NCBI RefSeq assembly: GCF_001591045.1
Contig: NZ_BCUA01000001.1
Location: forward strand, 1 to 64,000
Source of the DNA: Sphingopyxis granuli NBRC 100800
GTDB taxonomy: Bacteria; Pseudomonadota; Alphaproteobacteria; Sphingomonadales; Sphingomonadaceae
DNA length: 64,000 bases
Direction: 5' to 3'
Positions 1 to 64,000 of the stretch are shown here, piece after piece. The position numbers and the translations under genes were made by a program. Position 1 is the first letter of the stretch. Each line of letters opens with the position of its first letter. The notes under the pieces are model-generated. The model was not told where the DNA came from. It made no database searches and saw only the letters and a list, made by a program, of their open reading frames with translations.

Positions 1-2361
1 CGTGTTATCCGGAGATCCAGATAAGATGTATTCCCGCGGCGACAGATCGATCTCGAGATCCGCGCGTTCTTCGGGCCTGAGATCGCCCAGACGCCGGTTG
101 AGGATGGATTCCGCGGTCGTCACGAGTTGGAGAACGACGGACTGGCCATCGGCGATATGCGCGCGAACGGCCGCGATGACCGTCGGAAGCTTCATCGAGA
201 GCAAGAGCTGGCCGAAGAAGCGCTGTTTCGTGGACTCGAAGCGCGAGCGCGCCGATGCCTTGGCGCCGCTGTTGAGCGTTGTGTTCTCCAGCCCGTCGAC
301 CACCGCCGTAAGCTCGAGGGCGCGCTCCATGTTGCGATGGATGATCGCCCAGGCATCGGCGTAGCTGTCGTAGATCGCGATCTGGTCGGGCGTCAGTTCG
401 TGCCGGAGGATCTCATATTCGACCCCGGCGAAGCTCAGCGCGCGCGCAGTGTAGAGCCCCAGCGCCTTCAGGTCGCGCGCCACGAGCTCCATCGCCGCGA
501 TCCCACCCTTGCGAATGCCGGTGATAAACTGCTCGCGATTGGTGAAGGCGGTTTCCGGACCCCACAAGCCAAGTCTCACCGCATAGGCGAGATTGTTGAC
601 GTCCGAGGCACCCGTCGCCGAGGCGTAGAGCACGCGGGCGCCTGGAAGATGGTTCTGGAGGAGAACGCCGCAAATGCCTTGTTGCGAGCCCTCCTTCGGG
701 CCGAGCGCGCCTTCGCCGCCCGCGACGCCGCCCATCTCGTGCGCTTCGTCGAAGCCGATCACGCCTTCGAAATCATCGCCGGCCCAGGCGATGACCTGCT
801 GCAGCCGGCTGTGATCGCCGCGCGCCGAGCGGAGCGTCGGATAGGTGACGAACAACACGCCCTCCTCGAGCATGACGGGCTGATCGATCTTCCAGTTGGA
901 CAGGGGCTGGATGTCGGCGGCAAGGCCCCCGAGCGCGGTCCAGTCGCGCCGGGCATCCTCGAGCAGCGTCTCGTTCTTCGAGACCCAAATGTTGCGACGC
1001 CGGCCTTGCAGCCAGTTGTCGAGAATACACGCCGACACCTGCCGCCCCTTCCCCGCGCCGGTGCCGTCGCCCAGGAAGTAGCCCTTGCGATAGGCTCGGC
1101 CTTCCTGGTTCTCCTCGAGACCGACGCCTTCCTTGCTGGGCATAAACCGGCCGGGCAGGAACTGGGACCAGGCATGGCCCGCATAGACGACCGTTTCGAG
1201 CTGCGAAGCGGAAAGAAGCCGTTCGGAGACGGTGCGCTCCGGAAGGTTGGGCACATAATCGGGGATCGGCGCAGCGATCGATCCCATTGCGACCGATTCC
1301 ACGAGCGCGGTCGGATGCTCGCCGGCCGCTTCGAACACGATGCGGCTGGGCCTGTAAGGCAGATAGACGCCGACCTGGTCGAGCAAGGGCGCTGGCGCCT
1401 CGAGCGCGGTGTAGCCGACCGGCAGGACATTATTGCGGACCGGTGCATGATAGGGCCTCGGCGCGGCCCGCATGCTCTTGACCGCGCGAAACAGCGACAG
1501 CCCGGAGGAGCGCTTCGGCGGCGGCGGCAACGCGGCCGTGCAAGCGCTGCGTTCGGGAACGGTCAGCGCTCCCAGCAATTCGCGGATCGACCCACGCTGG
1601 ATGGTCGCCGGGCTCGATCCGCCCACGACCTTGTCGATGACAAACAGTCGGACCGCGATCGACGTGCCATGCTTGAGATAGCATTTCTCGAGCCGGACGG
1701 AGGTTCGGACGCTGACGTCGCGCAGCGTCGTCTCGAAAAGATCGCGCATGCGTGCATTGGGTCCAAACCAATCCGGCATGACCGCTACCAGCCTGCCGCC
1801 CGGTTGCAGGCGCCGCAGGGCCGCCTGGAGATGGCGGACGGCAGCGTAGCTGTCGGCGCCGAGACCCACGGAGCGGGAGAAAGGCGGGTTCATCAGGACG
1901 ACGCTGGGGCGCGACGCGTCGGCGAGCGTGGAATTGATCATCGCACCGTCGTGGCCGGTGACCACGGCATCGGGAAAGGCGTGGGTCAGGCGCGTGCGGC
2001 GCGGCGCGGCATGTTCGTTGAGCTGGAGACCTGCATAATCCCGGCAATGGGCGACGAGAAGGCCGTTGCCGGCACTCGGCTCCAGAATGACATCGTCAGG
2101 CTGGATAGCCGCCAGGACGAACGCAACGGCGGCGAGATCGACGGGTGTCGAGAATTGCTGCCATTCGATCTGCTCTTCGCTGCGCACGGTCTGGGTGGGC
2201 AGACGGTCGAGCAGGTCGCAGGCCGCGCCGACATCGGCGAGCGAACGCAGCGGATAGGGACCGAACTGGAGATGGTGGGCGAGCGCGTGCTCGAGAATCT
2301 CAAAACTGTCGCGCTGCGTCCATAAGCCATCGGCATCGGAGCCGCCAAATCCGGCGACCAT
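1..2361 (-). CDS. Strawberry-notch-type helicase/methylase (runs off the window)
   Basis: The protein combines an N-terminal methyltransferase-like region with a superfamily-2 ATPase of the strawberry-notch type, a large protein common on alphaproteobacterial plasmids and presumably acting on DNA. Reading from the ATG at 2361, an NPPF motif (as in N6-adenine methylases) lies near residue 157, a Walker A-like GDGTGAGKG near residue 430 and a DEAH box (GFDEAHEM) near residue 536. The reading frame stays open to base 1, so the C-terminal half is outside the window (about 787 of a usual 1,400 or so residues are present). The better start would be the ATG at 2473, which has a GGAG ribosome site, but that frame stops after five codons; the main frame is reached only with a one-base shift in an AAAA run at about 2460. 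ATG 2361 is therefore a fallback start. The specific DNA substrate is unknown. Confidence 0.8.
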   Translation of the reverse strand, partial: MVAGFGGSDADGLWTQRDSFEILEHALAHHLQFGPYPLRSLADVGAACDLLDRLPTQTVRSEEQIEWQQFSTPVDLAAVAFVLAAIQPDDVILEPSAGNGLLVAHCRDYAGLQLNEHAAPRRTRLTHAFPDAVVTGHDGAMINSTLADASRPSVVLMNPPFSRSVGLGADSYAAVRHLQAALRRLQPGGRLVAVMPDWFGPNARMRDLFETTLRDVSVRTSVRLEKCYLKHGTSIAVRLFVIDKVVGGSSPATIQRGSIRELLGALTVPERSACTAALPPPPKRSSGLSLFRAVKSMRAAPRPYHAPVRNNVLPVGYTALEAPAPLLDQVGVYLPYRPSRIVFEAAGEHPTALVESVAMGSIAAPIPDYVPNLPERTVSERLLSASQLETVVYAGHAWSQFLPGRFMPSKEGVGLEENQEGRAYRKGYFLGDGTGAGKGRQVSACILDNWLQGRRRNIWVSKNETLLEDARRDWTALGGLAADIQPLSNWKIDQPVMLEEGVLFVTYPTLRSARGDHSRLQQVIAWAGDDFEGVIGFDEAHEMGGVAGGEGALGPKEGSQQGICGVLLQNHLPGARVLYASATGASDVNNLAYAVRLGLWGPETAFTNREQFITGIRKGGIAAMELVARDLKALGLYTARALSFAGVEYEILRHELTPDQIAIYDSYADAWAIIHRNMERALELTAVVDGLENTTLNSGAKASARSRFESTKQRFFGQLLLSMKLPTVIAAVRAHIADGQSVVLQLVTTAESILNRRLGDLRPEERADLEIDLSPREYILSGSPDNT

Positions 2362-2709
2362 CGCGGCGTTGAGATCGGCGCGGGTAATGCGATCAGCGGA
2401 CCGGAGCCGTTCGACAAGGAGGGTGGTCGCGCGGCGTTCAGCCGTCGTCGCGGCATCAGAAAGGTTGGTCATGTAGGGGTCTCCAGGGCGGCTACCCTTC
2501 CGGTAGCCTCAACCCTTCACACCCCCTTCTCTTTGTAGCGGCTGCACGGCCGCGCGTGTTCCCGCGCTTGAAATCCTTCACCGAAGGGGGTGCCCCAGTG
2601 CCTGATCGCACAGACCGTCGCCGGGCAGGTAGAATACCGGATGGTATCGGTGGGTCCCTCGCGCGAAGCTGCGCGGGTACGATCTCCCATACAGGTTCAG
2701 GGAAAGACC

Positions 2710-3528
2710 ATGGCTGCGACTTTCGACACTTTGTTGGCGAGCGATTTCTCCGCACGATGCGACCGTCCGCTCGACCGGGCAATGCAGATCGCGCGCGATC
2801 ATGACGGCACACTGACCATAGCGCATGTCCTGGAGCGGGAAGGCGCGCAGTCTGGGCCCGACACGGTCGCGCGGCTGCGTGCGGAACTGCCGCCCACGGC
2901 ACAGAACGCCGATCTGATTGTGCGGGCCGGGTCTGCCCCCAAGGTTCTGGCGCAAATCGCGGCGGAACGCGGCAGCGATCTGATCGTGACCGGCGTCGCG
3001 CGCTACAACAGCATCGGCGATTATCTGCTGGGCACGGCCGTCGACCATATTGTCCGCAATGCACAAGCCCCGGTTCTGGTCGTGCGGCGTCGCGCAGCGG
3101 GTCCTTACGAGCGGGTTGTCGTTGCAACCGATCTTTCAGACTGTTCGCGCGCGGCTCTTCTTTCTGCCGCAAGACTCTTTCCAGGATCTGACCTCACCGT
3201 CGTCCATGCTTTCCATGTCCCCTACGAAGCCTGGCTGAAATCGGATGACGTGAAGGACTATGTGCGCACCGAAGCTCAGGAGGGCCTGGAGGCGTTCCTT
3301 GCCCAGGAGGAGCTTGCGCCATTGGCTTCCCGCATCGAAGCCATTGTCGATGAAGGTGAGACAGGCAGCGTCGTCATGCGCCAGCTTGAGCGCACGAAGT
3401 CGCCGCTTCTGGTGTTGGGTACGCATGGCCGCAGCGGCTTTGCCCATGCGACAATTGGCAGCCAGGCGGAGGCCTTGCTGTCGGCGGTGGGTACCGATGT
3501 GCTGATGGTACGCGAACCCAGGCCTTGA
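2710..3528 (+). CDS. Tandem universal stress protein (UspA family)
   Basis: A cytoplasmic stress protein of 272 residues with two consecutive Usp domains (about residues 4-135 and 140-270). The second domain ends in the ATP-binding signature GTHGRSGF followed by GSQAEALL, matching the family G-2x-G-9x-G(S/T) pattern; the first domain has a weaker version. The start at 2710 follows a GGGAAA ribosome site; the frame extends further upstream to 2590 but without a convincing site. It is divergent from the strawberry-notch gene and precedes a convergent flavoprotein gene. Usp proteins are usually induced by oxygen limitation or growth arrest. A second tandem Usp gene lies at 36703, which suggests a shared stress role for these plasmid genes. 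No specific ligand can be read from the sequence. Confidence 0.9.
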   Translation: MAATFDTLLASDFSARCDRPLDRAMQIARDHDGTLTIAHVLEREGAQSGPDTVARLRAELPPTAQNADLIVRAGSAPKVLAQIAAERGSDLIVTGVARYNSIGDYLLGTAVDHIVRNAQAPVLVVRRRAAGPYERVVVATDLSDCSRAALLSAARLFPGSDLTVVHAFHVPYEAWLKSDDVKDYVRTEAQEGLEAFLAQEELAPLASRIEAIVDEGETGSVVMRQLERTKSPLLVLGTHGRSGFAHATIGSQAEALLSAVGTDVLMVREPRP

Positions 3529-3550
3529 TCGATCCAGTCGCCCAACAGCG

Positions 3551-4129
3551 CTATCGAGCAGCGCCTCCGAGCCGGGCGACGGTCCGTAGCCATTTTTCCC
3601 TGGACGATGCGTCTCCTTCCACGCTCCCGATAATCGAGTAGCGCACCGGCTGAATGCCGACAAAGCGCAGGAGATTGCGATCAAGGCTCTTGAGACTGTG
3701 GGCACGAAAAAAGAGGCGATAGATAGGCGCGGGCATTCCCATCGTCACGATGATCCGGGCGGATCGGCCGGTGAGAAGCTGCGCCGACATTCCTGTCGAG
3801 CCCTCATCAATCGCAAACCCGGGGCGCAGAATCTGTTCGAGAAAACCCTTCAGGAGGGCAGGAACGTCTCCAAGCCAGAGCGGATAAAGGATGACGAGAT
3901 GATCCGCCCAGCGAATATCTGTCTGGGCCTTGTGGATAGCATCGACAGGCGCATTGTCACGCCATTCCGCTGCTGTTCGCAGGATAGGAAAATCCAGCTT
4001 CGCAATCTCGATCCGGCGCACTTGGTGGCCGGCTGCCTCGCCGCCTGACGCATAGGCATCCGCAAGCGCGTGAACATACCGGGTCCGGTCAGGGTCGGGA
4101 TGCCCGTCAATGATCGTGATGCGGGTCAT
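3551..4129 (-). CDS. NAD(P)H-dependent quinone reductase-like flavoprotein
   Basis: A 192-residue flavodoxin-like-fold protein of the NAD(P)H dehydrogenase (quinone) / KefF-MdaB superfamily, expected to bind FMN or FAD and reduce quinones by two electrons. Visible features are the N-terminal nucleotide-binding strand with IIDGHPDPDRTRYVHAL, the YPLWLGDVPALLKGFLEQ segment typical of the family, and the RPGFAID turn that follows. The ATG at 4129 is preferred over the upstream ATG at 4174 because it has a GGGAGGCGCC ribosome site and gives the normal N-terminus. It ends 22 bases from the convergent universal stress gene. A role in redox protection fits the rest of the plasmid, but the substrate is inferred. 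Confidence 0.85.
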   Translation of the reverse strand: MTRITIIDGHPDPDRTRYVHALADAYASGGEAAGHQVRRIEIAKLDFPILRTAAEWRDNAPVDAIHKAQTDIRWADHLVILYPLWLGDVPALLKGFLEQILRPGFAIDEGSTGMSAQLLTGRSARIIVTMGMPAPIYRLFFRAHSLKSLDRNLLRFVGIQPVRYSIIGSVEGDASSREKWLRTVARLGGAAR

Positions 4130-4436
4130 GGCGCCTCCCAGGTCGCAACCTGCCATCCACCTTCTTTCCTGCAATTGGGATTATCCCGGAGTGTCGGTGA
4201 CGACAGACACCGGTGCTTGAGGAGCTCCTCGGCCGGTCTGTTGCATCGGGATCCACGGCGGACGGCATATGCCACGCATTTCGGAGAGCTGGTTAAATGG
4301 ATGGCGGTCCTCCAATAGGGGGATATCCTGCGCGACGTTTGCGCGAAATGAGGAACCATTTCCCGCTGCCGAGGCGCCAGCAGCTTTCCCCAGAAATTTC
4401 TGGAAACTTTCATATTTTGGAAGTATCAGGAATTTT

Positions 4437-5114
4437 ATGTCCTTCCTGGCACGAGCCGCTTCCACAGCCGGACTGGCTGACCGCATCCTGAGCGATCGCC
4501 GGCTTGGCGATCTGCTCGGCGGAGGTGACGCACGTCGCTATGGACTCGTGAACCGGGCGTTGAAAGACGGGTCGCTAATCCGCATCAAGCGGGGTGCCTA
4601 TTTATTGGGACAGCAGTTCCGCAGTGAACCCGTGCACCCCTTCGCCGTCGCGCAGGGACTGGTGCCGGGGAGCTACGTCTCTTTTGAAAGCGCGCTTGCC
4701 CATCATGGCTGGATCCCCGAGGCCGTCTTCGTCACAGCGAGTGTTTCGCCGGGACGCAAGAGCCTCTCCTTCGCAACTGCGGACTTCGGCACCTTCGGTT
4801 TTCATCCTCTCGCCATCAAGGATTATCGCTTCCTGACAGGGGTCGACCGGATCAAGATGGGCAAGCTCACCGCCTTTGTTGCAAGCCCACTGCGCGCGCT
4901 CATGGACCTCGTCGCCCTGAGGAAGGAACGATGGACCGGGATCAACTGGCTGACGAGCAGTCTGCGGATCGAGGAGGACTTGCTCCTTTCGCTGAAGCAC
5001 AGGGATTTCGCGAAGCTGCGGCCGGTTTACAAACACAAGGCCGTGAATGCCTTCCTCGACGCGCTGGAAAGCGCGGTCATGGAGATGGAAGCGGAAAGGT
5101 CAGACCATGATTGA
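4437..5114 (+). CDS. abiEi: AbiEi-family antitoxin / transcriptional regulator
   Basis: This is the antitoxin half of an AbiE-type (type IV) toxin-antitoxin or abortive-infection pair. The 225-residue protein has an N-terminal winged-helix segment (about residues 10-60, including RRYGLVNRALKDGSLIRIKR) and a C-terminal AbiEi domain. The family antitoxin represses its own promoter and counteracts the AbiEii nucleotidyltransferase without binding it stably. The ATG at 4437 is preferred; the frame also opens upstream at 4269, but that part shows no family resemblance. Its last eight bases overlap the toxin gene, implying translational coupling. The AT-rich stretch before the start is a likely promoter/operator, though no clear inverted repeat was seen. 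Confidence 0.85.
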   Translation: MSFLARAASTAGLADRILSDRRLGDLLGGGDARRYGLVNRALKDGSLIRIKRGAYLLGQQFRSEPVHPFAVAQGLVPGSYVSFESALAHHGWIPEAVFVTASVSPGRKSLSFATADFGTFGFHPLAIKDYRFLTGVDRIKMGKLTAFVASPLRALMDLVALRKERWTGINWLTSSLRIEEDLLLSLKHRDFAKLRPVYKHKAVNAFLDALESAVMEMEAERSDHD

Positions 5115-5961
5115 CATCATCAAGGAGAAGTTGCGGCGATATGAAGCATCGAACGCGCTCGATGAGGAGAATGCGGTCAAGGAAATATTGCAAGAGATTG
5201 CGCTCTATGCACTCTGGCGCGGTGACTTCTTCGATGTCGGCCTGTTCCAGGGCGGCACGTCCTTGCGTATCCTTCATGGCCTGCCGCGCTTCTCTGAAGA
5301 TCTCGATTTTCTCTTGAGGGCGCCCCACCCCGATTTCGACTGGTCGCCCTATCTCAAGATCCTCGTGGAGGTCTTTGGACAGTTCGGCCTGCAACTGGAA
5401 GCCCAGCCCAAGGCCAGGATGGACAAGACCGTACGCCAGGCCTTGATCAAGGACGACTCGATCGCGAGCCAGCTCGACCTCTCCTTCGCCGGCTCCGGGC
5501 GCCCCCGCACGATAAAGATCAAGCTCGAAATCGACGTCAATCCGCCCGCCGGTTCCGGCGAAGCCTTCACCTATCTCGATTTTCCGGCCGATCATGAGGT
5601 ACGGCACCAGGATCTTTCGTCGAACTTTGCACTCAAGATTCACGCCCTTTTGTGCCGCGAATTTCTCAAGGGAAGGGACTGGTTTGATTTCTCCTGGTAT
5701 GTCGCCAAAGGAACGGTGCCCAATCTTGCCCTGCTCCAGAATGCGCTCGTTCAAGCTGGTCCGTGGGAAAGCGACGAAACCCTGATGGTCGACATGCCTT
5801 GGCTCCGTGACGCTCTGGCGACCACAGTCGGCAGGGTCGATTGGAAGGCCGCTTCCCGCGATGTGCAGCGCTTCCTGCGTCCAACCGAGATGAAGTCACT
5901 CGAGCTATGGGGGGAACGTTTCTTCCTCGCAAAAGTCGGGAAAATGGCGGAAGAATCCTGA
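5107..5961 (+). CDS. abiEii: AbiEii/AbiGii-family nucleotidyltransferase toxin
   Basis: The toxin half of the AbiE pair, 284 residues, a DNA polymerase beta-like nucleotidyltransferase that in studied members modifies tRNA and causes reversible growth arrest. The sequence shows the family G-G-T-S-L-R motif near residue 48 followed by the SEDLDF catalytic acid pair, and the later KGRDWFDF motif (about residue 190) that corresponds to the conserved K-x-x-R-D-x-x-D of the family. All expected catalytic motifs are intact, so the toxin looks functional. The start at 5107 overlaps abiEi by eight bases. It probably acts as phage defence or plasmid stabilisation. Confidence 0.88.
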   Translation: MIDIIKEKLRRYEASNALDEENAVKEILQEIALYALWRGDFFDVGLFQGGTSLRILHGLPRFSEDLDFLLRAPHPDFDWSPYLKILVEVFGQFGLQLEAQPKARMDKTVRQALIKDDSIASQLDLSFAGSGRPRTIKIKLEIDVNPPAGSGEAFTYLDFPADHEVRHQDLSSNFALKIHALLCREFLKGRDWFDFSWYVAKGTVPNLALLQNALVQAGPWESDETLMVDMPWLRDALATTVGRVDWKAASRDVQRFLRPTEMKSLELWGERFFLAKVGKMAEES

Positions 5962-6095
5962 TTGCCAAAGATGCGGCCGAACGCAACGCGTGACTACTGC
6001 GACCATATTGCAGGAGTTCCCGCTTGCGGCTCCCCAACTTGCTTTTTCAGATCATTTTGATTGTATTTTAACCGGGATGATAGTGAGTGATAAAC

Positions 6096-6365
6096 ATGGC
6101 GGCCGAGACGAAGGTATTGACCGCGCACGTTCCCTTGGTGCTGGCGGAAAAGGTTGAAACAATGGCCGCGCGGCTCGAACGCTCGCGCGGCTGGGTGATG
6201 AAACAGGCACCCGCCGCCTGGGTCGATCAGGAGGAGGAGCGCCACCGGATGACGCTCGAAGCCCTGGCGGATGTCGATACGGGACGGGTGATCGACCATC
6301 AGGCGATCCAGGCATGGGCCGACAGCCTTGGGACGGAAAGGCCGCTGCCCTCGCCGGTCAAATGA
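6096..6365 (+). CDS. Ribbon-helix-helix (CopG/ParD-like) antitoxin
   Basis: An 89-residue DNA-binding antitoxin with an N-terminal ribbon-helix-helix (TKVLTAHVPLVLAEKVETMA) and a helical C-terminal tail meant to bind a ParE toxin. ATG 6096 is chosen; a GTG at 6087 is in frame three codons upstream. The stop overlaps the ATG of the following parE remnant (ATGA), the usual operon layout. Because the toxin is gutted, this antitoxin is effectively an orphan and may persist as a regulator or as protection against the same toxin elsewhere. Confidence 0.85.
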   Translation: MAAETKVLTAHVPLVLAEKVETMAARLERSRGWVMKQAPAAWVDQEEERHRMTLEALADVDTGRVIDHQAIQAWADSLGTERPLPSPVK

Positions 6366-6492
6366 AGATCCAATGGACCAGCAAGGCATCGTCGGCAATT
6401 ACGAGATGCGCTACGAGATCGCGGCCGGAACCATCTTCATGCTGCGCATCTCGCATTGCCGCGAGAACCGCAACTTCGAATCGGAGGAGTAG
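6362..6492 (+). pseudogene. parE toxin remnant with internal deletion
   Basis: The first eleven codons (MKIQWTSKASS) match the N-terminus of a ParE toxin, and the last thirty or so codons, in a different frame, read NYEMRYEIAAGTIF, then LRISHCRENR and a TAG stop at 6490, matching the C-terminal strands and the HxRE end of ParE. The two parts are joined at about 6395 with a frame change and roughly 55-60 middle codons missing. The product cannot fold as a gyrase-poisoning ParE. The start overlaps the antitoxin stop, so the original operon layout is preserved. Confidence 0.8.
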
Positions 6493-6667
6493 CGGGGCTG
6501 GCCCAGGTGAGCGGGGTCGGAGATGCGGCGCGCGGCGGCAAAGTCGCCTTCACATCGCTTCTCGCGAAGAGCGGACGGGGCGTTCCCTATTTCGGGCATT
6601 CCCAAGTCACTGGTTCACGGCCCGACAGCGAGGATGCGATCGATCACCCCCGCGGCTGCATCTATCC

Positions 6668-7279
6668 TCAAATCGGACCGAAGTCCTGAAACACAATCTG
6701 TCGCGGTCGGCCGGGCAGCTCGTCCAGAATAGCTCTTACGGGTTCCACCAGTCCCGGTTGGCCAATGACGGCACCATGAATGCAGTCGGAGCCGATCCGT
6801 TCAAGGACTTGCACCTCGGCTTCAGGATCGGTGGGAACGTGAGGCGCGAGGTCTCGCCTCGCCGCTTCGCCGCCAGCGAACATCCGCGCGAACGCCCACG
6901 GGCCTCCACGATAGCCCCTATGGTTCTTGATCTCGCTCCTTGCCGCGTTGCGCCAGCAGAACCGGCATTCATGCGTCCATAGGATGGTGGCGGACAGGAC
7001 AAGCACGATCCAGTCGGCATGACCACTTTTGCGCCGCTTCGCCGTGAACATCGCTTCGTTCACGCGTGAAATCGAAACAGAGACGGCGTCTTCGTTCCCG
7101 TCAAGCCGGCCGTAATCGCTGGCGTAGGCCAAATGGTCTGCCGCCGCCAGATCGCGGCGCGGCCATAGGCCATGCGCCACGATGCCGGCGAGATTCGCAG
7201 TCTGGGTGAAATGCAGCAGGAACCGCACGTCGCGGTTCTCAGCGATCGAGCGGATATGCGCACTGCTGCTCGACTTCAT
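6668..7279 (-). CDS. DarT-like (DUF4433) DNA ADP-ribosyltransferase
   Basis: A 203-residue protein resembling the DarT/DUF4433 family, NAD-dependent enzymes that ADP-ribosylate bases in single-stranded DNA. Visible family features are the N-terminal LLHFTQTANLAGIVAHGL (the HFT NAD-binding strand and helix), the central SISRVNEAMF and WIVLVLSATILW strands, a cysteine-containing TNAA-like segment (CRFCWRNAA), and the PTDPEAEVQVLERI segment whose glutamate corresponds to the catalytic Glu. Its ATG overlaps the stop of the upstream Toprim gene by four bases (ATGA), so it is the second gene of that operon. No DarG macrodomain antitoxin is next to it, which is unusual. It may be a self-standing, divergent member or be controlled by something else. 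Confidence 0.75.
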   Translation of the reverse strand: MKSSSSAHIRSIAENRDVRFLLHFTQTANLAGIVAHGLWPRRDLAAADHLAYASDYGRLDGNEDAVSVSISRVNEAMFTAKRRKSGHADWIVLVLSATILWTHECRFCWRNAARSEIKNHRGYRGGPWAFARMFAGGEAARRDLAPHVPTDPEAEVQVLERIGSDCIHGAVIGQPGLVEPVRAILDELPGRPRQIVFQDFGPI

Positions 7280-8124
7280 CGCAATGGCTCCACAGCCGCC
7301 TCCAATACGTTCGCCCAGTCCTTGACGCCCGGAGGCGCCATGCGGGTAATCTCCAGGTCCGGCCTTGCATAGCGCAAGGTCGCTCGACCGGCCGCGCGTT
7401 CGCCCTCCGCATCATTGTCGGCGGCAAGGATCAGCGATGTCAGGTGCTGCGGGAGCAAGATCTGATCGAGGCGCCTCGCACCAAGGCTTGCCCAGCAGGG
7501 TAGACCCTGTAGGAGGGTGAAAGCGCGCGCGGTCTCGAAGCCCTCGGCCAGCGCCAGGCAAGGCGATCCATGCCCGCCCCCTTGCCAGGCCCCCTGCCCT
7601 GGCCGCCCCAGCATGAGCTTCATGCGGCACTTGCCGGTTTCCGGGTCGAGAAAGATGCGCTGGATGGCGGTCAGCCGCCGCCCTTCACGCACGGCCACGA
7701 GCAATGCGGGATGGAACGTAGTCCACGGTTTGGGGCGATAAGGGCAGCGCGGATGGAATCGGAGATCGTCGGCGGGCGGTTCGAGGCGCCGCAATGTCAG
7801 GTAACGCTCGGCGAGTGTGCCGTGGATCGGAAGCCCCTCCTCCCAGAGCCGGGCGGCATTGCCCGATGCGCGCGCGGGCGTGTCACGGTAGGAATAGCGT
7901 TGTCGGACTGACACCCGGCGCAATTCCCGCAGGACGTCCTCGCGGTCACAGCCTGCAAAGCATGTGACGAGAATGCCGCGATCACCCTGTCGGATCGAAA
8001 GACTGGGCGTCCGATCGGCATGCGCGGGGCACAGGCACATGGCGGTGCGGCCATGCCAGGTACCGCCGAGAGTACCTACGAGATCGATGAGTTCCTGGGA
8101 TGGCCGTCGGGCTGTAAGCGGCAT
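7276..8124 (-). CDS. Toprim-domain, CHC2-like zinc-finger primase-type protein
   Basis: A 282-residue protein with an N-terminal zinc-binding motif like those of plasmid primases (CLCPAHADRTPSLSI, then TCFAGCDREDVL, about residues 30-65) and a C-terminal Toprim domain (ALAEGFETARAFTLLQGLP for the conserved glutamate, LILAADNDAEGERAA for the DxD motif). Such DUF7146/Toprim proteins are typical of alphaproteobacterial plasmids and are thought to act in plasmid DNA processing or priming; no polymerase helicase domain is attached. The start at 8124 has an AGGAGG ribosome site; an upstream ATG at 8250 lacks one. It overlaps the DarT-like gene, suggesting they are co-expressed. Confidence 0.85.
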   Translation of the reverse strand: MPLTARRPSQELIDLVGTLGGTWHGRTAMCLCPAHADRTPSLSIRQGDRGILVTCFAGCDREDVLRELRRVSVRQRYSYRDTPARASGNAARLWEEGLPIHGTLAERYLTLRRLEPPADDLRFHPRCPYRPKPWTTFHPALLVAVREGRRLTAIQRIFLDPETGKCRMKLMLGRPGQGAWQGGGHGSPCLALAEGFETARAFTLLQGLPCWASLGARRLDQILLPQHLTSLILAADNDAEGERAAGRATLRYARPDLEITRMAPPGVKDWANVLEAAVEPLR

Positions 8125-8662
8125 GGGTATCCTCCTGCTTACACCCCCTGCCCCACTCCCTCTTTCGCTCGACCGATTGCCTGCAATGTTCGAGCGGGGT
8201 CTATAAGCAGACACCATTCTCCGCCGCGTAGCGGATGCTGTATCGCCCAAGCAGATCAGGCATGCCGGTCGCGACGGTTGCTCCCGCCGCGATCTTATTC
8301 ATACTGAAGAGAAGGTCGGAAGCGATAAACCTGCCTCTGTCCGATTCGCAAACCCATCGCCCTTTCGAAGGTTTCTGGAGATGAACTTGCGGTCCCTTAT
8401 CGAAGGTTGTGACGTGAATAATCTATACTTTCCCCGAATTCTGGTGATCACCTGATTCGTTTGGATTTTGGCGCTTGCCCGTGCGCCGGAAATGGTCCGG
8501 GACTCACCCTCCAGCGGAAGCCATGTCCTTGCATGATGCCATCAGAGCGGGCCTAATTGACTAACCACCCTCATTTTGGCATAGCTGTCCGGGATTAGGG
8601 GTCTTTTTGCGGCCTTTTTCACGAACCAAGGCCAATTCGGGTTGAGAAGGGGGACATTGCCC
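8125..8662. other. Intergenic region between the Toprim operon and parA
   Basis: No convincing gene lies here. The stretch contains a dyad at 8436-8458 (listed separately), two copies of TCGAAGGTT at 8365 and 8400, and the divergent promoters for the Toprim operon and parA. A partition site is plausible but not demonstrated. Confidence 0.5.
8436..8458. promoter_or_regulatory. Dyad upstream of parA (operator or partition-site candidate)
   Basis: A perfect 10-bp palindrome GGTGATCACC (8443-8452) is framed by GAAT on the left and ATTC on the right, giving a longer interrupted dyad. Its position about 200 bases before parA fits an autoregulatory operator or a centromere-like site; which protein binds is inferred only. 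Confidence 0.4.
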
Positions 8663-9859
8663 ATGCTGTCGGGTCAGATTCTCGATGCGATGATTACCTC
8701 GTGCGAGAATGCAAAGACCGTTCTGCGGCAAGCCGCGATCGATCCCTCCGACAGGAAAACCCTCAATATTTCCATGGGCGCCTCGGTCGCCGCGGAGTTT
8801 CTTGGCCGGACGCCCGAAGCCTTGTCCAAGGCCGAGGCCCGCAAACGGCTTCCTGCGCCGAAAACGTCCGCCAATGGGCGCAGATTTTACACGGTCGAGG
8901 ATTTGATCGCGATTCGCGAAGCGCTCGGCATCAAGATGGGCAAATTGCCGTCCGAACGGGCCGTCGTCGTGGCCGTGCAGAATTTCAAGGGCGGCGTCAG
9001 CAAGTCGACCACGGGCAAGCACCTTGCTGATTATCTTGCCTTGCGCGGCTACCGCGTTCTCGTCGTGGACTGCGATCCTCAAGCTTCGATGAGCGTGATG
9101 TTCGACGTCAATCTCGAAGCCCTGGTCGATGAAACCCACACGCTATCGAATTTCCTGTCGCCGCGCATCGACGAAGCGGATTCACTGCGCAAGACCATCC
9201 AGAAGACGGCCTGGCCCAATATCGACATTTGCCCGGCAAACCTCGGCCTCCAGGATACCGAATGGGAACTGACCGCAACGATCGAGGAAGGACCGACGGC
9301 GATCGCCGGCGCGTTCCGCATGCTGCGGATTGGACTGGAGGAAGTGCGACACGACTATGACGTCGTCATTCTCGACCCGCCCCCGGCCATGGGGTTCCTC
9401 GGTGTAAACACGCTGACCGCAGCCGATGGTTTGCTGATTCCCGTCCCTGCCCGGCAGCTCGACTATCTGTCGACGATCCATTTCATGCAGACCTGCCGGG
9501 AGGCGATGGATCTCGTCTCCAAGTTCGACACGTCGATCGACTATGGCTTCATCCGGGTCGTCTGCACGATGTTCCAGCCCAGTCGCACGAACGAGGCGCA
9601 GATGCTCCAGGTCATGGAGAAGACCTACGCCGGGCAAATGCTCTCGACGCCGATTCTGCTCTCGGAAGAGATCAAGAATGCCGGGCTTTCGATGTCTTCG
9701 ATCTACGAGATCAACAAGCCCTACGGCTCGCATCAAACTTATGTTCGCTGCCGCGACAATCTCAACATGGTGTTCCGCGAGATAGAGAAAGACATCTGCA
9801 AGCAGTGGCCGTCGCGGATGGCGCAGCTTGGCACCGATCGGTTGACGGAGGCGGCATGA
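8663..9859 (+). CDS. parA: ParA-type plasmid partition ATPase
   Basis: A 398-residue partition ATPase. An N-terminal helix-turn-helix-like region (about residues 30-90) precedes a deviant Walker A motif, FKGGVSKSTT at about residue 112, then the A' motif VLVVDCDPQAS and the Walker B region YDVVILDPPPAMG. Long ParA proteins with a DNA-binding N-terminus also repress their own promoter. It segregates the plasmid together with ParB and a cis-acting site. The ATG at 8663 is preferred over an upstream TTG at 8642. The last four bases overlap parB. Confidence 0.93.
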   Translation: MLSGQILDAMITSCENAKTVLRQAAIDPSDRKTLNISMGASVAAEFLGRTPEALSKAEARKRLPAPKTSANGRRFYTVEDLIAIREALGIKMGKLPSERAVVVAVQNFKGGVSKSTTGKHLADYLALRGYRVLVVDCDPQASMSVMFDVNLEALVDETHTLSNFLSPRIDEADSLRKTIQKTAWPNIDICPANLGLQDTEWELTATIEEGPTAIAGAFRMLRIGLEEVRHDYDVVILDPPPAMGFLGVNTLTAADGLLIPVPARQLDYLSTIHFMQTCREAMDLVSKFDTSIDYGFIRVVCTMFQPSRTNEAQMLQVMEKTYAGQMLSTPILLSEEIKNAGLSMSSIYEINKPYGSHQTYVRCRDNLNMVFREIEKDICKQWPSRMAQLGTDRLTEAA

Positions 9860-10929
9860 GCAGCGCGGGGGGCAGACGGCGGAGTCTCTTGGCAAACGCC
9901 ATCGAAAGCATCGGTACGACACCTCTTCCGACGCCGGCAGCCGACGTCCCCGTCACCGAGGAACGCGCGGTCCGCGAGAAGCCCGCCGAAGACACGGCGA
10001 CGCCGTCATTCCTCGAACGGCGCGGGATCGTGTTCGACGAGATCACACGCACCGTCAAGCGGCCGACCATTCGCCTCAAACCATCGGAATGCTCGATCTG
10101 GCCGGGCAACGCGCGCGATTACGCGGCGCTCAGCTATGATCGCTGTGCCTCCCTCATTGAATCGATCAGGGAGGAAGGAACCAATCGCGAGCCGGTGGTC
10201 GTTCGGCGAACGCCAAATGCCGAGCAGTCCTACGAACTGATCGTCGGCACTCGTCGCCATTTTTCGATTTCCTGGCTCCATGCGAACAATCACAGCGAAA
10301 TCGATCTCGTCGCCCGGATCGAAACGCTCGATGACGAAGGCGCCTTCCGGCTCGCGGACCTCGAAAACCGGGAACGCGAGGACGTCACCGATCTCGAACG
10401 GGCGCGCAATTATCGCCATGCGGTCGAAGCCTATTACAATGGCGTCAGGACGCAGATGGCCGAGCGCCTGGCGATTCCCAAGCAGAACCTCCACAACCTG
10501 CTGCAGCTCGCGGAATTGCCCGACGAGGTGGTAAGCGCCTTTGCGGATCCCGGTGATCTGAAAGTCCGTCACGGCATGCGGCTGTCGCCGCTCCTCAAGG
10601 ACGATCGCTATCGCGACGCCATTCTCGCCGAGGCCGCCCTTATCATCGCCGAGCAGGAAAAGCTGCGGGCTACCGGCGCGGACAAGATTGAGGGCAGCAA
10701 GGTCTGTGAACGCCTGGCCGCGGCCGTGACACCTGCCAGGCAGGCGCCTTCTCCGAAGGCGAAGCCGTCTCTGACGGCGGCTTCAGGCAAGGAAATCGGG
10801 CAGGTTCTCGCCGACACGAAGGCGAAGGGCATCACGATCAATATCAATCCCAAAGGCGGCGGCGCATCGGTCGATGAAATTCTGGACGCGCTGCGTCCGG
10901 TTATCGAAAGCGCGAGATTCGCGAGATAA
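9856..10929 (+). CDS. parB: ParB/RepB-type plasmid partition protein
   Basis: A 357-residue centromere-binding partner of ParA. The N-terminal ParB domain contains the arginine patch in VGTRRHFS (about residue 133) and the ENREREDVTDLERARNY segment; a helix-turn-helix follows (MAERLAIPKQNLHNLLQLAELP). The C-terminal part has a low-complexity linker and a short dimerisation-like tail. The start overlaps the parA stop (ATGA), so both are translated from one transcript. The nearby 16-bp palindromes at 10978 and 13089 are candidate binding sites. Confidence 0.92.
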   Translation: MSSAGGRRRSLLANAIESIGTTPLPTPAADVPVTEERAVREKPAEDTATPSFLERRGIVFDEITRTVKRPTIRLKPSECSIWPGNARDYAALSYDRCASLIESIREEGTNREPVVVRRTPNAEQSYELIVGTRRHFSISWLHANNHSEIDLVARIETLDDEGAFRLADLENREREDVTDLERARNYRHAVEAYYNGVRTQMAERLAIPKQNLHNLLQLAELPDEVVSAFADPGDLKVRHGMRLSPLLKDDRYRDAILAEAALIIAEQEKLRATGADKIEGSKVCERLAAAVTPARQAPSPKAKPSLTAASGKEIGQVLADTKAKGITININPKGGGASVDEILDALRPVIESARFAR

Positions 10930-10975
10930 TGAGAATGGTCGACACTTTATCGTTTAATTTCATATATTTATAACG

Positions 10976-10994
10976 GAGTAAAACGCGTTTTACC
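10976..10994. promoter_or_regulatory. Palindrome copy 1, between parB and repA
   Basis: The perfect 16-bp palindrome GTAAAACGCGTTTTAC (10978-10993) sits 19 bases before the repA start, after an AT-rich stretch that resembles a promoter. An identical 19-base block occurs at 13087-13105 next to the iterons. It could be a repA operator or a parS-like ParB site. Confidence 0.65.
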
Positions 10995-11012
10995 CGCGTT
11001 GCAGGACATGAG

Positions 11013-12143
11013 ATGCCACAAGACTACCGCGAAGACGGTCAAGTAGACCTCTTTCTGCCGCAACTGACGGCACTACCGCTTCGCGACCAGCGCGAGACGA
11101 TGGAGCGGCCGTTCTTTTCCCTGTCCAAGCGCAAGCGTCTGAAGCCGATCGACTATATCAGTCCCGACCGAAAAATCACGGTCCACGTCTCGGCGAACTC
11201 CGAATACGGCCTTGCCACGATCTACGATCTCGACATCCTGATCTATTGCGCCTCGGTTCTCATCGAGCATAAGCGCCGCGGTGCGAACGACATTCCGCAA
11301 ACCTTGAACGTCGTGCCCTACGACATGCTCAGGACGCTCAAACGCGAGGTCGGCGGGCGAGCCTATGATTTGCTGGGCAATGCCCTCGACCGTCTGCAAT
11401 CGACGACGGTCAAGACCAACATCCGCTCGGGTGACGCGGTCGAGACCACCTTCTCCTGGATCGACAGCTACAGCCAGCTCAAGGATCGCACCGGCAACGT
11501 GCGCGGCATGCGCATCACCCTCGCGAAGTGGTTTTACGACGGCGTCCTGATGGAAGGCGGCGTTCTCGCCATCGACCCCGCCTACTTCTCGCTCACTGGC
11601 GGACGAGAGCGCTGGCTGTACCGGGTTGCTCGCAAACACGCCGGCGGCGCAGGGACGGACGGCTTCGCCATCTCCATGCCGACCCTGTTCGAAAAATCGG
11701 GCGCGGAAGGTGACTATCGTCGTTTCAAGTTCGAGATGACGAAGATCGCCAGAGAAAATGCGCTGCCGGGTTATGCGCTGGAGATAGAACTGCGCGGGGA
11801 CGCCGAGCCGTTTCTGCGCATGATCAGGCGCGACCCCACCAGCGAACCGGGAGCCCCCTCCCCTGCCCCGGTTCAAGCCGCACCCGCGCACGGCCGACCC
11901 GCGCCTTCCCCGCAAGCCAAAGCGCCCGACGCGCCGGCGATCGCCTTTCCGGAATATGGCCATATCGCCCATAGTGCCTTCGGCGCCATCGCGCGTGCAA
12001 ACCTGCCCGCACCACAGCGCGACCACGGCATGGTCGCCGATGACTTTCGTTCATTCCTGAGGCAGCGCGAGATCGCATACGACGCCAGTAACATCACGCA
12101 GATCTTCGCGACGTTCTGCTCGAAGCAACGCGCCGCGCTGTAG
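11013..12143 (+). CDS. repA: Replication initiator protein A (RPA family)
   Basis: A 376-residue plasmid initiator of the RPA (replication initiator protein A) family. The N-terminal and central part (about residues 30-280) carries the family core, including FFSLSKRKRLKPIDY, the YGLATIYDLDILIYCASVLI strand-helix and the GGRERWLYRVARKHAG segment. A proline/alanine-rich linker (about residues 280-315) leads to a shorter C-terminal domain. It should bind the iterons just downstream and open the origin. It lies directly after parAB with a palindrome in its promoter, consistent with autoregulation. Confidence 0.92.
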   Translation: MPQDYREDGQVDLFLPQLTALPLRDQRETMERPFFSLSKRKRLKPIDYISPDRKITVHVSANSEYGLATIYDLDILIYCASVLIEHKRRGANDIPQTLNVVPYDMLRTLKREVGGRAYDLLGNALDRLQSTTVKTNIRSGDAVETTFSWIDSYSQLKDRTGNVRGMRITLAKWFYDGVLMEGGVLAIDPAYFSLTGGRERWLYRVARKHAGGAGTDGFAISMPTLFEKSGAEGDYRRFKFEMTKIARENALPGYALEIELRGDAEPFLRMIRRDPTSEPGAPSPAPVQAAPAHGRPAPSPQAKAPDAPAIAFPEYGHIAHSAFGAIARANLPAPQRDHGMVADDFRSFLRQREIAYDASNITQIFATFCSKQRAAL

Positions 12144-12170
12144 CGCGATACAGCGCCGCACCAGGCAGCG

Positions 12171-12945
12171 CGGTATTTCAGAAACAACGTCCAGCCCCTG
12201 ACCCCAGCGGCATTGCCGCGTTCCTGAAGTACCGACTGCCAATGGCCGGCAATGGCGAGCCCCTCCCCACGAGCTTCGCCGCCCCATTGTGAAGTTCATT
12301 CAACACATAAGGCGGACTCATTCGTGCCAGCGGTCTGACACCGAGAGGGTGTCCCATCCCCATCACCAGCGACGCTACGCTGTCCGAGACCGCGGTTGCC
12401 TGGCCGACATCACCGGCCTTGCTCGTGGCATTGCGCCCTTCCTGAACGCCTGAAATGCGATCAACCCGCCACGTCAACGGGTGCGGCGCCACGCCAGCAC
12501 CGGGTACATTGGGAACGGGAGCACAACCTGGCGGGAAGCGCAGCTCGTTTCCAATCCGCAGAAAGCATGTGGAATGAACCCAGGCGGCAGGATCGCGAAG
12601 TTACTGCGACCGTCGCAACGGGAGGGGAGGGGAGGGAACGCTCCAATGGCCGAGAGCGGCTTTCCGTGACAGACCCACAGGGCGTTCCTGAAATACCGTG
12701 CGAAGCAGAAGCGAACAGCTTTGATCCGCCATTGCAGGTGACACAAAATTCCGCAGGCCGGTAATTGGGCATTCTCGAAGTGCCTCGCCAACTTCGCAGC
12801 CGCGCCCCAGGCGAGCCTCCAAAAGGGGAACCATCGACGCCTTCCCGAAGTCGCGGTGGACTGCTCTCGTGGCCCCACAACGGCGAAACGTTGTTTCGGC
12901 AGCAAACCGGCGAACTCAGTCAGATCCCGCGTTCCTGAAATACCG
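12171..12945. repeat. Dispersed iterons after repA
   Basis: Four copies of the motif CGGTATTTCAGGAACG or its complement are spread after repA: 12171-12186 (forward, one mismatch), 12219-12234 (reverse, one T to C change), 12683-12698 (reverse, exact) and 12930-12945 (reverse, exact). Weaker matches occur near 12437, 12771 and 12840. Three of the four strong copies are inverted relative to the cluster at 13142. Confidence 0.8.
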
Positions 12946-13086
12946 TGAGAGAGTCGTGACAGCGAATCGGCTTCATGGATGCCAATCGCGCGAGCGCCTC
13001 GATCGCGACTGCCAAATGCACTGCTTGATGCTCTTCCCTGAATCCGTGGAAGACCAAATAGTCCCGGAAATCAGCCTGCTAACAGC

Positions 13087-13105
13087 GAGTAAAACGCGTT
13101 TTACC
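13087..13105. promoter_or_regulatory. Palindrome copy 2, before the iteron cluster
   Basis: The same 16-bp palindrome GTAAAACGCGTTTTAC (13089-13104) with identical flanking GA and C bases as the copy at 10976-10994. It lies 37 bases before the first clustered iteron. Its duplication at both ends of repA suggests binding by RepA or ParB. Confidence 0.65.
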
Positions 13106-13141
13106 GCCTATTGGCGGCCCTGTGGGGTGTTCGATCAGGCA

Positions 13142-13245
13142 CGGTATTTCGGGAACGGCTCACGGTACTTCAGGAACCGAATCACGGTCCAATGGGAACG
13201 CCCCACAGGGTATTTCAGGAACGCAGAGACGGTATTTCGGGAACG
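13142..13245 (+). repeat. Iteron cluster with 22-bp spacing
   Basis: Five direct repeats of about 16 bp begin at 13142, 13163, 13185, 13208 and 13230, a 21-23 bp period matching two turns of the helix. Four match CGGTATTTC(A/G)GGAAC closely; the one at 13185 is degenerate (about 11 of 16). An AT-rich tract lies about 50 bases downstream. This is the best candidate for the RepA-binding core of the origin. Confidence 0.85.
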
Positions 13246-13735
13246 GCTCACTTTTCCCGACTCGCCTCGAATCCGTGAGTCGCGCTGCAAGCGCCCACAG
13301 CTTAACTTTGTATCCTATCTATTAAAGGAATTAACGGCGCCTGCGGCGCTTCCTCTCTTTAGAAGATTCTTGGAAGGGGAAGGGCACTGACCGAGTGAGT
13401 GTCGCGCGGGCCTGCCTAGCATTGCACTTCCCGCGCACCAAGGTAATCCACGGCCACAAATCCTGACCTTTCACATTACGCTGCGCCGAACAGGTCAAAC
13501 TTCCAACGACTCGCAACTGTCATCACCAGCGGGGTTGGCCGACCAGGCCACATGGCCTTGCACTTCAATGCCGAGAGCGAAAAAGCTTCCTCCACCGCTT
13601 CCCTCCAAAGAAGCAGGATGAGTCGCCAGTTACAAGCTTCGCAAGCGGCCAACGGCACGAAGGGCTCGCTGAAAAAGAGAACAAATCACGAAATACCGCA
13701 AAAACGCCGGCTAAGGCGCCCTGGAGGGCATCCCG

Positions 13736-13768
13736 GGCCCCCGGATAGCCCGAACTACGTCGGGGGCC
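13736..13768. terminator. GC-rich hairpin, terminator-like but without a T run
   Basis: GGCCCCCG at 13736-13743 pairs exactly with CGGGGGCC at 13761-13768 across a 17-base loop. It lies at the 3' side of the convergent DUF1612 gene. No T tract follows on either strand, so a structural or boundary role is as likely as termination. Confidence 0.35.
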
Positions 13769-13899
13769 TTAAATCGCTCTGTGCGGGCTTCTGGCGGGGC
13801 CGGATTTAGGACGCCAGCGCACAATAATTCACACATATTCCTTCCGCGGGAGGGTTGGATCCACAGTGAGGCCCGGAGCTGAGACTCTGAGAGCCCACT

Positions 13900-14934
13900 T
13901 CAGTCCGATGCCAACGGCACCTGAACGATCCCGGAGAGCAACTTGTCGATCTCCGCCATCTCACGATCGAAAGTATCGAATGTGTCGACCAGCGCCCGAC
14001 TAGCGGGAAGGGCAGGGGGCTCTTTCGCTGGGCGTCCGCGCTTCGACGCGGCGTAGCCAAATTCGACCGCCAGATCGTGGGGCAGGAACAGGCGCCAGCT
14101 CCGGCGCTGCGTGATCTCAACCAGCAGTTCGGCTGTGACTGCGCGTTCGAGCAGCTTGCTCGCGCCCGCGACACTAAGCCCAAGGTGATGGGCGACCGCT
14201 TGAGGCGAGAGCAGCGGCTGATGGACGGCGAGAGCCAGGAGCCGGGGCAGGGCGCCTGGCCGGAACTGCGCGACGATCGCCCGCTGCGCGTCGCGATGGA
14301 AGCGCTCAAGGTCATGGAGACGCTCGAGACCGTCGCGCGCCGCTGCTTCCACGGCCCGCACGGTGGCCAGCCAGTCCCCGACATCTGGCTTGCGCTTCAA
14401 TCGGAACGCCTTTGCCCCGCCGGCGAGGCAGGGGAGGGGGGTAGCGGTAAGACCTATATCTCGAAGGGCAAAGGGCAGCCCGAGCCAGGGCAAGGCCGTG
14501 CCCTCGATCCGCGCATGCTGGCGCACCCGGTCGAGCGCGCGGATCAAGGCAGGGTGCTCGGCGGCAACCGGAGGCTCGCCGATAGCGGTGGGCAGGGCAT
14601 CGCGCCAGGCGAGCGGGTCGCGATCGGCCAGCCCCGCGGCCCAGGCGTCGAAACGATCGAACAGATCGACGGTGGTTGAGCGCAGTGGCCGACCCGGGAT
14701 CTGGAGCCCGCAGCCCCAGGAAAATACGTCGATCTCGTCGATCTCGGCGGACTGTAGTTGGAGCGCCCGCGTATAGCCGGACCAGGCCGCTCGCCTGGCC
14801 CATGCTGAAGCCACCGAACTCACGGAAATCCGGACATCGAGGCGAGCAATCGCTGCAGAACACGAAACCATGGCTGCGACCATTTTCGGGGTATAATCGG
14901 GGCCGAAACGGGCAGGGGAGGGCACGAGGTTCAC
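13900..14934 (-). CDS. DUF1612 / helix-turn-helix plasmid protein
   Basis: A 344-residue protein matching the DUF1612 (RHE_PE00001-like) family often found on rhizobial and sphingomonad plasmids. It has an N-terminal DUF1612 domain and a C-terminal helix-turn-helix region (about residues 245-290, with LLSPQAVAHHLGLSVAGASK and a following RSWRLFLPHDLAVEFGY wing). The function is unknown; a DNA-binding regulatory role near the replication region is inferred. The start is uncertain because the first part is compositionally simple; another ATG at residue 18 is possible. Confidence 0.75.
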   Translation of the reverse strand: MNLVPSPARFGPDYTPKMVAAMVSCSAAIARLDVRISVSSVASAWARRAAWSGYTRALQLQSAEIDEIDVFSWGCGLQIPGRPLRSTTVDLFDRFDAWAAGLADRDPLAWRDALPTAIGEPPVAAEHPALIRALDRVRQHARIEGTALPWLGLPFALRDIGLTATPLPCLAGGAKAFRLKRKPDVGDWLATVRAVEAAARDGLERLHDLERFHRDAQRAIVAQFRPGALPRLLALAVHQPLLSPQAVAHHLGLSVAGASKLLERAVTAELLVEITQRRSWRLFLPHDLAVEFGYAASKRGRPAKEPPALPASRALVDTFDTFDREMAEIDKLLSGIVQVPLASD

Positions 14935-15051
14935 ACCTAATAGTGAACCGAAATAAACTCTGAGTAAACTATGCTCATACGCCTAGTGTTGATAATGGAT
15001 CGTTATCGATACCCTATACATTAGAAAGCCGCCGCGCTAAGCCTCGTCGCC

Positions 15052-15513
15052 ATGAGCCATCCCGTCCTCCGCCGCGCGGTTTTTGAAGATGTCGACGAGA
15101 TCCGCGCGCTGGTCCTCGCGGCCCATGCCCGCTGGGAAGGCGTGACGCCGCGTCCGCCGCAGCCGGTGCGCGCCGACTATGGCCGCGCGTTTCGCGCGCA
15201 TCGCTTCGACCTGCTGGTTGAGAACGGCACCTTGGTTGGTCTCGTGGAAACCGTGGCCGAGGGCGATGAACTGCTGATCGTCAATGTCGCGGTCCATCCC
15301 GACCGGCAGGGGGAGGGGCACGGGGTGCGGCTGCTGCGCCATGCCGACGATCTGGCGCGCGCGGGCAAGCTCAAGGGGACGCGGCTCACCACCAACCGGC
15401 TGATGGCCACGAACATCGCGCTCTACGAGCGCCTGGGCTATGTTCGCGAGAAGGAAACCGAGAGCGAACCCGGCATGGTCGCGGTGCATATGGTACGGAG
15501 CCTCGCGCCGTGA
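15052..15513 (+). CDS. GNAT-family N-acetyltransferase
   Basis: A 153-residue acetyl-CoA-dependent acetyltransferase. The GNAT motif A is seen as VAVHPDRQGEGHGVRLLRHA (about residues 78-98), with the R/Q-x-x-G-x-G pyrophosphate loop, and motif B near NIALYERLGYV. The acceptor is unknown. Its stop overlaps the GTG start of the recombinase gene (GTGA), so both are probably one operon. The upstream 110 bases are AT-rich and carry a GATAA/TTATC dyad near 14990-15007 that could be an operator. Confidence 0.88.
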   Translation: MSHPVLRRAVFEDVDEIRALVLAAHARWEGVTPRPPQPVRADYGRAFRAHRFDLLVENGTLVGLVETVAEGDELLIVNVAVHPDRQGEGHGVRLLRHADDLARAGKLKGTRLTTNRLMATNIALYERLGYVREKETESEPGMVAVHMVRSLAP

Positions 15514-16622
15514 CGGCGGGCCGTGCTCTCGTCGCGGTGGAGTCGGCCGATCTCGCCGGCGAGGTGCGGGCGCTGGTCGGGGCGTTGGCGGTGATGGACG
15601 AGGCGCTACTCGACGCGGCGATCAGGGGCTGGTCCCACAACACCCGGCGCGCGTTTCGCTCGGACCTCATTCTCTGGGGAACATGGTGCCGACGCCGGCG
15701 CATGGTGCCGGCGCGCGCGGGGCCGGACGATGTCGCCGCGTGGATCCGCGCGCTGTCGGGCGCCGATCCGTCGGAGGAAACCGTGCGCGCGATGGCGACG
15801 ATCGAGCGCTATATCGTCAATGTCGGCTGGGCTTACCGGATGGCCGGGCTCGATGATCCGACCGCGCCGCCGCTGGTCAGGCTTGAGAAGAAGGCGGCGC
15901 GCAAGGCACTCGGCGCACGCCAGCGCCAGGCCCGCGCGATCCGGTTCAAGGGCGACGTGTCCGATTTCGACTGCCCCGCCAGCGGCGTCTGTCTGGCGCA
16001 TCTGCTGAAGGCCTGTCGCCGCGACCTGCTCGGCCTGCGCGACGCGGCGCTGCTCCGCGTCGCCTATGACAGCGCGGGCCGGCGTTCGGAGCTGGTGGCG
16101 ATCCGCGCCGAGCATATCGAGCGTGACGCGGAAGGGGCAGGGACGCTGTTCATTCCGTCATCCAAGACCGATCAGGCGGGGGAGGGGGCTTATGCCTATC
16201 TTGCGCCCGCGACCATGGTCGCAATCGCCCGCTGGCGCGATGCGGGACATATCGATGGGGGAGCGCTGTTCCGGCGCGTCGAGACGCATTTTGACGGCTC
16301 GGTCGCGGGCGTCGGCCGGGACGCGCTCCATCCCAACTCCATCACGCTGATCTACCGGCGGCTGATCCGCGCCGCCCATGCGAAAAAGCTGCTGGGGCCG
16401 ATGAGCGAGGCTGAACTCGAGCGTTGGGTGAAAGCGGTATCGTCGCATTCAATCCGGGTCGGGGTGGCGCAGGATAATTTTGCGGCGGACGAAAGCCTAC
16501 CGGCGATCATGCAGGCCTATCGCTGGCGCGATCCCCGGACGGTGCTGCGCTACGGCAAGAAGCTCGCGGCGAAAAGCGGCGCGGGCGCGCGCATGGCGGC
16601 GCGATTTGCCGACAGTTCGTGA
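15510..16622 (+). CDS. Tyrosine site-specific recombinase/integrase
   Basis: A 370-residue tyrosine recombinase. The N-terminal SAM-like region contains GWSHNTRRAFRSDLILWGTW; the catalytic domain shows Arg in SAGRRSELVAIR (about residue 190), Lys in SSKTDQ, the HSIRVG His-x-x-Arg box, and the tyrosine in TVLRYGKKL near residue 349. All catalytic positions look present. The GTG start overlaps the upstream acetyltransferase stop. It may resolve plasmid multimers or integrate a mobile segment. No attachment site was identified. Confidence 0.9.
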   Translation: MTAGRALVAVESADLAGEVRALVGALAVMDEALLDAAIRGWSHNTRRAFRSDLILWGTWCRRRRMVPARAGPDDVAAWIRALSGADPSEETVRAMATIERYIVNVGWAYRMAGLDDPTAPPLVRLEKKAARKALGARQRQARAIRFKGDVSDFDCPASGVCLAHLLKACRRDLLGLRDAALLRVAYDSAGRRSELVAIRAEHIERDAEGAGTLFIPSSKTDQAGEGAYAYLAPATMVAIARWRDAGHIDGGALFRRVETHFDGSVAGVGRDALHPNSITLIYRRLIRAAHAKKLLGPMSEAELERWVKAVSSHSIRVGVAQDNFAADESLPAIMQAYRWRDPRTVLRYGKKLAAKSGAGARMAARFADSS

Positions 16623-16797
16623 AAGTGCGTTCGATATTCCGATATTCTATGTTTTGGGACCCAATAGCCATCAAAAGCATATGAACTGCAAATCGCTGTG
16701 CAGATTCTGCGAAAATGCAAAGAAAACCGGGAAATTTTGACACGTTCGAGCCGCTCTCGGGCGCGCAACAGGCTGGTCCGGAACGGGCGCCTGTTGA

Positions 16798-17305
16798 CGG
16801 GGCGGATGTGAGCCGCCACCCCTCGGCCCGTCCGCCGCCGTTGAGAGCTTCAATCCGGTGACCGCATAGCGCGCGTCATAGGCTCGTAACACGACCCGCC
16901 GGAACACGTGATCGCGCACAACGCGCTATACGATCACAGCAACTCTTTCCCGCGCTTCCTCGAAAATGAAGGAGACCCGCGTTTCGCGAACAACCGGCTC
17001 GACGACAGCGAAATCCGTGCGCGGTAGAAGCTGATTTTCATCGGCCAGACCGGCTGCGACAATCCGGCTGAAGTCGCTCGGCGACAACCCCCGAACGGCT
17101 GCCTGAGGCCGCCTGGAAATATGCCCGGCCTCGTTGAGGATGCCCCGTTCAAGCGGGCCACTCTTGTCGGCAAACGGCACCGGCGCCGCGAAATTCAGGT
17201 AGCCGCCAGGCTCGATCAGGGCGAGAAACATTCCTGGCGTCGATGGGTCAGGAGTGACGCGCTCGACCTTAGCGCCCGCGTAATAGCCGTTTGTGCGGCG
17301 AATTG
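16798..17305 (-). pseudogene. Decayed HNH endonuclease-like gene
   Basis: Read on the minus strand, pieces of an HNH restriction-endonuclease-like protein appear in order but in different frames: NGYYAGAKVERVTPDP and LIEPGGYLNFAAPVPF (about 17300-17180), SPSDFSRIVAAGLADEN, then after an in-frame stop near 16928 a segment FRRVVLRAYDARYAVTGLKL, and finally, after two more frame changes, NGGGRAE and VAAHIRPV (to 16798), the HNH core. The N-terminus and the part after the HNH core are missing. This is clearly non-functional and abuts the parD promoter. Confidence 0.75.
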
Positions 17306-17319
17306 AGCTTTGTGATATC

Positions 17320-17337
17320 TTGCCAAATTTTGCCAAA
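17320..17337 (+). promoter_or_regulatory. Direct repeat in the parD promoter
   Basis: TTGCCAAA occurs twice, at 17320-17327 and 17330-17337, one helical turn apart, 19-36 bases before the parD start. It may be a -35 region and/or a ParD binding site. Confidence 0.4.
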
Positions 17338-17355
17338 CACGCTAAATCATAGCTT

Positions 17356-17595
17356 ATGTCGACGATGAACATCTCGCTTCCGGCTGCGCTCAAGGCGTTT
17401 GTCGACCAACAGGTCAACATGCGTGGTTACGGCACGAGCAGCGAGTATGTGCGGGAGTTGATCCGCAAGGATCAGGACATTCAGCGCCTTCGCGAAATGC
17501 TCCTTGACGGCGCCAGTTCTACCCCCACCGCGCCGGTCGATGCCGGATATTTCCAAGGCCTTCGTGACCGTGTGACGCAACGCGCGGGGTCGTGA
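17356..17595 (+). CDS. parD: ParD-family antitoxin
   Basis: A 79-residue ribbon-helix-helix antitoxin: N-terminal MNISLPAALKAFVDQQV strand-helix, GYGTSSEYVRELIRKDQD core and a flexible acidic tail that would wrap the ParE toxin. Family members repress their own operon. The stop overlaps the GTG start of parE by four bases. It shows no sign of damage, in contrast to the gutted pair at 6.1 kb. Confidence 0.9.
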   Translation: MSTMNISLPAALKAFVDQQVNMRGYGTSSEYVRELIRKDQDIQRLREMLLDGASSTPTAPVDAGYFQGLRDRVTQRAGS

Positions 17596-17918
17596 CTGCA
17601 AAACCGGTCATACCGCGCGCCAAAGCGCGGGAGGATGTCGCCCTTGCGGTCGAGTATTACGCAGACGAAGCCGGTGCAGATGTGGCTTTCAGCTTCATTG
17701 ATGCACTTGAACAGGCCTATAGCTTCATCGGGGAAATGCCGGCGGCAGGGTCTCCGCGGTGGTCTCATGAACTGAACTTACCCGGTTTGAGGACCATGGG
17801 GCTGAAAGGATTTCCGTGGCTTATTTTCTACCTTGAATTCGAGACCCATGTGGATGTCTGGCGCGTGCTTCATGCCAAGCGGGACATGCCAGCCTGGTTG
17901 GCTGATGTAGATGATTAA
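17592..17918 (+). CDS. parE: ParE/RelE-superfamily toxin
   Basis: A 108-residue toxin of the ParE/RelE fold, starting with GTG in the overlap with parD. Typical features are the KAREDVALAVEYYADEAG helix pair, PAAGSPRWSHELNLPGLRTM and the C-terminal strand IFYLEFETHVDVWRVLHAKR. ParE proteins usually block DNA gyrase; the target here is inferred. It lies directly before the Thoeris genes, so it may help stabilise this defence island. Confidence 0.9.
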   Translation: MTAKPVIPRAKAREDVALAVEYYADEAGADVAFSFIDALEQAYSFIGEMPAAGSPRWSHELNLPGLRTMGLKGFPWLIFYLEFETHVDVWRVLHAKRDMPAWLADVDD

Positions 17919-18070
17919 CCGCCGATAAAGGGGACGCTAAGCCACCAACTCGCCCAACGGACGACACAGTTGTCTGACCAAGCGTAAATATCAACTCTGC
18001 TCTCTGGAACATTCCAACATCCGCCCCTATCTACTGGAATTATAGGGGATTCAATCATTGGGGGGCATAC

Positions 18071-18517
18071 ATGGCACGTCGCGTATTTTTCAGCTTTCAC
18101 TATCAGCGTGATATCTGGCGCATCAATCAAATCCGAAACATCGGTGAGATTGTCGGAGCATCTGCCGCAGGGTTTCACGATGCCTCACTCTGGGAAGAGG
18201 CCAAGAAGAAGGGCGATGCAGCGATCAAGGCCATGATCGACGAGGGGCTCAAGAATACCTCGGTTACTGTCGTATGCATTGGGGCCGCGACCGCCGGACG
18301 CAAGTACATTAACTACGAGATCAACCAGTCGATTGCTCGCGGTAACGGATTGCTCGGCATCCAGATTCACGAGTTGAAGGACAAGAACGGGCTGACCGAT
18401 ACGATTGGGGCCACTCCGACCTTGTTGGTTAATGCCGGTACGCCGATCTACAAATATGTCAGTCATGACAAGTTGAAGGAGCGGATCGAGGAAGCCGCAA
18501 AGGCGGTAGGCAAGTAA
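18071..18517 (+). CDS. thsB: ThsB-like TIR-domain protein (Thoeris)
   Basis: A 148-residue single-domain TIR-like protein of the DUF1863/MTH538 type used as ThsB in Thoeris anti-phage systems. It begins with the family strand RRVFFSFHYQRDIW and contains VTVVCIGAATAGRKYINYEI, whose glutamate (E83) is a candidate catalytic residue. ThsB senses phage infection and makes a cyclic ADP-ribose isomer from NAD that activates ThsA. It is five bases before the ThsA-like gene, on the same strand. The upstream gap (17919-18070) likely carries the promoter. The identification of the system rests on this gene and its neighbour together. Confidence 0.88.
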   Translation: MARRVFFSFHYQRDIWRINQIRNIGEIVGASAAGFHDASLWEEAKKKGDAAIKAMIDEGLKNTSVTVVCIGAATAGRKYINYEINQSIARGNGLLGIQIHELKDKNGLTDTIGATPTLLVNAGTPIYKYVSHDKLKERIEEAAKAVGK

Positions 18518-18522
18518 TACGC

Positions 18523-19971
18523 ATGGCAAAGACTGCGAAGGCCCGATTCCTTCAGGAATTTCCGGACGCCCTAGCGAACGAGGCTGGCGCCGTGTTCATC
18601 GGCGCCGGGGTCTCGATGGGAGCGGGCTATCCGTCCTGGGTGGAGTTGTTGAAGGACATCGGTGAAGAACTGGGGGTCGGATCGAGCGACATTCACGATC
18701 TCGCCGCCTTGGCGCAGTGGAGCATTCAGGAAAATGGCGGCGCGACACGGGTCCGCAATGTCCTGAAGGAACAGATCGGCAAGAACCACGATGTACCGGA
18801 GTCGCTTCGGATCATTGCGCGCCTTCCGGTCCGGCATATCTGGACCACCAATTACGACCGTCTCGTCGAACGGGCCTTCGAAGCAATAGATAGGCCGATT
18901 GACCCTATTTCAGGACCGAAGGATTTGGCGCTTCGTGCAACCCCTGGGGCAGCGCGGTTTTACAAGATGCACGGTTCCATCGACCGGCTCGATGAGGTGG
19001 TCATCTCGACGGATGATTACGAACTCTACCGCTCGACACGCGGCGCTTACCTGCCTTTGCTGCAAGCCCATCTCACCAGCATGTCCATGCTGTTCGTCGG
19101 ACTGAGTTTCACCGACCCTAACGTCCGGCATGTACTATCACTCATTCGGGAGTGTTTTACGGAGGCGCCGCCCGAACATTTTGCGATCGTCCGGCCACCG
19201 CAGAAAGGGGACTACAAGACCGAGGAAGAGTTCAAGGCGCGATCCGCCCAGCACCGGCTCTGGGCCAAGGATTTGCGACGCTACGGCCTCGTAGCAGTGG
19301 AAATCGACGATTATGACGAGGTTCCTGAGCTTCTGCGCGCAGTCGAGCGGCGGGTTGCCATGAACCGTGTCTGGGTAAGTGGCAGTTGGCCTACCGAACC
19401 AGTCGATGGCGAAGCAGTCAGAATTTTTGCAGTCGCAGAGGGTGCCGGCCGTGCAATCGGTAAATTGGGGCGCTCTCTGGTGAGTGGCGCCGGGCTAGTT
19501 GTCGGGTCGGCAACGATCTCGGGCTTTCTCGACACGCTGCGTGCTGGCGGCGGATGGGACCTGGAACGCAGGTTGATTGCGCGGCCATTTCCCCAGCCTT
19601 TGGCTGGCCACCCTGCAAACCGCGCGCAATGGACCGCCTTGCGCGAAGAACTGGCGCGGCTGTCGGGTGCGGTGATCTTTGTCGGAGGAGCCAAGACGGT
19701 TGACGGTGCTGTGGTCATTGCTGACGGTGTGTTGGAGGAGGCCCGATTGGCTGAGGCGGCCGGTGCGTTTCTATTGCCGGTCGGCGCGACCGGAGGGGCA
19801 GCCAAGCAGCTTGCCGATCAGTTGATCGGCTCAGATCTCGAATGCGATGGTCCTGGCGCCCAGCGCCCCACCGATGATGAATTGTCTGCTCTCTCGAACG
19901 CATCGTCCAGCGTTGGTGATCTTGTCGATCTTGTCGGCACCATTCTCAAGCGAGTCGGAAAGACTGGCTAG
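18523..19971 (+). CDS. thsA: ThsA-like SIR2-SLOG NADase (Thoeris effector)
   Basis: A 482-residue effector with an N-terminal SIR2 domain and a C-terminal SLOG-like domain, the architecture of type I ThsA, which degrades NAD when the SLOG domain binds the signal made by ThsB. The NAD-binding GAGVSMGAGYPSW lies at about 28-39. The predicted catalytic residues are N110 (IWTTNYDRL) and H150 (YKMHGSID), very close in position to those of the studied Bacillus ThsA. The C-terminal part shows RVWVSGSWP, GRSLVSGAGLVVGSATISGF and VIFVGGAKTVDGA, expected for a nucleotide-binding SLOG fold. The length is close to the family norm and the gene appears intact. Confidence 0.9.
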   Translation: MAKTAKARFLQEFPDALANEAGAVFIGAGVSMGAGYPSWVELLKDIGEELGVGSSDIHDLAALAQWSIQENGGATRVRNVLKEQIGKNHDVPESLRIIARLPVRHIWTTNYDRLVERAFEAIDRPIDPISGPKDLALRATPGAARFYKMHGSIDRLDEVVISTDDYELYRSTRGAYLPLLQAHLTSMSMLFVGLSFTDPNVRHVLSLIRECFTEAPPEHFAIVRPPQKGDYKTEEEFKARSAQHRLWAKDLRRYGLVAVEIDDYDEVPELLRAVERRVAMNRVWVSGSWPTEPVDGEAVRIFAVAEGAGRAIGKLGRSLVSGAGLVVGSATISGFLDTLRAGGGWDLERRLIARPFPQPLAGHPANRAQWTALREELARLSGAVIFVGGAKTVDGAVVIADGVLEEARLAEAAGAFLLPVGATGGAAKQLADQLIGSDLECDGPGAQRPTDDELSALSNASSSVGDLVDLVGTILKRVGKTG

Positions 19972-20024
19972 CACTGGTCCCGAGACCCGGCGATCAGCTC
20001 AGCGGTACATAGTAGGAAGCCCAT

Positions 20025-20578
20025 GTGGTCAGATTTGTCACCAAGGATGAACTTCGTGGATTTGCAGCGAAGCTGACCATCACTGAGCAAGCAAGCTTGC
20101 GAAAAGCGGCCGGCTCGCAACTGCTTGGAAGCGCAACCTTCCTGTCGCATTCAAGCAAGGACAAAGAACTGGTCGTCGGCGCGATCCAAGTGCTCGAAGG
20201 CCATGGTGCTAAGGTCTATATTGACGAGGTCGATCCGGAGATGCCGCCCTACACCAGTGAGGAAACTGCGGGCATCCTGAAGTCACGAATTCGGCAAACC
20301 CAAAGATTTGTTCTTCTTGCAGCGCGAACAGCAAGGACAGCCGCTGGGTTCCTTGGGAACTCGGCGTGGCGGATGGTTATAAGGGTCTGGAAAAGATTGC
20401 ACTTTTTCCGGCGGCGGAGAATACTTCGGAACGTGACTGGGCATCATGGGAATATCTCGGCCTGTATCACCGGATAGTCTGGGGCGAAATGAACGGCCGA
20501 CCCGACCCTTTGTGGATGGTACTCGACTACAAACGCTTTACCGCGATCCCACTGCGCGACTGGTTGAGCCGATCGTAA
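20025..20578 (+). pseudogene. Second TIR-domain (ThsB-like) gene, one-base frameshift
   Basis: Starting from GTG 20025, the first frame carries a TIR domain beginning ATFLSHSSKDKELV with KVYIDEVDPEMP, up to RFVLLA at about 20320. Homology continues in the next frame as SANSKDSRWVPWELGVADGY, containing the expected catalytic glutamate in WELG, and on to a stop at 20576. A single missing base near 20319-20321 explains the shift; corrected, the product would be about 184 residues. It is a different TIR type from the first ThsB. Additional TIR genes are common in Thoeris loci, where each may sense different phages. The break could be natural or a base-calling error. Confidence 0.8.
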
Positions 20579-20888
20579 CCGGCACATCGGCTCGCAGGCA
20601 AATTAACACTCCGTCTGGGTTTCGAATATGGCCTTCTACATGCCGATCTGTTCTTCAATTTCGCGCATGCTACGCTTCCTTGCCATCCGAACCTTCCAGC
20701 TGCCCGTCAATAAACCATCAGTCTTGGAACGGCTGCTTTACCAATTGCTGGTTCGTAAGCTGTCCTTCCGGATCGTCCAACCCAGCTGCCCCTCAAGATC
20801 TGCGCAACGCTCCGATGAGCCATAGGTAACGCTTTCATAAATCACGATTGGTCGATAATGTGATCGATAGAAAGGCGCTCAATCGATC
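20579..20888. other. Intergenic region before the Fic gene
   Basis: No convincing gene or repeat was seen. Short frames here lack ribosome sites and family resemblance. It presumably carries the promoter of the Fic gene. Confidence 0.4.
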
Positions 20889-22016
20889 ATGCTCTGGAAT
20901 TGGCAACTCTCCGACTGGCCCGCTTTCAGCTTCGACCCGGGGCTGTTGCGGGAAACCGAGGAGCGATTCCTCAAGGGTGCCGGGGTCGTCGTCGGATCGA
21001 TGCACCATCTCGACGGCGATGCCCGGCAAGGGATCGTGATCGAGCTCATTTCGCAGGAAATGGTCGATAGCTCGGCCATCGAGGGTGAGGTTCTGGATCG
21101 CGCCAGTGTGCAGTCGTCGATCGCACGGCAGCTTGGCTTTGTTTCCGACAAGCGCCGATCGAACCCTGCGGAGGCGGGCGCGGCAGAGCTTATGGCGGAT
21201 CTCTATCGGCGATATGCCCAGCCGTTGACCGACGAGCAGCTATTCGACTGGCACAGGATGTTGATGAACGGTCGCCGTGATCTGGCGGACATTGGTGCCT
21301 ATCGCACGCACACCGATCCCATGCAGATCGTTTCGGGGGCGCTGCATGCGCCTCGGGTACATTTTGAAGCGCCGCCTTCGGATCGGGTGCCGGAAGAGAT
21401 GGCGCGGTTCATTGCCTGGTTCAACGAGAACTCGCCGCAGGGCGGTGCGCCGATGCCAGCGATCACGCGGGCGGCGATTGCGCATCTGTGGTTCGAGACG
21501 GTTCATCCGTTCGAGGACGGCAATGGCCGGCTTGGGCGCGCCATTGCCGAAAAGACCCTGGCGCAGAGTCTGGAGGCGCCGACGCTGACGGCGCTCGCCG
21601 CGACGATCAACCGGCACAAGAAGGCCTATTATGCCGAGCTGCAACGGGCCAGCCAGAGCAACCAAATCGATGACTGGCTGAGCTGGTTTGCCGGCATCGT
21701 GCTGGAGGCACAGGGACGGACGATCGCGAGCATCCGGTTCCTGATCGAGAAGACGCGCCTGCTCGATCGCCTGCGCGGCAGGATCAACGCGCGGCAGGAG
21801 AAGGCGCTGATCCGCATGATGGCCGAAGGACCGGACGGGTTCGTCGGGGGCCTCAGCGCACACAACTATCGCACGATCACCGATGCCGCCTCGGCGACGG
21901 CTACGCGCGATCTGGCGGAACTGGTCGAACTGGGCGCCTTGGAGCGGGCCGGCGAGCGGCGCTATGCGCGCTATCATCTGGCGATCGCCACCAACGCGCG
22001 CGGTGTCACCGGATAG
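20889..22016 (+). CDS. Fic-domain protein with DUF4172 N-terminus
   Basis: A 375-residue Fic protein, expected to transfer AMP (or a related group) from a nucleotide to a target hydroxyl. An N-terminal DUF4172-like region contains the inhibitory helix motif SSAIEGE at about residues 60-66, the (S/T)xxxE(G/N) sequence that blocks ATP binding in class II Fic proteins. The catalytic motif HPFEDGNGRLGRAI is intact at about residues 207-220. The C-terminal part (from about 290) looks like a winged helix. Fic proteins of this layout are usually self-regulated and are widespread in accessory regions. Its place after Thoeris fits a defence or stress island, but the target is unknown. Confidence 0.9.
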   Translation: MLWNWQLSDWPAFSFDPGLLRETEERFLKGAGVVVGSMHHLDGDARQGIVIELISQEMVDSSAIEGEVLDRASVQSSIARQLGFVSDKRRSNPAEAGAAELMADLYRRYAQPLTDEQLFDWHRMLMNGRRDLADIGAYRTHTDPMQIVSGALHAPRVHFEAPPSDRVPEEMARFIAWFNENSPQGGAPMPAITRAAIAHLWFETVHPFEDGNGRLGRAIAEKTLAQSLEAPTLTALAATINRHKKAYYAELQRASQSNQIDDWLSWFAGIVLEAQGRTIASIRFLIEKTRLLDRLRGRINARQEKALIRMMAEGPDGFVGGLSAHNYRTITDAASATATRDLAELVELGALERAGERRYARYHLAIATNARGVTG

Positions 22017-22114
22017 CCTGCCGCGTTCAGGTCAACATCGGCTGGATATCCTGCTTCACTGAAATGGCGAGGTGGGGGTCGTCATCGTCATCGACACCAA
22101 GTGGAAATCCCTGA

Positions 22115-22591
22115 CTACGCGGCCTCTGCGATCAGCGCCATGATCTCAGCGCCGAGGCGCAAATCCGGGACATGGCCGAAATGCTGTACGCGGCGGTGGC
22201 CCTTGCGGTCGATCAGCACGAGGGTCGGTGTGCCCTGCATCCCATAGCGCGCCATCGTGATCGGCAGACCGCCCGGCTCGCCCGGCGCGTCGACGCCGAC
22301 CGGGAAGGCGATGCGATATTCGTGGAGAAAGGCCTCGAGCGATGTCGGGTTCTGGGCTTCGTGATGCTCGAAGACGCTGTGCAGGCCAAGCACGACGACA
22401 TCGTCACGGCTGAAGGTTTCATGGATGCGGGTGGCTTGCGGCAGGCCGTGACTGACGCAGCCGGGACACAGCATCTGGAACGCCTCGATGACGACCACCC
22501 GGCCGCGCAGCGCATCGAGCGATGGCGGCGTATCGGTGTTGAACCACTGAACTGCCTCGATCGCGGGCGCAGGGCTGGTCGGTGCTGTCAT
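22115..22591 (-). CDS. Redoxin/TlpA-like thioredoxin-fold protein
   Basis: A 158-residue redoxin-domain protein with a CPGC active site in IEAFQMLCPGCVSHGLP (about residue 42-45) and the cis-proline region QGTPTLVLIDRKG. No signal peptide is evident, so a cytoplasmic location is likely. It may reduce thiols or peroxides. It is the last gene of a three-gene minus-strand run with a small CPVC thioredoxin and a MarR regulator, which suggests redox control. Confidence 0.82.
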   Translation of the reverse strand: MTAPTSPAPAIEAVQWFNTDTPPSLDALRGRVVVIEAFQMLCPGCVSHGLPQATRIHETFSRDDVVVLGLHSVFEHHEAQNPTSLEAFLHEYRIAFPVGVDAPGEPGGLPITMARYGMQGTPTLVLIDRKGHRRVQHFGHVPDLRLGAEIMALIAEAA

Positions 22592-22649
22592 CGCATGCTG
22601 TCCGAAGAAGGGCGGTCCCGGCGAAACGCGCCGCCGGGACTGCGGTCTA

Positions 22650-22895
22650 TCAGGCCGAACCTTTCACGTCGGCGAGCGAGGCGCCGAAATTGATGTGAAA
22701 GGGCTGGCCGGCGATCACCAGCGCCGGGGCCGAGGCGACGCCAGCCGCCTCGGCCTCCGCGATCCGTCCTGGCGCGTCGCCGAGATGGACGACCTCGACG
22801 TCATATTGCGCGGGATCGAGCGCATGGGCGAGGCCCTGTTCGGCGCTGACGCAGACCGGGCACCCGGCATGGTAAAACGTCGCTTTCTGGGGCAT
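22650..22895 (-). CDS. Small thioredoxin/glutaredoxin-like protein
   Basis: An 81-residue thioredoxin-fold protein with a CPVC active site near the N-terminus (FYHAGCPVCVSAEQGL) and a cis-proline-type turn VASAPALVIAGQPFHIN. The ATG at 22895 is chosen because it has an AGGAAC ribosome site; the frame continues upstream to 22970 without family resemblance. It sits between the MarR regulator and the redoxin in what looks like one operon. Confidence 0.8.
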   Translation of the reverse strand: MPQKATFYHAGCPVCVSAEQGLAHALDPAQYDVEVVHLGDAPGRIAEAEAAGVASAPALVIAGQPFHINFGASLADVKGSA

Positions 22896-22966
22896 GATGA
22901 GATGTTCCTTCCTTGCTTTCGAGGGTGGAGAACCGAGCGCCCCGTTCGTTGCCGCGAGCGGGGCGC

Positions 22967-23599
22967 TCACATATGGGCAGGCTCCTTTAAGAAGCGAGTC
23001 CAGCTTTCAAGCCGCGCGGATGCGTCGGCTTCGACGTGATCGCCGCAGTCGAGACGCAGCGAAGCGTCGCCGAAAGCCGCGTCCACGAAGGCGCAGTGAT
23101 GCGGCGTGGCCGCATCGGAATGGACATGGGGTCGGAAATGCGCGCAGGAGACGCACATGCGCTGGACGGGGATTGCGCCGCGTGTCTGGAGCGCCCCGAT
23201 CATCTTGGTGAGTCCTTTGAGGAAGGCGGCGCGTTCTCTATCATCGAGCACATCGACGGCGCCCAGCAGGGCATCCGGCCAGACCGCCACTTCACTGGCC
23301 AGACGCTGTCCCGCATCGGTCGGATGAAGCTGCACCGCACGGGCATCATCGGGATCTCGAAGCTTCTCGACATAACCCTTGCGGACCAGCGCGGCGACGG
23401 CGTCGCTCGCGGTCGGATGGGTCACGGCAATCTCGGTTGCGATTGCACCGACGCGCGCGGGGCCACGAGCGACGAGATGAGCGAGGATCTGCATCTGGGT
23501 CGGCGTGAGCCCGGTCGCTTCCGCCTGCCGCCAGCCTTCCGCGCGCAGCAGCATCCCGATCCGCGACAGTCCGGTCATGATATGTGCGTCGGCGGTCAT
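22967..23599 (-). CDS. MarR-family regulator with a Cys/His-rich C-terminus
   Basis: A 210-residue winged-helix MarR-type regulator. The DNA-binding core (about residues 15-130) includes LTPTQMQILAHLVARGPARV and THPTASDAVAALVRKGYVEK. An unusual C-terminal extension of about 70 residues carries MCVSCAHFRPHVH, HHCAFVDAAF and LRLDCGDHVEAD, five cysteines and several histidines that could bind a metal or Fe-S centre or act as a thiol switch. It heads the operon with two thioredoxin-fold genes. A palindrome just upstream is a likely operator. Sensing of redox state or sulfur species is inferred. Confidence 0.87.
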   Translation of the reverse strand: MTADAHIMTGLSRIGMLLRAEGWRQAEATGLTPTQMQILAHLVARGPARVGAIATEIAVTHPTASDAVAALVRKGYVEKLRDPDDARAVQLHPTDAGQRLASEVAVWPDALLGAVDVLDDRERAAFLKGLTKMIGALQTRGAIPVQRMCVSCAHFRPHVHSDAATPHHCAFVDAAFGDASLRLDCGDHVEADASARLESWTRFLKEPAHM

Positions 23600-23616
23600 C
23601 GGTCCTCGGCTCCAAT

Positions 23617-23636
23617 ATCGTAGGAGTCCTATATAT
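23617..23636. promoter_or_regulatory. Candidate MarR operator
   Basis: The dyad TAGGAGTCCTA (23621-23631), extended by ATAT on the left and TATA on the right, lies 18 bases before the MarR gene start. It fits the size and symmetry of MarR operators and would give autoregulation. Confidence 0.55.
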
Positions 23637-23686
23637 AATTCGCCGGCAGGTCAAGGAAGGCTGCGTCCGTCCAGAATGAAGGAGGG

Positions 23687-23842
23687 ATGATCGATCCCTT
23701 GAACCGACTGGCGCATAATCGCGGCGACTTGCGCAAGCTGGTCCAGCCCCTCTCAAACGAAATAGTCACCGAGTTGCGTCGACGCCAGCGGGCGCAAGAT
23801 CATGGGTCGCGCCGTGATCTCTGCCGCACAGGGCTGCGGTGA
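23687..23842 (+). CDS. Possible 51-residue hypothetical protein
   Basis: A short frame beginning MIDPLNRLAHNRGDLRKLVQ with AAGGAGGG immediately before the ATG (spacing is almost too short). It is arginine-rich. No family was recognised. It may be real or a remnant. The surrounding stretch (23600-24011) holds nothing else clear except the MarR operator. Confidence 0.25.
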   Translation: MIDPLNRLAHNRGDLRKLVQPLSNEIVTELRRRQRAQDHGSRRDLCRTGLR

Positions 23843-24011
23843 ATGACACGAAAGTTTGGCATCAGGCCCTGTAGGAATGTCGAATGCTCAACTCGTGCCT
23901 GATCAACGCTGCGCTTTCGACGCTCGGCACGTCGTTGCTCTGGACCATGGTTGCGCTTTATGGCTTGGTTTGGGGCGCCAAGTTCGACAGAACAAGATTT
24001 CGGTGCTTCGC

Positions 24012-24367
24012 TTAATCAGAGAATTGATCGAAGGCTTCGACAGCCTGTGCGGCATACATGAGGCTGGGACCGGCGCCCATGTAGAGGGCCATCCCCATCG
24101 TCTCCATCACCTCATCGCGGGTCGCGCCTTTCTTGACCGCCCCTTTGGCATGAAAGGCCACGCAGCCGTCGCAGCGGATCGCCACGGAGATGGCGAGGGC
24201 GATCAGTTCCTTGGTTTTTTACGTCAAGTGCGCCCGCCTTGGTCGCAAGCCTACGCCATCGCGTAGAATGCTGCGATCACTTTAGGCGTGCCGAGCCGCA
24301 CTTCCTTGATGGCGCCGTCCAGTTCAGCGGCCATCTGGGACCAGTCCTGGTGTATATGATCCCTCAT
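24012..24367 (-). pseudogene. Carboxymuconolactone decarboxylase/AhpD-like gene, frameshifted
   Basis: From the ATG at 24367 the minus strand reads MRDHIHQDWSQMAAELDGAI and on to AAFYAMA, then hits a stop; in the next frame comes LATKAGALDV, and after a run of six A (T on the plus strand) near 24215 the original frame resumes as KELIALAISVAIRCDGCVAF through YMGAGPSLMYAAQAVEAFDQ to a TAA at 24012. The CxxC pair characteristic of AhpD-like alkyl-hydroperoxidases is preserved (CDGC). At least two indels break it. One is in a homopolymer and could be a base-calling error. It follows the tolC-like gene on the same strand. Confidence 0.78.
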
Positions 24368-24374
24368 GGAAAAA

Positions 24375-25628
24375 TCAGCGCCCGATCAGGGCGAGCAGCC
24401 GGAAGGCTGCCGCGATACGATCGCCTTGTGCCCTCACCTCGCTGACCGCGGCCGCAGTCGCCTCGCGTTCGGCATTGAGCAGATCGAGTTGGGGTTTCAT
24501 GCCCACTCGGACCTCATGGCGGACGCTGTCACGGGCCTGTGCGGCGGCTAAGGCCTGTTGCCCAGCGGCAGTTTCGACGAGCATGGCAGACCGTACGCCC
24601 TGGAAGGCGCTGATCGTCTGTTCGTCGACCGCTGATCGCGCCGCGCGGACGCGCGCGTCGGCCGCCCTGACGGTGCTGTCGGATTCGGTGATCTTCGCGG
24701 AAACGCGCCCGCCTGAGAACAATTGCCAGCGCGCGCGCACGCCGGCCGTTGCGCCATCGGCGCGATAGTCGGGGAAGAACTGATCGCGGATCGTCGAGCC
24801 TTCAGCGAAGGCCCCGACCGTGGGCAGACGTTCGGCCCGCGCGCCTCGAGCAGCCGCACGCGCGGCTTCCAATACCGCTTCGGCCTGGGCGAGGGCTGGA
24901 TTGTTCCTTCGCGCAATGTCGAGCGCTTCATCAAGCGAGCCGGGCAGGGGGGGATTTGCCGGAAGAGGCTGAAGGTCTCGCGGCGCAAGGCCGGTCAGAT
25001 TGGTGAACCGTGCGTTGGCCGAGACGGCGACGCCGCGCGCCGCTTCAAGGGCGGCCTGCGCTTCGGCAAGACGTGCCGCGGCCTGCGCGACATCGGTGCT
25101 GGGGCTTTCTCCGGCCTTATATCGGAGCCGCGCCTGACGCTGAATCTCCTCCATCTGCTGGGTCATTTGTTCGTAGAGAGACACCATGCGATGTGTGGTC
25201 AGCACGTCGCCATAAGCTTGGACCGTCGCGACGACGATCTGGCTGCGCGTCAGGTCCTCGCCAGCGTGCGCGGCTTCGCTGCCGGCTTTCGCCTGCGCGA
25301 TGCCCGCGCTGACCCTGCCGCCCATGAACAACGGCTGTTCGATGGTGAGTTGCGCCGCGCGCGGTGTGACGTTCGCTGCTGGAAGCCCGAAATAGCCCTG
25401 CGGATCGAGGCGGCCATAGCCGATCGACCCACTCAGCATCGCGCTGGGAAGGCCCTGGCCTCTGGCTTCCCTGATCCGGGCATCGGCGGCATCGGCATCG
25501 GCACGTGCCGCTTCGATCTCGGGCGCGTGCCTCATGGAGGCGGCAATCGCTTCTTCCAGCGTCGTTGCCTGCGCGGGCAAGGCAATGCTAGTGAGCAGGA
25601 AGGTGAAAACCCACTGTCTGGGTTTCAT
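24375..25628 (-). CDS. TolC-family outer-membrane efflux protein
   Basis: A 417-residue outer-membrane channel of the TolC/OEP family. A signal peptide (MKPRQWVFTFLLTSIALPAQA) is followed by the two OEP repeats, each with long coiled-coil helices rich in Ala and Arg (for example EIEAARADADAADARIREAR and AEAQAALEAARG) and an IEQPLFMGGRV strand. The ATG at 25628 overlaps the stop of the upstream DUF2892 gene. It probably forms the exit duct for the RND pump encoded on the other arm of this divergent locus (27.6-31.9 kb), which lacks its own outer-membrane component. Confidence 0.9.
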   Translation of the reverse strand: MKPRQWVFTFLLTSIALPAQATTLEEAIAASMRHAPEIEAARADADAADARIREARGQGLPSAMLSGSIGYGRLDPQGYFGLPAANVTPRAAQLTIEQPLFMGGRVSAGIAQAKAGSEAAHAGEDLTRSQIVVATVQAYGDVLTTHRMVSLYEQMTQQMEEIQRQARLRYKAGESPSTDVAQAAARLAEAQAALEAARGVAVSANARFTNLTGLAPRDLQPLPANPPLPGSLDEALDIARRNNPALAQAEAVLEAARAAARGARAERLPTVGAFAEGSTIRDQFFPDYRADGATAGVRARWQLFSGGRVSAKITESDSTVRAADARVRAARSAVDEQTISAFQGVRSAMLVETAAGQQALAAAQARDSVRHEVRVGMKPQLDLLNAEREATAAAVSEVRAQGDRIAAAFRLLALIGR

Positions 25629-25828
25629 TTGAAGGCGGTCCCCGAACGGACGCCGAACGCCTTGAACAGCTTGGCGGCGGGGCAGAAACCGGTGAAGCTC
25701 GCCTGAATCATGTTGAGGCCGGCGAACGCCGTCAGCGCGATCCACCAGGGATGTACAGTCAGCGACAGTACGACACCCAGAAGCACGACACATCCGGCGA
25801 ACGCCATCACGGCACGATCGAGAGTCAT
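25625..25828 (-). CDS. YgaP-type DUF2892 inner-membrane protein
   Basis: A 67-residue protein with two transmembrane segments (FAGCVVLLGVVLSLTV and ALTAFAGLNMIQASFTGF) followed by CPAAKLFKAFGV, the pattern of DUF2892/YgaP membrane domains. These domains are often fused to or next to rhodaneses and sulfide oxidation genes. The start at 25828 follows the sulfide:quinone reductase by 27 bases on the same strand, and the stop overlaps the tolC-like gene. A role in sulfur species transfer at the membrane is inferred. Confidence 0.85.
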   Translation of the reverse strand: MTLDRAVMAFAGCVVLLGVVLSLTVHPWWIALTAFAGLNMIQASFTGFCPAAKLFKAFGVRSGTAFK

Positions 25829-25855
25829 CTTTTGCACTCCTTCGCTCGAGGACAA

Positions 25856-27133
25856 TCAGAAACGCAGCTTGCGGATACCCATCGCGTGCATCGCCAGCCT
25901 TTCGTAGAAAGGCTCACTCTCGCCCTTGCGGATCTTGCGCAGGAAATATTTCTCGAAGCCGATCTTGGCCAAATGGACCCATTTGCCTTCCGACGCCCAA
26001 TTGACGTTGCGCGGTGGAAGCTGGGGTTGGGCGACGAAGGCTACGCCGCTATCGCCGAAATCGGCGAGGCAGACCGCGTTCCATGTCGCTTCTGCGATCG
26101 GCTCCTTGCCTTCGAGAATCGATGCGAGGTTGGCCGCGATCGCTGTCACCATGCTCTCGATCATGAAGCCGGTCTTTGGCACGCCCACCGGCACCGGGGT
26201 AGGACCTGTCGGCGGGATCGCGACGCAGACGCCCAGCGCGAAGATTTCGGGGAAGGTGGGATTGCGTTGGTGCTTGTCGACGATGACGAAACCGCGCGGG
26301 TTGGTGAGGCCTTCGATGTCACGGACGGCGGGAACGCCCCGGAAGGCAGGCAGCATCATCGAATAGCCGAACGGCAGATCGTGGGCCTTCCTGACCGAGC
26401 CGTCCTCGTTCACTTCCTCGACGTGCATGACGCCGGCTTCGACCTTGGTTACGCGCGCATTGGTGATCCATTTGATATGGCGGTCGCGCATCTCGCTCTC
26501 GAGCAGGGATTTGGTATCGCCGACGCCGTCGAGACCGAGATGGCCGATATAGGGCTCGGGCGTCACATAGATCATCGGCACCTTGTCGCGGATCTTGCGG
26601 CGGCGCAGTTCAGTGTCGAGGATCATCGTGAATTCATAAGCCGGGCCGTAGCAGGATGCGCCCTGGACCGCACCGACGATGATGGGGCCGGGATTCTCCA
26701 CGAAGGCGTCGAAGGCATCGGCCGCGTCGGCGGCATGGGCAGTCTGGCAGACCGAGACGGTATGGCCTTGCGGCCCCAGTCCTTCGATCTCATCAAAAGC
26801 CAGGTCGGGTCCGGTGGCAATTACAAGATAATCGTAATTGAGTGAGGTTCCGTCATTGAGTTCGAGTCGCTTTTCGCTGGCATGGACCCGCTTCGCGCCG
26901 ACCGAGTTGAAACCGATCTTCTTTTTCGCGAACACTGGAGGGAGATGGACCTGGATGGCTTCCGGCGCGCGCCAGCGCACCGCGACCCAGGGATTGGACG
27001 GAATGAAGTTGTAGGTATCCGTATCGGATATGGTCATGACATCGGCGCGGCCTTTAACCGCAGCCTTGATCTCATAGGAAGCGATCGTGCCTCCGAGACC
27101 CGCGCCCAGCACCACGATCAACGGCTTGCCCAT
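25856..27133 (-). CDS. sqr: Sulfide:quinone oxidoreductase
   Basis: A 425-residue FAD protein expected to oxidise sulfide at the membrane surface and pass electrons to quinone. It starts with the dinucleotide-binding IVVLGAGLGGTIASYE, has the NYDYLVIATGPDL segment, cysteines in AVQGASCYGPAYE (about residue 160) and ALGVCVAIPPTGPTPVP (about residue 330), and the C-terminal amphipathic FEKYFLRKIRKGESEPFYER that anchors SQR to the membrane. It heads a minus-strand operon with DUF2892 and TolC-like genes and is divergent from a rhodanese. The product polysulfide or persulfide would be handled by the rhodanese and by the persulfide dioxygenase at 47 kb. Confidence 0.92.
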   Translation of the reverse strand: MGKPLIVVLGAGLGGTIASYEIKAAVKGRADVMTISDTDTYNFIPSNPWVAVRWRAPEAIQVHLPPVFAKKKIGFNSVGAKRVHASEKRLELNDGTSLNYDYLVIATGPDLAFDEIEGLGPQGHTVSVCQTAHAADAADAFDAFVENPGPIIVGAVQGASCYGPAYEFTMILDTELRRRKIRDKVPMIYVTPEPYIGHLGLDGVGDTKSLLESEMRDRHIKWITNARVTKVEAGVMHVEEVNEDGSVRKAHDLPFGYSMMLPAFRGVPAVRDIEGLTNPRGFVIVDKHQRNPTFPEIFALGVCVAIPPTGPTPVPVGVPKTGFMIESMVTAIAANLASILEGKEPIAEATWNAVCLADFGDSGVAFVAQPQLPPRNVNWASEGKWVHLAKIGFEKYFLRKIRKGESEPFYERLAMHAMGIRKLRF

Positions 27134-27165
27134 CTGCGTGTCCTTCCTGATTCACTAACATTGAC

Positions 27166-27189
27166 TAATATAAGGATTACACGTTATAT
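27166..27189. promoter_or_regulatory. AT-rich dyad in the sqr-rhodanese divergent promoter
   Basis: ATATAA (27168-27173) and TTATAT (27184-27189) form an interrupted inverted repeat between the divergent sqr and rhodanese starts. TAATATAA here recurs before the persulfide dioxygenase gene (46883-46890). A BigR/SqrR-like ArsR repressor encoded at 31861 is the likely binder; this is inference. Confidence 0.45.
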
Positions 27190-27216
27190 GCAATCGTCAA
27201 ACTGAAGGAGGGCCTC

Positions 27217-27555
27217 ATGCTCGGATTCAAGAAGCGCAATCCTCACCGCGAGATCGGTCCCGCCGAACTGGACGCCATGCTGAAGGAGGGCAAAGCGCTC
27301 CTGATCGACGTGCGCGAAGCGGATGAGTTCGCAACCGGCCACATTACGGGCGCAATAAACATGCCACTGTCGGGCTTTTCACCTCGTAATATCCCGGATC
27401 CCCAAGGACGAACGGTCGTGCTGCAATGTGCGGGCGGGAAGCGTTCGGGGCAAGCGCTGGACCAGTGCGCGCAGGCCCAGAGCGCGATCGACACCCATCT
27501 CGCTGGTGGCATTGGTGCCTGGAAAAATGCGGGATTGCCGGTGGCCGGCGGCTAG
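27217..27555 (+). CDS. Rhodanese-like sulfurtransferase
   Basis: A 112-residue single-domain rhodanese, expected to carry sulfane sulfur on its active-site cysteine. The domain shows ALLIDVREADEFATGHI, then the catalytic loop VVLQCAGGKRSGQA with Cys at about residue 71, and the closing IDTHLAGGIGAWKNAGLP. No signal peptide is visible, so it acts in the cytoplasm. An AAGGAGGGC ribosome site precedes the start. It opens the plus-strand arm (rhodanese, RND adaptor, RND pump, ArsR). Confidence 0.92.
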   Translation: MLGFKKRNPHREIGPAELDAMLKEGKALLIDVREADEFATGHITGAINMPLSGFSPRNIPDPQGRTVVLQCAGGKRSGQALDQCAQAQSAIDTHLAGGIGAWKNAGLPVAGG

Positions 27556-27584
27556 GTGCGTAAGAGAGGGCCAGGCAGAGGGGT

Positions 27585-28646
27585 ATGAACGGTATGGGCA
27601 AGTGGCTCTGGTTGGCGAGCGCCGCGCTGGCGCTATCGGCGTGCGGTAGTCAGCCGGAGCAAAATGAGGTGGCAGCGACACTGCCTGCGGGCGACATGGT
27701 GCGACTCGCCCCCAGGGAGATTCCCGACATGAAGGCGGTGGGCGCGGAGGTCGCCACGCGCGATCAGGCTGAAGTGCTCGCGCGTATTCCCGGCATCCTG
27801 ACGTCGCTTTCTGTACGTGCCGGCGATACGGTGCAGAAAGGCCAGCGGATCGGCATGATCGTCGACTCGCGGCTCGGCTATGAGACCAGCGCTTACGGCG
27901 CGCAGGCGGCTGCCGCGCAGGCCGAAGCCGCGCGTGCCAATGCCGATCTCGCGCGCATCCGCGATCTCTACAACAACGGCGTCTATGCCAAGGCACGTCT
28001 CGATCAGGCGGTGGCTGCCGCGCGCGCGGCCGACGCACAGGTCGCCGCCGCCCGCGCGCAGCAGGGCGCGAGCGCCAGCATCGCGGGGCAGGGGGCGGTG
28101 ATTGCCCCTGCAAGCGGCCGCGTGCTCCGCGCCGATATTCCCGCAGGCTCGCCGGTGGCGCCGGGCATGTCGATCGCGACCGTCACCGCGGGCCCTCCGG
28201 TCCTGCGCCTGATGCTGCCGGAGGCGGTTGCCGGGCAGGTCCGCCCCGGTGCGCGCGTGATCGTCAATGAAACGGTTTTCAGTGATTCCGGGATGCCCTC
28301 CGGGTCGCGCGAGGGCAGTGTGACGCAGGTCTATCCCGCGATCACTGGAGGTCAGGTTCGCGTCGATGCGGCCCTGCCGGGCCTTTCAACGCAATTCGTT
28401 GGCCGCCGCGTGAGCGCATCAGTCGAGATCGGCACGCGCAAGGCGTTGGTGGTGCCGCGCGCCTTTGTCACCACCCGCTACGGGATAGATCAAGTACAGG
28501 TGGTGAGTGAAGGCAAGCGTCTCAGCATGGTGCCGGTCCAGATTACGCAGACGGCCGATCCCGCCATGGTTGAGATATTGAGCGGGGTGTCTGCCGGCGA
28601 CACGCTGTTCGCGGGCCAAGTGCCGACCAAGGCGCCGGGCAAATGA
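27585..28646 (+). CDS. RND efflux periplasmic adaptor (lipoprotein)
   Basis: A 353-residue membrane-fusion protein. The N-terminus is a lipoprotein signal (WLWLASAALALSAC) with a cysteine at residue 20, so it is anchored to the inner membrane. A lipoyl/barrel-sandwich half (ARIPGILTSLSVRAGDTVQK), an Ala-rich helical hairpin (AAAAQAEAARANADLARIRD) and a second lipoyl half (IAPASGRVLRADIPAGSPV) are seen in order. It links the inner-membrane pump to the outer-membrane channel. The stop overlaps the pump start. The substrate is unknown, though the sulfur context suggests a thiol or sulfide-related toxicant. Confidence 0.92.
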   Translation: MNGMGKWLWLASAALALSACGSQPEQNEVAATLPAGDMVRLAPREIPDMKAVGAEVATRDQAEVLARIPGILTSLSVRAGDTVQKGQRIGMIVDSRLGYETSAYGAQAAAAQAEAARANADLARIRDLYNNGVYAKARLDQAVAAARAADAQVAAARAQQGASASIAGQGAVIAPASGRVLRADIPAGSPVAPGMSIATVTAGPPVLRLMLPEAVAGQVRPGARVIVNETVFSDSGMPSGSREGSVTQVYPAITGGQVRVDAALPGLSTQFVGRRVSASVEIGTRKALVVPRAFVTTRYGIDQVQVVSEGKRLSMVPVQITQTADPAMVEILSGVSAGDTLFAGQVPTKAPGK

Positions 28647-31600
28647 AGCTCGGCATTTCCGGACGCCTAACAAAGGCCACCATTACCTCGCCCCTGACGC
28701 CGCTGTTTCTTCTCGCGGCGATCGCCGTTGGTCTGCTGGCTCTTCTTTCCATCCCCCGGGAGGAGGAGCCGCAGATCAGCGTGCCTATGGTGGACATTCA
28801 GGTGATGGCCCCGGGTCTGTCCGCCGCCGATGCGACCGAACTGGTCGGCATTCCGCTGGAGACGATCGTCAAAAGCGTCGATGGCGTCGAGCATGTCTAT
28901 ACCCAGGCGCAGGATGATGGCGTGATGGTGACGGCGCGCTTCCTCGTCGGGTCAAACGCGGACGATGCGGCGATCCGCATTGAGGAGAAGCTGCGCGCCA
29001 ATTGGGACAAAAAGCCCATCGGCATTCCCGATCCCAAAGTGACGGTGCGCGGCATCAATGATGTTCCCGTCGTCGTTCTGACCCTCTCCCCCAAGCCGGG
29101 CGCGGCAGGCCAGTGGAATGATGCCAGCCTTTATGAGTTGGCCGCCAAGCTACGCACTGAAATCGCCAAGGTCGATAATGTCGGTCTCACCTTCCTTGTT
29201 GGCGGACGCCCCGAGGAAATCCGCATCGCGCCCGATCCTGCCAGGCTGCGCCAATATGGCGTGCCGCTGGGCAGCGTGATTGAAGCGGCGAGCCAGGCCA
29301 GCCGGAGCTTTCCGTTGGGCAATATCCGCGAGGACGGAAAAGCAGTCGGCGTGACTGCGGGCCGCACACTGTCTTCGGCGCAGGAAGTCGGGCTTTTGAC
29401 TGTGCGGTCGGCCGCCGGCGCGCCTGTCTATCTGCGCGATGTCGCAAGTGTCACCCAGGGGCCGCGCGAGGAGCAGGCACGGGCCTGGCGCTGGGCGAAG
29501 GCGGATAATGGCAAATGGAATTCGGCGCCCGCCGTCAGCATCGCCTTCGCGAAACGCGCCGGGGCCAATGCGGTCGTGGTGTCCGATGCCATTCTTGAGC
29601 GGGTCGAGAGCCTGCAAGGCAAGCTGATCCCCGATGATGTCGAGGTCGCCGTGACCCGCAATTATGGCGAGACGGCGAACGAGAAGGCGAACGAACTGCT
29701 GTTCCACCTGGCGCTGGCGACGGTTTCCATCGTCGTGCTGATCGGCTTCGCGATCGGCTGGCGCGAGGCTGGCGTGACTGCTGTGGTCATCCCGACGACG
29801 ATCTTGCTCACCATGTTCGCCTCGAACCTGATGGGCTACACGATCAACCGGGTCAGCCTATTCGCGCTCATCTTCTCCATCGGTATCCTTGTAGACGATG
29901 CTATCGTCATGATCGAGAACATCGCCCGTCATTGGACGATGGACGGCGTTGGCGACGAGGGTGGACGAAGCCGCACCCAGGCCGCGATCGAGGCCGTGGC
30001 CGAAGTCGGCAATCCGACCGTAGTCGCCACCTTGACCGTGGTCGCGGCGCTGCTCCCGATGCTGTTCGTCTCCGGATTGATGGGACCGTATATGGCGCCG
30101 ATCCCGGTCAATGCTTCGGCCGCGATGATCTTCTCCTTCTTCGTCGCTGTCGTAATCGTCCCGTGGTTGATGATCCGCTTTGCGAGGCGGACGCTGGCCA
30201 ATGGTCACGGCTATGATGAAAGCGGTGGCAAGCTGGGGAAGCTCTATGCCCGCGTTGCGCATCGCGTGATCGACACCCGCAAGTCCGCCCGCAACTTCCT
30301 GATTGCGGTCGGCGTGGCGACGCTCGTTGCCTGCTCGATGTTCTATTTCAAGGCCGTCACCGTGAAGCTGCTCCCCTTCGACAACAAGTCGGAGGTTCAG
30401 GTTGTGGTCGACATGCCCGAAGGCACGGCGCTCGAAAGCACGGGCCGCGTGCTGGAGGATGTCGCCGGCATCGCGCGGGGTCTCCCCGAGGCGACGTCGA
30501 TGGAAGCCTATGTTGGCACGTCGGCGCCATTCAACTTCAACGGCCTTGTCCGGCACTATTTCCTGCGCTCACAGCCCGAACAGGGCGATGTGATGGTGAC
30601 ACTGCTGCCCAAGGGTGACCGCAGCCGATCGAGCCATGACATCGCGCTCGACCTGCGCGAGCGGCTGAAGGCGCTCAAGCTCCCGACAAGCGCCTCGATC
30701 AAGGTCGTCGAGACGCCACCGGGGCCGCCGGTGCTCGCGACATTGCTGGCGGAGGTCTATGGCCCCGATGCCGCCACCCGCGAAAAGACGGCGACCGAGC
30801 TGGAAAAGATTTTCAGATCGGTTCCTTTCATCGTCGACGTCGACAACAGTTTCGGCACGCCGCGTCCGAAGCTACGCCTTGATATCCAGCGCGACCGCAT
30901 CGACTATTATGGCCTGTCGCCGCGCCAGGTTGCGGACAGTATCGGAATGCTTATGGGCAGCCAGACGGTGGGCTACGCCCCGCGCGGGGACGGGCGGTCC
31001 CCGCTCCCGATCACCATCGCGCTCGAGCAGAAGGACAGGAGCTGGACGCAGGCGCTTTCAAGCACGCCGGTCGCACAGGCGCCGGGTGGCCAGCTCATCG
31101 ACCTGGGCGCCGTGGTTGACGCCCGCACCGAGACGGGAAGCACCGCTATCTTCCGCCGCGATGGCCGCTATGCTGACATGGTGACCGCCGAACTTGCCGG
31201 GGCCTATGAAGCGCCGATCTATGGCATGTTGGCGGTCAACGGCGCAGTGGACGGCTATGATTGGGCGGCCAAGGGACTGGCGAAGCCGGAAGTCCGGCTC
31301 AACGGTCAACCCAAAGATGAGAGCGTATCTTCGCTTCTATGGGACGGCGAATGGGAGATCACCTGGGTTACGTTCCGCGACATGGGCGGTGCCTTCATGG
31401 TCGCCTTGCTGGGGATTTATATCCTTGTCGTCGCGCAGTTCAGGAGCTTTCGCCTGCCGCTGGTCATTCTGACCCCGATCCCGCTGACCCTCGTCGGCAT
31501 CGTCATCGGCCACATGCTGTTCCGCGCGCCCTTCACGGCAACGTCGATGATCGGTTTCATCGCGCTGGCCGGCATTATCGTGCGCAACTCTATCCTGCTG

Positions 31601-31864
31601 GTCGACTTCATCCGCCATGCGGCTTCGCCGGACAAATCGCTGCGCGACGTGCTGCTCGAAGCCGGCACCATAAGATTCAAGCCTATCGTTCTGACGGCTG
31701 CTGCGGCGATGATCGGTGCCGCCGTGATCCTGACCGACCCGATTTTTCAGGGCCTTGCAATCTCGCTGCTGTTCGGCCTTGCGTCCTCGACGCTGCTGAC
31801 CGTGTTGGTTATTCCGGCCATCTATGTCGTGCTCAGAGACGATGGGAAACCTGCGACCAGATGA
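28643..31864 (+). CDS. RND-family efflux pump permease
   Basis: A 1,073-residue inner-membrane RND transporter of the AcrB-like superfamily. Twelve transmembrane helices are expected; TM1 is near residue 20-37 and the TM4 region contains LFALIFSIGILVDDAIVMIE with the conserved acidic pair for proton coupling. The usual PREEEPQISVPMVDIQVMAPG start of the first porter domain is present. The second half repeats the layout (ATSMIGFIALAGIIVRNSIL). It is flanked by its adaptor and an ArsR-type repressor, both overlapping by four bases, which shows tight coupling. The closest relatives lie in the hydrophobe/amphiphile group with short N-termini; the substrate cannot be read from sequence. Confidence 0.93.
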   Translation: MKLGISGRLTKATITSPLTPLFLLAAIAVGLLALLSIPREEEPQISVPMVDIQVMAPGLSAADATELVGIPLETIVKSVDGVEHVYTQAQDDGVMVTARFLVGSNADDAAIRIEEKLRANWDKKPIGIPDPKVTVRGINDVPVVVLTLSPKPGAAGQWNDASLYELAAKLRTEIAKVDNVGLTFLVGGRPEEIRIAPDPARLRQYGVPLGSVIEAASQASRSFPLGNIREDGKAVGVTAGRTLSSAQEVGLLTVRSAAGAPVYLRDVASVTQGPREEQARAWRWAKADNGKWNSAPAVSIAFAKRAGANAVVVSDAILERVESLQGKLIPDDVEVAVTRNYGETANEKANELLFHLALATVSIVVLIGFAIGWREAGVTAVVIPTTILLTMFASNLMGYTINRVSLFALIFSIGILVDDAIVMIENIARHWTMDGVGDEGGRSRTQAAIEAVAEVGNPTVVATLTVVAALLPMLFVSGLMGPYMAPIPVNASAAMIFSFFVAVVIVPWLMIRFARRTLANGHGYDESGGKLGKLYARVAHRVIDTRKSARNFLIAVGVATLVACSMFYFKAVTVKLLPFDNKSEVQVVVDMPEGTALESTGRVLEDVAGIARGLPEATSMEAYVGTSAPFNFNGLVRHYFLRSQPEQGDVMVTLLPKGDRSRSSHDIALDLRERLKALKLPTSASIKVVETPPGPPVLATLLAEVYGPDAATREKTATELEKIFRSVPFIVDVDNSFGTPRPKLRLDIQRDRIDYYGLSPRQVADSIGMLMGSQTVGYAPRGDGRSPLPITIALEQKDRSWTQALSSTPVAQAPGGQLIDLGAVVDARTETGSTAIFRRDGRYADMVTAELAGAYEAPIYGMLAVNGAVDGYDWAAKGLAKPEVRLNGQPKDESVSSLLWDGEWEITWVTFRDMGGAFMVALLGIYILVVAQFRSFRLPLVILTPIPLTLVGIVIGHMLFRAPFTATSMIGFIALAGIIVRNSILLVDFIRHAASPDKSLRDVLLEAGTIRFKPIVLTAAAAMIGAAVILTDPIFQGLAISLLFGLASSTLLTVLVIPAIYVVLRDDGKPATR

Positions 31865-32184
31865 TGCCGCTCGATACGTCCCTTGCGCAACTCGCCCAGC
31901 ATGCCGCCCATGCGGCGAGCGTGCTGAAGCTGCTCGCAAATGAACAGCGCTTGCTGATCCTTTGCCGGCTGACCCAGGGCGAATTCGCCGTGGGACAAAT
32001 GGTGGAGCTGTGCGGGCAATCGCAATCGAGCGTATCCCAGCATCTGGGGCGGTTGCGCGAAGGCGGCCTGGTCAAGACCCGGCGTGATGGAACGACGATC
32101 TACTACAGTCTTGCCGATGATGGCGTTCGCAAGCTTGTCGACATGCTGTGCGACCGTTTCGGTCCGTCCAGTGGAGTATCGTAA
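31861..32184 (+). CDS. ArsR-family regulator, BigR/SqrR-like (persulfide sensor candidate)
   Basis: A 107-residue ArsR-type winged-helix repressor. The recognition helix is ELCGQSQSSVSQHLGRLREG (about residues 49-68), followed by the wing TRRDGTTIYYSL. Cys35 (LLILCRLTQGE) and Cys97 (DMLCDRFG) sit at places equivalent to the two cysteines that form a polysulfide bridge in BigR and SqrR; Cys51 is additional. The spacing of 62 residues is slightly shorter than the 66 of studied members. It overlaps the pump stop (ATGA). Release from DNA by sulfane sulfur would switch on the sqr/rhodanese/RND genes. The frame runs far upstream inside the pump gene, but that part is not coding. Confidence 0.83.
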   Translation: MMPLDTSLAQLAQHAAHAASVLKLLANEQRLLILCRLTQGEFAVGQMVELCGQSQSSVSQHLGRLREGGLVKTRRDGTTIYYSLADDGVRKLVDMLCDRFGPSSGVS

Positions 32185-32550
32185 ACTGCCCGACGCGGCG
32201 CGCTGCCCCTCCGTTACTGAAAGCCCTGTCGCTTAGCACCTGTGCATCGCGCGAGTTGGTGGCCGGGTTCACGGCGGCGATGTCGGCCGAAGGGGTGCAG
32301 GGCGCGGTTGGCGTCTGTTTCAGCATCGCTCCGGCACTCGCCGCGCAGTTCTCGAAGAAGGACGAGGCGAGCGTCGGGCGCACGATCTAAAATCTGGGCG
32401 GCCTCGCTCCGCTGACATTATCCGCACGATCAGGCGACCGGCTTTGTACCGGGCCAGCAATGCCGGCGCGCTATGCACGGAATTGGTTGAAAGACCCGTC
32501 CTGGTCGATAGATTGGGAAATGCTGGAGTCCTTAACAAAAGGAAGATCAA
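32185..32550. other. Intergenic stretch with a possible gene remnant
   Basis: A short plus-strand frame (to 32390) reads ASRELVAGFTAAMSAEGVQG and then VGVCFSIAPALAAQFSKKDE before a stop; it has no start codon or ribosome site of its own and was not recognised. It may be the end of a lost gene. The rest holds the promoter of the haem protein gene. Confidence 0.3.
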
Positions 32551-32781
32551 ATGGCTGAGAACTGGCTTCCATCCCTCAAGACGGCGACGCCGCAGGAAGG
32601 GTTTGAACTCGCCACGAAACTTGCCCGCGTCGGCGTCAAGCTGACCCAGCCATCGGCGGACGTGCGTGACAAGCTCCGCGCCACCTATGAACAGGATGCG
32701 GCGCAACTGATCGCTTCTTCGCAGGTCATCGCCATCCATTTCCAGACGGTAGCTGCCGCCAATGATTACTGGCGCGGCTGA
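32551..32781 (+). CDS. Hexameric tyrosine-coordinated haem protein (HTHP) family
   Basis: A 76-residue protein matching the HTHP family (small proteins that assemble as hexamers with one tyrosine-ligated haem per subunit and show peroxidase/catalase-like activity). The family pattern LPSLKTATPQEGFELATKLA, the central TQPSADVRDKLRATYEQDA and the C-terminal AIHFQTVAAANDYWRG are all present; candidate haem ligand tyrosines are near residues 46 and 73. It has an AAGGAAGATCAA ribosome site. Its role as a peroxide scavenger is inferred from the family. It is followed by DUF2945 and DUF488 genes. Confidence 0.85.
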   Translation: MAENWLPSLKTATPQEGFELATKLARVGVKLTQPSADVRDKLRATYEQDAAQLIASSQVIAIHFQTVAAANDYWRG

Positions 32782-32786
32782 TCCGC

Positions 32787-33020
32787 TTGTCGCGAAACAG
32801 GGCAAGCATCTTGGCAAAATATGCGGTCGGCGATCATGTGCGCTGGAACTCCGAAGCCGGCCATGTGACCGGCAGGATCATCCGGGTTCATCATGCGGAT
32901 TTCGACTATAAGGGGCATCGGCACCGGGCTTCGAAGGACGATCCGCAGTACGAGATCAAGAGCGACAGAACGGATCACATCGCGGCCCACAAGGAAGCCG
33001 CATTGACCCGGATCGGATGA
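32787..33020 (+). CDS. DUF2945 (Tudor-like) small protein
   Basis: A 77-residue (or 69 from TTG 32811) protein with the DUF2945 pattern YAVGDHVRWNSEAGHVTGRI, then VHHADFDYKGHRHRASKDDP and QYEIKSDRTDHIAAHKEAAL. This family has a small beta-barrel. No function is established. Both candidate starts are TTG; neither has a strong ribosome site. It follows the haem gene by five bases and overlaps the DUF488 gene, so it belongs to the same operon. Confidence 0.8.
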   Translation: MSRNRASILAKYAVGDHVRWNSEAGHVTGRIIRVHHADFDYKGHRHRASKDDPQYEIKSDRTDHIAAHKEAALTRIG

Positions 33021-33583
33021 TGGCCGTCCAATTCGTCACGATTGGCCACTCTAACCGAAGTCTCGACGAATTCCTTGATATGCTGCGCGCCGCCCAGGTC
33101 GGTGAGGTGATCGACGTCAGGCGGTTTCCGCGATCGCGGACCAACCCTGCCTATAATATCGACCGACTGCCCGAAGCCCTTGCGCCACTACAGATCGGCT
33201 ATCGTCACTGGCCCGTTTTGGGCGGTCGGCGGCCAAGGCAGCCAGGCGTCGACGAGCAGATCAACGCGCTCTGGCGGGTGCAAAGCTTTCACAACTATGC
33301 CGACTATGCCTTGAGCGATGAATTCGCCGCGGCACTCGGCCGACTGGAGCGCCTTGGCCGGAATCGTCGCCTGGCCTTGATGTGCTCGGAGGCAGTCTGG
33401 TGGCGGTGCCACCGCCGTATTATCGCCGACCATCTCCTGTTGGATGGCTATGCCGTCGATCATTTGATGGGACCTGGTCATAGCGAGCACGCCACGCCCA
33501 CGCCGGGCGCGGAGAAAACCACACAGGGGAAAGTTGTCTATCCCGCATCGAGTCCGGCGTCACATGCAGATGATGAGACTTGA
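33017..33583 (+). CDS. DUF488-family protein
   Basis: A 188-residue protein of the DUF488 family. It has the N-terminal TIGHSNRSLDEFLDMLRAA, DVRRFPRSRTNP and the cysteine segment LMCSEAVWWRCHRRIIAD that characterises the family. Function is unknown; it is thought to be enzyme-like because of the conserved Cys/His/Arg residues. The start overlaps the DUF2945 stop (ATGA). Confidence 0.87.
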   Translation: MMAVQFVTIGHSNRSLDEFLDMLRAAQVGEVIDVRRFPRSRTNPAYNIDRLPEALAPLQIGYRHWPVLGGRRPRQPGVDEQINALWRVQSFHNYADYALSDEFAAALGRLERLGRNRRLALMCSEAVWWRCHRRIIADHLLLDGYAVDHLMGPGHSEHATPTPGAEKTTQGKVVYPASSPASHADDET

Positions 33584-33615
33584 TTTCTGGCAGGCGGATT
33601 GACGGGGGAGGTATA

Positions 33616-35151
33616 ATGTCGCGTTATTTCGTTCTGGCTCTGGTCGTTCTGCTTTCGCTGGTTAGCGCGATCCTCGCCAATGCCGTCCATCCGGCATTGG
33701 GATGGCCACTCGTCCTTTTGTTGCCGCTCGCTCTTCTGGGAGCGCATGATCTCATCCAGCGACAGCATGCAATTTGGCGGAATTATCCGATTATCGGACA
33801 TATGCGCTTTCTGCTCGAAACTTTCCGGGCCGAGATCAGGCAGTATTTTATTGAAGGGGAAAAGGATCAGTTGCCCTTCAGCCTGGAACAGCGCTCCCTC
33901 GTCTATCGGCGCGCCAAACAGGTGAACGACGCCCAGCCCTTCGGAACTATTCATAATGTCGATATGCCGGGCTATATGTGGATGTCGCATGCGGTACAGC
34001 CTACGACGGTCGAGGACCCTGATTTCCGGATTACGATCGGCGGTCCAGATTGCCGGCAGCCCTATCGGGCGTCGGTTTTGAATATTTCGGGAACCAGCTT
34101 CGGGTCCTTCGGCGCACGGGCCATCATGGCTTTCAATCGCGGAGCGAAGCTGGGAGGATTTGCCCATAATACCGGCGAAGGGTCTATCAGTCCCTATCAT
34201 CGTATCCATGGTGGTGATCTGATCTGGCAGATCGCTTCGGGCTATTTCGGGTGCCGCACGGCTGAGGGGGCTTTCGACCCGGAGCGCTTTCGCCTGCAAG
34301 CTGCCGATCCCCAGGTGCGCATGATCGAGATCAAGCTCAGTCAGGGGGCCAAGCCGGGCCATGGCGGCGTGTTACCCCAAGCCAAGCTGACACCAGAAAT
34401 CGCCGAGACCCGCGGCGTACCGCTGGGGCAGGATTGCGTTTCTCCCGCGCGCCATTCTGCCTTCTCCTCACCATTGGAATTGATGGCTTTTGTGGCGCGC
34501 TTGCGCGAATTGTCGGAAGGCAAGCCGGTCGGCTTCAAGCTTGCTATCGGCTACCGCCATGAATTCATGGCTATGGTCAAGGCGATGCTGGAAACCGGCG
34601 TGACGCCTGATTTCATTGTCATCGACGGCAGCGAGGGCGGCACCGGGGCGGCACCGGTGGAACTGAGCAATCATGTCGGCATGCCCGTTGCCGATGGTCT
34701 GAGCTTTGTTCATGCGATCCTTACAGGCGCGGGCCTGCGTGACCGGGTGAAATTGGGAGCAAGCGGCAAGGCGATCAGCGCATTCGATTTGTGCCGGTTT
34801 TATGCACTGGGCGCCGATTATGTCATGGCGGCGCGGGCATTCATGTTCTCGATCGGGTGCATCCAGGCGCGTCTGTGCCACACCAATCGGTGCCCCACCG
34901 GCATCACCACGCAAGATCCGCTACGGCAAAAGGCGATCGACATTATCGAAAAATCCGATCGGGTCGCGGCCTATCACCATAACACCATGCACGCTTTGGC
35001 GGAGTTGCTTGGGGCAGCCGGGCTTGAGCATCCTGGAGACGTGCGTCCGCACCATATCCACGTCCGTGCCGACGACGGGCAGATCGTGCGCGGTGAGCCG
35101 CGCGCGGTGCAACTGAACCGCTCCGGGTTTGCCGGAGGCTCCAACTTCTGA
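33616..35151 (+). CDS. FMN-binding glutamate-synthase-like protein, C-terminus replaced by IS sequence
   Basis: A 511-residue protein with an N-terminal hydrophobic stretch (VLALVVLLSLVSAILANAV) and a glutamate-synthase central/FMN TIM barrel: GTSFGSFGARAIMAFNRGAK, IKLSQGAKPGHGGVLPQAK, IDGSEGGTGAAPVELSNHVG, and a cysteine cluster CIQARLCHTNRCPTGI (about residue 420). Unlike GltB it lacks an amidotransferase domain, so it is a stand-alone FMN oxidoreductase of unknown substrate. The IS3-family element at 35114 interrupts the gene after about codon 499; the last 12 residues (LNRSGFAGGSNF) come from the IS end. The native tail lies beyond the IS (36438-36535). It may still fold, but its normal C-terminus is lost. 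Confidence 0.85.
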   Translation: MSRYFVLALVVLLSLVSAILANAVHPALGWPLVLLLPLALLGAHDLIQRQHAIWRNYPIIGHMRFLLETFRAEIRQYFIEGEKDQLPFSLEQRSLVYRRAKQVNDAQPFGTIHNVDMPGYMWMSHAVQPTTVEDPDFRITIGGPDCRQPYRASVLNISGTSFGSFGARAIMAFNRGAKLGGFAHNTGEGSISPYHRIHGGDLIWQIASGYFGCRTAEGAFDPERFRLQAADPQVRMIEIKLSQGAKPGHGGVLPQAKLTPEIAETRGVPLGQDCVSPARHSAFSSPLELMAFVARLRELSEGKPVGFKLAIGYRHEFMAMVKAMLETGVTPDFIVIDGSEGGTGAAPVELSNHVGMPVADGLSFVHAILTGAGLRDRVKLGASGKAISAFDLCRFYALGADYVMAARAFMFSIGCIQARLCHTNRCPTGITTQDPLRQKAIDIIEKSDRVAAYHHNTMHALAELLGAAGLEHPGDVRPHHIHVRADDGQIVRGEPRAVQLNRSGFAGGSNF

Positions 35152-35166
35152 GTAAGTGGAGCCGAT

Positions 35167-36395
<1,229 letters not shown>

Positions 36396-36437
36396 CTTAA
36401 ACCAAATAGCCTCCGGCAAACCCGGAGCGGTTCAAAC

Positions 36438-36535
36438 TGGTTCGAGGTGGTTTGTTTGGTGACGCCGTCCCAGAGGTCTATCGAGGAGATTGGCAGGGCG
36501 CTCGAGCAACCTCATTCAATCTTGTCTCGGCGTAA
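36438..36535 (+). pseudogene. Separated 3' end of the FMN glutamate-synthase-like gene
   Basis: When the IS and one AAC copy are removed, the upstream frame continues here as LVRGGLFGDAVPEVYRGDWQ and then GARATSFNLVSA to a TAA at 36533. The PEVYRGDW pattern resembles the usual tail of this family. Without a start or ribosome site it is not expressed. Confidence 0.8.
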
Positions 36536-36702
36536 ATCCAAAAGGTGCGCCGGGTAAATTGCTTGCCCTGCCCGGGCGGGAGCATCATTCTCTCTTTGGA
36601 AGTTCCGCCATGTCGTGCGCGGAACGTTTCAAACTGTATATCGACCTTCCCGCACGCGCAGAATTTCTCCTGCTGGCAGACCTGCTTTGGAAAGAAACCT
36701 GT

Positions 36703-37587
36703 ATGCCCATAAAAACGATCATTGCCGGGGTGGCATTGGAGGCTGACACGGACCCCGTGCTTGAGAGGGCTCTGCAATTGGCGCAAGTACATGAAGCGCG
36801 CCTGATACTCGTACATGTGCTGGAGAATCTTCTCCTTGTAGAGGAGGACATCGGAACGTGGTCAACGCTTGGTACATTGCGTCAAACGTTGGAAGATAAT
36901 GCCCGCGCGCATATCGCTCTTCTGCTTGGAGATAGGGACTGTCGGAATGTCGATGTTATCATCGACCATGGACGAGCGCATGAAAGCATCGAAGCTGCTG
37001 CACGCGCTGAACAGGCCGATCTGCTGGTCATCGGCCCCGGCAATCCCAATACGCTGCGCGAAAGGCTGTTTGGTTCCACCGCCGACAGATTAACCCGCAA
37101 CGGACGTGTCCCGGTCCTCGTCGTCAGAAGGCAACCGGATGAGCCATACCGCCGTGTCACGATTGCGATGGATTTTTCACCATCCTCACAACAAGCGCTG
37201 GAAAAGGCTGTTGCATTGGCACCGACCTCCATGTTTGAGATCATCCATGTCGTTGAGCTGCCCCTTTCCTTCGAGCAGGCGATGTTGAAAGCGGGCACGC
37301 CGGCGAACGAAATCGAAGCATATCGCAGAAGCAAAGCGAATGCCGCACGGTTCAAACTGAACGACTTGCTCGCTGCTATGGGACTTGAACGGCTTACTGG
37401 TGGGATCCGCCTTTTTGATGGCACGCCGGCTGACATAGTGGCCGAGCTGTCTCGCGAGGAAACGCGAGATTTGCTGGCATTGGGATCCCACGGACGCAAT
37501 GTTGTCTCGCAAGTCTTGCTTGGGAGCGTGACCCGGTGCGCATTGCACAGCGCTAATCGCGATATTCTCGTCGTTGCCGCGGCTTGA
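36703..37587 (+). CDS. Tandem universal stress protein (UspA family)
   Basis: A 294-residue protein with two Usp domains. The first begins KTIIAGVALEADTDPVLERA and holds LLVIGPGNPNTLRERLFGST; the second begins RRVTIAMDFSPSSQQALEKA and ends in LLALGSHGRNVVSQVLLGSV, a good ATP-binding signature. The start at 36703 has a GGAAAGAAA ribosome site; the frame runs upstream without resemblance. Usp pairs with bd oxidase and sulfide genes fit a low-oxygen or redox-stress role. Confidence 0.88.
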   Translation: MPIKTIIAGVALEADTDPVLERALQLAQVHEARLILVHVLENLLLVEEDIGTWSTLGTLRQTLEDNARAHIALLLGDRDCRNVDVIIDHGRAHESIEAAARAEQADLLVIGPGNPNTLRERLFGSTADRLTRNGRVPVLVVRRQPDEPYRRVTIAMDFSPSSQQALEKAVALAPTSMFEIIHVVELPLSFEQAMLKAGTPANEIEAYRRSKANAARFKLNDLLAAMGLERLTGGIRLFDGTPADIVAELSREETRDLLALGSHGRNVVSQVLLGSVTRCALHSANRDILVVAAA

Positions 37588-38059
37588 CGGCGGGTCTCGT
37601 GCTTATCGTTGTCTTCCCATAATCACGTAAACCCATTAGCCAGGCGCTTTGGATGCTGCGTCTGTCATATCGCCCGCCATCGCACGCAGTTCGATTGTCC
37701 TTAAGGCACCGTGCGTGTTGCACTGGCAATGCTGAAATAGATCAGCACGCGGGTAGCATTCGCGCTCGAGGTCATCAGGGGATGCTTGCTGTTGCCGGTG
37801 CCCTGCTCAGAATGAATGCAACATGCTGATGAGGCTGCCAGCGATGACGATCAGGATCAGACCGAGCGAAAACGCCGCAGCTCAGAAGCTTTCAGCCTAG
37901 TGTGGTGGATTTGAAATACGCATCATTCTAGCGGCTAGGCTTGGAGCGTATTTCAAATCCATCAACCACACTAGAATCGTATATTTGCTAGTGACCCTGA
38001 TGAATCTGAAGTTCGTTCGGCGCCTACCACATAGTGTGACGAACTTCAGATTCGGGTCA
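37588..38059. other. Intergenic region carrying two related palindromic elements
   Basis: No gene was seen in the first 300 bases. The last 170 bases hold two long imperfect palindromes with CTAG at each end (described separately), the second running into the end of the DUF924 gene. Confidence 0.6.
37897..37974. repeat. CTAG-bounded palindrome A
   Basis: A 78-bp inverted repeat. The left arm starts CTAGTGTGG then TGGATTTGAAATACGC; the right arm is its complement with four extra bases (TTGA). A 24-base loop separates the arms. It shares a layout and partial sequence with palindrome B 13 bases further on. Confidence 0.75.
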
Positions 38060-38063
38060 CTAG
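37988..38063. repeat. CTAG-bounded palindrome B
   Basis: A 76-bp inverted repeat. The left arm is CTAGTGACCC, TGAT, then GAATCTGAAGTTCGT; the right arm is the complement without the TGAT. It supplies the stop codon of the DUF924 gene. Both palindromes fit the pattern CTAGTG-n(3-4)-TGAT-G(A/G)AT(C/T)TGAA(A/G)T(A/T)CG. Confidence 0.75.
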
Positions 38064-38746
38064 TCTCGGCAGCGATCGGATGGAAACGCGCGTAAGTGCG
38101 GAAAATCGTTCTTTTTTATGTATTCTCTTTCTGCCGATGTCGACTGCCTGCCGAGAATCTGATTACGATGCGGGTGACGGCTAAAGGCGGAAATGACCTG
38201 ACGTACATCTTCAGCCTGCTTCTCCAGAGAACGGTAAATCTGCTGTAAGTGATCCGGGGCGTTGGACGTAATGTCTCCACGTAGGCGAATGAGAAGGTCG
38301 ATACGCTCGAGGTGATCAGGGCCTTCGCAGTGGCCTAGCGGTTGGGTGTGGGCGATCTTGAACCATGGCATTTTGAGAGCTTCGTAGTGACCGTTCGCAA
38401 ACCCTTCCATCGCCAGCCTCAGAGCGGCAGCATCCTGCGCGAATGCCCGCGCTTTGCTCCGCCAGAGTGACCTCGAGAACTGGTCTAGCACGATGATGAG
38501 TGACAGCCGCCCCTCCGGATCGTCCGCCCAATGATTAAGCTTATTTTCTGCTCCGCGCACCGTGAGTTCCGAAAATCGGGTGACAATCGCTTCGTCGGCG
38601 CCGCCCTGCATCCGCCAGGACCAGTGCTTGCGATGGATCTCGAGGCCCACGTCAGCATTGCGCCCTTCTGGAAACCAGAAATCCAAGACGTCACGCCAAG
38701 GCTGAGCTGGGCTTGCGGTCACGCCGGCTGCATCGGATGGCGACAT
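38060..38746 (-). CDS. DUF924-family protein
   Basis: A 228-residue protein of the DUF924 family (helical repeat proteins found in many Proteobacteria). The family pattern is seen in VLDFWFPEGRNADVGLEIHR, LSLIIVLDQFSRSLWRSKAR and AREYI/DFPH-like ends. No biochemical function is established. Its stop codon is within the CTAG end of palindrome B, which may have replaced the last few codons. It is convergent with the universal stress gene. Confidence 0.85.
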   Translation of the reverse strand: MSPSDAAGVTASPAQPWRDVLDFWFPEGRNADVGLEIHRKHWSWRMQGGADEAIVTRFSELTVRGAENKLNHWADDPEGRLSLIIVLDQFSRSLWRSKARAFAQDAAALRLAMEGFANGHYEALKMPWFKIAHTQPLGHCEGPDHLERIDLLIRLRGDITSNAPDHLQQIYRSLEKQAEDVRQVISAFSRHPHRNQILGRQSTSAEREYIKKNDFPHLRAFPSDRCRD

Positions 38747-38963
38747 CCGATTTTATCGGAACCGTGGATATTCTGCCTCCGACCGTAGCGAAGACTCTGT
38801 GGGACAGCGATTTTCTGCAAGAAATGCGCCCGGCGGTCCTGTCGCTGTTCAACATTACCGAAAGGTGGGGCGTATTCTGGATCTCGTGTCCGCATCAAAA
38901 GGCTTTGCATCTCGTGAAACCTGTCAGCGTCAGGGCACCAGCGCTTATGATGAAGGCTGGCGA

Positions 38964-39074
38964 TCAGACTGCTGCGTCATCGTCGGGGTCAGAGTGGAAT
39001 TCATGCCACATGCCGTTCAAGATACCGAACCCGACGGCGAGGCCGACGCCTAGAACCCAACTGAAATACCACAT
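38964..39074 (-). CDS. cydX: CydX-type small subunit of cytochrome bd oxidase
   Basis: A 36-residue single-helix protein beginning MWYFSWVLGVGLAVGFGILN and followed by GMWHEFHSDPD. This is the CydX/YbgT pattern, a small subunit that stabilises the haem centres of cytochrome bd. It starts 15 bases after cydB on the same strand. It was too short to be in common ORF lists but its match and position are clear. Confidence 0.9.
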   Translation of the reverse strand: MWYFSWVLGVGLAVGFGILNGMWHEFHSDPDDDAAV

Positions 39075-39088
39075 GGTAGTCGTCCTTT

Positions 39089-40237
39089 TCAGTAATAGTC
39101 GGGGTTGGTGTCGACGTCGCGCAGTGTGATGCGGCCGAACAGCACCTTATAGACCCATGCGGTATAGATAAGCACGATCGGAAGGAGGACGACCGTGACC
39201 GCTAGCATGATGAACAGCGTCACATGGCTGGACGAGGCATTCCATACGGTCAGGCTCGAGGCCGGGTCGATCGAGCTTGGTAGGATGAAGGGGAACATTG
39301 ACAGGCCGACAGTGGCGATGATGCCGACCGCGCCGATCGACGAGCCGCCAAAAGCCAAAGCTTCGCGGTCCTTGCGGATGCCGATCCACGCCAGCAACGG
39401 CCCGGCAAAACCGAGAACAGGTGCGATCAGCATCCAGGGATATTTGCCGTAATTGTCCAGCCATGCCCCCGGCGCCGCGATGGTGGCTGAAAGCAGCGGA
39501 TTGGAGGGGCCAAGCGGATCAGCGCCATGAGACAGGCGGAAGCCATAACCCATGGTAGCGACCATTGCGCCGCCAAGTGCAAACAGAAGGATCGAAGCCG
39601 CCGCTGCGATTTGGCCGACGCTGCGGGCGCGATCATGGACCGCGCCGCGTTCAATCTTGATCGCAAGCCAACTCGCCCCGTGCAGCAGGATCATCGCAAC
39701 CGAGAGCAAGCCAGCGACCAGAGAGAAGGGATGGAACAAGCCGAGCAGGCTGCCCTCATAGAAGGAACGCAGATCGCTATCGAGACGGAAGGGAAGACCC
39801 GTCAGCACATTGCCGACCGCGACGCCGAAGACCAGCGCGGGCACGAAGCCACCGATGAACAGCGCCCAATCCCAACGCGTGCGCCACGCGGCGTCGGGCT
39901 TCTTGGAGCGATATTTGAACCCCACGGGCCGTAGGATGAGCGCGGCGAGGACGATGAACATCGCCAGATAGAGACCGGAGAAACTGACCGCGTAGACAAA
40001 TGGCCAGGCCGCGAAGATCGCGCCGCCACCAAGGATGAACCAGACCTGGTTGCCTTCCCATGTCGCGCCGATCGAGTTGATGACCAATCGGCGTTCGGCA
40101 TCGGTCTTCGCCACGAATGGCAGCAATGCGGCGGTGCCGAGGTCGAAGCCGTCCGTCAGGGTGAAGGCGATCAGAATGACGCCCATCAGGAGCCACCAGA
40201 TGAGCCGGAGCGTTTCATAGTCGATGGGAGGCGCCAT
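39089..40237 (-). CDS. cydB: Cytochrome bd oxidase subunit II
   Basis: A 382-residue membrane protein with about eight helices, the structural partner of CydA. It shows the family N-terminus WWLLMGVILIAFTLTDGFDL, GATWEGNQVWFILGGGAIFA and WRTRWDWALFIGGFVPALVF. Together with CydA it oxidises quinol and reduces oxygen with high affinity without pumping protons. It lies 12 bases after cydA. Confidence 0.94.
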   Translation of the reverse strand: MAPPIDYETLRLIWWLLMGVILIAFTLTDGFDLGTAALLPFVAKTDAERRLVINSIGATWEGNQVWFILGGGAIFAAWPFVYAVSFSGLYLAMFIVLAALILRPVGFKYRSKKPDAAWRTRWDWALFIGGFVPALVFGVAVGNVLTGLPFRLDSDLRSFYEGSLLGLFHPFSLVAGLLSVAMILLHGASWLAIKIERGAVHDRARSVGQIAAAASILLFALGGAMVATMGYGFRLSHGADPLGPSNPLLSATIAAPGAWLDNYGKYPWMLIAPVLGFAGPLLAWIGIRKDREALAFGGSSIGAVGIIATVGLSMFPFILPSSIDPASSLTVWNASSSHVTLFIMLAVTVVLLPIVLIYTAWVYKVLFGRITLRDVDTNPDYY

Positions 40238-40249
40238 GACCTGTTCTCC

Positions 40250-41830
40250 TTATTCGGCGGGAATGGGGGCGTAGCCATTGGGCGACGCCAGCGCCGGGGC
40301 GCGATGCTCGGCAGGCCCTTTGCGGATCGCCGCCAGCATCAGCCGCACTTCGATCACCGCGAGTAGGCCATAGATTACCGTGAAGCCGATGATCGTTGTC
40401 CAGAGCTGCGCTACGGTCAGGCTTGAGGCAGCAAGGAAAGTCGGCAGAGTCCCTTCAATCGCCCAGGGCTGCCGGCCGACCTCCGCGAGGATCCAGCCAA
40501 ATTCGATCGCGATCCACGGTAATGGAATGGCCCACACTGCCGCGCGCAGGAAATTGCGCCGGATGCCTTCGCGTACGCCGAAGCGCTGGATCGATGCCAT
40601 GTAGAAGGCAAAGGCGAAGAAGGCGATGAAGAAGAAGCCGAGACCCGCCATCACGCGGAACACCCAGAACATGACCGGGACATTAGGTACGGTCGACCAG
40701 GCTGCCTGCTCAATTTGCTCCTGCGTTGCGTTGCGCGGGTCCGCCACGAAGCGCTTGAGGAGAAGCGCGTAGCCGAGATCAGCCTTGGCTTTCTCGAATT
40801 GTTCACGCGCGGCCATGTCGTTCTGGTTGATCTTCAGTTGTTCGACCGCGTCATAAGCCTTGATACCATGTTCGATGCGATGTTCCGCCCTGGCGACCAG
40901 TTCGAAGATGCCCGAGACTTCGCCTGTCAGGCTGCGTGTGGCGATCAGGCCGAGCACATAGGGGATTTTGACCTCGAAATAGGTTTCGCGGTCCGCGACG
41001 CTGGGAAAGCCGACGATGGCGATACCTGCCGGCGCCGGCTCGGTATGCCACATGGCTTCGAGCGAGGCGAGTTTCATCTTCTGGTTGTCGGTCAGCGCAT
41101 AACCACTTTCATCACCCAGTACGACAACCGAGAGCGAGGAGGCGAGGCCGAAGGCGGCCGCCACGGTGAAGCTGCGCTTCGCCACTGCCGTCCATTTGCC
41201 CTTGAGCAGATACCAGGCCGAGATGCCGAGCACGAAGACTGATGCGCAGACATAGCCCGCGCTCACCGTATGGACGAATTTCGCCTGCGCGACCGGATTG
41301 AACAGCACTGCCATGAAGTCGGAGACTTCCATGCGCATGGTCTCGGTGTTGAAGCGCGATCCGACAGGATTCTGCATCCAGCCATTGGCAACGAGAATCC
41401 ACAGCGCCGATAGATTCGAGCCAAGGGCGACCATGAAGGTGACGAAGAGATGCCCCAGCTTGGACAATTTGTCCCAACCGAAGAACATGAGGCCAACGAA
41501 GGTCGCCTCGAGAAAGAAAGCCATCAGCCCTTCGATCGCCAGCGGTGCACCGAAGATATCGCCGACATAATGGGAGAAGTAGGACCAGTTGGTGCCGAAC
41601 TGAAACTCCATGGTGATGCCGGTGGCGACGCCGAGTACGAAGTTGATGCCAAACAGCTTGCCCCAGAAGCGCGTGACCGTCCGCCAGATCTCCCGGCCCG
41701 TCATCACATAGATGCTTTCCATGATGACCAGCATGAAAGAGAGGCCAAGGGTCAATGGAACGAACAGGAAATGATAGAGTGCGGTCAGGGCGAATTGCAG
41801 CCGGGAGAGTTCGATCACCGCCATGTCCAT
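40250..41830 (-). CDS. cydA: Cytochrome bd oxidase subunit I
   Basis: A 526-residue quinol-oxidising subunit with nine predicted helices. It has the family N-terminus ELSRLQFALTALYHFLFVPL with the haem-ligand histidine at residue 20, GTNWSYFSHYVGDIFGAPLA and VFWVFRVMAGLGFFF. The size corresponds to the E. coli-like long form. Sulfide-tolerant bd oxidases let cells respire when sulfide blocks haem-copper oxidases, which suits this gene set. It is divergent from cydDC, with a short AT-rich promoter between. Confidence 0.95.
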   Translation of the reverse strand: MDMAVIELSRLQFALTALYHFLFVPLTLGLSFMLVIMESIYVMTGREIWRTVTRFWGKLFGINFVLGVATGITMEFQFGTNWSYFSHYVGDIFGAPLAIEGLMAFFLEATFVGLMFFGWDKLSKLGHLFVTFMVALGSNLSALWILVANGWMQNPVGSRFNTETMRMEVSDFMAVLFNPVAQAKFVHTVSAGYVCASVFVLGISAWYLLKGKWTAVAKRSFTVAAAFGLASSLSVVVLGDESGYALTDNQKMKLASLEAMWHTEPAPAGIAIVGFPSVADRETYFEVKIPYVLGLIATRSLTGEVSGIFELVARAEHRIEHGIKAYDAVEQLKINQNDMAAREQFEKAKADLGYALLLKRFVADPRNATQEQIEQAAWSTVPNVPVMFWVFRVMAGLGFFFIAFFAFAFYMASIQRFGVREGIRRNFLRAAVWAIPLPWIAIEFGWILAEVGRQPWAIEGTLPTFLAASSLTVAQLWTTIIGFTVIYGLLAVIEVRLMLAAIRKGPAEHRAPALASPNGYAPIPAE

Positions 41831-41921
41831 GGCAAGACTCCTTGCATGCCGGCCCGGCTTTATACGATCGCCTTGAGTCGGTTGAAAAGATAATGATTAG
41901 CCATTACGCGTAACTGAGTAT

Positions 41922-43502
41922 ATGAGCAACCCATCAGATCGATATGGCGCGGCCCTTTTCTGGATCGGGGATAGTGGCGCAGCGGTCCTCATGGCGGCAG
42001 CGCTGGCGGTAGCCGTGGCGTCGGCGGGGCAAGGCGAACGTGCGACATTGCTGCTCGCAGTGGGGAGCTTGATTGTGGCGGCTCTGATGCGCGCCGCGAC
42101 CCAGATTGGGGCGGCCAATGCCGGCGAGGCGGGTGCGGTCCGAGCCAAGACACACTGGCGACGACGGATACTCCCAGGCGTTCTTGTCGCGGCGCCGGGG
42201 GATCGCCGGATGCTGGGTGAAGCGGTCGCTGATGCCGTCGATCGGATAGAGGATCTGGGCGGCTTCCACGCCCGCTTTCTGCCTCTCCGCCGGGCGGCGG
42301 TGTTGTCGCCGCTGATTATCGCAATCGCAGCCGCTTTCGGCAGTTGGGTCGCCGGTGCGATCATGCTCGCGACTCTCCTTCCCTTCGGCCTGGGCATGGC
42401 GCTCGCCGGCACGGTGGCGGCCAGCGCCGCGGCCCGCCAGCTCGATGCGCTCAGTCGATTATCGGGCTTGTTTGTCGACCGCGTGCGTGCGCTGCCCGTG
42501 ATCGTGGGTTTCGGCGCGCAGGCTCGTATCGGTCGTCACCTGGCAGATGCGACACGCGAGGTCGCGGCGCGCACGATCGACGTCCTCAAGATCGCGTTCG
42601 TATCGAGCGCGGTCATTGAATTCTTTGCCGCGCTGTCGGTGGCGCTGGTTGCCCTTTATTGCGGTTTCAATCTGCTGGGGATTCTACCTTTTCCGGCTCC
42701 GGAACAGCTGACCCTCGGAGAGGCCCTGTTTGTCCTCGTCCTCGCCCCTGAATTCTATCTTCCTATGCGTCGTATCGCTGCCGCTTATCATGACAAGCAG
42801 GTCGGGGAGGCAGCCACCGAACGGCTTGAAGCCATTGCTCCCGCATTCGGACCTTCATCGAAACCCCCGCTCGTATCTCCGCCCTCACTGTGCTTCGACA
42901 GCGTGGTGATCGATTATGGCGAAACGGCTATCGGTCCATTCACGCTGGAGGTGGCCGCAGGCTCTATTTTCGCGCTGCGCGGGGCCACCGGAATCGGAAA
43001 ATCGAGTCTGCTCCATGCACTTCTCGGGCTTGCGCCAATCGGCAATGGGCGCATTCTCGTCGACGGCAGGGACGTGGGCGATATCGCGCTCCCTGGCAGC
43101 ATAGGCTGGGCCGGGCAATCGGTGGCATTCGTGCCGGGTACGCTCGCCGACAATATCCGGCTTGCGCGCCCCGATGCCGATGACACAGCAGTTGAAGCGG
43201 CTGCGCACCGCGCCGGTCTTGGCCCGATGATCGAGACGCGAGGGGAAGGGATGGCTTTGCCGCTCGACCATCGCGGATCGGGCCTGTCGGGAGGCGAGCG
43301 ACGGCGTGTTGGGATCGCGCGTGTCCTTTTGAAAGACGCCCCGCTCTGGCTGCTCGACGAACCGACCGCGGATCTCGATGCGGGATCTGCGGCCGATATT
43401 GCCGGGATATTGGTAGCTGCCGCTAGCGGGCGCACGGTCCTCATGGTGACGCACAGCGCCGAACTGGCCGCGATCGCGGCCAGTGAAATGGTGCTCGCGT
43501 GA
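41922..43502 (+). CDS. cydD: Thiol reductant ABC exporter subunit CydD
   Basis: A 526-residue half-transporter with an N-terminal membrane domain of six helices and a C-terminal ABC ATPase. Walker A GATGIGKSSLL (about residue 355), signature LSGGERRRVGIAR and Walker B LWLLDEPTADLD are intact. CydDC exports glutathione/cysteine and is needed to assemble cytochrome bd. It overlaps cydC by four bases (GTGA). Confidence 0.92.
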   Translation: MSNPSDRYGAALFWIGDSGAAVLMAAALAVAVASAGQGERATLLLAVGSLIVAALMRAATQIGAANAGEAGAVRAKTHWRRRILPGVLVAAPGDRRMLGEAVADAVDRIEDLGGFHARFLPLRRAAVLSPLIIAIAAAFGSWVAGAIMLATLLPFGLGMALAGTVAASAAARQLDALSRLSGLFVDRVRALPVIVGFGAQARIGRHLADATREVAARTIDVLKIAFVSSAVIEFFAALSVALVALYCGFNLLGILPFPAPEQLTLGEALFVLVLAPEFYLPMRRIAAAYHDKQVGEAATERLEAIAPAFGPSSKPPLVSPPSLCFDSVVIDYGETAIGPFTLEVAAGSIFALRGATGIGKSSLLHALLGLAPIGNGRILVDGRDVGDIALPGSIGWAGQSVAFVPGTLADNIRLARPDADDTAVEAAAHRAGLGPMIETRGEGMALPLDHRGSGLSGGERRRVGIARVLLKDAPLWLLDEPTADLDAGSAADIAGILVAAASGRTVLMVTHSAELAAIAASEMVLA

Positions 43503-45109
43503 GCCGCGCGGATATAGAGCGGCTGCTTGTTGAGGCCATCGGCCCGGAGCGCCGCACTTTCCGCATCGCGGGCGGGCTCGCCATGATCGCGACCGCCGCC
43601 GGAGTATTGCTGCTTGGCCTGTCGGGATGGTTCATAACCGGCGCCGCGCTCGCTGGGCTTGGCGGTGTGTTGATGGTTCAGGCCTTCAACTACCTACTAC
43701 CGAGCGCGATGATCCGGCTGCTTGCGATCATTCGCACAGCGGCACGTTATGGCGAACGCCTCACCGGGCACCGGGCCGCCCTGATGGCGCTCGCTGCGGT
43801 TCGGGCGCGCCTATTCGACCACATCCTGACCACTCATGACGTGCGGGCGGTATCGGCGGGCGATGCTGTGACGCGGCTCGTTCAGGACATCGACGCGCTC
43901 GAAGACAGCCTGATCCGAAAGCCTGCGCTCCCGGCTGCCCTGGTAGGAGCCGCCATCGGCTTTGGCCTCACATGGCTTGCCAGTCCTTGGGCTAGCTTCT
44001 CTCTGCTCATGTTGCTCGTCGGACTCGTCATGTGGGCGCACCTGGCGACGCCGCGGCTGCTGGCTACTGCTGCTACCGACATGGCCACGGCGCAGGCACG
44101 GCTCAAGGCGAGTATGGTAGATCATGCGTCGGCCTCGCCCGAAATTCTTGCTTATGGCTTGGCGCCGGCCATCGCGCGAAGTCTTGAAGCCGAGACGTCC
44201 GCGCTGGACAGGGCGCGTCGCCGCTTCGCAAGGGGTGAGGCGATCATTGATGCGGGCCTCACCTTTGGCGGCGGTATCGCCATGGCAGCCATCCTGTTCC
44301 TCTCTCATGCGGCGCTTCCCATGACGGTGCTGGCGGTGCTGGCGACGGCGGGTGCGGTCGAAGCTCTTTCCGGCTATGTACGTGGTGTATCGCGAGGCGC
44401 ACTGGTGTCGACGGCCCTTGCGCGATTGGAAGATATAGCGGAGCAGAGTTCTTCGCTTGCGCGGACGGAGGGATCACCCACGCCGATTGGACGAACGATC
44501 GCCTTTGATCGGGGTGGCGTGCATATCCGGCTCGAAGCGGGTGAACGCCTGGGGATCGCGGGACGATCCGGTAGCGGCAAGACCAGCCTGCTCGAAACGC
44601 TGGCCGGGATTCGTCCCGCCACCGCTGATTGTGGCATTAGCCTCGATGACCAGGCTCTTGCCGTGCTGCCGCCCGGAGCGGTGCGTGCGGCTTTTGCGCT
44701 GTCGCCGCAGGATGCCCAGCTCCTGTCAGGAACGGTTCGCGACAATCTGCGCGTCGCACGCCCGGGTCTCAGCGACGAGCAGCTTTGGGCGGCGCTGGAA
44801 GTAACCTGCCTCGCGGCCGACGTCCGCGCTATGCCGCAAGGGCTTGATCAATGGGTGGGCGATGGCGGCGCGCGCCTGTCGGGCGGGCAGCGCAAGCGCC
44901 TTTCCATCGCGCGCGCCATCCTTTCAGCAAGGCGATGGTTGCTGCTCGACGAGCCGAGCGAAGGCCTTGATAGGATGACGGAAGCGCGGCTTGTTCGCGG
45001 GCTCGATAGCTGGCTTCGCGAGACGGAGGCGGGTCTTGTCGTCGTCAGCCATCGACGGGCCTTGCTGGCTCTCGCGGGCGAGGGACGCGTTATCGAGCTT
45101 GGAGACTGA
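43499..45109 (+). CDS. cydC: Thiol reductant ABC exporter subunit CydC
   Basis: A 536-residue half-transporter with a GTG start. The membrane domain is followed by an ABC ATPase with Walker A GRSGSGKTSLLE, signature LSGGQRKRLSIARA and Walker B WLLLDEPSEGLD. It partners CydD. The pair is divergent from cydABX, so all five genes for assembly and function of the bd oxidase are here. Confidence 0.92.
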   Translation: MSRADIERLLVEAIGPERRTFRIAGGLAMIATAAGVLLLGLSGWFITGAALAGLGGVLMVQAFNYLLPSAMIRLLAIIRTAARYGERLTGHRAALMALAAVRARLFDHILTTHDVRAVSAGDAVTRLVQDIDALEDSLIRKPALPAALVGAAIGFGLTWLASPWASFSLLMLLVGLVMWAHLATPRLLATAATDMATAQARLKASMVDHASASPEILAYGLAPAIARSLEAETSALDRARRRFARGEAIIDAGLTFGGGIAMAAILFLSHAALPMTVLAVLATAGAVEALSGYVRGVSRGALVSTALARLEDIAEQSSSLARTEGSPTPIGRTIAFDRGGVHIRLEAGERLGIAGRSGSGKTSLLETLAGIRPATADCGISLDDQALAVLPPGAVRAAFALSPQDAQLLSGTVRDNLRVARPGLSDEQLWAALEVTCLAADVRAMPQGLDQWVGDGGARLSGGQRKRLSIARAILSARRWLLLDEPSEGLDRMTEARLVRGLDSWLRETEAGLVVVSHRRALLALAGEGRVIELGD

Positions 45110-45135
45110 CGGCACCAACTATTCGTGATGTACGA

Positions 45136-45510
45136 TTACAATATTCGAGCGAAGGTCGCCGCCGATCCCCTTGCGCGCGATCCGGCGCCCTTCGTTCCCG
45201 GTCGCACGTTCCTGGGCGAAATTCCCGCCAGAGCGCAGAGCAGTTTCGCGGTGTTTTCCAGCATGTCCGGCGCGAGGCTGTAAAGGACGAGCTTCGCATC
45301 GCGGCGTGTCTCCACCAGCTCCGCTTTGCGCAGGATGGCAAGCTGCTGCGACAGGCCGGGTTGGCCGATCCCCGTCATGGTTTCGAGTTCGCCCACCGAT
45401 TTCTCGCCATTCTCGAGCAGTGTCCGCATCAGTTTCAGGCGTACGTCATGGGCGAGCGCCTTAAGGACGTCAGTGATCGTGCCGAGTTCGGTGTCGGTGA
45501 AGCTCGTCAC
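45136..45510 (-). CDS. ArsR-family transcriptional regulator
   Basis: A 124-residue winged-helix repressor; core VLKALAHDVRLKLMRTLLEN, recognition helix TGIGQPGLSQQLAILRKAEL and wing TRRDAKLVLYSL. It has only one cysteine (AKLLCAL), so it lacks a disulfide-type sensor. The C-terminal 25 residues are basic and variable. Its ATG overlaps the peroxiredoxin stop, so they are one transcript. Effector unknown. Confidence 0.88.
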   Translation of the reverse strand: MTSFTDTELGTITDVLKALAHDVRLKLMRTLLENGEKSVGELETMTGIGQPGLSQQLAILRKAELVETRRDAKLVLYSLAPDMLENTAKLLCALAGISPRNVRPGTKGAGSRARGSAATFARIL

Positions 45511-46172
45511 TTGCCTGCCTCCGTGTCCTGGTCGGGGCGCGTCCGATGGAACCAGCAGGTATCGCCCGCGGCATCGAGTGCCGAGGCCTGATCCTGGTAG
45601 GGCGGGAGTAGTACGTCGTCGCCGGGGCGCCAGCCTTCGGGCGTGACGACATTGGTTTTGTCGACCCTTTGCAACGCGGCGATGACGCGTAGCAGTTCTT
45701 CCACCGATCGGCCGATGGTGGCCGGGTAGCAGAGCCTGGCGCGAATGATGCCATCGGGATCAATAAAGAAAGTCGCGCGCAGCGTGGCCGCGTCGGGCGC
45801 ATCGTCCGCAAGCATCCCGTAGGCGCGGCCGATCACCATCGACGGGTCTTCGACGACCGGAAAGCTGACGGTTACACCGAAATGCTCATGGATCGCGCGT
45901 ACCCATCCCAGATGCGAATAGAGGCTGTCGACCGAGACCGCTACCAGCGCACAATTAAGCGCCGCGAACCGCTCGCTGGCGCGCGAGAGGGCGATGAATT
46001 CGCTGGTACAGACCGGCGTGAAATCGGCAGGATGCGAGAACAATAGCACCCAGCGGCCACGATAATCGGACAGATTCATTTCGCCCATGGTCGACCGCGC
46101 CTGGAAATCGGGCGCGGCATCGCCGATCTGGAGCGGCGAGCAAACGGCATTCTCGTCTGCGTTGGAACTCAA
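45507..46172 (-). CDS. Peroxiredoxin (1-Cys Prx6-like)
   Basis: A 221-residue peroxiredoxin that reduces peroxides through a single N-terminal catalytic cysteine: FSHPADFTPVCTSEFIALSR (Cys about residue 55). A C-terminal domain typical of Prx6/AhpC-TSA members (VIAALQRVDKTNVVTPEGWRPGD) is present. It is divergent from trxC, which may serve as its reductant, and precedes an arsR gene. Confidence 0.92.
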   Translation of the reverse strand: MSSNADENAVCSPLQIGDAAPDFQARSTMGEMNLSDYRGRWVLLFSHPADFTPVCTSEFIALSRASERFAALNCALVAVSVDSLYSHLGWVRAIHEHFGVTVSFPVVEDPSMVIGRAYGMLADDAPDAATLRATFFIDPDGIIRARLCYPATIGRSVEELLRVIAALQRVDKTNVVTPEGWRPGDDVLLPPYQDQASALDAAGDTCWFHRTRPDQDTEAGK

Positions 46173-46279
46173 CTTTTCTACTCCTGGAGGCGGTAAGCCT
46201 TGTAGCCCTTTTCTTACACGGTTACATCATACGGGTAAACGATTAAGCGGCGTTTGCGTTTCACAGGAGAGACGTCCAC

Positions 46280-46723
46280 ATGTCCGATGCCCAGCTTGTG
46301 GTTTGCCCGGTCTGCGCGAGCATCAATCGCGTTCCGGCTGCGAAGATTGGCGCCGCGCCAAATTGCGGACGATGCTCGATGCCATTGTTCCAGGGTCAGC
46401 CCATCGATGTCGATGCGACTGCGTTTGATCGCCATGTGGGACGCGGAGACCTGCCGGTTCTCGTGGATTTCTGGGCGAGCTGGTGCGGGCCGTGCCGTGC
46501 GATGGCGCCAGCGTTCAAGGCAGCGGCTGCCGATCTGGAGCCTTATGTCCGGCTGTTGAAGGTCGACACGGAAGCCGAGCAGGGCATTGCGGGGCGATAC
46601 CGTATCCAGTCGATCCCGACGCTCATCCTGTTCAGGGGTGGCCGTGAGATCGCGCGACAGGCCGGCGCCATGGATCGCGCGCGACTCGTCGGATGGGTCA
46701 GGCAGGTTCTTGCTACCGTCTGA
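46280..46723 (+). CDS. trxC: Thioredoxin 2 (TrxC)
   Basis: A 147-residue thioredoxin with an N-terminal zinc ribbon (CPVC at about 9-12 and CGRC at about 29-32) and the canonical WCGPC active site in LVDFWASWCGPCRAMAPAF. This is the TrxC layout, induced by oxidative stress in studied bacteria. Divergent from the peroxiredoxin gene. Confidence 0.95.
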   Translation: MSDAQLVVCPVCASINRVPAAKIGAAPNCGRCSMPLFQGQPIDVDATAFDRHVGRGDLPVLVDFWASWCGPCRAMAPAFKAAAADLEPYVRLLKVDTEAEQGIAGRYRIQSIPTLILFRGGREIARQAGAMDRARLVGWVRQVLATV

Positions 46724-47053
46724 GGCGTCGGCCGCTCATCTGATAATTATAATTACTCTAAATGATGCTCTGGTACGGGCTTGTGCCAAGATGCCTGCGT
46801 ACGGGATGGGACTATAATTCCAGTTTTCGGAAGGGATTGAAAAATCCGGTCAGAGCAATTAGGTCCACAAGTATAACACGATTAATATAAATATGTATCT
46901 TTTTCCTGTCGTTCTCGCAGTCGCAGGAGACGATAGAATGACAGACGAGGCTGCTCCCACCATGCCCGGGATCAGCGAACCGGCGCGCGCCGCCCCACAA
47001 AGCCGGCACCACCCGCGTATCAAAGGCCCGCGTATCAAAGGAAAGATAAGGCC
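46724..47053. other. Intergenic region before the persulfide dioxygenase gene
   Basis: No gene was supported here. It is AT-rich in two places: a perfect 12-bp palindrome TAATTATAATTA at 46744-46755 and a promoter-like TAATATAA at 46883-46890, the latter shared with the sqr promoter region. It likely contains the control region for the two sulfur genes that follow. Confidence 0.5.
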
Positions 47054-47974
47054 ATGACCGACCCGCATATCCGTGAAGCCGCCCGGATCGTCGAGGCCGC
47101 GAGCAACGCGCGGCCCGCGGTCATCCGCAGCTTCTTCGACGAGGACACATTCACCGTGACCCACGTCATCTCCGATCCCGCCACCGCCAAAGCGGCGATC
47201 ATCGACAGTGTGCTGGATTTCGACCCGGCGTCGGGGCGCTCCTCCTTCGCGTCCGCTGACAAGGTGATCGACTATATCCGCAAGGGAGGTCTGGAGGTCG
47301 AATGGCTGCTCGAGACGCACGCTCATGCCGACCATCTGTCGGCCGCGCCCTACTTCCAAGAGAAGCTGGGCGGCACGCTGGCGATCGGCCGCCATATCCT
47401 CACAGTGCAGGAGGTCTTCGGCAAGATTTTCAACGAGGGCACACGCTTCGCGCGCGACGGCTCGCAGTTCGACCACCTGTTCGATGATGGCGATCGCTTC
47501 AAAGTCGGCTCGATCGAGGCGATCGCGCTGCATGTGCCGGGCCATACCCCTGCTGACATGACCTATGTGATCGGCGATGCCGCGTTCATCGGCGATACGC
47601 TGTTCATGCCCGACTATGGGACCGCCCGCGCCGACTTTCCGGGCGGCGACGCGCGCACGCTCTATCGTTCGATCCGGCGCCTGCTCTCGCTGCCCGACCA
47701 GACGGCCCTGCATCTCTGCCACGACTACAAGGCCCCCGGGCGCGATACCTATGCCTGGGAGACGTCAGTGGGCGAGGAGCGGCAGCGTAACGTCCATGTC
47801 CGCGACGGCGTGAGCGAGGACCAGTTCGTCGCCATGCGCGAGGCGCGCGATGCGACACTCGGGATGCCCCGGCTGATTCTGCCGTCCATTCAGGTCAACA
47901 TGCGCGGCGGCCATATGCCGGAGCCGGAGGATAACGGCACCAGCTATCTGAAGCTGCCGGTCAACACGCTGTAA
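47054..47974 (+). CDS. Persulfide dioxygenase-like MBL-fold protein (Blh/ETHE1 type)
   Basis: A 306-residue metallo-beta-lactamase-fold protein expected to oxidise glutathione persulfide to sulfite. The iron-binding THAHADHLS motif is at about residues 92-100, then HVPGHTPAD and a histidine in LHLCHDYKAPG. It resembles Blh, encoded with BigR in other bacteria. A TauE/SafE gene follows by four bases, and sulfite export would be the next step. Confidence 0.92.
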   Translation: MTDPHIREAARIVEAASNARPAVIRSFFDEDTFTVTHVISDPATAKAAIIDSVLDFDPASGRSSFASADKVIDYIRKGGLEVEWLLETHAHADHLSAAPYFQEKLGGTLAIGRHILTVQEVFGKIFNEGTRFARDGSQFDHLFDDGDRFKVGSIEAIALHVPGHTPADMTYVIGDAAFIGDTLFMPDYGTARADFPGGDARTLYRSIRRLLSLPDQTALHLCHDYKAPGRDTYAWETSVGEERQRNVHVRDGVSEDQFVAMREARDATLGMPRLILPSIQVNMRGGHMPEPEDNGTSYLKLPVNTL

Positions 47975-47978
47975 CGCG

Positions 47979-48773
47979 ATGACGCTCGAACCCATCCAAT
48001 ATCTGCTTGGCGCCGGATCTGGTTCGCTCGTCGGCTTCACCCTGGGTCTCGTGGGAGGCGGCGGGTCGATCCTCGCCGTCCCCCTCATGGTCTATCTGGT
48101 CGGCGTTGCCTCACCGCATGTCGCGATCGGCACCAGCGCCCTCGCGGTCGCCGTCAGTGCCGGGGCCAATCTCGTGCCCCATGCCCGCCAGCGCACAATC
48201 AAATGGCGCTGCGCTGGCATGTTCGCGGCCGCGGGTGTTGCCGGCGCCTATGTCGGATCGACACTGGGCAAGGCGTTCGACGGCCAGAAGCTGCTTTTCC
48301 TGTTCGCGCTGCTGATGATCCTCGTTGGCGCGTTGATGCTGAAAAGCCGCGGCGATCCCGGCAATCCCGATGTCCAATGCGAGCGTGAGAACGCGCCCAA
48401 GGTGATCGGCTATGGTGGCGCCACCGGCCTATTCTCGGGCTTCTTCGGCATCGGCGGCGGTTTTCTGATCGTTCCCGGGCTTATGGCCTCTACGGGGATG
48501 CCGATGCGCAACGCAGTCGGCTCATCGCTGGTTGCCGTCACCGCCTTCGGCCTGACGGCCGCGCTCAACTATGCCTTTTCCGGTCTGGTCGATTGGTGGC
48601 TTGCGGCGGTGTTCATCGGCGGCGGCATAGTCGGGGGCGTCGTCGGCGCGGCGCTCTCGCAACGGCTGTCAGCCCACAAGGGCGCGCTCAACACGATCTT
48701 CGCCTTGCTGATCTTCGCGGTCGCCGCCTACATGCTGTGGCGCAGCGCGGCTGCCATCTGGAACGGAATTTGA
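47979..48773 (+). CDS. TauE/SafE-family sulfite exporter
   Basis: A 264-residue membrane protein with about seven or eight helices and the two family repeats GSLVGFTLGLVGGGGSILAV and GLFSGFFGIGGGFLIVPGLM. TauE/SafE proteins export sulfite or organosulfonates. Encoded right after the persulfide dioxygenase, so it probably removes its sulfite product. Confidence 0.92.
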   Translation: MTLEPIQYLLGAGSGSLVGFTLGLVGGGGSILAVPLMVYLVGVASPHVAIGTSALAVAVSAGANLVPHARQRTIKWRCAGMFAAAGVAGAYVGSTLGKAFDGQKLLFLFALLMILVGALMLKSRGDPGNPDVQCERENAPKVIGYGGATGLFSGFFGIGGGFLIVPGLMASTGMPMRNAVGSSLVAVTAFGLTAALNYAFSGLVDWWLAAVFIGGGIVGGVVGAALSQRLSAHKGALNTIFALLIFAVAAYMLWRSAAAIWNGI

Positions 48774-48851
48774 GCAATCCAGAAACTGCCGGACATCGGC
48801 TTTCGGCTGCCTCCTGTCTCGCTATGGAAAACGCGGTGCTGACCGGGAATT

Positions 48852-49628
48852 TCAATCCTCCTTCCCGCCGCGCGGGACCGCCTTCAGGAAATCCTTGAGG
48901 TCCATCGGGAAGGGAAAGACGATGGTCGAGCTGCGCTCGTTGGCGATCACGTTGAGGGTCGAGAGATAGCGCAGCTGCATCGCTTCCGGCCGCTGGCCCA
49001 GGATTTCGGCGGCCTCGAGCAGCTTCTGCGCCGCCTGCTGCTCGCCCTCGGCATTGATGATCTTGGCGCGCCGCTCGCGTTCGGCCTCGGCCTGGCGGGC
49101 GATCGCGCGGACCATCGATTCATCGATGTCGACATGCTTGATCTCGACATTGGCGACCTTGATCCCCCAGGCGTCGGTCTGCGCATCGAGGATCTTCTGG
49201 ATATCGGCATTGAGCTTGTCGCGTTCGGCCAACATATCGTCCAGCTCATGCTTGCCGAGGACCGAACGCAGCGTGGTCTGGGCCAGTTCGCTGGTCGCCT
49301 GCATGAAATTCTCGACCTGGATGGTGGCCCGCTCGGGATCGATGACCCGGAAATAGATCACCGCGCTGACGCGGACGGAGACGTTGTCGCGCGAGATCAC
49401 ATCCTGTGTCGGCACATCGAGCACCACCGTCCGCAAATCCATCCGGACCATCTGCTGGACATAGGGAACAAGCAGGATGAGGCCGGGCCCCTTGACGCCC
49501 GTAAAGCGTCCGAGGGTGAACACCACGCCGCGCTCATATTCGCGCAGGACCTTGATCGCTGCTGTGAGGAACAGGAGGATGAGGACGAACGCCGGAATGT
49601 AGAAGGCCAGACTACCGAGCATATCCAT
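48852..49628 (-). CDS. Slipin (SPFH/band 7 membrane protein)
   Basis: A 258-residue stomatin-like protein with one N-terminal transmembrane helix ([20 protein letters not shown]) and an SPFH domain ([40 protein letters not shown]) plus an alanine/glutamate-rich coiled coil. Such slipins form membrane scaffolds and pair with NfeD proteases. It follows the NfeD gene, with an AAGGAGAATC ribosome site. Confidence 0.93.
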
Positions 49629-49639
49629 CCTGATTCTCC

Positions 49640-50992
49640 TTAGTTTTCCATGGAACTGGCGAAATCCGTATCGGCCTGTGTGACGTCGAGCGTCAGGCCT
49701 TCAAGCCCTGTGACACGCACGGGCATGCCGGCTTTCAGATCGGCGGCGCCCGCCGCCTGCCAGCGTTCGCCATGCGCGAAGACATGACCGGTTCCGCCCG
49801 CCCAGTCGAGCACCGTGCCGCTGGCCCCGATCATCTCTTCCCGGCCGCTGACGATTTTTCGTCGCCGCGAAACCAGCGCCAGGCGGGCGATCACGACCGT
49901 CAGTGCCAGGCTCGCGATGGCCACGCTTGCGACGGCTGGCCAACCGATCTGGAACTGCGGGACGTCGGTGTCGATCAGGATCGCCCCGCCAAGCATGAAC
50001 GCGACCAGTCCGCCAATGCCCAATATCCCGAAGGATGGCGAGAAGGCTTCCGCCGCCATCAGGGCGATGCCGAGCAGGATGAGGGCAGCGCCGGCGTAGT
50101 TCACTGGCAGCGCCGAAAAGGCATACAAGCCGGTAAGCAGACAAATCGCCCCGATCGTTCCGGGGTAGAGCGCGCCGGGGTTCATGAACTCGAACATCAG
50201 GCCATAGACGCCGATCATCATCAGGATCAGGGCGACGTTCGGATTGGTGATCGCGCCGAGAAAGCGCGTGCGCCAGTTCGGCGGCGCATCGACCAGCGTG
50301 AGATCGCGGGTTGCGAGCTTGGCCTCGTTTTCCCCCACGACGACCCTGCGCCCGTCGAGCTGGGCGAGAAGATCGGCGCGATCTCGGGCGACGAGATCGA
50401 TGACATTCTGCGCGCGGGCGGCATTCGCGGACAAGCTGGCCGCAGTTTGCACGGCTGCCTCCGCCCAGTCCGCATTGCGCCCCCTGAGTTCGGCGAGCGA
50501 GCGGATATAGGCGATGGCGTCGTTGCGCGCCTTGGCCTCGCTCGCATCCTCCACTTTGGGCGCGGCCGTTTCATCCTTTTCGTCCCCGTCGCGGGGCGGC
50601 GACAGCGGATTGCCGCTGCCGCCGATCTGCACGGGCGTCGCCGCGCCGAGATTGGTGCCCGGCGCCATCGCCGCGACATGGCTGGCGTAGAGGATGTAGG
50701 TCCCGGCGCTTGCGGCCCGTCCACCGCTCGGGCTGACATAGGTCACCACCGGCACCGGCGAACGCAATATCTCCCGGATGATGTCGCGCATCGCGCTGTC
50801 GAGGCCGCCCGGTGTGTCCATCTCGATGATGACCAGCGGCGCGCGCTCGGCGGCGGCGCGCTCCAGCCCCCGAACGACATAGTCGGAGGTCGCGGGACCG
50901 ATCGCACCCTGCAACGACAGTACCGGGGCCGTACGTGCAGGCTGCGCCAAGCCCGGAGCCACCCAAAACAGCAGGCCCGCCAAGAGACCCAA
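49640..50992 (-). CDS. NfeD-type membrane serine protease
   Basis: A protein of about 450 residues with a ClpP-like protease domain, four or so transmembrane helices and a C-terminal OB-fold. The N-terminal signal-like segment [16 protein letters not shown] is followed by [20 protein letters not shown] and the catalytic serine in [20 protein letters not shown]; a lysine in [20 protein letters not shown] is the likely base. It probably cleaves the slipin partner. The start is uncertain: TTG 50992 is listed; an in-frame ATA at 51040 has an AGGAGAG ribosome site five bases upstream and may be the mutated or unusual original start. Confidence 0.88.
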
Positions 50993-51040
50993 CAGAACCA
51001 GGACAAACGACGGACAGACGGTGGAGCGGATGCGCGTTAT

Positions 51041-51543
51041 GGGCCTCTCCTTTCCCGGCGATTTACCCGGAAGCGTTCATGCTGGACGCAAGTGTCGCGA
51101 ACAGCAACCTTATGCGCAACACGCTTCCTTGCTTTTTCGGGCCATGGTAGCCTCTCATCCAGTCTTGCCGCGGGAAGTATAGCAAGAGCGCATGCGACAT
51201 TGCGGGTTCGATCCCACCATGTCGCTACGTGAGTTTCCGTAGCGTCGTTCCATGCGTGGAACCGACGCGCAACGAAATTACGCTAACAATTTCGCGTTCA
51301 CTCTGGCGAGGCACGCCGCGCGCCTCCGTCCGGGGTGCAGCCGCACCAAAGCTATCGATGGAGGGGCTGGGAAACGGTCGCTATCAAGCTTTCGGCACAG
51401 CGTGGTTCAGGGCCGCCTACACCCAGTTGCTGGGCCGATGAGAAGACCTCGACCATCTTGAGCGTATGGATCTCCTCGTCAGACTGCGTGACGGGATTTT
51501 CCCATTTGCGAGCATTCCAGATGGGGCGATGCGCCACCCTCTA
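51041..51543. other. Intergenic region between NfeD and hemerythrin genes
   Basis: No gene, tRNA or clear mobile end was seen. A small hairpin GTTCC-atgcgt-GGAAC occurs at about 51246-51261. Short frames lack ribosome sites. Confidence 0.4.
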
Positions 51544-52089
51544 TCATGAATCGAGATACTTCGCCTTCAGGTCCTTGAGCATGTCGTGCAGCTGTTCGTG
51601 ACGACCTGAGCCCATCACCTCCTCTTCATGTCGATCAAAGGCGGAGACCAGACCATCCATCACTTCCGGTGCGACGATGCGATCAGCCATCGGGAACAGG
51701 ACAGTATTTTCCTTCTCGATATGCGCTCTCATGTGGCCGGCATAAGCCGTGGCTGCTTCTGAAAATTTCGCCGGTGACATTGCTGGTTCGGTTGCATTGG
51801 CCATTGCCGCAACAAGCGCGCGGCCTTGTTCATGTTCCGACAGCATCACCGATATCGGGCCGCCATCGGCCGGTAGACCGGCCTCAATCATGGCGGGAAA
51901 CAACAGGCCTTCCTCTTTGCCGTGGTGGCATGTGTCGGCAAATTCCCGTAGAAACCCCAGAAATTGCATGACGTCCGCTGATGCCGCGCTCCCCTGTCTG
52001 GCTCCGTCCGAGATTTGATCGAGGATCTTGAGGGCCATCAGGATGGCGTCATGTTCGTGCTTCAGAACATCAATAGCCTGGCTCACCAT
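51544..52089 (-). CDS. Hemerythrin-domain protein
   Basis: A 181-residue four-helix hemerythrin-like protein with a di-iron pattern: LKHEHDAILMAL, TCHHGKEEGLLFPAMIEAGL, LSEHEQGRALVAAM and HMRAHIEKENTVLFPMADRI provide the expected His/Glu ligands. It may bind oxygen, nitric oxide or act as an iron/redox sensor. The start at 52089 is chosen because it has GGGAG upstream; an ATG at 52131 has none. An IS200-like element lies just upstream. Confidence 0.9.
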   Translation of the reverse strand: MVSQAIDVLKHEHDAILMALKILDQISDGARQGSAASADVMQFLGFLREFADTCHHGKEEGLLFPAMIEAGLPADGGPISVMLSEHEQGRALVAAMANATEPAMSPAKFSEAATAYAGHMRAHIEKENTVLFPMADRIVAPEVMDGLVSAFDRHEEEVMGSGRHEQLHDMLKDLKAKYLDS

Positions 52090-52159
52090 CGTCTCCCGCT
52101 GATTCATTGCATGGATGGGATGATCAAACATGGAATAGACGGTGCTGTCGACCAGATTT

Positions 52160-52640
52160 TAGAGTCCCACTGGTGGAGGAACCCCTCCGACTTCAGTCGA
52201 AGGCTGTCACACGACTTTTCATCATCGCTACCATATCGTGTGGGCGCCCAAGTATCGCTTCAAGGTGCTGCATGGCGAGGTCCGTTTGCGGGTGCGCGAG
52301 ATCATCCGGCAGGTCTGCGCCGAGATGGGCGTGACCATCATTAACGGCGCCCTGTCGCGCGATCACGTCCATATGTTCGTCGAAATACCACCGCACGTCT
52401 CGGTCAGCGACTTCGTGCGCCGGGCAAAGGGACGCTCATCCCGAAAGATCCAGCAGGAGTTCGAGCATATCCGCAAACGTTACTGGGGCCAGCGGTTCTG
52501 GGGCAGGGGCTACTTCTCGACCACTTCCGGAAACATCACCGATGACATCATCATGGGCTATCTCGACCGGCATATCCGCAAGGATGGCTTCAGCCCCTCC
52601 CCATGATCCTACCGGCGTCAGCCGGTCAGTCATTCAGGAC
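52160..52640 (+). mobile_element. IS200/IS605-like element with terminal hairpins
   Basis: A short element carrying one Y1 transposase. Left hairpin CCT-C-CGACT-TC-AGTCG-A-AGG at 52184-52203 and a perfect right hairpin ACCGGC-GTCA-GCCGGT at 52611-52626 fit the subterminal structures of this family. Exact ends are not determined. No inverted repeats or target duplication are expected for this family. Confidence 0.7.
52238..52606 (+). CDS. IS200-like Y1 transposase (TnpA)
   Basis: A HUH single-strand transposase. HUH motif is DHVHMFVEIPP and the nucleophilic tyrosine is probably in IIMGYLDRHIRK. The GTG at 52238 is the first possible start, yet homology extends upstream in the same frame (HTTFHHRYHIVWAPKYR) to a stop at 52160 with no start codon. 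So either translation begins on a non-standard codon or the true start was lost and the element is inactive. Confidence 0.8.
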   Translation: MWAPKYRFKVLHGEVRLRVREIIRQVCAEMGVTIINGALSRDHVHMFVEIPPHVSVSDFVRRAKGRSSRKIQQEFEHIRKRYWGQRFWGRGYFSTTSGNITDDIIMGYLDRHIRKDGFSPSP

Positions 52641-52649
52641 TATTGAGGA

Positions 52650-52990
52650 CTATTGAGCGGCTTGGTGAGGCGCGCGCCAACCATCACTGCCACCTGGAAT
52701 GCGCTGCCAAGCTGCTTCGCCATGAAGAAGGGTTGCCGCCGCCAGGACGCGTTCCAGCAGTAGTTTCTGGTGTGCCGCCCGGTGCCGGACCGACAGGATC
52801 CTGCTGAACAGAAAGAAATGATCATGAAGGTCACGGCAAGAAAAGCGGAAAAATCGGTTTCTGGAGAGCAGACGCGTCTCGGTTATCCGCTGTTTGTCTT
52901 TGCCTTTTCGAATGCCGTCGACACGGTAATCACTCCGGTCGACAGGGCGCGGTGTGAAGCGGCTGACTACCCAGCCATGATGCAGCCCAT
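52650..52990. other. Intergenic region after the IS200-like element
   Basis: A tandem GGACTATTGA pair at 52639-52658 marks the edge of the element. Open frames on both strands (for example one beginning MIMKVTARKAEKSV at 52818) lack ribosome sites and family resemblance. Nothing else was supported. Confidence 0.35.
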
Positions 52991-54592
52991 TCACAGCAAC
53001 CATTCGATCGGCATTTTTGACAGAATGGAGATAGCCCCGCGTTGCCACCGGCTGGTTCCCGGTTCGCTGGTGTGCACATGCACGCCATCGGACGTCCGTT
53101 CCAGCCAGTTGAGCCGGCCATCTTCGGCAAGGACGACTTCATAGGCGTTGGCCGGAATATCGGTCAGGAACGCGTTCGAGACATTGGCGGCGAGGCTCGG
53201 GCTTTCGATCACGAACCCCAATTCCGTGTTGAGATGTATCGAGCGGGGATCGAAGTTGAACGAACCGACAAACAGCCGCTGGCCATCCACCGAAAAGGTC
53301 TTGGCGTGCAGCATTGAGGCGCTGGAGCGGAGCACCGGGCCATCACTGCCACCGCCGCTGCCCGAGCCGGTGCTGATCAGGCTGCGCCTGGGCCGCTTTC
53401 CATCGGCGCGATCTGGTCCGCGCATTTCGAAAAGCCGGACACCGGCCTTGAGCAGCGGCTTGCGACGCTCCGCATAGCCGGCATGGACGATCCACACATC
53501 GGTCGACTCGAAGGCGTTGGTGAAAATGGCCACGTCCACGCCGCGAGCCGACAGCGCGGCGAGAGCATCGACCCCGGCGCGCCCTGGCACGAAATAGCCC
53601 GAGATCAACCGGGTGTCGCGTTGCGGTTCTCCAATCGTATCGTGCACCGCCGCGGCGAGCAGCGCCTCTCGTCGCGCCTTGCCGACGCCCTTGGCGGGAT
53701 CGTCGCTCACCATCCGGACCGGCGCCCATTCGAGCGGCAGGGTTCCAGCGAGCGTCTGGTCGATAAACGGTAGTGAACGAATGGCCTCGACATAGGCACG
53801 AGCCGCCGGATCGCGCTCGACCAGAGACGCCTGGCGCGAAAGCCGTTTTAGTTCTTCCGAGGGAACCTCCAGCAGGATGCGCGCCGCCGGATAAGCTGAC
53901 TCGCTGGACCAATAGCGATCGAAATCCCGAGACACGTCTTCGACGATGGGGCCGATGGCGAGCACGTCGAGGTCGAGGAACAGGCCCTCGTCGCGCGCGC
54001 CGAAATACTCATCGCCGATATTGCGCCCGCCGATGATGGTCGCCTGATTATCAGCGGTGAAGCTCTTGTTGTGCATGCGCCGGTTGAGCCGGGGGAAGTC
54101 GGCGAGATAGCCGAGCATCTTGGGGCGTCGCAGCACGAAGGGGTTGAACAGGCGGATTTCGATATTGGGATGCCGGTCCAGTGCCGCCAGCACGTTGTCC
54201 ATTCCGGCGATGCCGTTGTCGTCAAGCAGCATCCGTACCCGCACCCCGCGGTCGGTGGCCTCGTGCACGGCTTCCAGCAACAGGGTGCCCGATCGGTCGC
54301 CGTGCCAGATATAATATTGGATATCGAGGCTGCGGACGGCGGCGCGCGCCAGCAATATCCGGGCAGCGAATGCGTCACGGCCATCGTTCAGTTGGTGGAT
54401 GCCCGAATGGCCGTCCCGATCACGGGACAAAAGCGCAACGCCGCGCCCGAGCGGCGTATCGCCGGTATCCGCAATGTGCGCCGACGCTGCCCGCGGCTCG
54501 AGCGCGGGCAGCGGATAAGCCAAGCGGATGGCGATACCCACCGCCAGCAGAAGGAGCGCCAGTCCGCCCAGCCATTGCAAGACCAGAACCAT
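52991..54592 (-). CDS. Phospholipase D-family protein (cardiolipin synthase-like)
   Basis: A protein of about 533 residues with an N-terminal membrane anchor (MVLVLQWLGGLALLLLAVGI) and two HKD motifs, HNKSFTADNQATIIGGRNIG and HAKTFSVDGQRLFVGSFNFD, the catalytic pair of PLD enzymes. It probably exchanges phospholipid head groups or makes cardiolipin. The start is uncertain; ATG 54592 is preferred as it puts the anchor at the N-terminus, though the frame extends to 54700, overlapping the HdeD-like gene. Confidence 0.88.
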   Translation of the reverse strand: MVLVLQWLGGLALLLLAVGIAIRLAYPLPALEPRAASAHIADTGDTPLGRGVALLSRDRDGHSGIHQLNDGRDAFAARILLARAAVRSLDIQYYIWHGDRSGTLLLEAVHEATDRGVRVRMLLDDNGIAGMDNVLAALDRHPNIEIRLFNPFVLRRPKMLGYLADFPRLNRRMHNKSFTADNQATIIGGRNIGDEYFGARDEGLFLDLDVLAIGPIVEDVSRDFDRYWSSESAYPAARILLEVPSEELKRLSRQASLVERDPAARAYVEAIRSLPFIDQTLAGTLPLEWAPVRMVSDDPAKGVGKARREALLAAAVHDTIGEPQRDTRLISGYFVPGRAGVDALAALSARGVDVAIFTNAFESTDVWIVHAGYAERRKPLLKAGVRLFEMRGPDRADGKRPRRSLISTGSGSGGGSDGPVLRSSASMLHAKTFSVDGQRLFVGSFNFDPRSIHLNTELGFVIESPSLAANVSNAFLTDIPANAYEVVLAEDGRLNWLERTSDGVHVHTSEPGTSRWQRGAISILSKMPIEWLL

Positions 54593-54618
54593 ATATTTGC
54601 GCAGGCGCAGCGACGGGA

Positions 54619-55194
54619 TCAGGCGCGCGCCACCCTGCGTAACCCCAAAGCCAGTATGACGAGGAAAACGCCCCGAAACAGGAAGCTGATTCCGACGCAA
54701 AAGGCGAGGAAGACGAGGCCTGTGCCCGGTCCGCTGAACAGCAGCAGCCCGCCCAGGACAACGTCCAGAACACCCAGCAGCAGCCGCCAGACCCGGTCAT
54801 GGGCGATCCTGAACGCGCTCACGATCTCGAAGATGCCGCTGACCAGCAGCCACGCGCCGATCAGCAGCACCAGCGAAAGCGCACCGGCAAAGGGGTTGAA
54901 GATCGTGACCACACCCGCAAGGATCGACAGTACGCCAAGCAGCAGTTCGATCCAGCGCGCGCGGCCGGACAGGGACGACAGGCCGGCGATGATCGCGAAA
55001 ATGCCGTAGACGACCAGCATGATGCTGATCAGAACGCCGGTCGCCATTCCGGTCGCGATCGGATTGAACAGCGCCAGCAGGCCGACCAGAATCACGATCA
55101 CGCCATAAGCGAGAATCCAGCCCCAGCCCGTTTTGTGGCGAATGTCATGGCTGCCCGACCCCATTTGTTGACCCATGGAAGTATCGCCCGTCAT
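54619..55194 (-). CDS. HdeD-family membrane protein (DUF308)
   Basis: A 191-residue protein with six hydrophobic helices in repeated pairs (GWILAYGVIVILVGLLALFN, IELLLGVLSILAGVVTIFNP, LLLGVLDVVLGGLLLFSGPG). HdeD-like proteins are linked with acid and general stress resistance. It lies directly before the PLD gene. The start at 55194 is one of several close ATGs. Confidence 0.88.
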   Translation of the reverse strand: MTGDTSMGQQMGSGSHDIRHKTGWGWILAYGVIVILVGLLALFNPIATGMATGVLISIMLVVYGIFAIIAGLSSLSGRARWIELLLGVLSILAGVVTIFNPFAGALSLVLLIGAWLLVSGIFEIVSAFRIAHDRVWRLLLGVLDVVLGGLLLFSGPGTGLVFLAFCVGISFLFRGVFLVILALGLRRVARA

Positions 55195-55284
55195 ACAATC
55201 GATCTCCGATTTCTCAGCAGTGCGTGTGGGATTGTTTATGCTTTTGCCTGTCGGAGCAATGCCGTTAACCTGCCCGACCAATCC

Positions 55285-55677
55285 TTAATGGCTCAGAAGG
55301 GCAATCGCGCGTGCGAGTTTTTCACGGACGGTGTCGGCGGCTTTCAACAACCCGGGATTAGCGATGGCCTGCATTGAGGCCACAGGATCAATCGCCGCGA
55401 CTTCAACGTCATCAGAACCGGACTGCTGCACAATGACATTGCATGGCAACATCAGGCCGACCTTATCCTCCAGCTGCAGCGCTTCATGAGCCAACGACGG
55501 ATTGCAGGCCCCGAGGATCGTATACGGACGGAAGTCGACGTCGATCTTTGATTTGAGGGTCTGCTGGATATCGATCCGACTAATGACGCCAAAGCCTTCA
55601 GTTTTCAGCGCCGCCTCGGTGCGGACGATGGCGTCATCGAAGGGAACCTTTAACTTGGCGGCAATATAGTAGGTCAT
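55285..55677 (-). CDS. DUF302-domain protein
   Basis: A 130-residue protein with the DUF302 pattern VPFDDAIVRTEAALKTEGFG, IDVDFRPYTILGACNPSLAH and VGLMLPCNVIVQQSG. Family function is unclear, often linked with redox or metal-associated genes. The ATG at 55677 is chosen for its AAAGGACAGACG ribosome site. A similar stress gene set (DUF302, HdeD, PLD) is arranged on the same strand. Confidence 0.9.
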   Translation of the reverse strand: MTYYIAAKLKVPFDDAIVRTEAALKTEGFGVISRIDIQQTLKSKIDVDFRPYTILGACNPSLAHEALQLEDKVGLMLPCNVIVQQSGSDDVEVAAIDPVASMQAIANPGLLKAADTVREKLARAIALLSH

Positions 55678-55838
55678 CGTCTGTCCTTTCATTTTGCGGA
55701 ACCGGGCTTTTCCAGCCGATACGCTTGCGGTCCCCGGGGCGACAGTTGAACCCATGAATTGGTCAACCCGGTAAACCTGCAACGGCCGGGGTCGTAAAAT
55801 CTTCTTCTCGAAGGAACAGGGGGCCGGGTGATCGGCTG

Positions 55839-56561
55839 CTAGTCTTCGCGACTTCCGCCCTCATGCTCGCCTTCTGCCTCGCCATGCGCGCTGCGGTGGC
55901 AACGGACACAGTTTTCGATGTTGGTTATCCCTTCCTCGCGGTGCTTGGTGATGATTTTTGCCGGCTGATGCTCATGGCATCCGTAGCAGGTGTACTGCTT
56001 GTAATTGCTATCCAGGTGACAGGTCGTGCAGGCTGTATTGTGATCGCGGTCGAGCAGGAAATAACGGCTGTGGTCGAATGTTGCCGGCTTCCAGTGCGCT
56101 GGCTGGTGACACGTCGCACAGGCCAGGACCTGGCCGCGATGCAGATCATCGTGCGGAGCCATGTGACAGGACTGGCAGTTCGCGCGCGCGTCGGCTTTCA
56201 GCAGGGCGTGATCAAATCGGACTGAGCTGGCCTTGGTCAGCCTCGGTCTTGGGTGATCGCTGTGGCAGGCCATACAATCGGGCTCGGTCAGCGCCTGATG
56301 GAAAGCCGGCCTTCGTTCCGATTGCCGGATCTCGACACCCTTTGTTGTGCGCAGGCCGATATCAGCCACGACATGGCAGCTGGTGCAGCGTTCGGCTGAC
56401 GCCCCCTGAAACGGGGCATGGCACGCGAAGCAATTGTTCTGCAGCGCCGAATGCGCCGGGATCAGGTTGCCGGGACTGACCATCTCATGCGGGCGAAGGA
56501 AGCTCAGGCAGATGATCGCCGTCAGTATCAGCGAAATCCCGATCCAGAGGGAGCGTTTCAT
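55839..56561 (-). CDS. Eight-haem cytochrome c (cytochrome c3/NrfB-like)
   Basis: A 240-residue protein with an N-terminal signal or anchor (SLWIGISLILTAIICLSFL) and eight CxxCH motifs: CFACH, CTSCH, CMACH, CQSCH, CATCH, CTTCH, CYGCH and CVRCH. It would be a periplasmic electron carrier. It overlaps by four bases with a membrane cytochrome-like gene, the likely quinol-linked partner. The terminal acceptor or donor is not evident; no dedicated oxidoreductase such as a nitrite reductase is in the window. Confidence 0.9.
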   Translation of the reverse strand: MKRSLWIGISLILTAIICLSFLRPHEMVSPGNLIPAHSALQNNCFACHAPFQGASAERCTSCHVVADIGLRTTKGVEIRQSERRPAFHQALTEPDCMACHSDHPRPRLTKASSVRFDHALLKADARANCQSCHMAPHDDLHRGQVLACATCHQPAHWKPATFDHSRYFLLDRDHNTACTTCHLDSNYKQYTCYGCHEHQPAKIITKHREEGITNIENCVRCHRSAHGEAEGEHEGGSRED

Positions 56562-57136
56562 TTCCACCCCCAGAAGAGGAAGGTCGAAAGGATGTGGGCG
56601 GCGGCAAGTACAGCGAAGGCCAGCGCAATCGGCAGGTGAATGGTCCGCCATTTGCGCACCAGCCCCGCCGCCAGGCTGTTCCAGAACAGCTGCTGATCGA
56701 TTTCACTGTCGGTGAGCCCTTCATCGCGTAGCTCAGTCTTGGCCTGCTTCATCCAGCGCTGTGAACGCTGGACGAGATACTTGCCGGTCAGGCCGCTGGT
56801 GATGTTCACCGCCATGGCGGCGACAGCGAGCCAGGCGAGGATGGCATTGAAGTGGATACCTGCGTGGACGAGGACGAGCGTGGCGCCGATCCAGGCCAGC
56901 CATTCGTGAAGCCGTAGCAGGCGGACCGGATTTGAGCTCTTGATCACGCCGCGCTTACGCAGCGAATGGCCAAATGAAAGAAGGATCAGGATCACGCCGG
57001 GGATCCCAAGGTAGCGTCCGATCCAGACCAGATCCGTCAGGTGAAGGATAAGATCGATGAACAGGGTGACCACGGCAAGGACGACCAGCCTGAAGTAGAA
57101 TGGCAGAATCTCTTTTAGGATAAGGCGGATTTTCAT
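56558..57136 (-). CDS. Membrane cytochrome b-like partner of the multihaem cytochrome
   Basis: A 192-residue protein with four or five helices (FRLVVLAVVTLFIDLILHLT, GIPGVILILLSFGHSLRKRG, LHEWLAWIGATLVLVHAGIH, LPIALAFAVLAAAHILSTFL) and histidines in helices that could bind haem b. It resembles the ferric-reductase/cytochrome b-like membrane domains. Start overlaps no gene upstream and the stop overlaps the cytochrome c start. Quinol-to-cytochrome transfer is inferred. Confidence 0.75.
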   Translation of the reverse strand: MKIRLILKEILPFYFRLVVLAVVTLFIDLILHLTDLVWIGRYLGIPGVILILLSFGHSLRKRGVIKSSNPVRLLRLHEWLAWIGATLVLVHAGIHFNAILAWLAVAAMAVNITSGLTGKYLVQRSQRWMKQAKTELRDEGLTDSEIDQQLFWNSLAAGLVRKWRTIHLPIALAFAVLAAAHILSTFLFWGWK

Positions 57137-57163
57137 GTTGCGCGGCCGATCGACACGCCGACA

Positions 57164-57712
57164 TCAATGCCGGCCCGGCAGCATGCGGCGCAAGGTATCG
57201 TCTTTGACGACATAATGATGGTATAGGCCCGCGAGGGCATGGAGGCCGATCAGTAAATATCCTATCGTCCCGACCGTCTCGTGTATCTTCTTCACCTGCT
57301 CCGCCAGAGTCTTGCTCTGGCCGACCAGAGCGGGGAGTTCCAGGCCAAAGAATGGGATGGTTTTGCCTGAGGCGCTCAGGATCACCCAACCTGCGACGGG
57401 CATTGCCACCATGAAGGCGTAAAGCGCAAAATGCGTCGTACTGGCCAGCAGCGCCTGCCAAACTGGCGGTTCCGGCGTGATCGGCGGCTGACGGCTGGCG
57501 AGGCGCGCCATCAAGCGGATGACAATCAGGGCCAGCACAGCCAGTCCGAGCATGAAATGCCAGGTTTTCAGCCCCTCACGTATGTCGGTTCCCTTGGGGT
57601 AGTTCTCCCGGAGCAGGATGGTCGCATAAACGGCGGAAATCAGCAGCACCGTGACCCAGTGGAGAGCGATCGACAGGGAGGAGAAACGCTGACGGCTATC
57701 GACTGGATTCAT
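57164..57712 (-). CDS. Cytochrome b561-family protein
   Basis: A 182-residue membrane protein with four helices: SIALHWVTVLLISAVYATIL, WHFMLGLAVLALIVIRLMAR, FALYAFMVAMPVAGWVILSA and GYLLIGLHALAGLYHHYVVK, with haem-ligand histidines (ALHW, WHFM, HALAGLYHHY). The start at 57712 has a GAGG ribosome site. It precedes the cytochrome c/b pair and may feed electrons to or from it. Confidence 0.88.
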   Translation of the reverse strand: MNPVDSRQRFSSLSIALHWVTVLLISAVYATILLRENYPKGTDIREGLKTWHFMLGLAVLALIVIRLMARLASRQPPITPEPPVWQALLASTTHFALYAFMVAMPVAGWVILSASGKTIPFFGLELPALVGQSKTLAEQVKKIHETVGTIGYLLIGLHALAGLYHHYVVKDDTLRRMLPGRH

Positions 57713-57779
57713 TGCAAGCCTCACATTCATGTTTCATCATGGGAGCTACAAGCACGAAATGCATTGTTCTTGATCAAGG

Positions 57780-57961
57780 GGTTGTCGTCGCCAAACGACC
57801 GTGCCGAAGATCGCGCCAATGCCAGACCGTAAACGCACTGTCCCCTTCCGAGAACAGGAAGGTACCCGCGATCGCCGCGACGAGAGTAGTCAGTGGAAGA
57901 GCCTCAGCGGCGCGTCCCAGACCTTGAACCTGTCCTTGCCAGCGAGTTTTGCCATGAACAT
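57780..57961 (-). pseudogene. Truncated cytochrome b561-like gene with frameshift
   Basis: From an ATG with a strong AGGGAG ribosome site (57961) the reading is MFMAKLAGKDRFKVWDAPLR then LFH and a stop; in the next frame the homologous segment continues TTLVAAIAGTFLFSEGD. A single missing G after CAC TG would restore FHWTTLVAA. Homology then ends after about 60 residues of a usual 180. It lies just upstream of the intact b561 gene. Confidence 0.7.
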
Positions 57962-58241
57962 CGGAATCTCCCTTGTCCATGTTGCATAAAGCAGCTTGCT
58001 GACGGCAGTCTGACCGCAGTGACACACCCCGATGCAGGCCGAGATCCTCAAGCAACGCCGGCCCCATCGGGATCATTGTTACGACGAGGTTCAGCCATTC
58101 GAGACGCCGCAAGGTGAGCAGTTCGAGATCGTCGCCAGTGGATTGAGTGAAATGCTGATGCGCAGCGAGGAGCTGACCGGGGCGCTCTTTAACTATTCAA
58201 CATTAATCTGAAGCTGGAAGCCGGTGACAAGGGAGGGGTGC

Positions 58242-58511
58242 ATGGATGAATTCGCAATATGCTTCCTGGCTGGCGCGGCCGCGTGGCTGGTGCTTCAGGT
58301 TCTGGCTGTATGGAAGCTGCGCGGGATGTGGAAAAAAGCTGCATGGCTATCCGGTATTACCATGGCCCTTGCTCTGGTCGTGGCCATATTGGGCGTTCTG
58401 TCTGGTTCCAATCTCGCACCGATCTGGGTCGTCTTTGCCATGCCCGTTTGTCTCTTGTGGATCGTGTCGCTCTGGACTGTGCGCGGCGTCGTCTGGGTGG
58501 TCGTCCGATAA
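58242..58511 (+). CDS. Hypothetical small membrane protein
   Basis: An 89-residue protein with three hydrophobic helices (ICFLAGAAAWLVLQVLAVWK, WLSGITMALALVVAILGVLS, IWVVFAMPVCLLWIVSLWTV). It has a strong GGGAGGGG ribosome site. No family recognised. It is convergent/divergent to cytochrome genes and could be an accessory membrane factor. Confidence 0.65.
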   Translation: MDEFAICFLAGAAAWLVLQVLAVWKLRGMWKKAAWLSGITMALALVVAILGVLSGSNLAPIWVVFAMPVCLLWIVSLWTVRGVVWVVVR

Positions 58512-58744
58512 TTTGTGGTGATATCCTTCTGCTGTAAGCAGCCACACGGAGCTAATTTTCAGCATAACCGCCGAGGATCAGTTCGTCAGATCTTGCGCCC
58601 CCAGCACAGGGGAGGTGGGACGGACTGCGTTGACTGCCAGTTGCACAAGGGCTTCTTCAACCCACAAGCTTCCTGCCCCGCTTGCGGGGCGCCCCATGCG
58701 ATGAGTGCGGCCTCGACATCGGCGTATTGGATCGCGGGCGCGAT

Positions 58745-58906
58745 CCTGATCCAGAGACGGGTACCTTCCGGACCGACCGTGGCATCCAGCGCGGTGCCGG
58801 CCGGAAGGCGGCGCCCGCTTTGGGGTTCGAGCGCTTCGTGGTCGATCGTCAGGCTTCCCGACAGCACGAGAAATTCCAGTCCACGTGCATTTGCGACGGT
58901 TATGCC
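58745..58906 (-). pseudogene. ChrR-like cupin remnant
   Basis: A minus-strand stretch reads GITVANARGLEFLVLSGSLT, then HEALEPQSGRRLPAGTALDA and GPEGTRLWIRI, matching the C-terminal half of ChrR/cupin anti-sigma-type domains. There is no upstream start (a TGA precedes it), and the sequence after the match is unrelated. The surrounding region (58512-59164) otherwise holds nothing supported. Confidence 0.55.
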
Positions 58907-59164
58907 TCGTCGTCAGCATTTATCTATGCGTTCCGGACGGAAATGGGAGCGAGTCCGCAACTCTACATGCGCGGCGACGCGTTCAGGCTCTGATTCTCTA
59001 CGCCCCCGCGGACATCTGGATCTGCGAATTTTCGTTACGGCCAGCTCATATCGACGGGGATGTGCCGATACGTAATCTTCCCGATGTCAGAGCCGGCGAG
59101 GTCCTGCGAGCCTGACACACCCACAGCGGGATTGCGTCTGCGCAAACAGGAGGAGAAAGGGACT

Positions 59165-59320
59165 ATGGATACATCGCATGCGAATGCGCTGCTGCAAAAG
59201 CATGCAGTCCTCGACCGCCAGATCCGGGAAGAGATGAGCCGCCCCATGCCGGACGACGTCATGATTCAGCAGCTTAAGAAGCAAAAGCTACGCCTCAAGG
59301 AAGAACTGGCCAGGCATTGA
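59165..59320 (+). CDS. DUF465 (YdcH-like) small protein
   Basis: A 51-residue coiled-coil protein: MDTSHANALLQKHAVLDRQI then MPDDVMIQQLKKQKLRLKEE. It matches the DUF465/YdcH family of unknown function, common in Proteobacteria. A GGAGGAGAAAGGG ribosome site precedes the start. Confidence 0.88.
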   Translation: MDTSHANALLQKHAVLDRQIREEMSRPMPDDVMIQQLKKQKLRLKEELARH

Positions 59321-59564
59321 AGCCTGCCCCGGGCGTGAGCCATGAACCGGCCCGATCGTTCTGGCCGGTTCTCGATCCAGCCCAACTCCGCGTCTGAAGC
59401 ATCGTGGACGCTTGGGCGCGCAGCGGCCCAAGAGATCAGAGACAGTCGAAACGGGGGAGGGGGCGCCTTTTGCTCCATGAAGGATAACCGTCCGCCCTCA
59501 ATCGTCCATGCCCGCCATGATCGGCCTGGCACCAGTCGCTCGCCAATGTCGTCGATTGACTCCC

Positions 59565-59596
59565 CAATATATGATTCATATACGAACCATATATTG
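59565..59596. promoter_or_regulatory. Dyad in the promoter of the ParD-like/Map pair
   Basis: CAATATATG (59565-59573) and CATATATTG (59588-59596) are a perfect 9-bp inverted repeat with a 14-bp spacer, 23 bases before the antitoxin-like gene. It is a strong candidate for autoregulatory binding by the ParD-like protein. Confidence 0.6.
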
Positions 59597-59618
59597 TGAA
59601 TAGCGGCGAAGGGCATCC

Positions 59619-59825
59619 ATGGGCATTGTGAAAATCAACGACGAGCTGCACGAAGAGGTCCGCAGGGCCAGCACCGTGATGTGCCGTTCCATCAATGCGC
59701 AAGCCGAATTCTGGATGAAGATCGGTATGCTCGCCGAGGCAAGCCCCACCTTGTCATTCAATGACATCGTCAAGACGCAATTGTCCGCAGCACATGTTCG
59801 CCTCGTCGAAACGGCCCCTGTCTGA
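59619..59825 (+). CDS. ParD-like antitoxin-type protein
   Basis: A 68-residue protein matching the ParD-like family (VKINDELHEEVRRASTVMCR, SINAQAEFWMKIGMLAEASP), a ribbon-helix-helix-type DNA-binding protein annotated as a toxin-antitoxin antitoxin. No ParE-like toxin follows; instead the methionine aminopeptidase gene starts one base after its stop. A dyad lies upstream. It may control, or be paired with, this aminopeptidase. Confidence 0.82.
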   Translation: MGIVKINDELHEEVRRASTVMCRSINAQAEFWMKIGMLAEASPTLSFNDIVKTQLSAAHVRLVETAPV

Positions 59826-59826
59826 C

Positions 59827-60606
59827 ATGGTGAAGACATCTGACGAACTGGCGCTGATGCGTGTTTCCGGCAGGCTGCTGGCGTCCGTCTTCGAGATGCT
59901 GGACGAGCAAGACCTCGCCGGCATGTCGACATTGCAGGTCAACGATCTGGTCGATCGCTTCATCACCGTGGAGCTCGCCGCGCGTCCGGCGAGCAAAGGG
60001 CAGTACGGCTTCAAATTCGTCCTGAACAGCTCGATCAATCACGTCGTGTGCCACGGGGTTCCGGATGCAGACGAGATCGTCCGGGACGGCGACATCATCA
60101 ACCTCGACATCACGCTGGAGAAGAACGGCTTCATTGCGGACTCGAGCAAGACCTATCTGATCGGCACCGTCTCATCTGCTGCAAAACGGATGGTGCGTGT
60201 CGCCCAGGAGGCGATGTGGAAAGGCATAGGGCAGGTGCGGCCTGGCGCCCATATCGGCGCCATCGGCTTCGCAATCGAGCGGCACGCCAAAAAGAACGGC
60301 TATTCGGTTGTGCGTGAATTTTGCGGGCACGGCATTGGTCGCGAGATGCACGAGGAGCCGCAAGTGATGAATTTCGGGCGGCCGGACGCGGGCGTGCGCC
60401 TGCGCGAAGGCATGGTTTTCACGATCGAACCGATGATCAATCAGGGTACGCGCAAGGTCACTACCCAAGACGATGGATGGACGGTCGTGACCAACGACCG
60501 GAAGCTATCGGCCCAGTTCGAGCATACGGTCGCGGTTACCGGGAACGGTGTCGAAGTCCTGACTTTGCGGCGCGACGAAATGCCGATGCTGGCACGCGTA
60601 GCGTAG
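59827..60606 (+). CDS. map: Type I methionine aminopeptidase (accessory copy)
   Basis: A 259-residue enzyme that removes N-terminal methionine. The metal ligands D94 (NLDIT), D105 (FIADSS), H168 (CGHGIGREMHEEP), E201 (FTIEPMI) and E232 (QFEHTVAVT), and the substrate-site H76, are all present. Bacteria already need a chromosomal map, so this plasmid copy is extra. It begins one base after a ParD-like antitoxin gene and shares its promoter. Confidence 0.93.
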   Translation: MVKTSDELALMRVSGRLLASVFEMLDEQDLAGMSTLQVNDLVDRFITVELAARPASKGQYGFKFVLNSSINHVVCHGVPDADEIVRDGDIINLDITLEKNGFIADSSKTYLIGTVSSAAKRMVRVAQEAMWKGIGQVRPGAHIGAIGFAIERHAKKNGYSVVREFCGHGIGREMHEEPQVMNFGRPDAGVRLREGMVFTIEPMINQGTRKVTTQDDGWTVVTNDRKLSAQFEHTVAVTGNGVEVLTLRRDEMPMLARVA

Positions 60607-60966
60607 TGCCCTCACGGGGGCTTCGTGGCAGTTTCTCCCCGGAAGCGGCCCGAGGACTAACCAAGAAAATCGGGCGTTCACGCCTGCGATGCCGATCAGA
60701 TCCCTTGGTCTTAAATCGTCGATCCGGTCGATCAGGGCACTCTCGCCGATACTGTCGGGCACGTCGGCCAGCCATTCCAGCAGATTACGGACGCCATCCC
60801 GCGGGCCGCGTTCCGTTGAGGCACGCCTGGCGGCGTGCCTGACGAGAGTTCCACTGGGGATATTGCTTAATTACGCGCGCGGGGCATGCGCTTAGATGCA
60901 TTCGACGGCCGATGAGGGCTGTGCCCTGCTGTTTCCGTCTGATGTGCATTGCGCCGAGGTCGAACT
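60607..60966. other. Intergenic region between map and the P-type ATPase
   Basis: A minus-strand frame reads VRNLLEWLADVPDSIGESAL and then IDRIDDLRPRDLIGIAG without a start or ribosome site; it was not recognised and may be a remnant. No promoter or terminator could be assigned with confidence. Confidence 0.35.
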
Positions 60967-63585
60967 ATGTGCCCGTATTCATCGACTGCAGGTCTCGAAA
61001 CTGGACAACATATGACCAAGGAATCCCTTATTGAGAGCCCGCTGGACGGTTTGTCCGCAACGCAGGTTCGCGAGCGGCTCGACCGGGACGGGCCGAACGA
61101 GCTCCCGCGGCAGAAGAAACGCTCACCATGGCGGATTGCGCTCGAGGTGCTTCGCGAGCCGATGTTGGCGCTGCTGCTTGCCGCAGGGCTCACCTACCTC
61201 CTTCTGGGCGACACGGGAGAGGCGTTGATCCTGCTTCTGTTCGCGTGTTTCTCGATATTGCTGACCGTGGTGCAGGAAGCCCGGACCGAGAATGTGCTGG
61301 AAGCGCTGCGGGATCTTTCAGCGCCGCGTGCGCTTGTCATGCGCGATGGCGGGACCGTGCGGGTGCCGGGCCGCGAGGTCGTTCAAGGCGACATCCTCGT
61401 TCTTGATGAAGGGGACAGGATCGCGGCGGACGCGCTGGTGCTGCGGACCCAGGGGCTCGAATGCGATGAATCGCTTCTGACAGGGGAATCCGTTCCAGTG
61501 CGCAAGCGCAGCGCTCTTCAGGGGGATGCGGTCGCGCATGAACCTGGCGGGGACGATCTGCCTTATGTCTTTGGCGGCGCGATCGTTACGCGCGGTGGAG
61601 GCCTCGCCTGTGTGACGGCCACGGGTCCCCGCAGCCGCATCGGCGAGATTGGCAGGTCGTTATCCAGCGTCGAGACCGAAGCGCCCCGGCTGCAGCATGA
61701 GATGCGCAGGATCGTGCGCATCTGCGCGGCTGGTGGCATCGCGGTCGCTGCCCTGGTGGTTCTCCTCTACGGGCTGGTGCGCGGGGGATGGCTCGATGCA
61801 TTGCTCGCCGGCATCGCGATCGGAATGTCGCTTCTGCCCGAGGAGTTCCCGGTCGTCCTTGCGATCTTCATGGCAATGGGGGCCTGGCGGATCGCGCAGG
61901 TCGGCGTGCTCACCCGGCGGGCGTCGGCGATTGAGTCCATGGGTGCGGCGACGGTCCTTTGCACGGACAAGACCGGAACGCTGACCCAGAACAGGATGGT
62001 TGCAGCCGAACTCTGGATGGCATCCGGCGAAACGGCCGATCTTGGAGCCGGGATGGCCAGCGATCGTTTCGATGAGCTATTGCGATATGGTGCGATGGCG
62101 AGCGCCCCGATCCCCGTCGATCCGATGGAGGTGGCCTTCCACGAAGCTGCCGTTTCGGCGGCCTGCCAGGACGTACGCGGATGGACGCTGGTCCATACCA
62201 ACGCTCTGCGACCTGATTTGCTGGCAATGTCGAATATCTGGGAGAGTCCCGGGGAGGAGGCGACATTCGCCGCCGCGGCCAAGGGCGCGCCCGAGGCGAT
62301 TGGCCGCCTGTGCAGGCTCGACACGGAGGGCCAGGCCCGGCTCGAGGCGGCGGCCACCGCGATGGCGGTGCGCGGCATGCGTGTCCTTGGTGTGGCGGCC
62401 GGACGTATCCCGCGCGAGACGGCGGCGCAGGACCATCTCGAGCATGATTTTGAGCTGCTTGGACTTGTTGGATTGAAGGATCCGCTCCGCTCTGGTGTCA
62501 AAGAGGCGATTGCCCAATGCAGGACTGCCGGGATCCGTGTGATCATGATCACGGGTGACTATGCGGCAACAGCGCAGGCGATCGGCGCGGAAGCGGGTCT
62601 CGATGCCGGTGAAACGCTCACGGGACCGATTATCAGCACCCTGAGCGATGAGGAATTGTCGGAGCGGATCAAAACCGTCTCGATCTGCGCGCGGACGATG
62701 CCCGATCAGAAATTGCGGATCGTTTCGGCGCTCAAGGCTGCTGGTGACATCGTCGCCATGACGGGTGACGGCGTCAACGATGCACCAGCGTTGCGGGCCG
62801 CACATATCGGTGTCGCCATGGGCAAGCGCGGTACCGATGTTGCGCGGGAGGCGTCCTCAATCGTGCTGGTGGAGGACGATTTTGGCGCGATCGTCTCGGC
62901 GATCCGGCTCGGGCGGCGGATCTATGACAATATCCGAAAGGCGATAGGCTTCATTTTCGCGGTTCATGTGCCGATCGCGGGGCTTGCGCTATTGCCGCTG
63001 CTCCTGGGTATGCCGATTTTGTTGGGCCCCATCCAGATCGCCCTCCTCGAGATGATCATCGATCCGGTCTGCGCGCTTGTGTTCGAGGCAGAGCAGGAAG
63101 AGGAGAATTTGATGCAGCGGCCGCCGCGTGCGCCGCAGGAGCGTTTGTTCAACCTGCCTTTGGTGGCAAGTTCCATGTTTCAAGGGGGGCTGGCCCTCGC
63201 GGTGCTCGGTGCGATCCTCGTCGCCTCGGGTCGTATTTCGTTGCCGGTTGAAGAATTAAGGACATTCATGTTCTTTGCTCTTGTCGCCTCGGTGATTGCC
63301 CTGGTTCTCGCCCATCGGTCGTTCAGTGCGCATATCAGCCAGGCGGTTGTCCGGCACAATGTGGCGTTCCGCTTTGTCCTGGGATTTATCCTGGCCGGGA
63401 CGGTCCTGATCTTCGGGGTTGAACCGCTTCAGCAGCGTTTGGGTTTTGCGCCACTGGGCTGGGTTGAGGTCGGCTTGATCATATTGACAGGCGTTGCGTT
63501 GCTCGGCGCCTTTGAACTGATCAAAGCGGTCGGCGCACACCTGGCGCCGTTGATCAGGTCGGGGGGTAGCCGTCGCCTATCTTGA
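60967..63585 (+). CDS. P-type cation-transporting ATPase (P2-type, Ca2+/Mg2+-like)
   Basis: An 872-residue P-type ATPase. Order of features: N-terminal cation ATPase domain (GLSATQVRERLDRDGPNELP), TM helices, the TGES actuator loop (LLTGESVPVRKRSAL), phosphorylation motif CTDKTGTLTQNRM (about residue 335), the KGAPE nucleotide-binding segment, TGDGVNDAPAL hinge, and six C-terminal helices. It is most like PMR1/PacL-type Ca2+ or Mg2+ pumps; metal specificity is uncertain. ATG 60967 has a GAGGT ribosome site; 61012 is an alternative start. Confidence 0.9.
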   Translation: MCPYSSTAGLETGQHMTKESLIESPLDGLSATQVRERLDRDGPNELPRQKKRSPWRIALEVLREPMLALLLAAGLTYLLLGDTGEALILLLFACFSILLTVVQEARTENVLEALRDLSAPRALVMRDGGTVRVPGREVVQGDILVLDEGDRIAADALVLRTQGLECDESLLTGESVPVRKRSALQGDAVAHEPGGDDLPYVFGGAIVTRGGGLACVTATGPRSRIGEIGRSLSSVETEAPRLQHEMRRIVRICAAGGIAVAALVVLLYGLVRGGWLDALLAGIAIGMSLLPEEFPVVLAIFMAMGAWRIAQVGVLTRRASAIESMGAATVLCTDKTGTLTQNRMVAAELWMASGETADLGAGMASDRFDELLRYGAMASAPIPVDPMEVAFHEAAVSAACQDVRGWTLVHTNALRPDLLAMSNIWESPGEEATFAAAAKGAPEAIGRLCRLDTEGQARLEAAATAMAVRGMRVLGVAAGRIPRETAAQDHLEHDFELLGLVGLKDPLRSGVKEAIAQCRTAGIRVIMITGDYAATAQAIGAEAGLDAGETLTGPIISTLSDEELSERIKTVSICARTMPDQKLRIVSALKAAGDIVAMTGDGVNDAPALRAAHIGVAMGKRGTDVAREASSIVLVEDDFGAIVSAIRLGRRIYDNIRKAIGFIFAVHVPIAGLALLPLLLGMPILLGPIQIALLEMIIDPVCALVFEAEQEEENLMQRPPRAPQERLFNLPLVASSMFQGGLALAVLGAILVASGRISLPVEELRTFMFFALVASVIALVLAHRSFSAHISQAVVRHNVAFRFVLGFILAGTVLIFGVEPLQQRLGFAPLGWVEVGLIILTGVALLGAFELIKAVGAHLAPLIRSGGSRRLS

Positions 63586-63600
63586 ATCTGGAACTTTTAT

Positions 63601-63976
63601 GCGGCGCGCTTCCGGGTAGCGGCGGACGGTGGCCGAGGCGGTGCAATCGCGGCTGGCCTGACAGTCTTCACCCTGTTCATGGAGCGTGGAACGGTTGAGG
63701 CATCGCTCGATTGCAGGGGGGAGCGGATGGCGCGGTAGGTGCAGATACGCACGCGGATTCGGGTCAACGATGCCGGATGGGCATGCGTCGGCTCTTCGTT
63801 GGATCCAATTGCGCGAATGCTCGTTCCGAAGGTTTTTGCGAGCATGATCCAAGCGCGCATTTGGCCAGCGGTCGCGCTTTCAGCGCCGCGGCTTCGCACT
63901 GCCGAGCATAGCGCTCGTTGATAAACTGGGCGGTTTCAAGCCCGATGCTGTCGCCGGGAATGAGGCACCCGAGCAT
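63601..63976 (-). pseudogene. SGNH-hydrolase-like protein, frameshifted
   Basis: The minus strand begins MLGCLIPGDSIGLETAQFIN (63976), containing a GDS block typical of SGNH/GDSL hydrolases, followed by ERYARQCEAAALKARP; the match then continues in another frame as MRAWIMLAKTFGTSIRAIGS with NEEP, where GSNE corresponds to the GxND block. The frame change is near 63865 and another may follow. Family assignment is tentative. The rest of 63586-64000 holds nothing else. Confidence 0.5.
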
Positions 63977-64000
63977 CGCCCCAGGTCCTTATCGCGCCGA

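Follow-up and report, generated by a model that had tools for sequence, protein, structure and literature searches.

Positions 18071 to 20578 of the window analysed here, the 64,000 bases that open a contig of 187,678 bases in the draft assembly of Sphingopyxis granuli (4.26 Mb, 181 contigs), are identified from their sequence as a plasmid-borne type I Thoeris operon with the gene order ThsB1-ThsA-ThsB2. The gene for the second TIR protein, ThsB2, is frameshifted, and the history of ThsB1 differs from that of ThsA: in related operons, the position ahead of ThsA is occupied by ThsB genes of different lineages. We consider it probable that this is a functional type I Thoeris system in which ThsB1 is the sole sensor and has an ancestry unlike that of ThsA. 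The idea that several ThsB proteins feed one ThsA, which the original prediction applied to this locus, has been published (PMC7272460, PMC12578639). The same two papers already describe type I Thoeris with two ThsB proteins, and the evolutionary pattern is the part worth describing. The features of the region are as follows.

15510-16622, + strand: tyrosine recombinase bordering the variable island on the left, common to plasmids pISP1 and pDB-2
16604-24012, no strand: variable island of ~7.4 kb, in the place of which pISP1 and pDB-2 have ~1.06 kb
17356-17918, + strand: ParD-ParE toxin-antitoxin pair (ParD_antitoxin, ParE_toxin), adjoining the Thoeris operon
18071-18517, + strand: ThsB1, intact TIR protein of 148 aa (ThsB_TIR, formerly DUF1863), predicted sensor/cyclase
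18523-19971, + strand: ThsA, intact, 482 aa, predicted SIR2-SLOG (STALD) NADase effector with N110, H150, R374, K391 and E406 kept
20025-20477, + strand: ThsB2 piece 1, the N-terminal region and first half of the TIR_2 domain, then an out-of-frame tail
~20321-20578 (open reading frame listed as 20366-20578), + strand: ThsB2 piece 2, in the other frame, with the WVPWELG motif and the presumed catalytic Glu
20889-22016, + strand: Fic protein (DUF4172-Fic; PADLOC SoFic, E 5e-44), a downstream neighbour outside the Thoeris operon

All three open reading frame regions of the operon were confirmed, with the third gene split over 20025-20477 and 20366-20578. Because the gaps are short (5 bases between ThsB1 and ThsA, 53 bases between ThsA and the third gene) and the genes are all on the + strand, ThsB1, ThsA and ThsB2 likely share one transcript. 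A simple scan of positions 17880-20900, of a kind that is weak for this bacterial group, found no sigma-70-like promoter.

The type I assignment was made because the profiles, the solved-structure matches and the active-site residues agree. ThsB1 matches Pfam ThsB_TIR (PF08937, E 5e-25) and, over all 162 profile positions, the PADLOC ThsB profile PDLC00431 (E 6e-57). Its closest solved structures are the ThsB entries 9b7d and 6lhy (B. cereus ThsB; E 8e-30), and its residues F6 and E83 align with F6 and E85 of B. cereus ThsB. ThsA contains a SIR2_2 domain (E 2e-28) and a STALD domain (E 5e-51), the latter bearing out the C-terminal SLOG domain that had been predicted. The PADLOC ThsA profile PDLC00407 aligns over positions 3-476 of 478 (E 7e-155), and among solved structures the closest in sequence is that of B. 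cereus ThsA (6lhx), with a match over residues 9-471 (E 9e-78). In this alignment the SIR2 catalytic residues N110 and H150, both named in the original prediction, correspond to N112 and H152 of B. cereus ThsA, and the SLOG pocket residues S286, F356, R374, K391 and E406 correspond to S288, F357, R371, K388 and E403. The functional roles of the ThsA and ThsB residues are those described in PMC7272460 and PMC10022894. Pfam, the PADLOC profiles and the matches to 6lhx and 6lhy agree with the TIR, SIR2-SLOG, TIR order first proposed from the letters of the window, and the two TIR proteins are of different types as proposed, ThsB1 matching PDLC00431 and ThsB2 matching PDLC00436.

A type I system has one or more ThsB TIR proteins with a catalytic Glu next to ThsA, and ThsB1 has this residue (E83, together with F6). 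There is no second ThsB with a catalytic Glu in frame with its start, the WELG motif of ThsB2 being in the other frame. Thoeris loci are described as having one or multiple ThsB genes, and a second ThsB is not needed for membership (PMC11204291). Type III Thoeris (ThcA, ThcB4), some loci of which start with a close relative of the window ThsB1, was rejected as an assignment: its effector is a SLOG cluster3 protein whereas that of the window is a SIR2-SLOG protein, no protein of the operon attained the cut-off for ThcA or for ThcB4, and ThsA scored only 14.7 bits against the ThcA cut-off of 110. Five proteins of the window were scanned, and among them there was no match to ThcB4 at E 0.1 and, with the PADLOC profiles, none to PDC-M50A. 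The M50B profile of the PADLOC candidate system PDC-M50 (M50A, M50B) matches ThsB1 (E 3e-49), but the effector that adjoins ThsB1 in the window is ThsA.

The type I system of Bacillus cereus MSX-D12 likewise has one SIR2-SLOG ThsA, a ThsB_TIR protein, and a very different second TIR protein (PMC7272460, PMC10022894), with the same catalytic residues in ThsA and in the ThsB_TIR protein. The ThsB_TIR gene lies before thsA in the window and after thsA in B. cereus, and the second TIR gene is frameshifted in the window, unlike that of B. cereus. The Thoeris system of Staphylococcus aureus 08BA02176 (ThsA-B1-B2) also has two different TIR proteins per ThsA (PMC12578639). There the tagged ThsB1 is 41.8 kDa and the TIR proteins act together (PMC12578639), whereas one of the two is broken in the window.

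The frameshift in the third gene had been placed near 20320, and the comparison with relatives puts it there as well. The two pieces match adjoining parts of the 183-position ThsB profile PDLC00436, piece 1 covering positions 1-104 (E 1e-38) and piece 2 positions 115-182 (E 1e-25); the TIR_2 match in piece 1 (21.4 bits) is below the curated cut-off of 28. In an alignment with seven distinct intact relatives (eight rows, as two Brevundimonas rows, L031 and L032, are nearly identical), piece 1 tracks the relatives to the FVLL strand and piece 2 tracks them from NSK-SRWVPWELG onward, with the frame changing at ~20320. The Glu of the WELG motif is presumably catalytic, by analogy with other TIR proteins. 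As it sits beyond the frame change, no single-frame product from the ThsB2 start would contain it. The site has no homopolymer run, and programmed frameshifting was judged unlikely, since the seven distinct relatives have one open frame.

Apart from the frame change, the identity of ThsB2 to its relatives is ordinary (57-67% in both halves), so the break is either recent or an error of assembly. An error of assembly or sequencing, with all three proteins made in the cell, is a rather unlikely explanation of the frameshift. In its favour, the assembly is a draft of 181 contigs, the two halves of ThsB2 are conserved about as in intact relatives, and the gene for a carboxymuconolactone decarboxylase in the same window (24012-24367) is also broken and aligns in two frames. 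Against an error, the frameshift site is not a homopolymer, and when 22 genes of relatives (19 of 23 pDB-2 features and 3 of 9 pISP2 features) were set against the window, a single frame sufficed for 17 over most or all of their length; one, at 24012-24367, needed two frames, one matched only over 46 residues, and no match was found for three. Of 16 plasmid records with a ThsB2 at least 60% identical to the Sinorhizobium protein, 15 cover at least 93% of it; the remaining one, pSAMIE_3 of Sphingobium amiense, has a ThsB2 that spans 70% and stops next to an IS21 element.

The window is plasmid DNA by its replication and partition genes, as had been proposed: ParA, ParB, and RepA (8663-12140) are 99, 91, and 94% identical to the proteins of pDB-2 from Sphingopyxis sp. 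DBS4. The backbone can be aligned to pDB-2 and pISP1 until 16603 and again from 24013, and the interval between is ~1.06 kb in both plasmids. The recombinase at the left edge is 77% identical to that of pDB-2; it matches Phage_int_SAM_1 at 23.2 bits (cut-off 22.3) and falls just below the cut-off for Phage_integrase (26.9 bits against 27.1). Elsewhere in the island, the ParDE pair is 88% identical in DNA to a Sphingobium baderi plasmid, and a MarR/redoxin block encodes proteins 86-95% identical to those of pISP2 from Sphingomonas sp. MM-1. Insertion of the island at a tRNA was rejected, as no tRNA gene was found in the window.

No ThsA above 53% identity to that of the window was found among the relatives searched, where 15 of 196 genomes matched (its own included), and a class-wide draw gave one further match at 43% (2 of 385 genomes at E 1e-40, its own included). 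The best match on a plasmid has 69% identity. The ThsB1-ThsA pair has no near-identical relative among the genomes and plasmids searched, and no recent copy from a sequenced relative was found there. The S. granuli genome holds a single copy of ThsB1. There was no match to ThsB1 in phage records at E 1e-5, and a single-sequence query, which reaches close kin only, found no ThsA relative encoded on viral contigs. Twenty loci with ThsB1 relatives were retrieved from viral contigs.

Nine loci in other alphaproteobacteria have the gene order of the window, but with ThsB2 intact: five on plasmids of Sinorhizobium, Agrobacterium, and Cereibacter (L017-L021) and four on Brevundimonas contigs (L031-L034). 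The plasmid-borne Thoeris of the window is not the only case, given these plasmids. The locus of Mesorhizobium sangaii (L044) has ThsB1 and ThsA, and no ThsB2 was found within its 10.4 kb. Across the nine loci ThsA is 63-69% identical to that of the window and ThsB2 57-62%. In the rhizobial and Cereibacter copies ThsA is 64-69% identical and ThsB2 57-62%, while ThsB1 is only 37-40% identical; the window ThsB1 is 70-78% identical to those of Brevundimonas (78%) and M. sangaii.

When eight loci were compared pairwise, all ThsA identities fell at 61-76%, and ThsB1 fell into three groups with identities of 35-41% between them: the window, Brevundimonas, and M. sangaii (70-78% within the group), four rhizobial plasmids (68-80% within), and Cereibacter (35-39% to all others). 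A ThsA tree of 31 loci unites ten loci in one clade (100/100), within which Brevundimonas groups with the four rhizobial plasmids (99/98) despite having a ThsB1 of the window's kind. In a ThsB1 tree of 72 of the 113 collected rows, whose bootstrap values had not fully converged, the ten loci fall in separate places, and well-supported branches force at least four changes; the placement of the window next to Brevundimonas has a support of only 81/81. Constraining the ten loci to group together in the ThsB1 tree was rejected by an AU test (p-AU 2e-71), as it was for nine rows without the long-branched L002 (p-AU 4e-47), the tested group having been named after the identities had been seen. Over seven loci, a Mantel test finds the identities of ThsA correlated both with the ThsB2 identities (r 0.71, p 0.005) and with the ThsB1 identities (r 0.48, p 0.02); as ThsB1 correlates too, the test alone does not show exchange, and the argument rests on the clusters and the trees. 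The separate ancestry of ThsB1 and ThsA is not visible from the window sequence alone.

Different ThsB1 lineages before one ThsA clade could also stem from old tandem copies followed by differential loss, with no replacement, which we regard as rather unlikely. Three loci (L039, L041, L053) do contain two or three ThsB1 genes from different lineages. Among the ten clade loci, however, no second ThsB1 gene was seen in stretches of 4.4 kb (L002), 14 kb (the window), and ~10 kb (the others), and one copy is present in the genome of the window. ThsB1 genes of the same lineages also occur within type III loci and upstream of distant ThsA genes, which points to transfer in any case. ThsB2 does not always travel with the ThsA clade of the window, and that candidate rule was rejected: relatives of ThsB2 occur without ThsA on Sphingobium (L030, L136) and Mesorhizobium (L133) plasmids, and on a Cupriavidus plasmid (L134) a ThsB2 62% identical to that of Sinorhizobium is near a ThsA only 34% identical to that of the window.

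Relatives of ThsB1 are found beside several kinds of presumed effector. The nearest on plasmids, on Acidithiobacillus pGT2 (68% identity) and on an Indioceanicola plasmid (57-58%), are upstream of ThcB4 and ThcA, which is type III Thoeris by NCBIfam (NF058525, NF058526). The genome collection held 302 ThsB1 relatives, and the neighbours of the best 80 of these were called within 3 kb using home-made profiles, built for ThcA from three plasmid loci, for M50A from five of the 80 loci, and for LD_cluster2 from one. Among these best 80 of 302, the neighbour was ThsA in 26, PDC-M50A in 33, ThcA in 6, an LD_cluster2 SLOG protein in 3, ThcA together with ThsA in 1, PDC-M50A together with ThcA in 1, and none of these in 10; with the two double loci counted twice, the totals are ThsA 27, PDC-M50A 34, ThcA 8, LD_cluster2 SLOG 3, and none 10. 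In the subset with at least 65% identity (28 of the best 80) the counts are ThsA 15, PDC-M50A 6, ThcA 3, LD_cluster2 1, and none 3, where 4 of the 15 ThsA cases are nearly identical Brevundimonas loci and several contigs are short. All five M50A proteins scanned match PADLOC PDC-M50A (E 2e-47 or better by the best model) and have hydrophobic stretches of membrane-span length. Relatives 60-78% identical to the window ThsB1 occur in several phyla and in one archaeal MAG. Sphingobium plasmids carry a ThsB1-ThsB2 pair, with no ThsA, facing a ThsB1-ThcB4-ThcA operon (L030, and L136 by annotation only), and in L030 the ThsB1 of this pair is kin of the Cereibacter ThsB1 (100/100).

A tentative reading of these neighbourhoods is that the short, strongly conserved ThsB1 lineage may be a portable sensor-cyclase that detects some conserved feature of phages and produces a single signal for at least four effectors (SIR2-SLOG ThsA, SLOG-cluster3 ThcA, the LD_cluster2 SLOG protein, and the membrane-like PDC-M50A), with plasmid operons swapping ThsB1 and keeping the effector and the second sensor. 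A limited search of open-access papers found no published account of ThsB1 exchange or of its sharing among effectors, which may well be known, and no open-access paper joining Thoeris and ThcA was found.

In related systems, infection leads ThsB to make 1''-3' gcADPR, which is bound by the SLOG domain of ThsA, and ThsA cleaves NAD+ (PMC12578639, PMC11204291, PMC10022894). By analogy, we infer the same signal, NAD+ loss, and defence for the operon described here. Infection would cause ThsB1 to convert NAD+ into a cyclic ADP-ribose signal (1''-3' gcADPR, or 3'cADPR), gcADPR would bind the SLOG domain of ThsA, and the SIR2 domain of the activated ThsA would destroy NAD+, so that phage growth stops. 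With the catalytic half of ThsB2 lost by the frameshift, ThsB1 would act as the only sensor; that ThsB1 alone still suffices is a guess. Independent action of ThsB1 is ranked first for two reasons: ThsB1 shares its type with the B. cereus ThsB, which works by itself, and no ThsB2 was detected in the M. sangaii locus.

In S. aureus the two different ThsB proteins act together and catalysis by one requires the other (PMC12578639), so the loss of ThsB2 could silence the operon of the window. An operon that is dead or decaying, with both TIR proteins needed jointly as in S. aureus and no signal made without ThsB2, is rather unlikely. Consistent with such decay, S. aureus ThsB1 and ThsB2 are reported in complex with a phage capsid protein (PMC12578639), the gene at 24012-24367 is broken too, and the ThsB2 of pSAMIE_3 is also shortened. 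However, ThsB1 and ThsA are intact and have kept every residue checked, one ThsB together with ThsA suffices in B. cereus (PMC7272460), one TIR protein is enough against one phage in a Streptococcus system (PMC12578639), and M. sangaii has the ThsB1-ThsA arrangement with no ThsB2 found in its locus. It is very improbable that the ThsB2 remnant continues to assist ThsB1 as a non-catalytic partner: the catalytic residues are described as dispensable in S. aureus ThsB1 and Streptococcus ThsB2 (PMC12578639), but the frameshift removes about half of the ThsB2 TIR fold, well beyond the Glu alone.

With ThsB1 as the probable sole sensor, the locus adds to the plasmid-borne Thoeris systems a case in which one of two sensors has been lost naturally, and offers a natural test of whether two ThsB proteins act jointly or independently. 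Of greater use than the locus itself is the broader pattern, in that the ThsB1 slot varies within a common ThsA clade and kin of ThsB1 are found beside four presumed kinds of effector. A response of ThcA and PDC-M50A to gcADPR would be expected if these ThsB1 proteins all produce a single signal.

The window is not the only place where a Thoeris gene is broken: ThsA, the SIR2-SLOG effector, is split in two of the loci collected for comparison (L-numbers, with positions within each locus):

L061 5461-6602, Afipia birgiae, ThsA split into two open frames (201 and 184 aa)
L052 602-2121, Bacillus contig, ThsA split into two open frames (373 and 162 aa)

In the window itself, the variable island ends on the right with a broken gene for carboxymuconolactone decarboxylase (24012-24367), whose two parts lie in different frames and share 97% and 63% identity with the corresponding protein of the Sphingopyxis sp. 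DBS4 plasmid pDB-2.

On two Sphingobium plasmids, type III Thoeris is convergent with a type I-kind ThsB1-ThsB2 pair (two different TIR proteins) that lacks ThsA:

L030 5001-8543, type III Thoeris and convergent ThsB1-ThsB2
L136 4451-7882, the same arrangement, type III by annotation only

In Photobacterium iliopiscarium (L070 3527-8701), genes of type I Thoeris (ThsA) and of a type III-like system (ThcB4-ThcA) are neighbours, with a ThsB1 relative between them. Relatives of ThsB1 with 40-67% identity are also encoded on 20 IMG/VR viral contigs (L113-L132).

In a Nitrosomonas MAG (L046 5548-7496), the gene of a ThsB1 relative precedes those for a TIR protein and for a SLOG protein of the LD_cluster2 type; by the profiles used, the latter is neither ThsA nor ThcA. 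Similar SLOG genes are found near ThsB1 in L071 and L094. A small membrane-like protein, PDC-M50A in PADLOC terms, is encoded before a close ThsB1 relative in five loci:

L037 4092-4526, PDC-M50A
L042 4577-5005, PDC-M50A
L045 4583-4981, PDC-M50A
L047 4591-4995, PDC-M50A
L057 4607-4987, PDC-M50A

Among the best 80 of 302 ThsB1 relatives, 34 have PDC-M50A within 3 kb, and this protein is another candidate for an effector that responds to signals made by ThsB.
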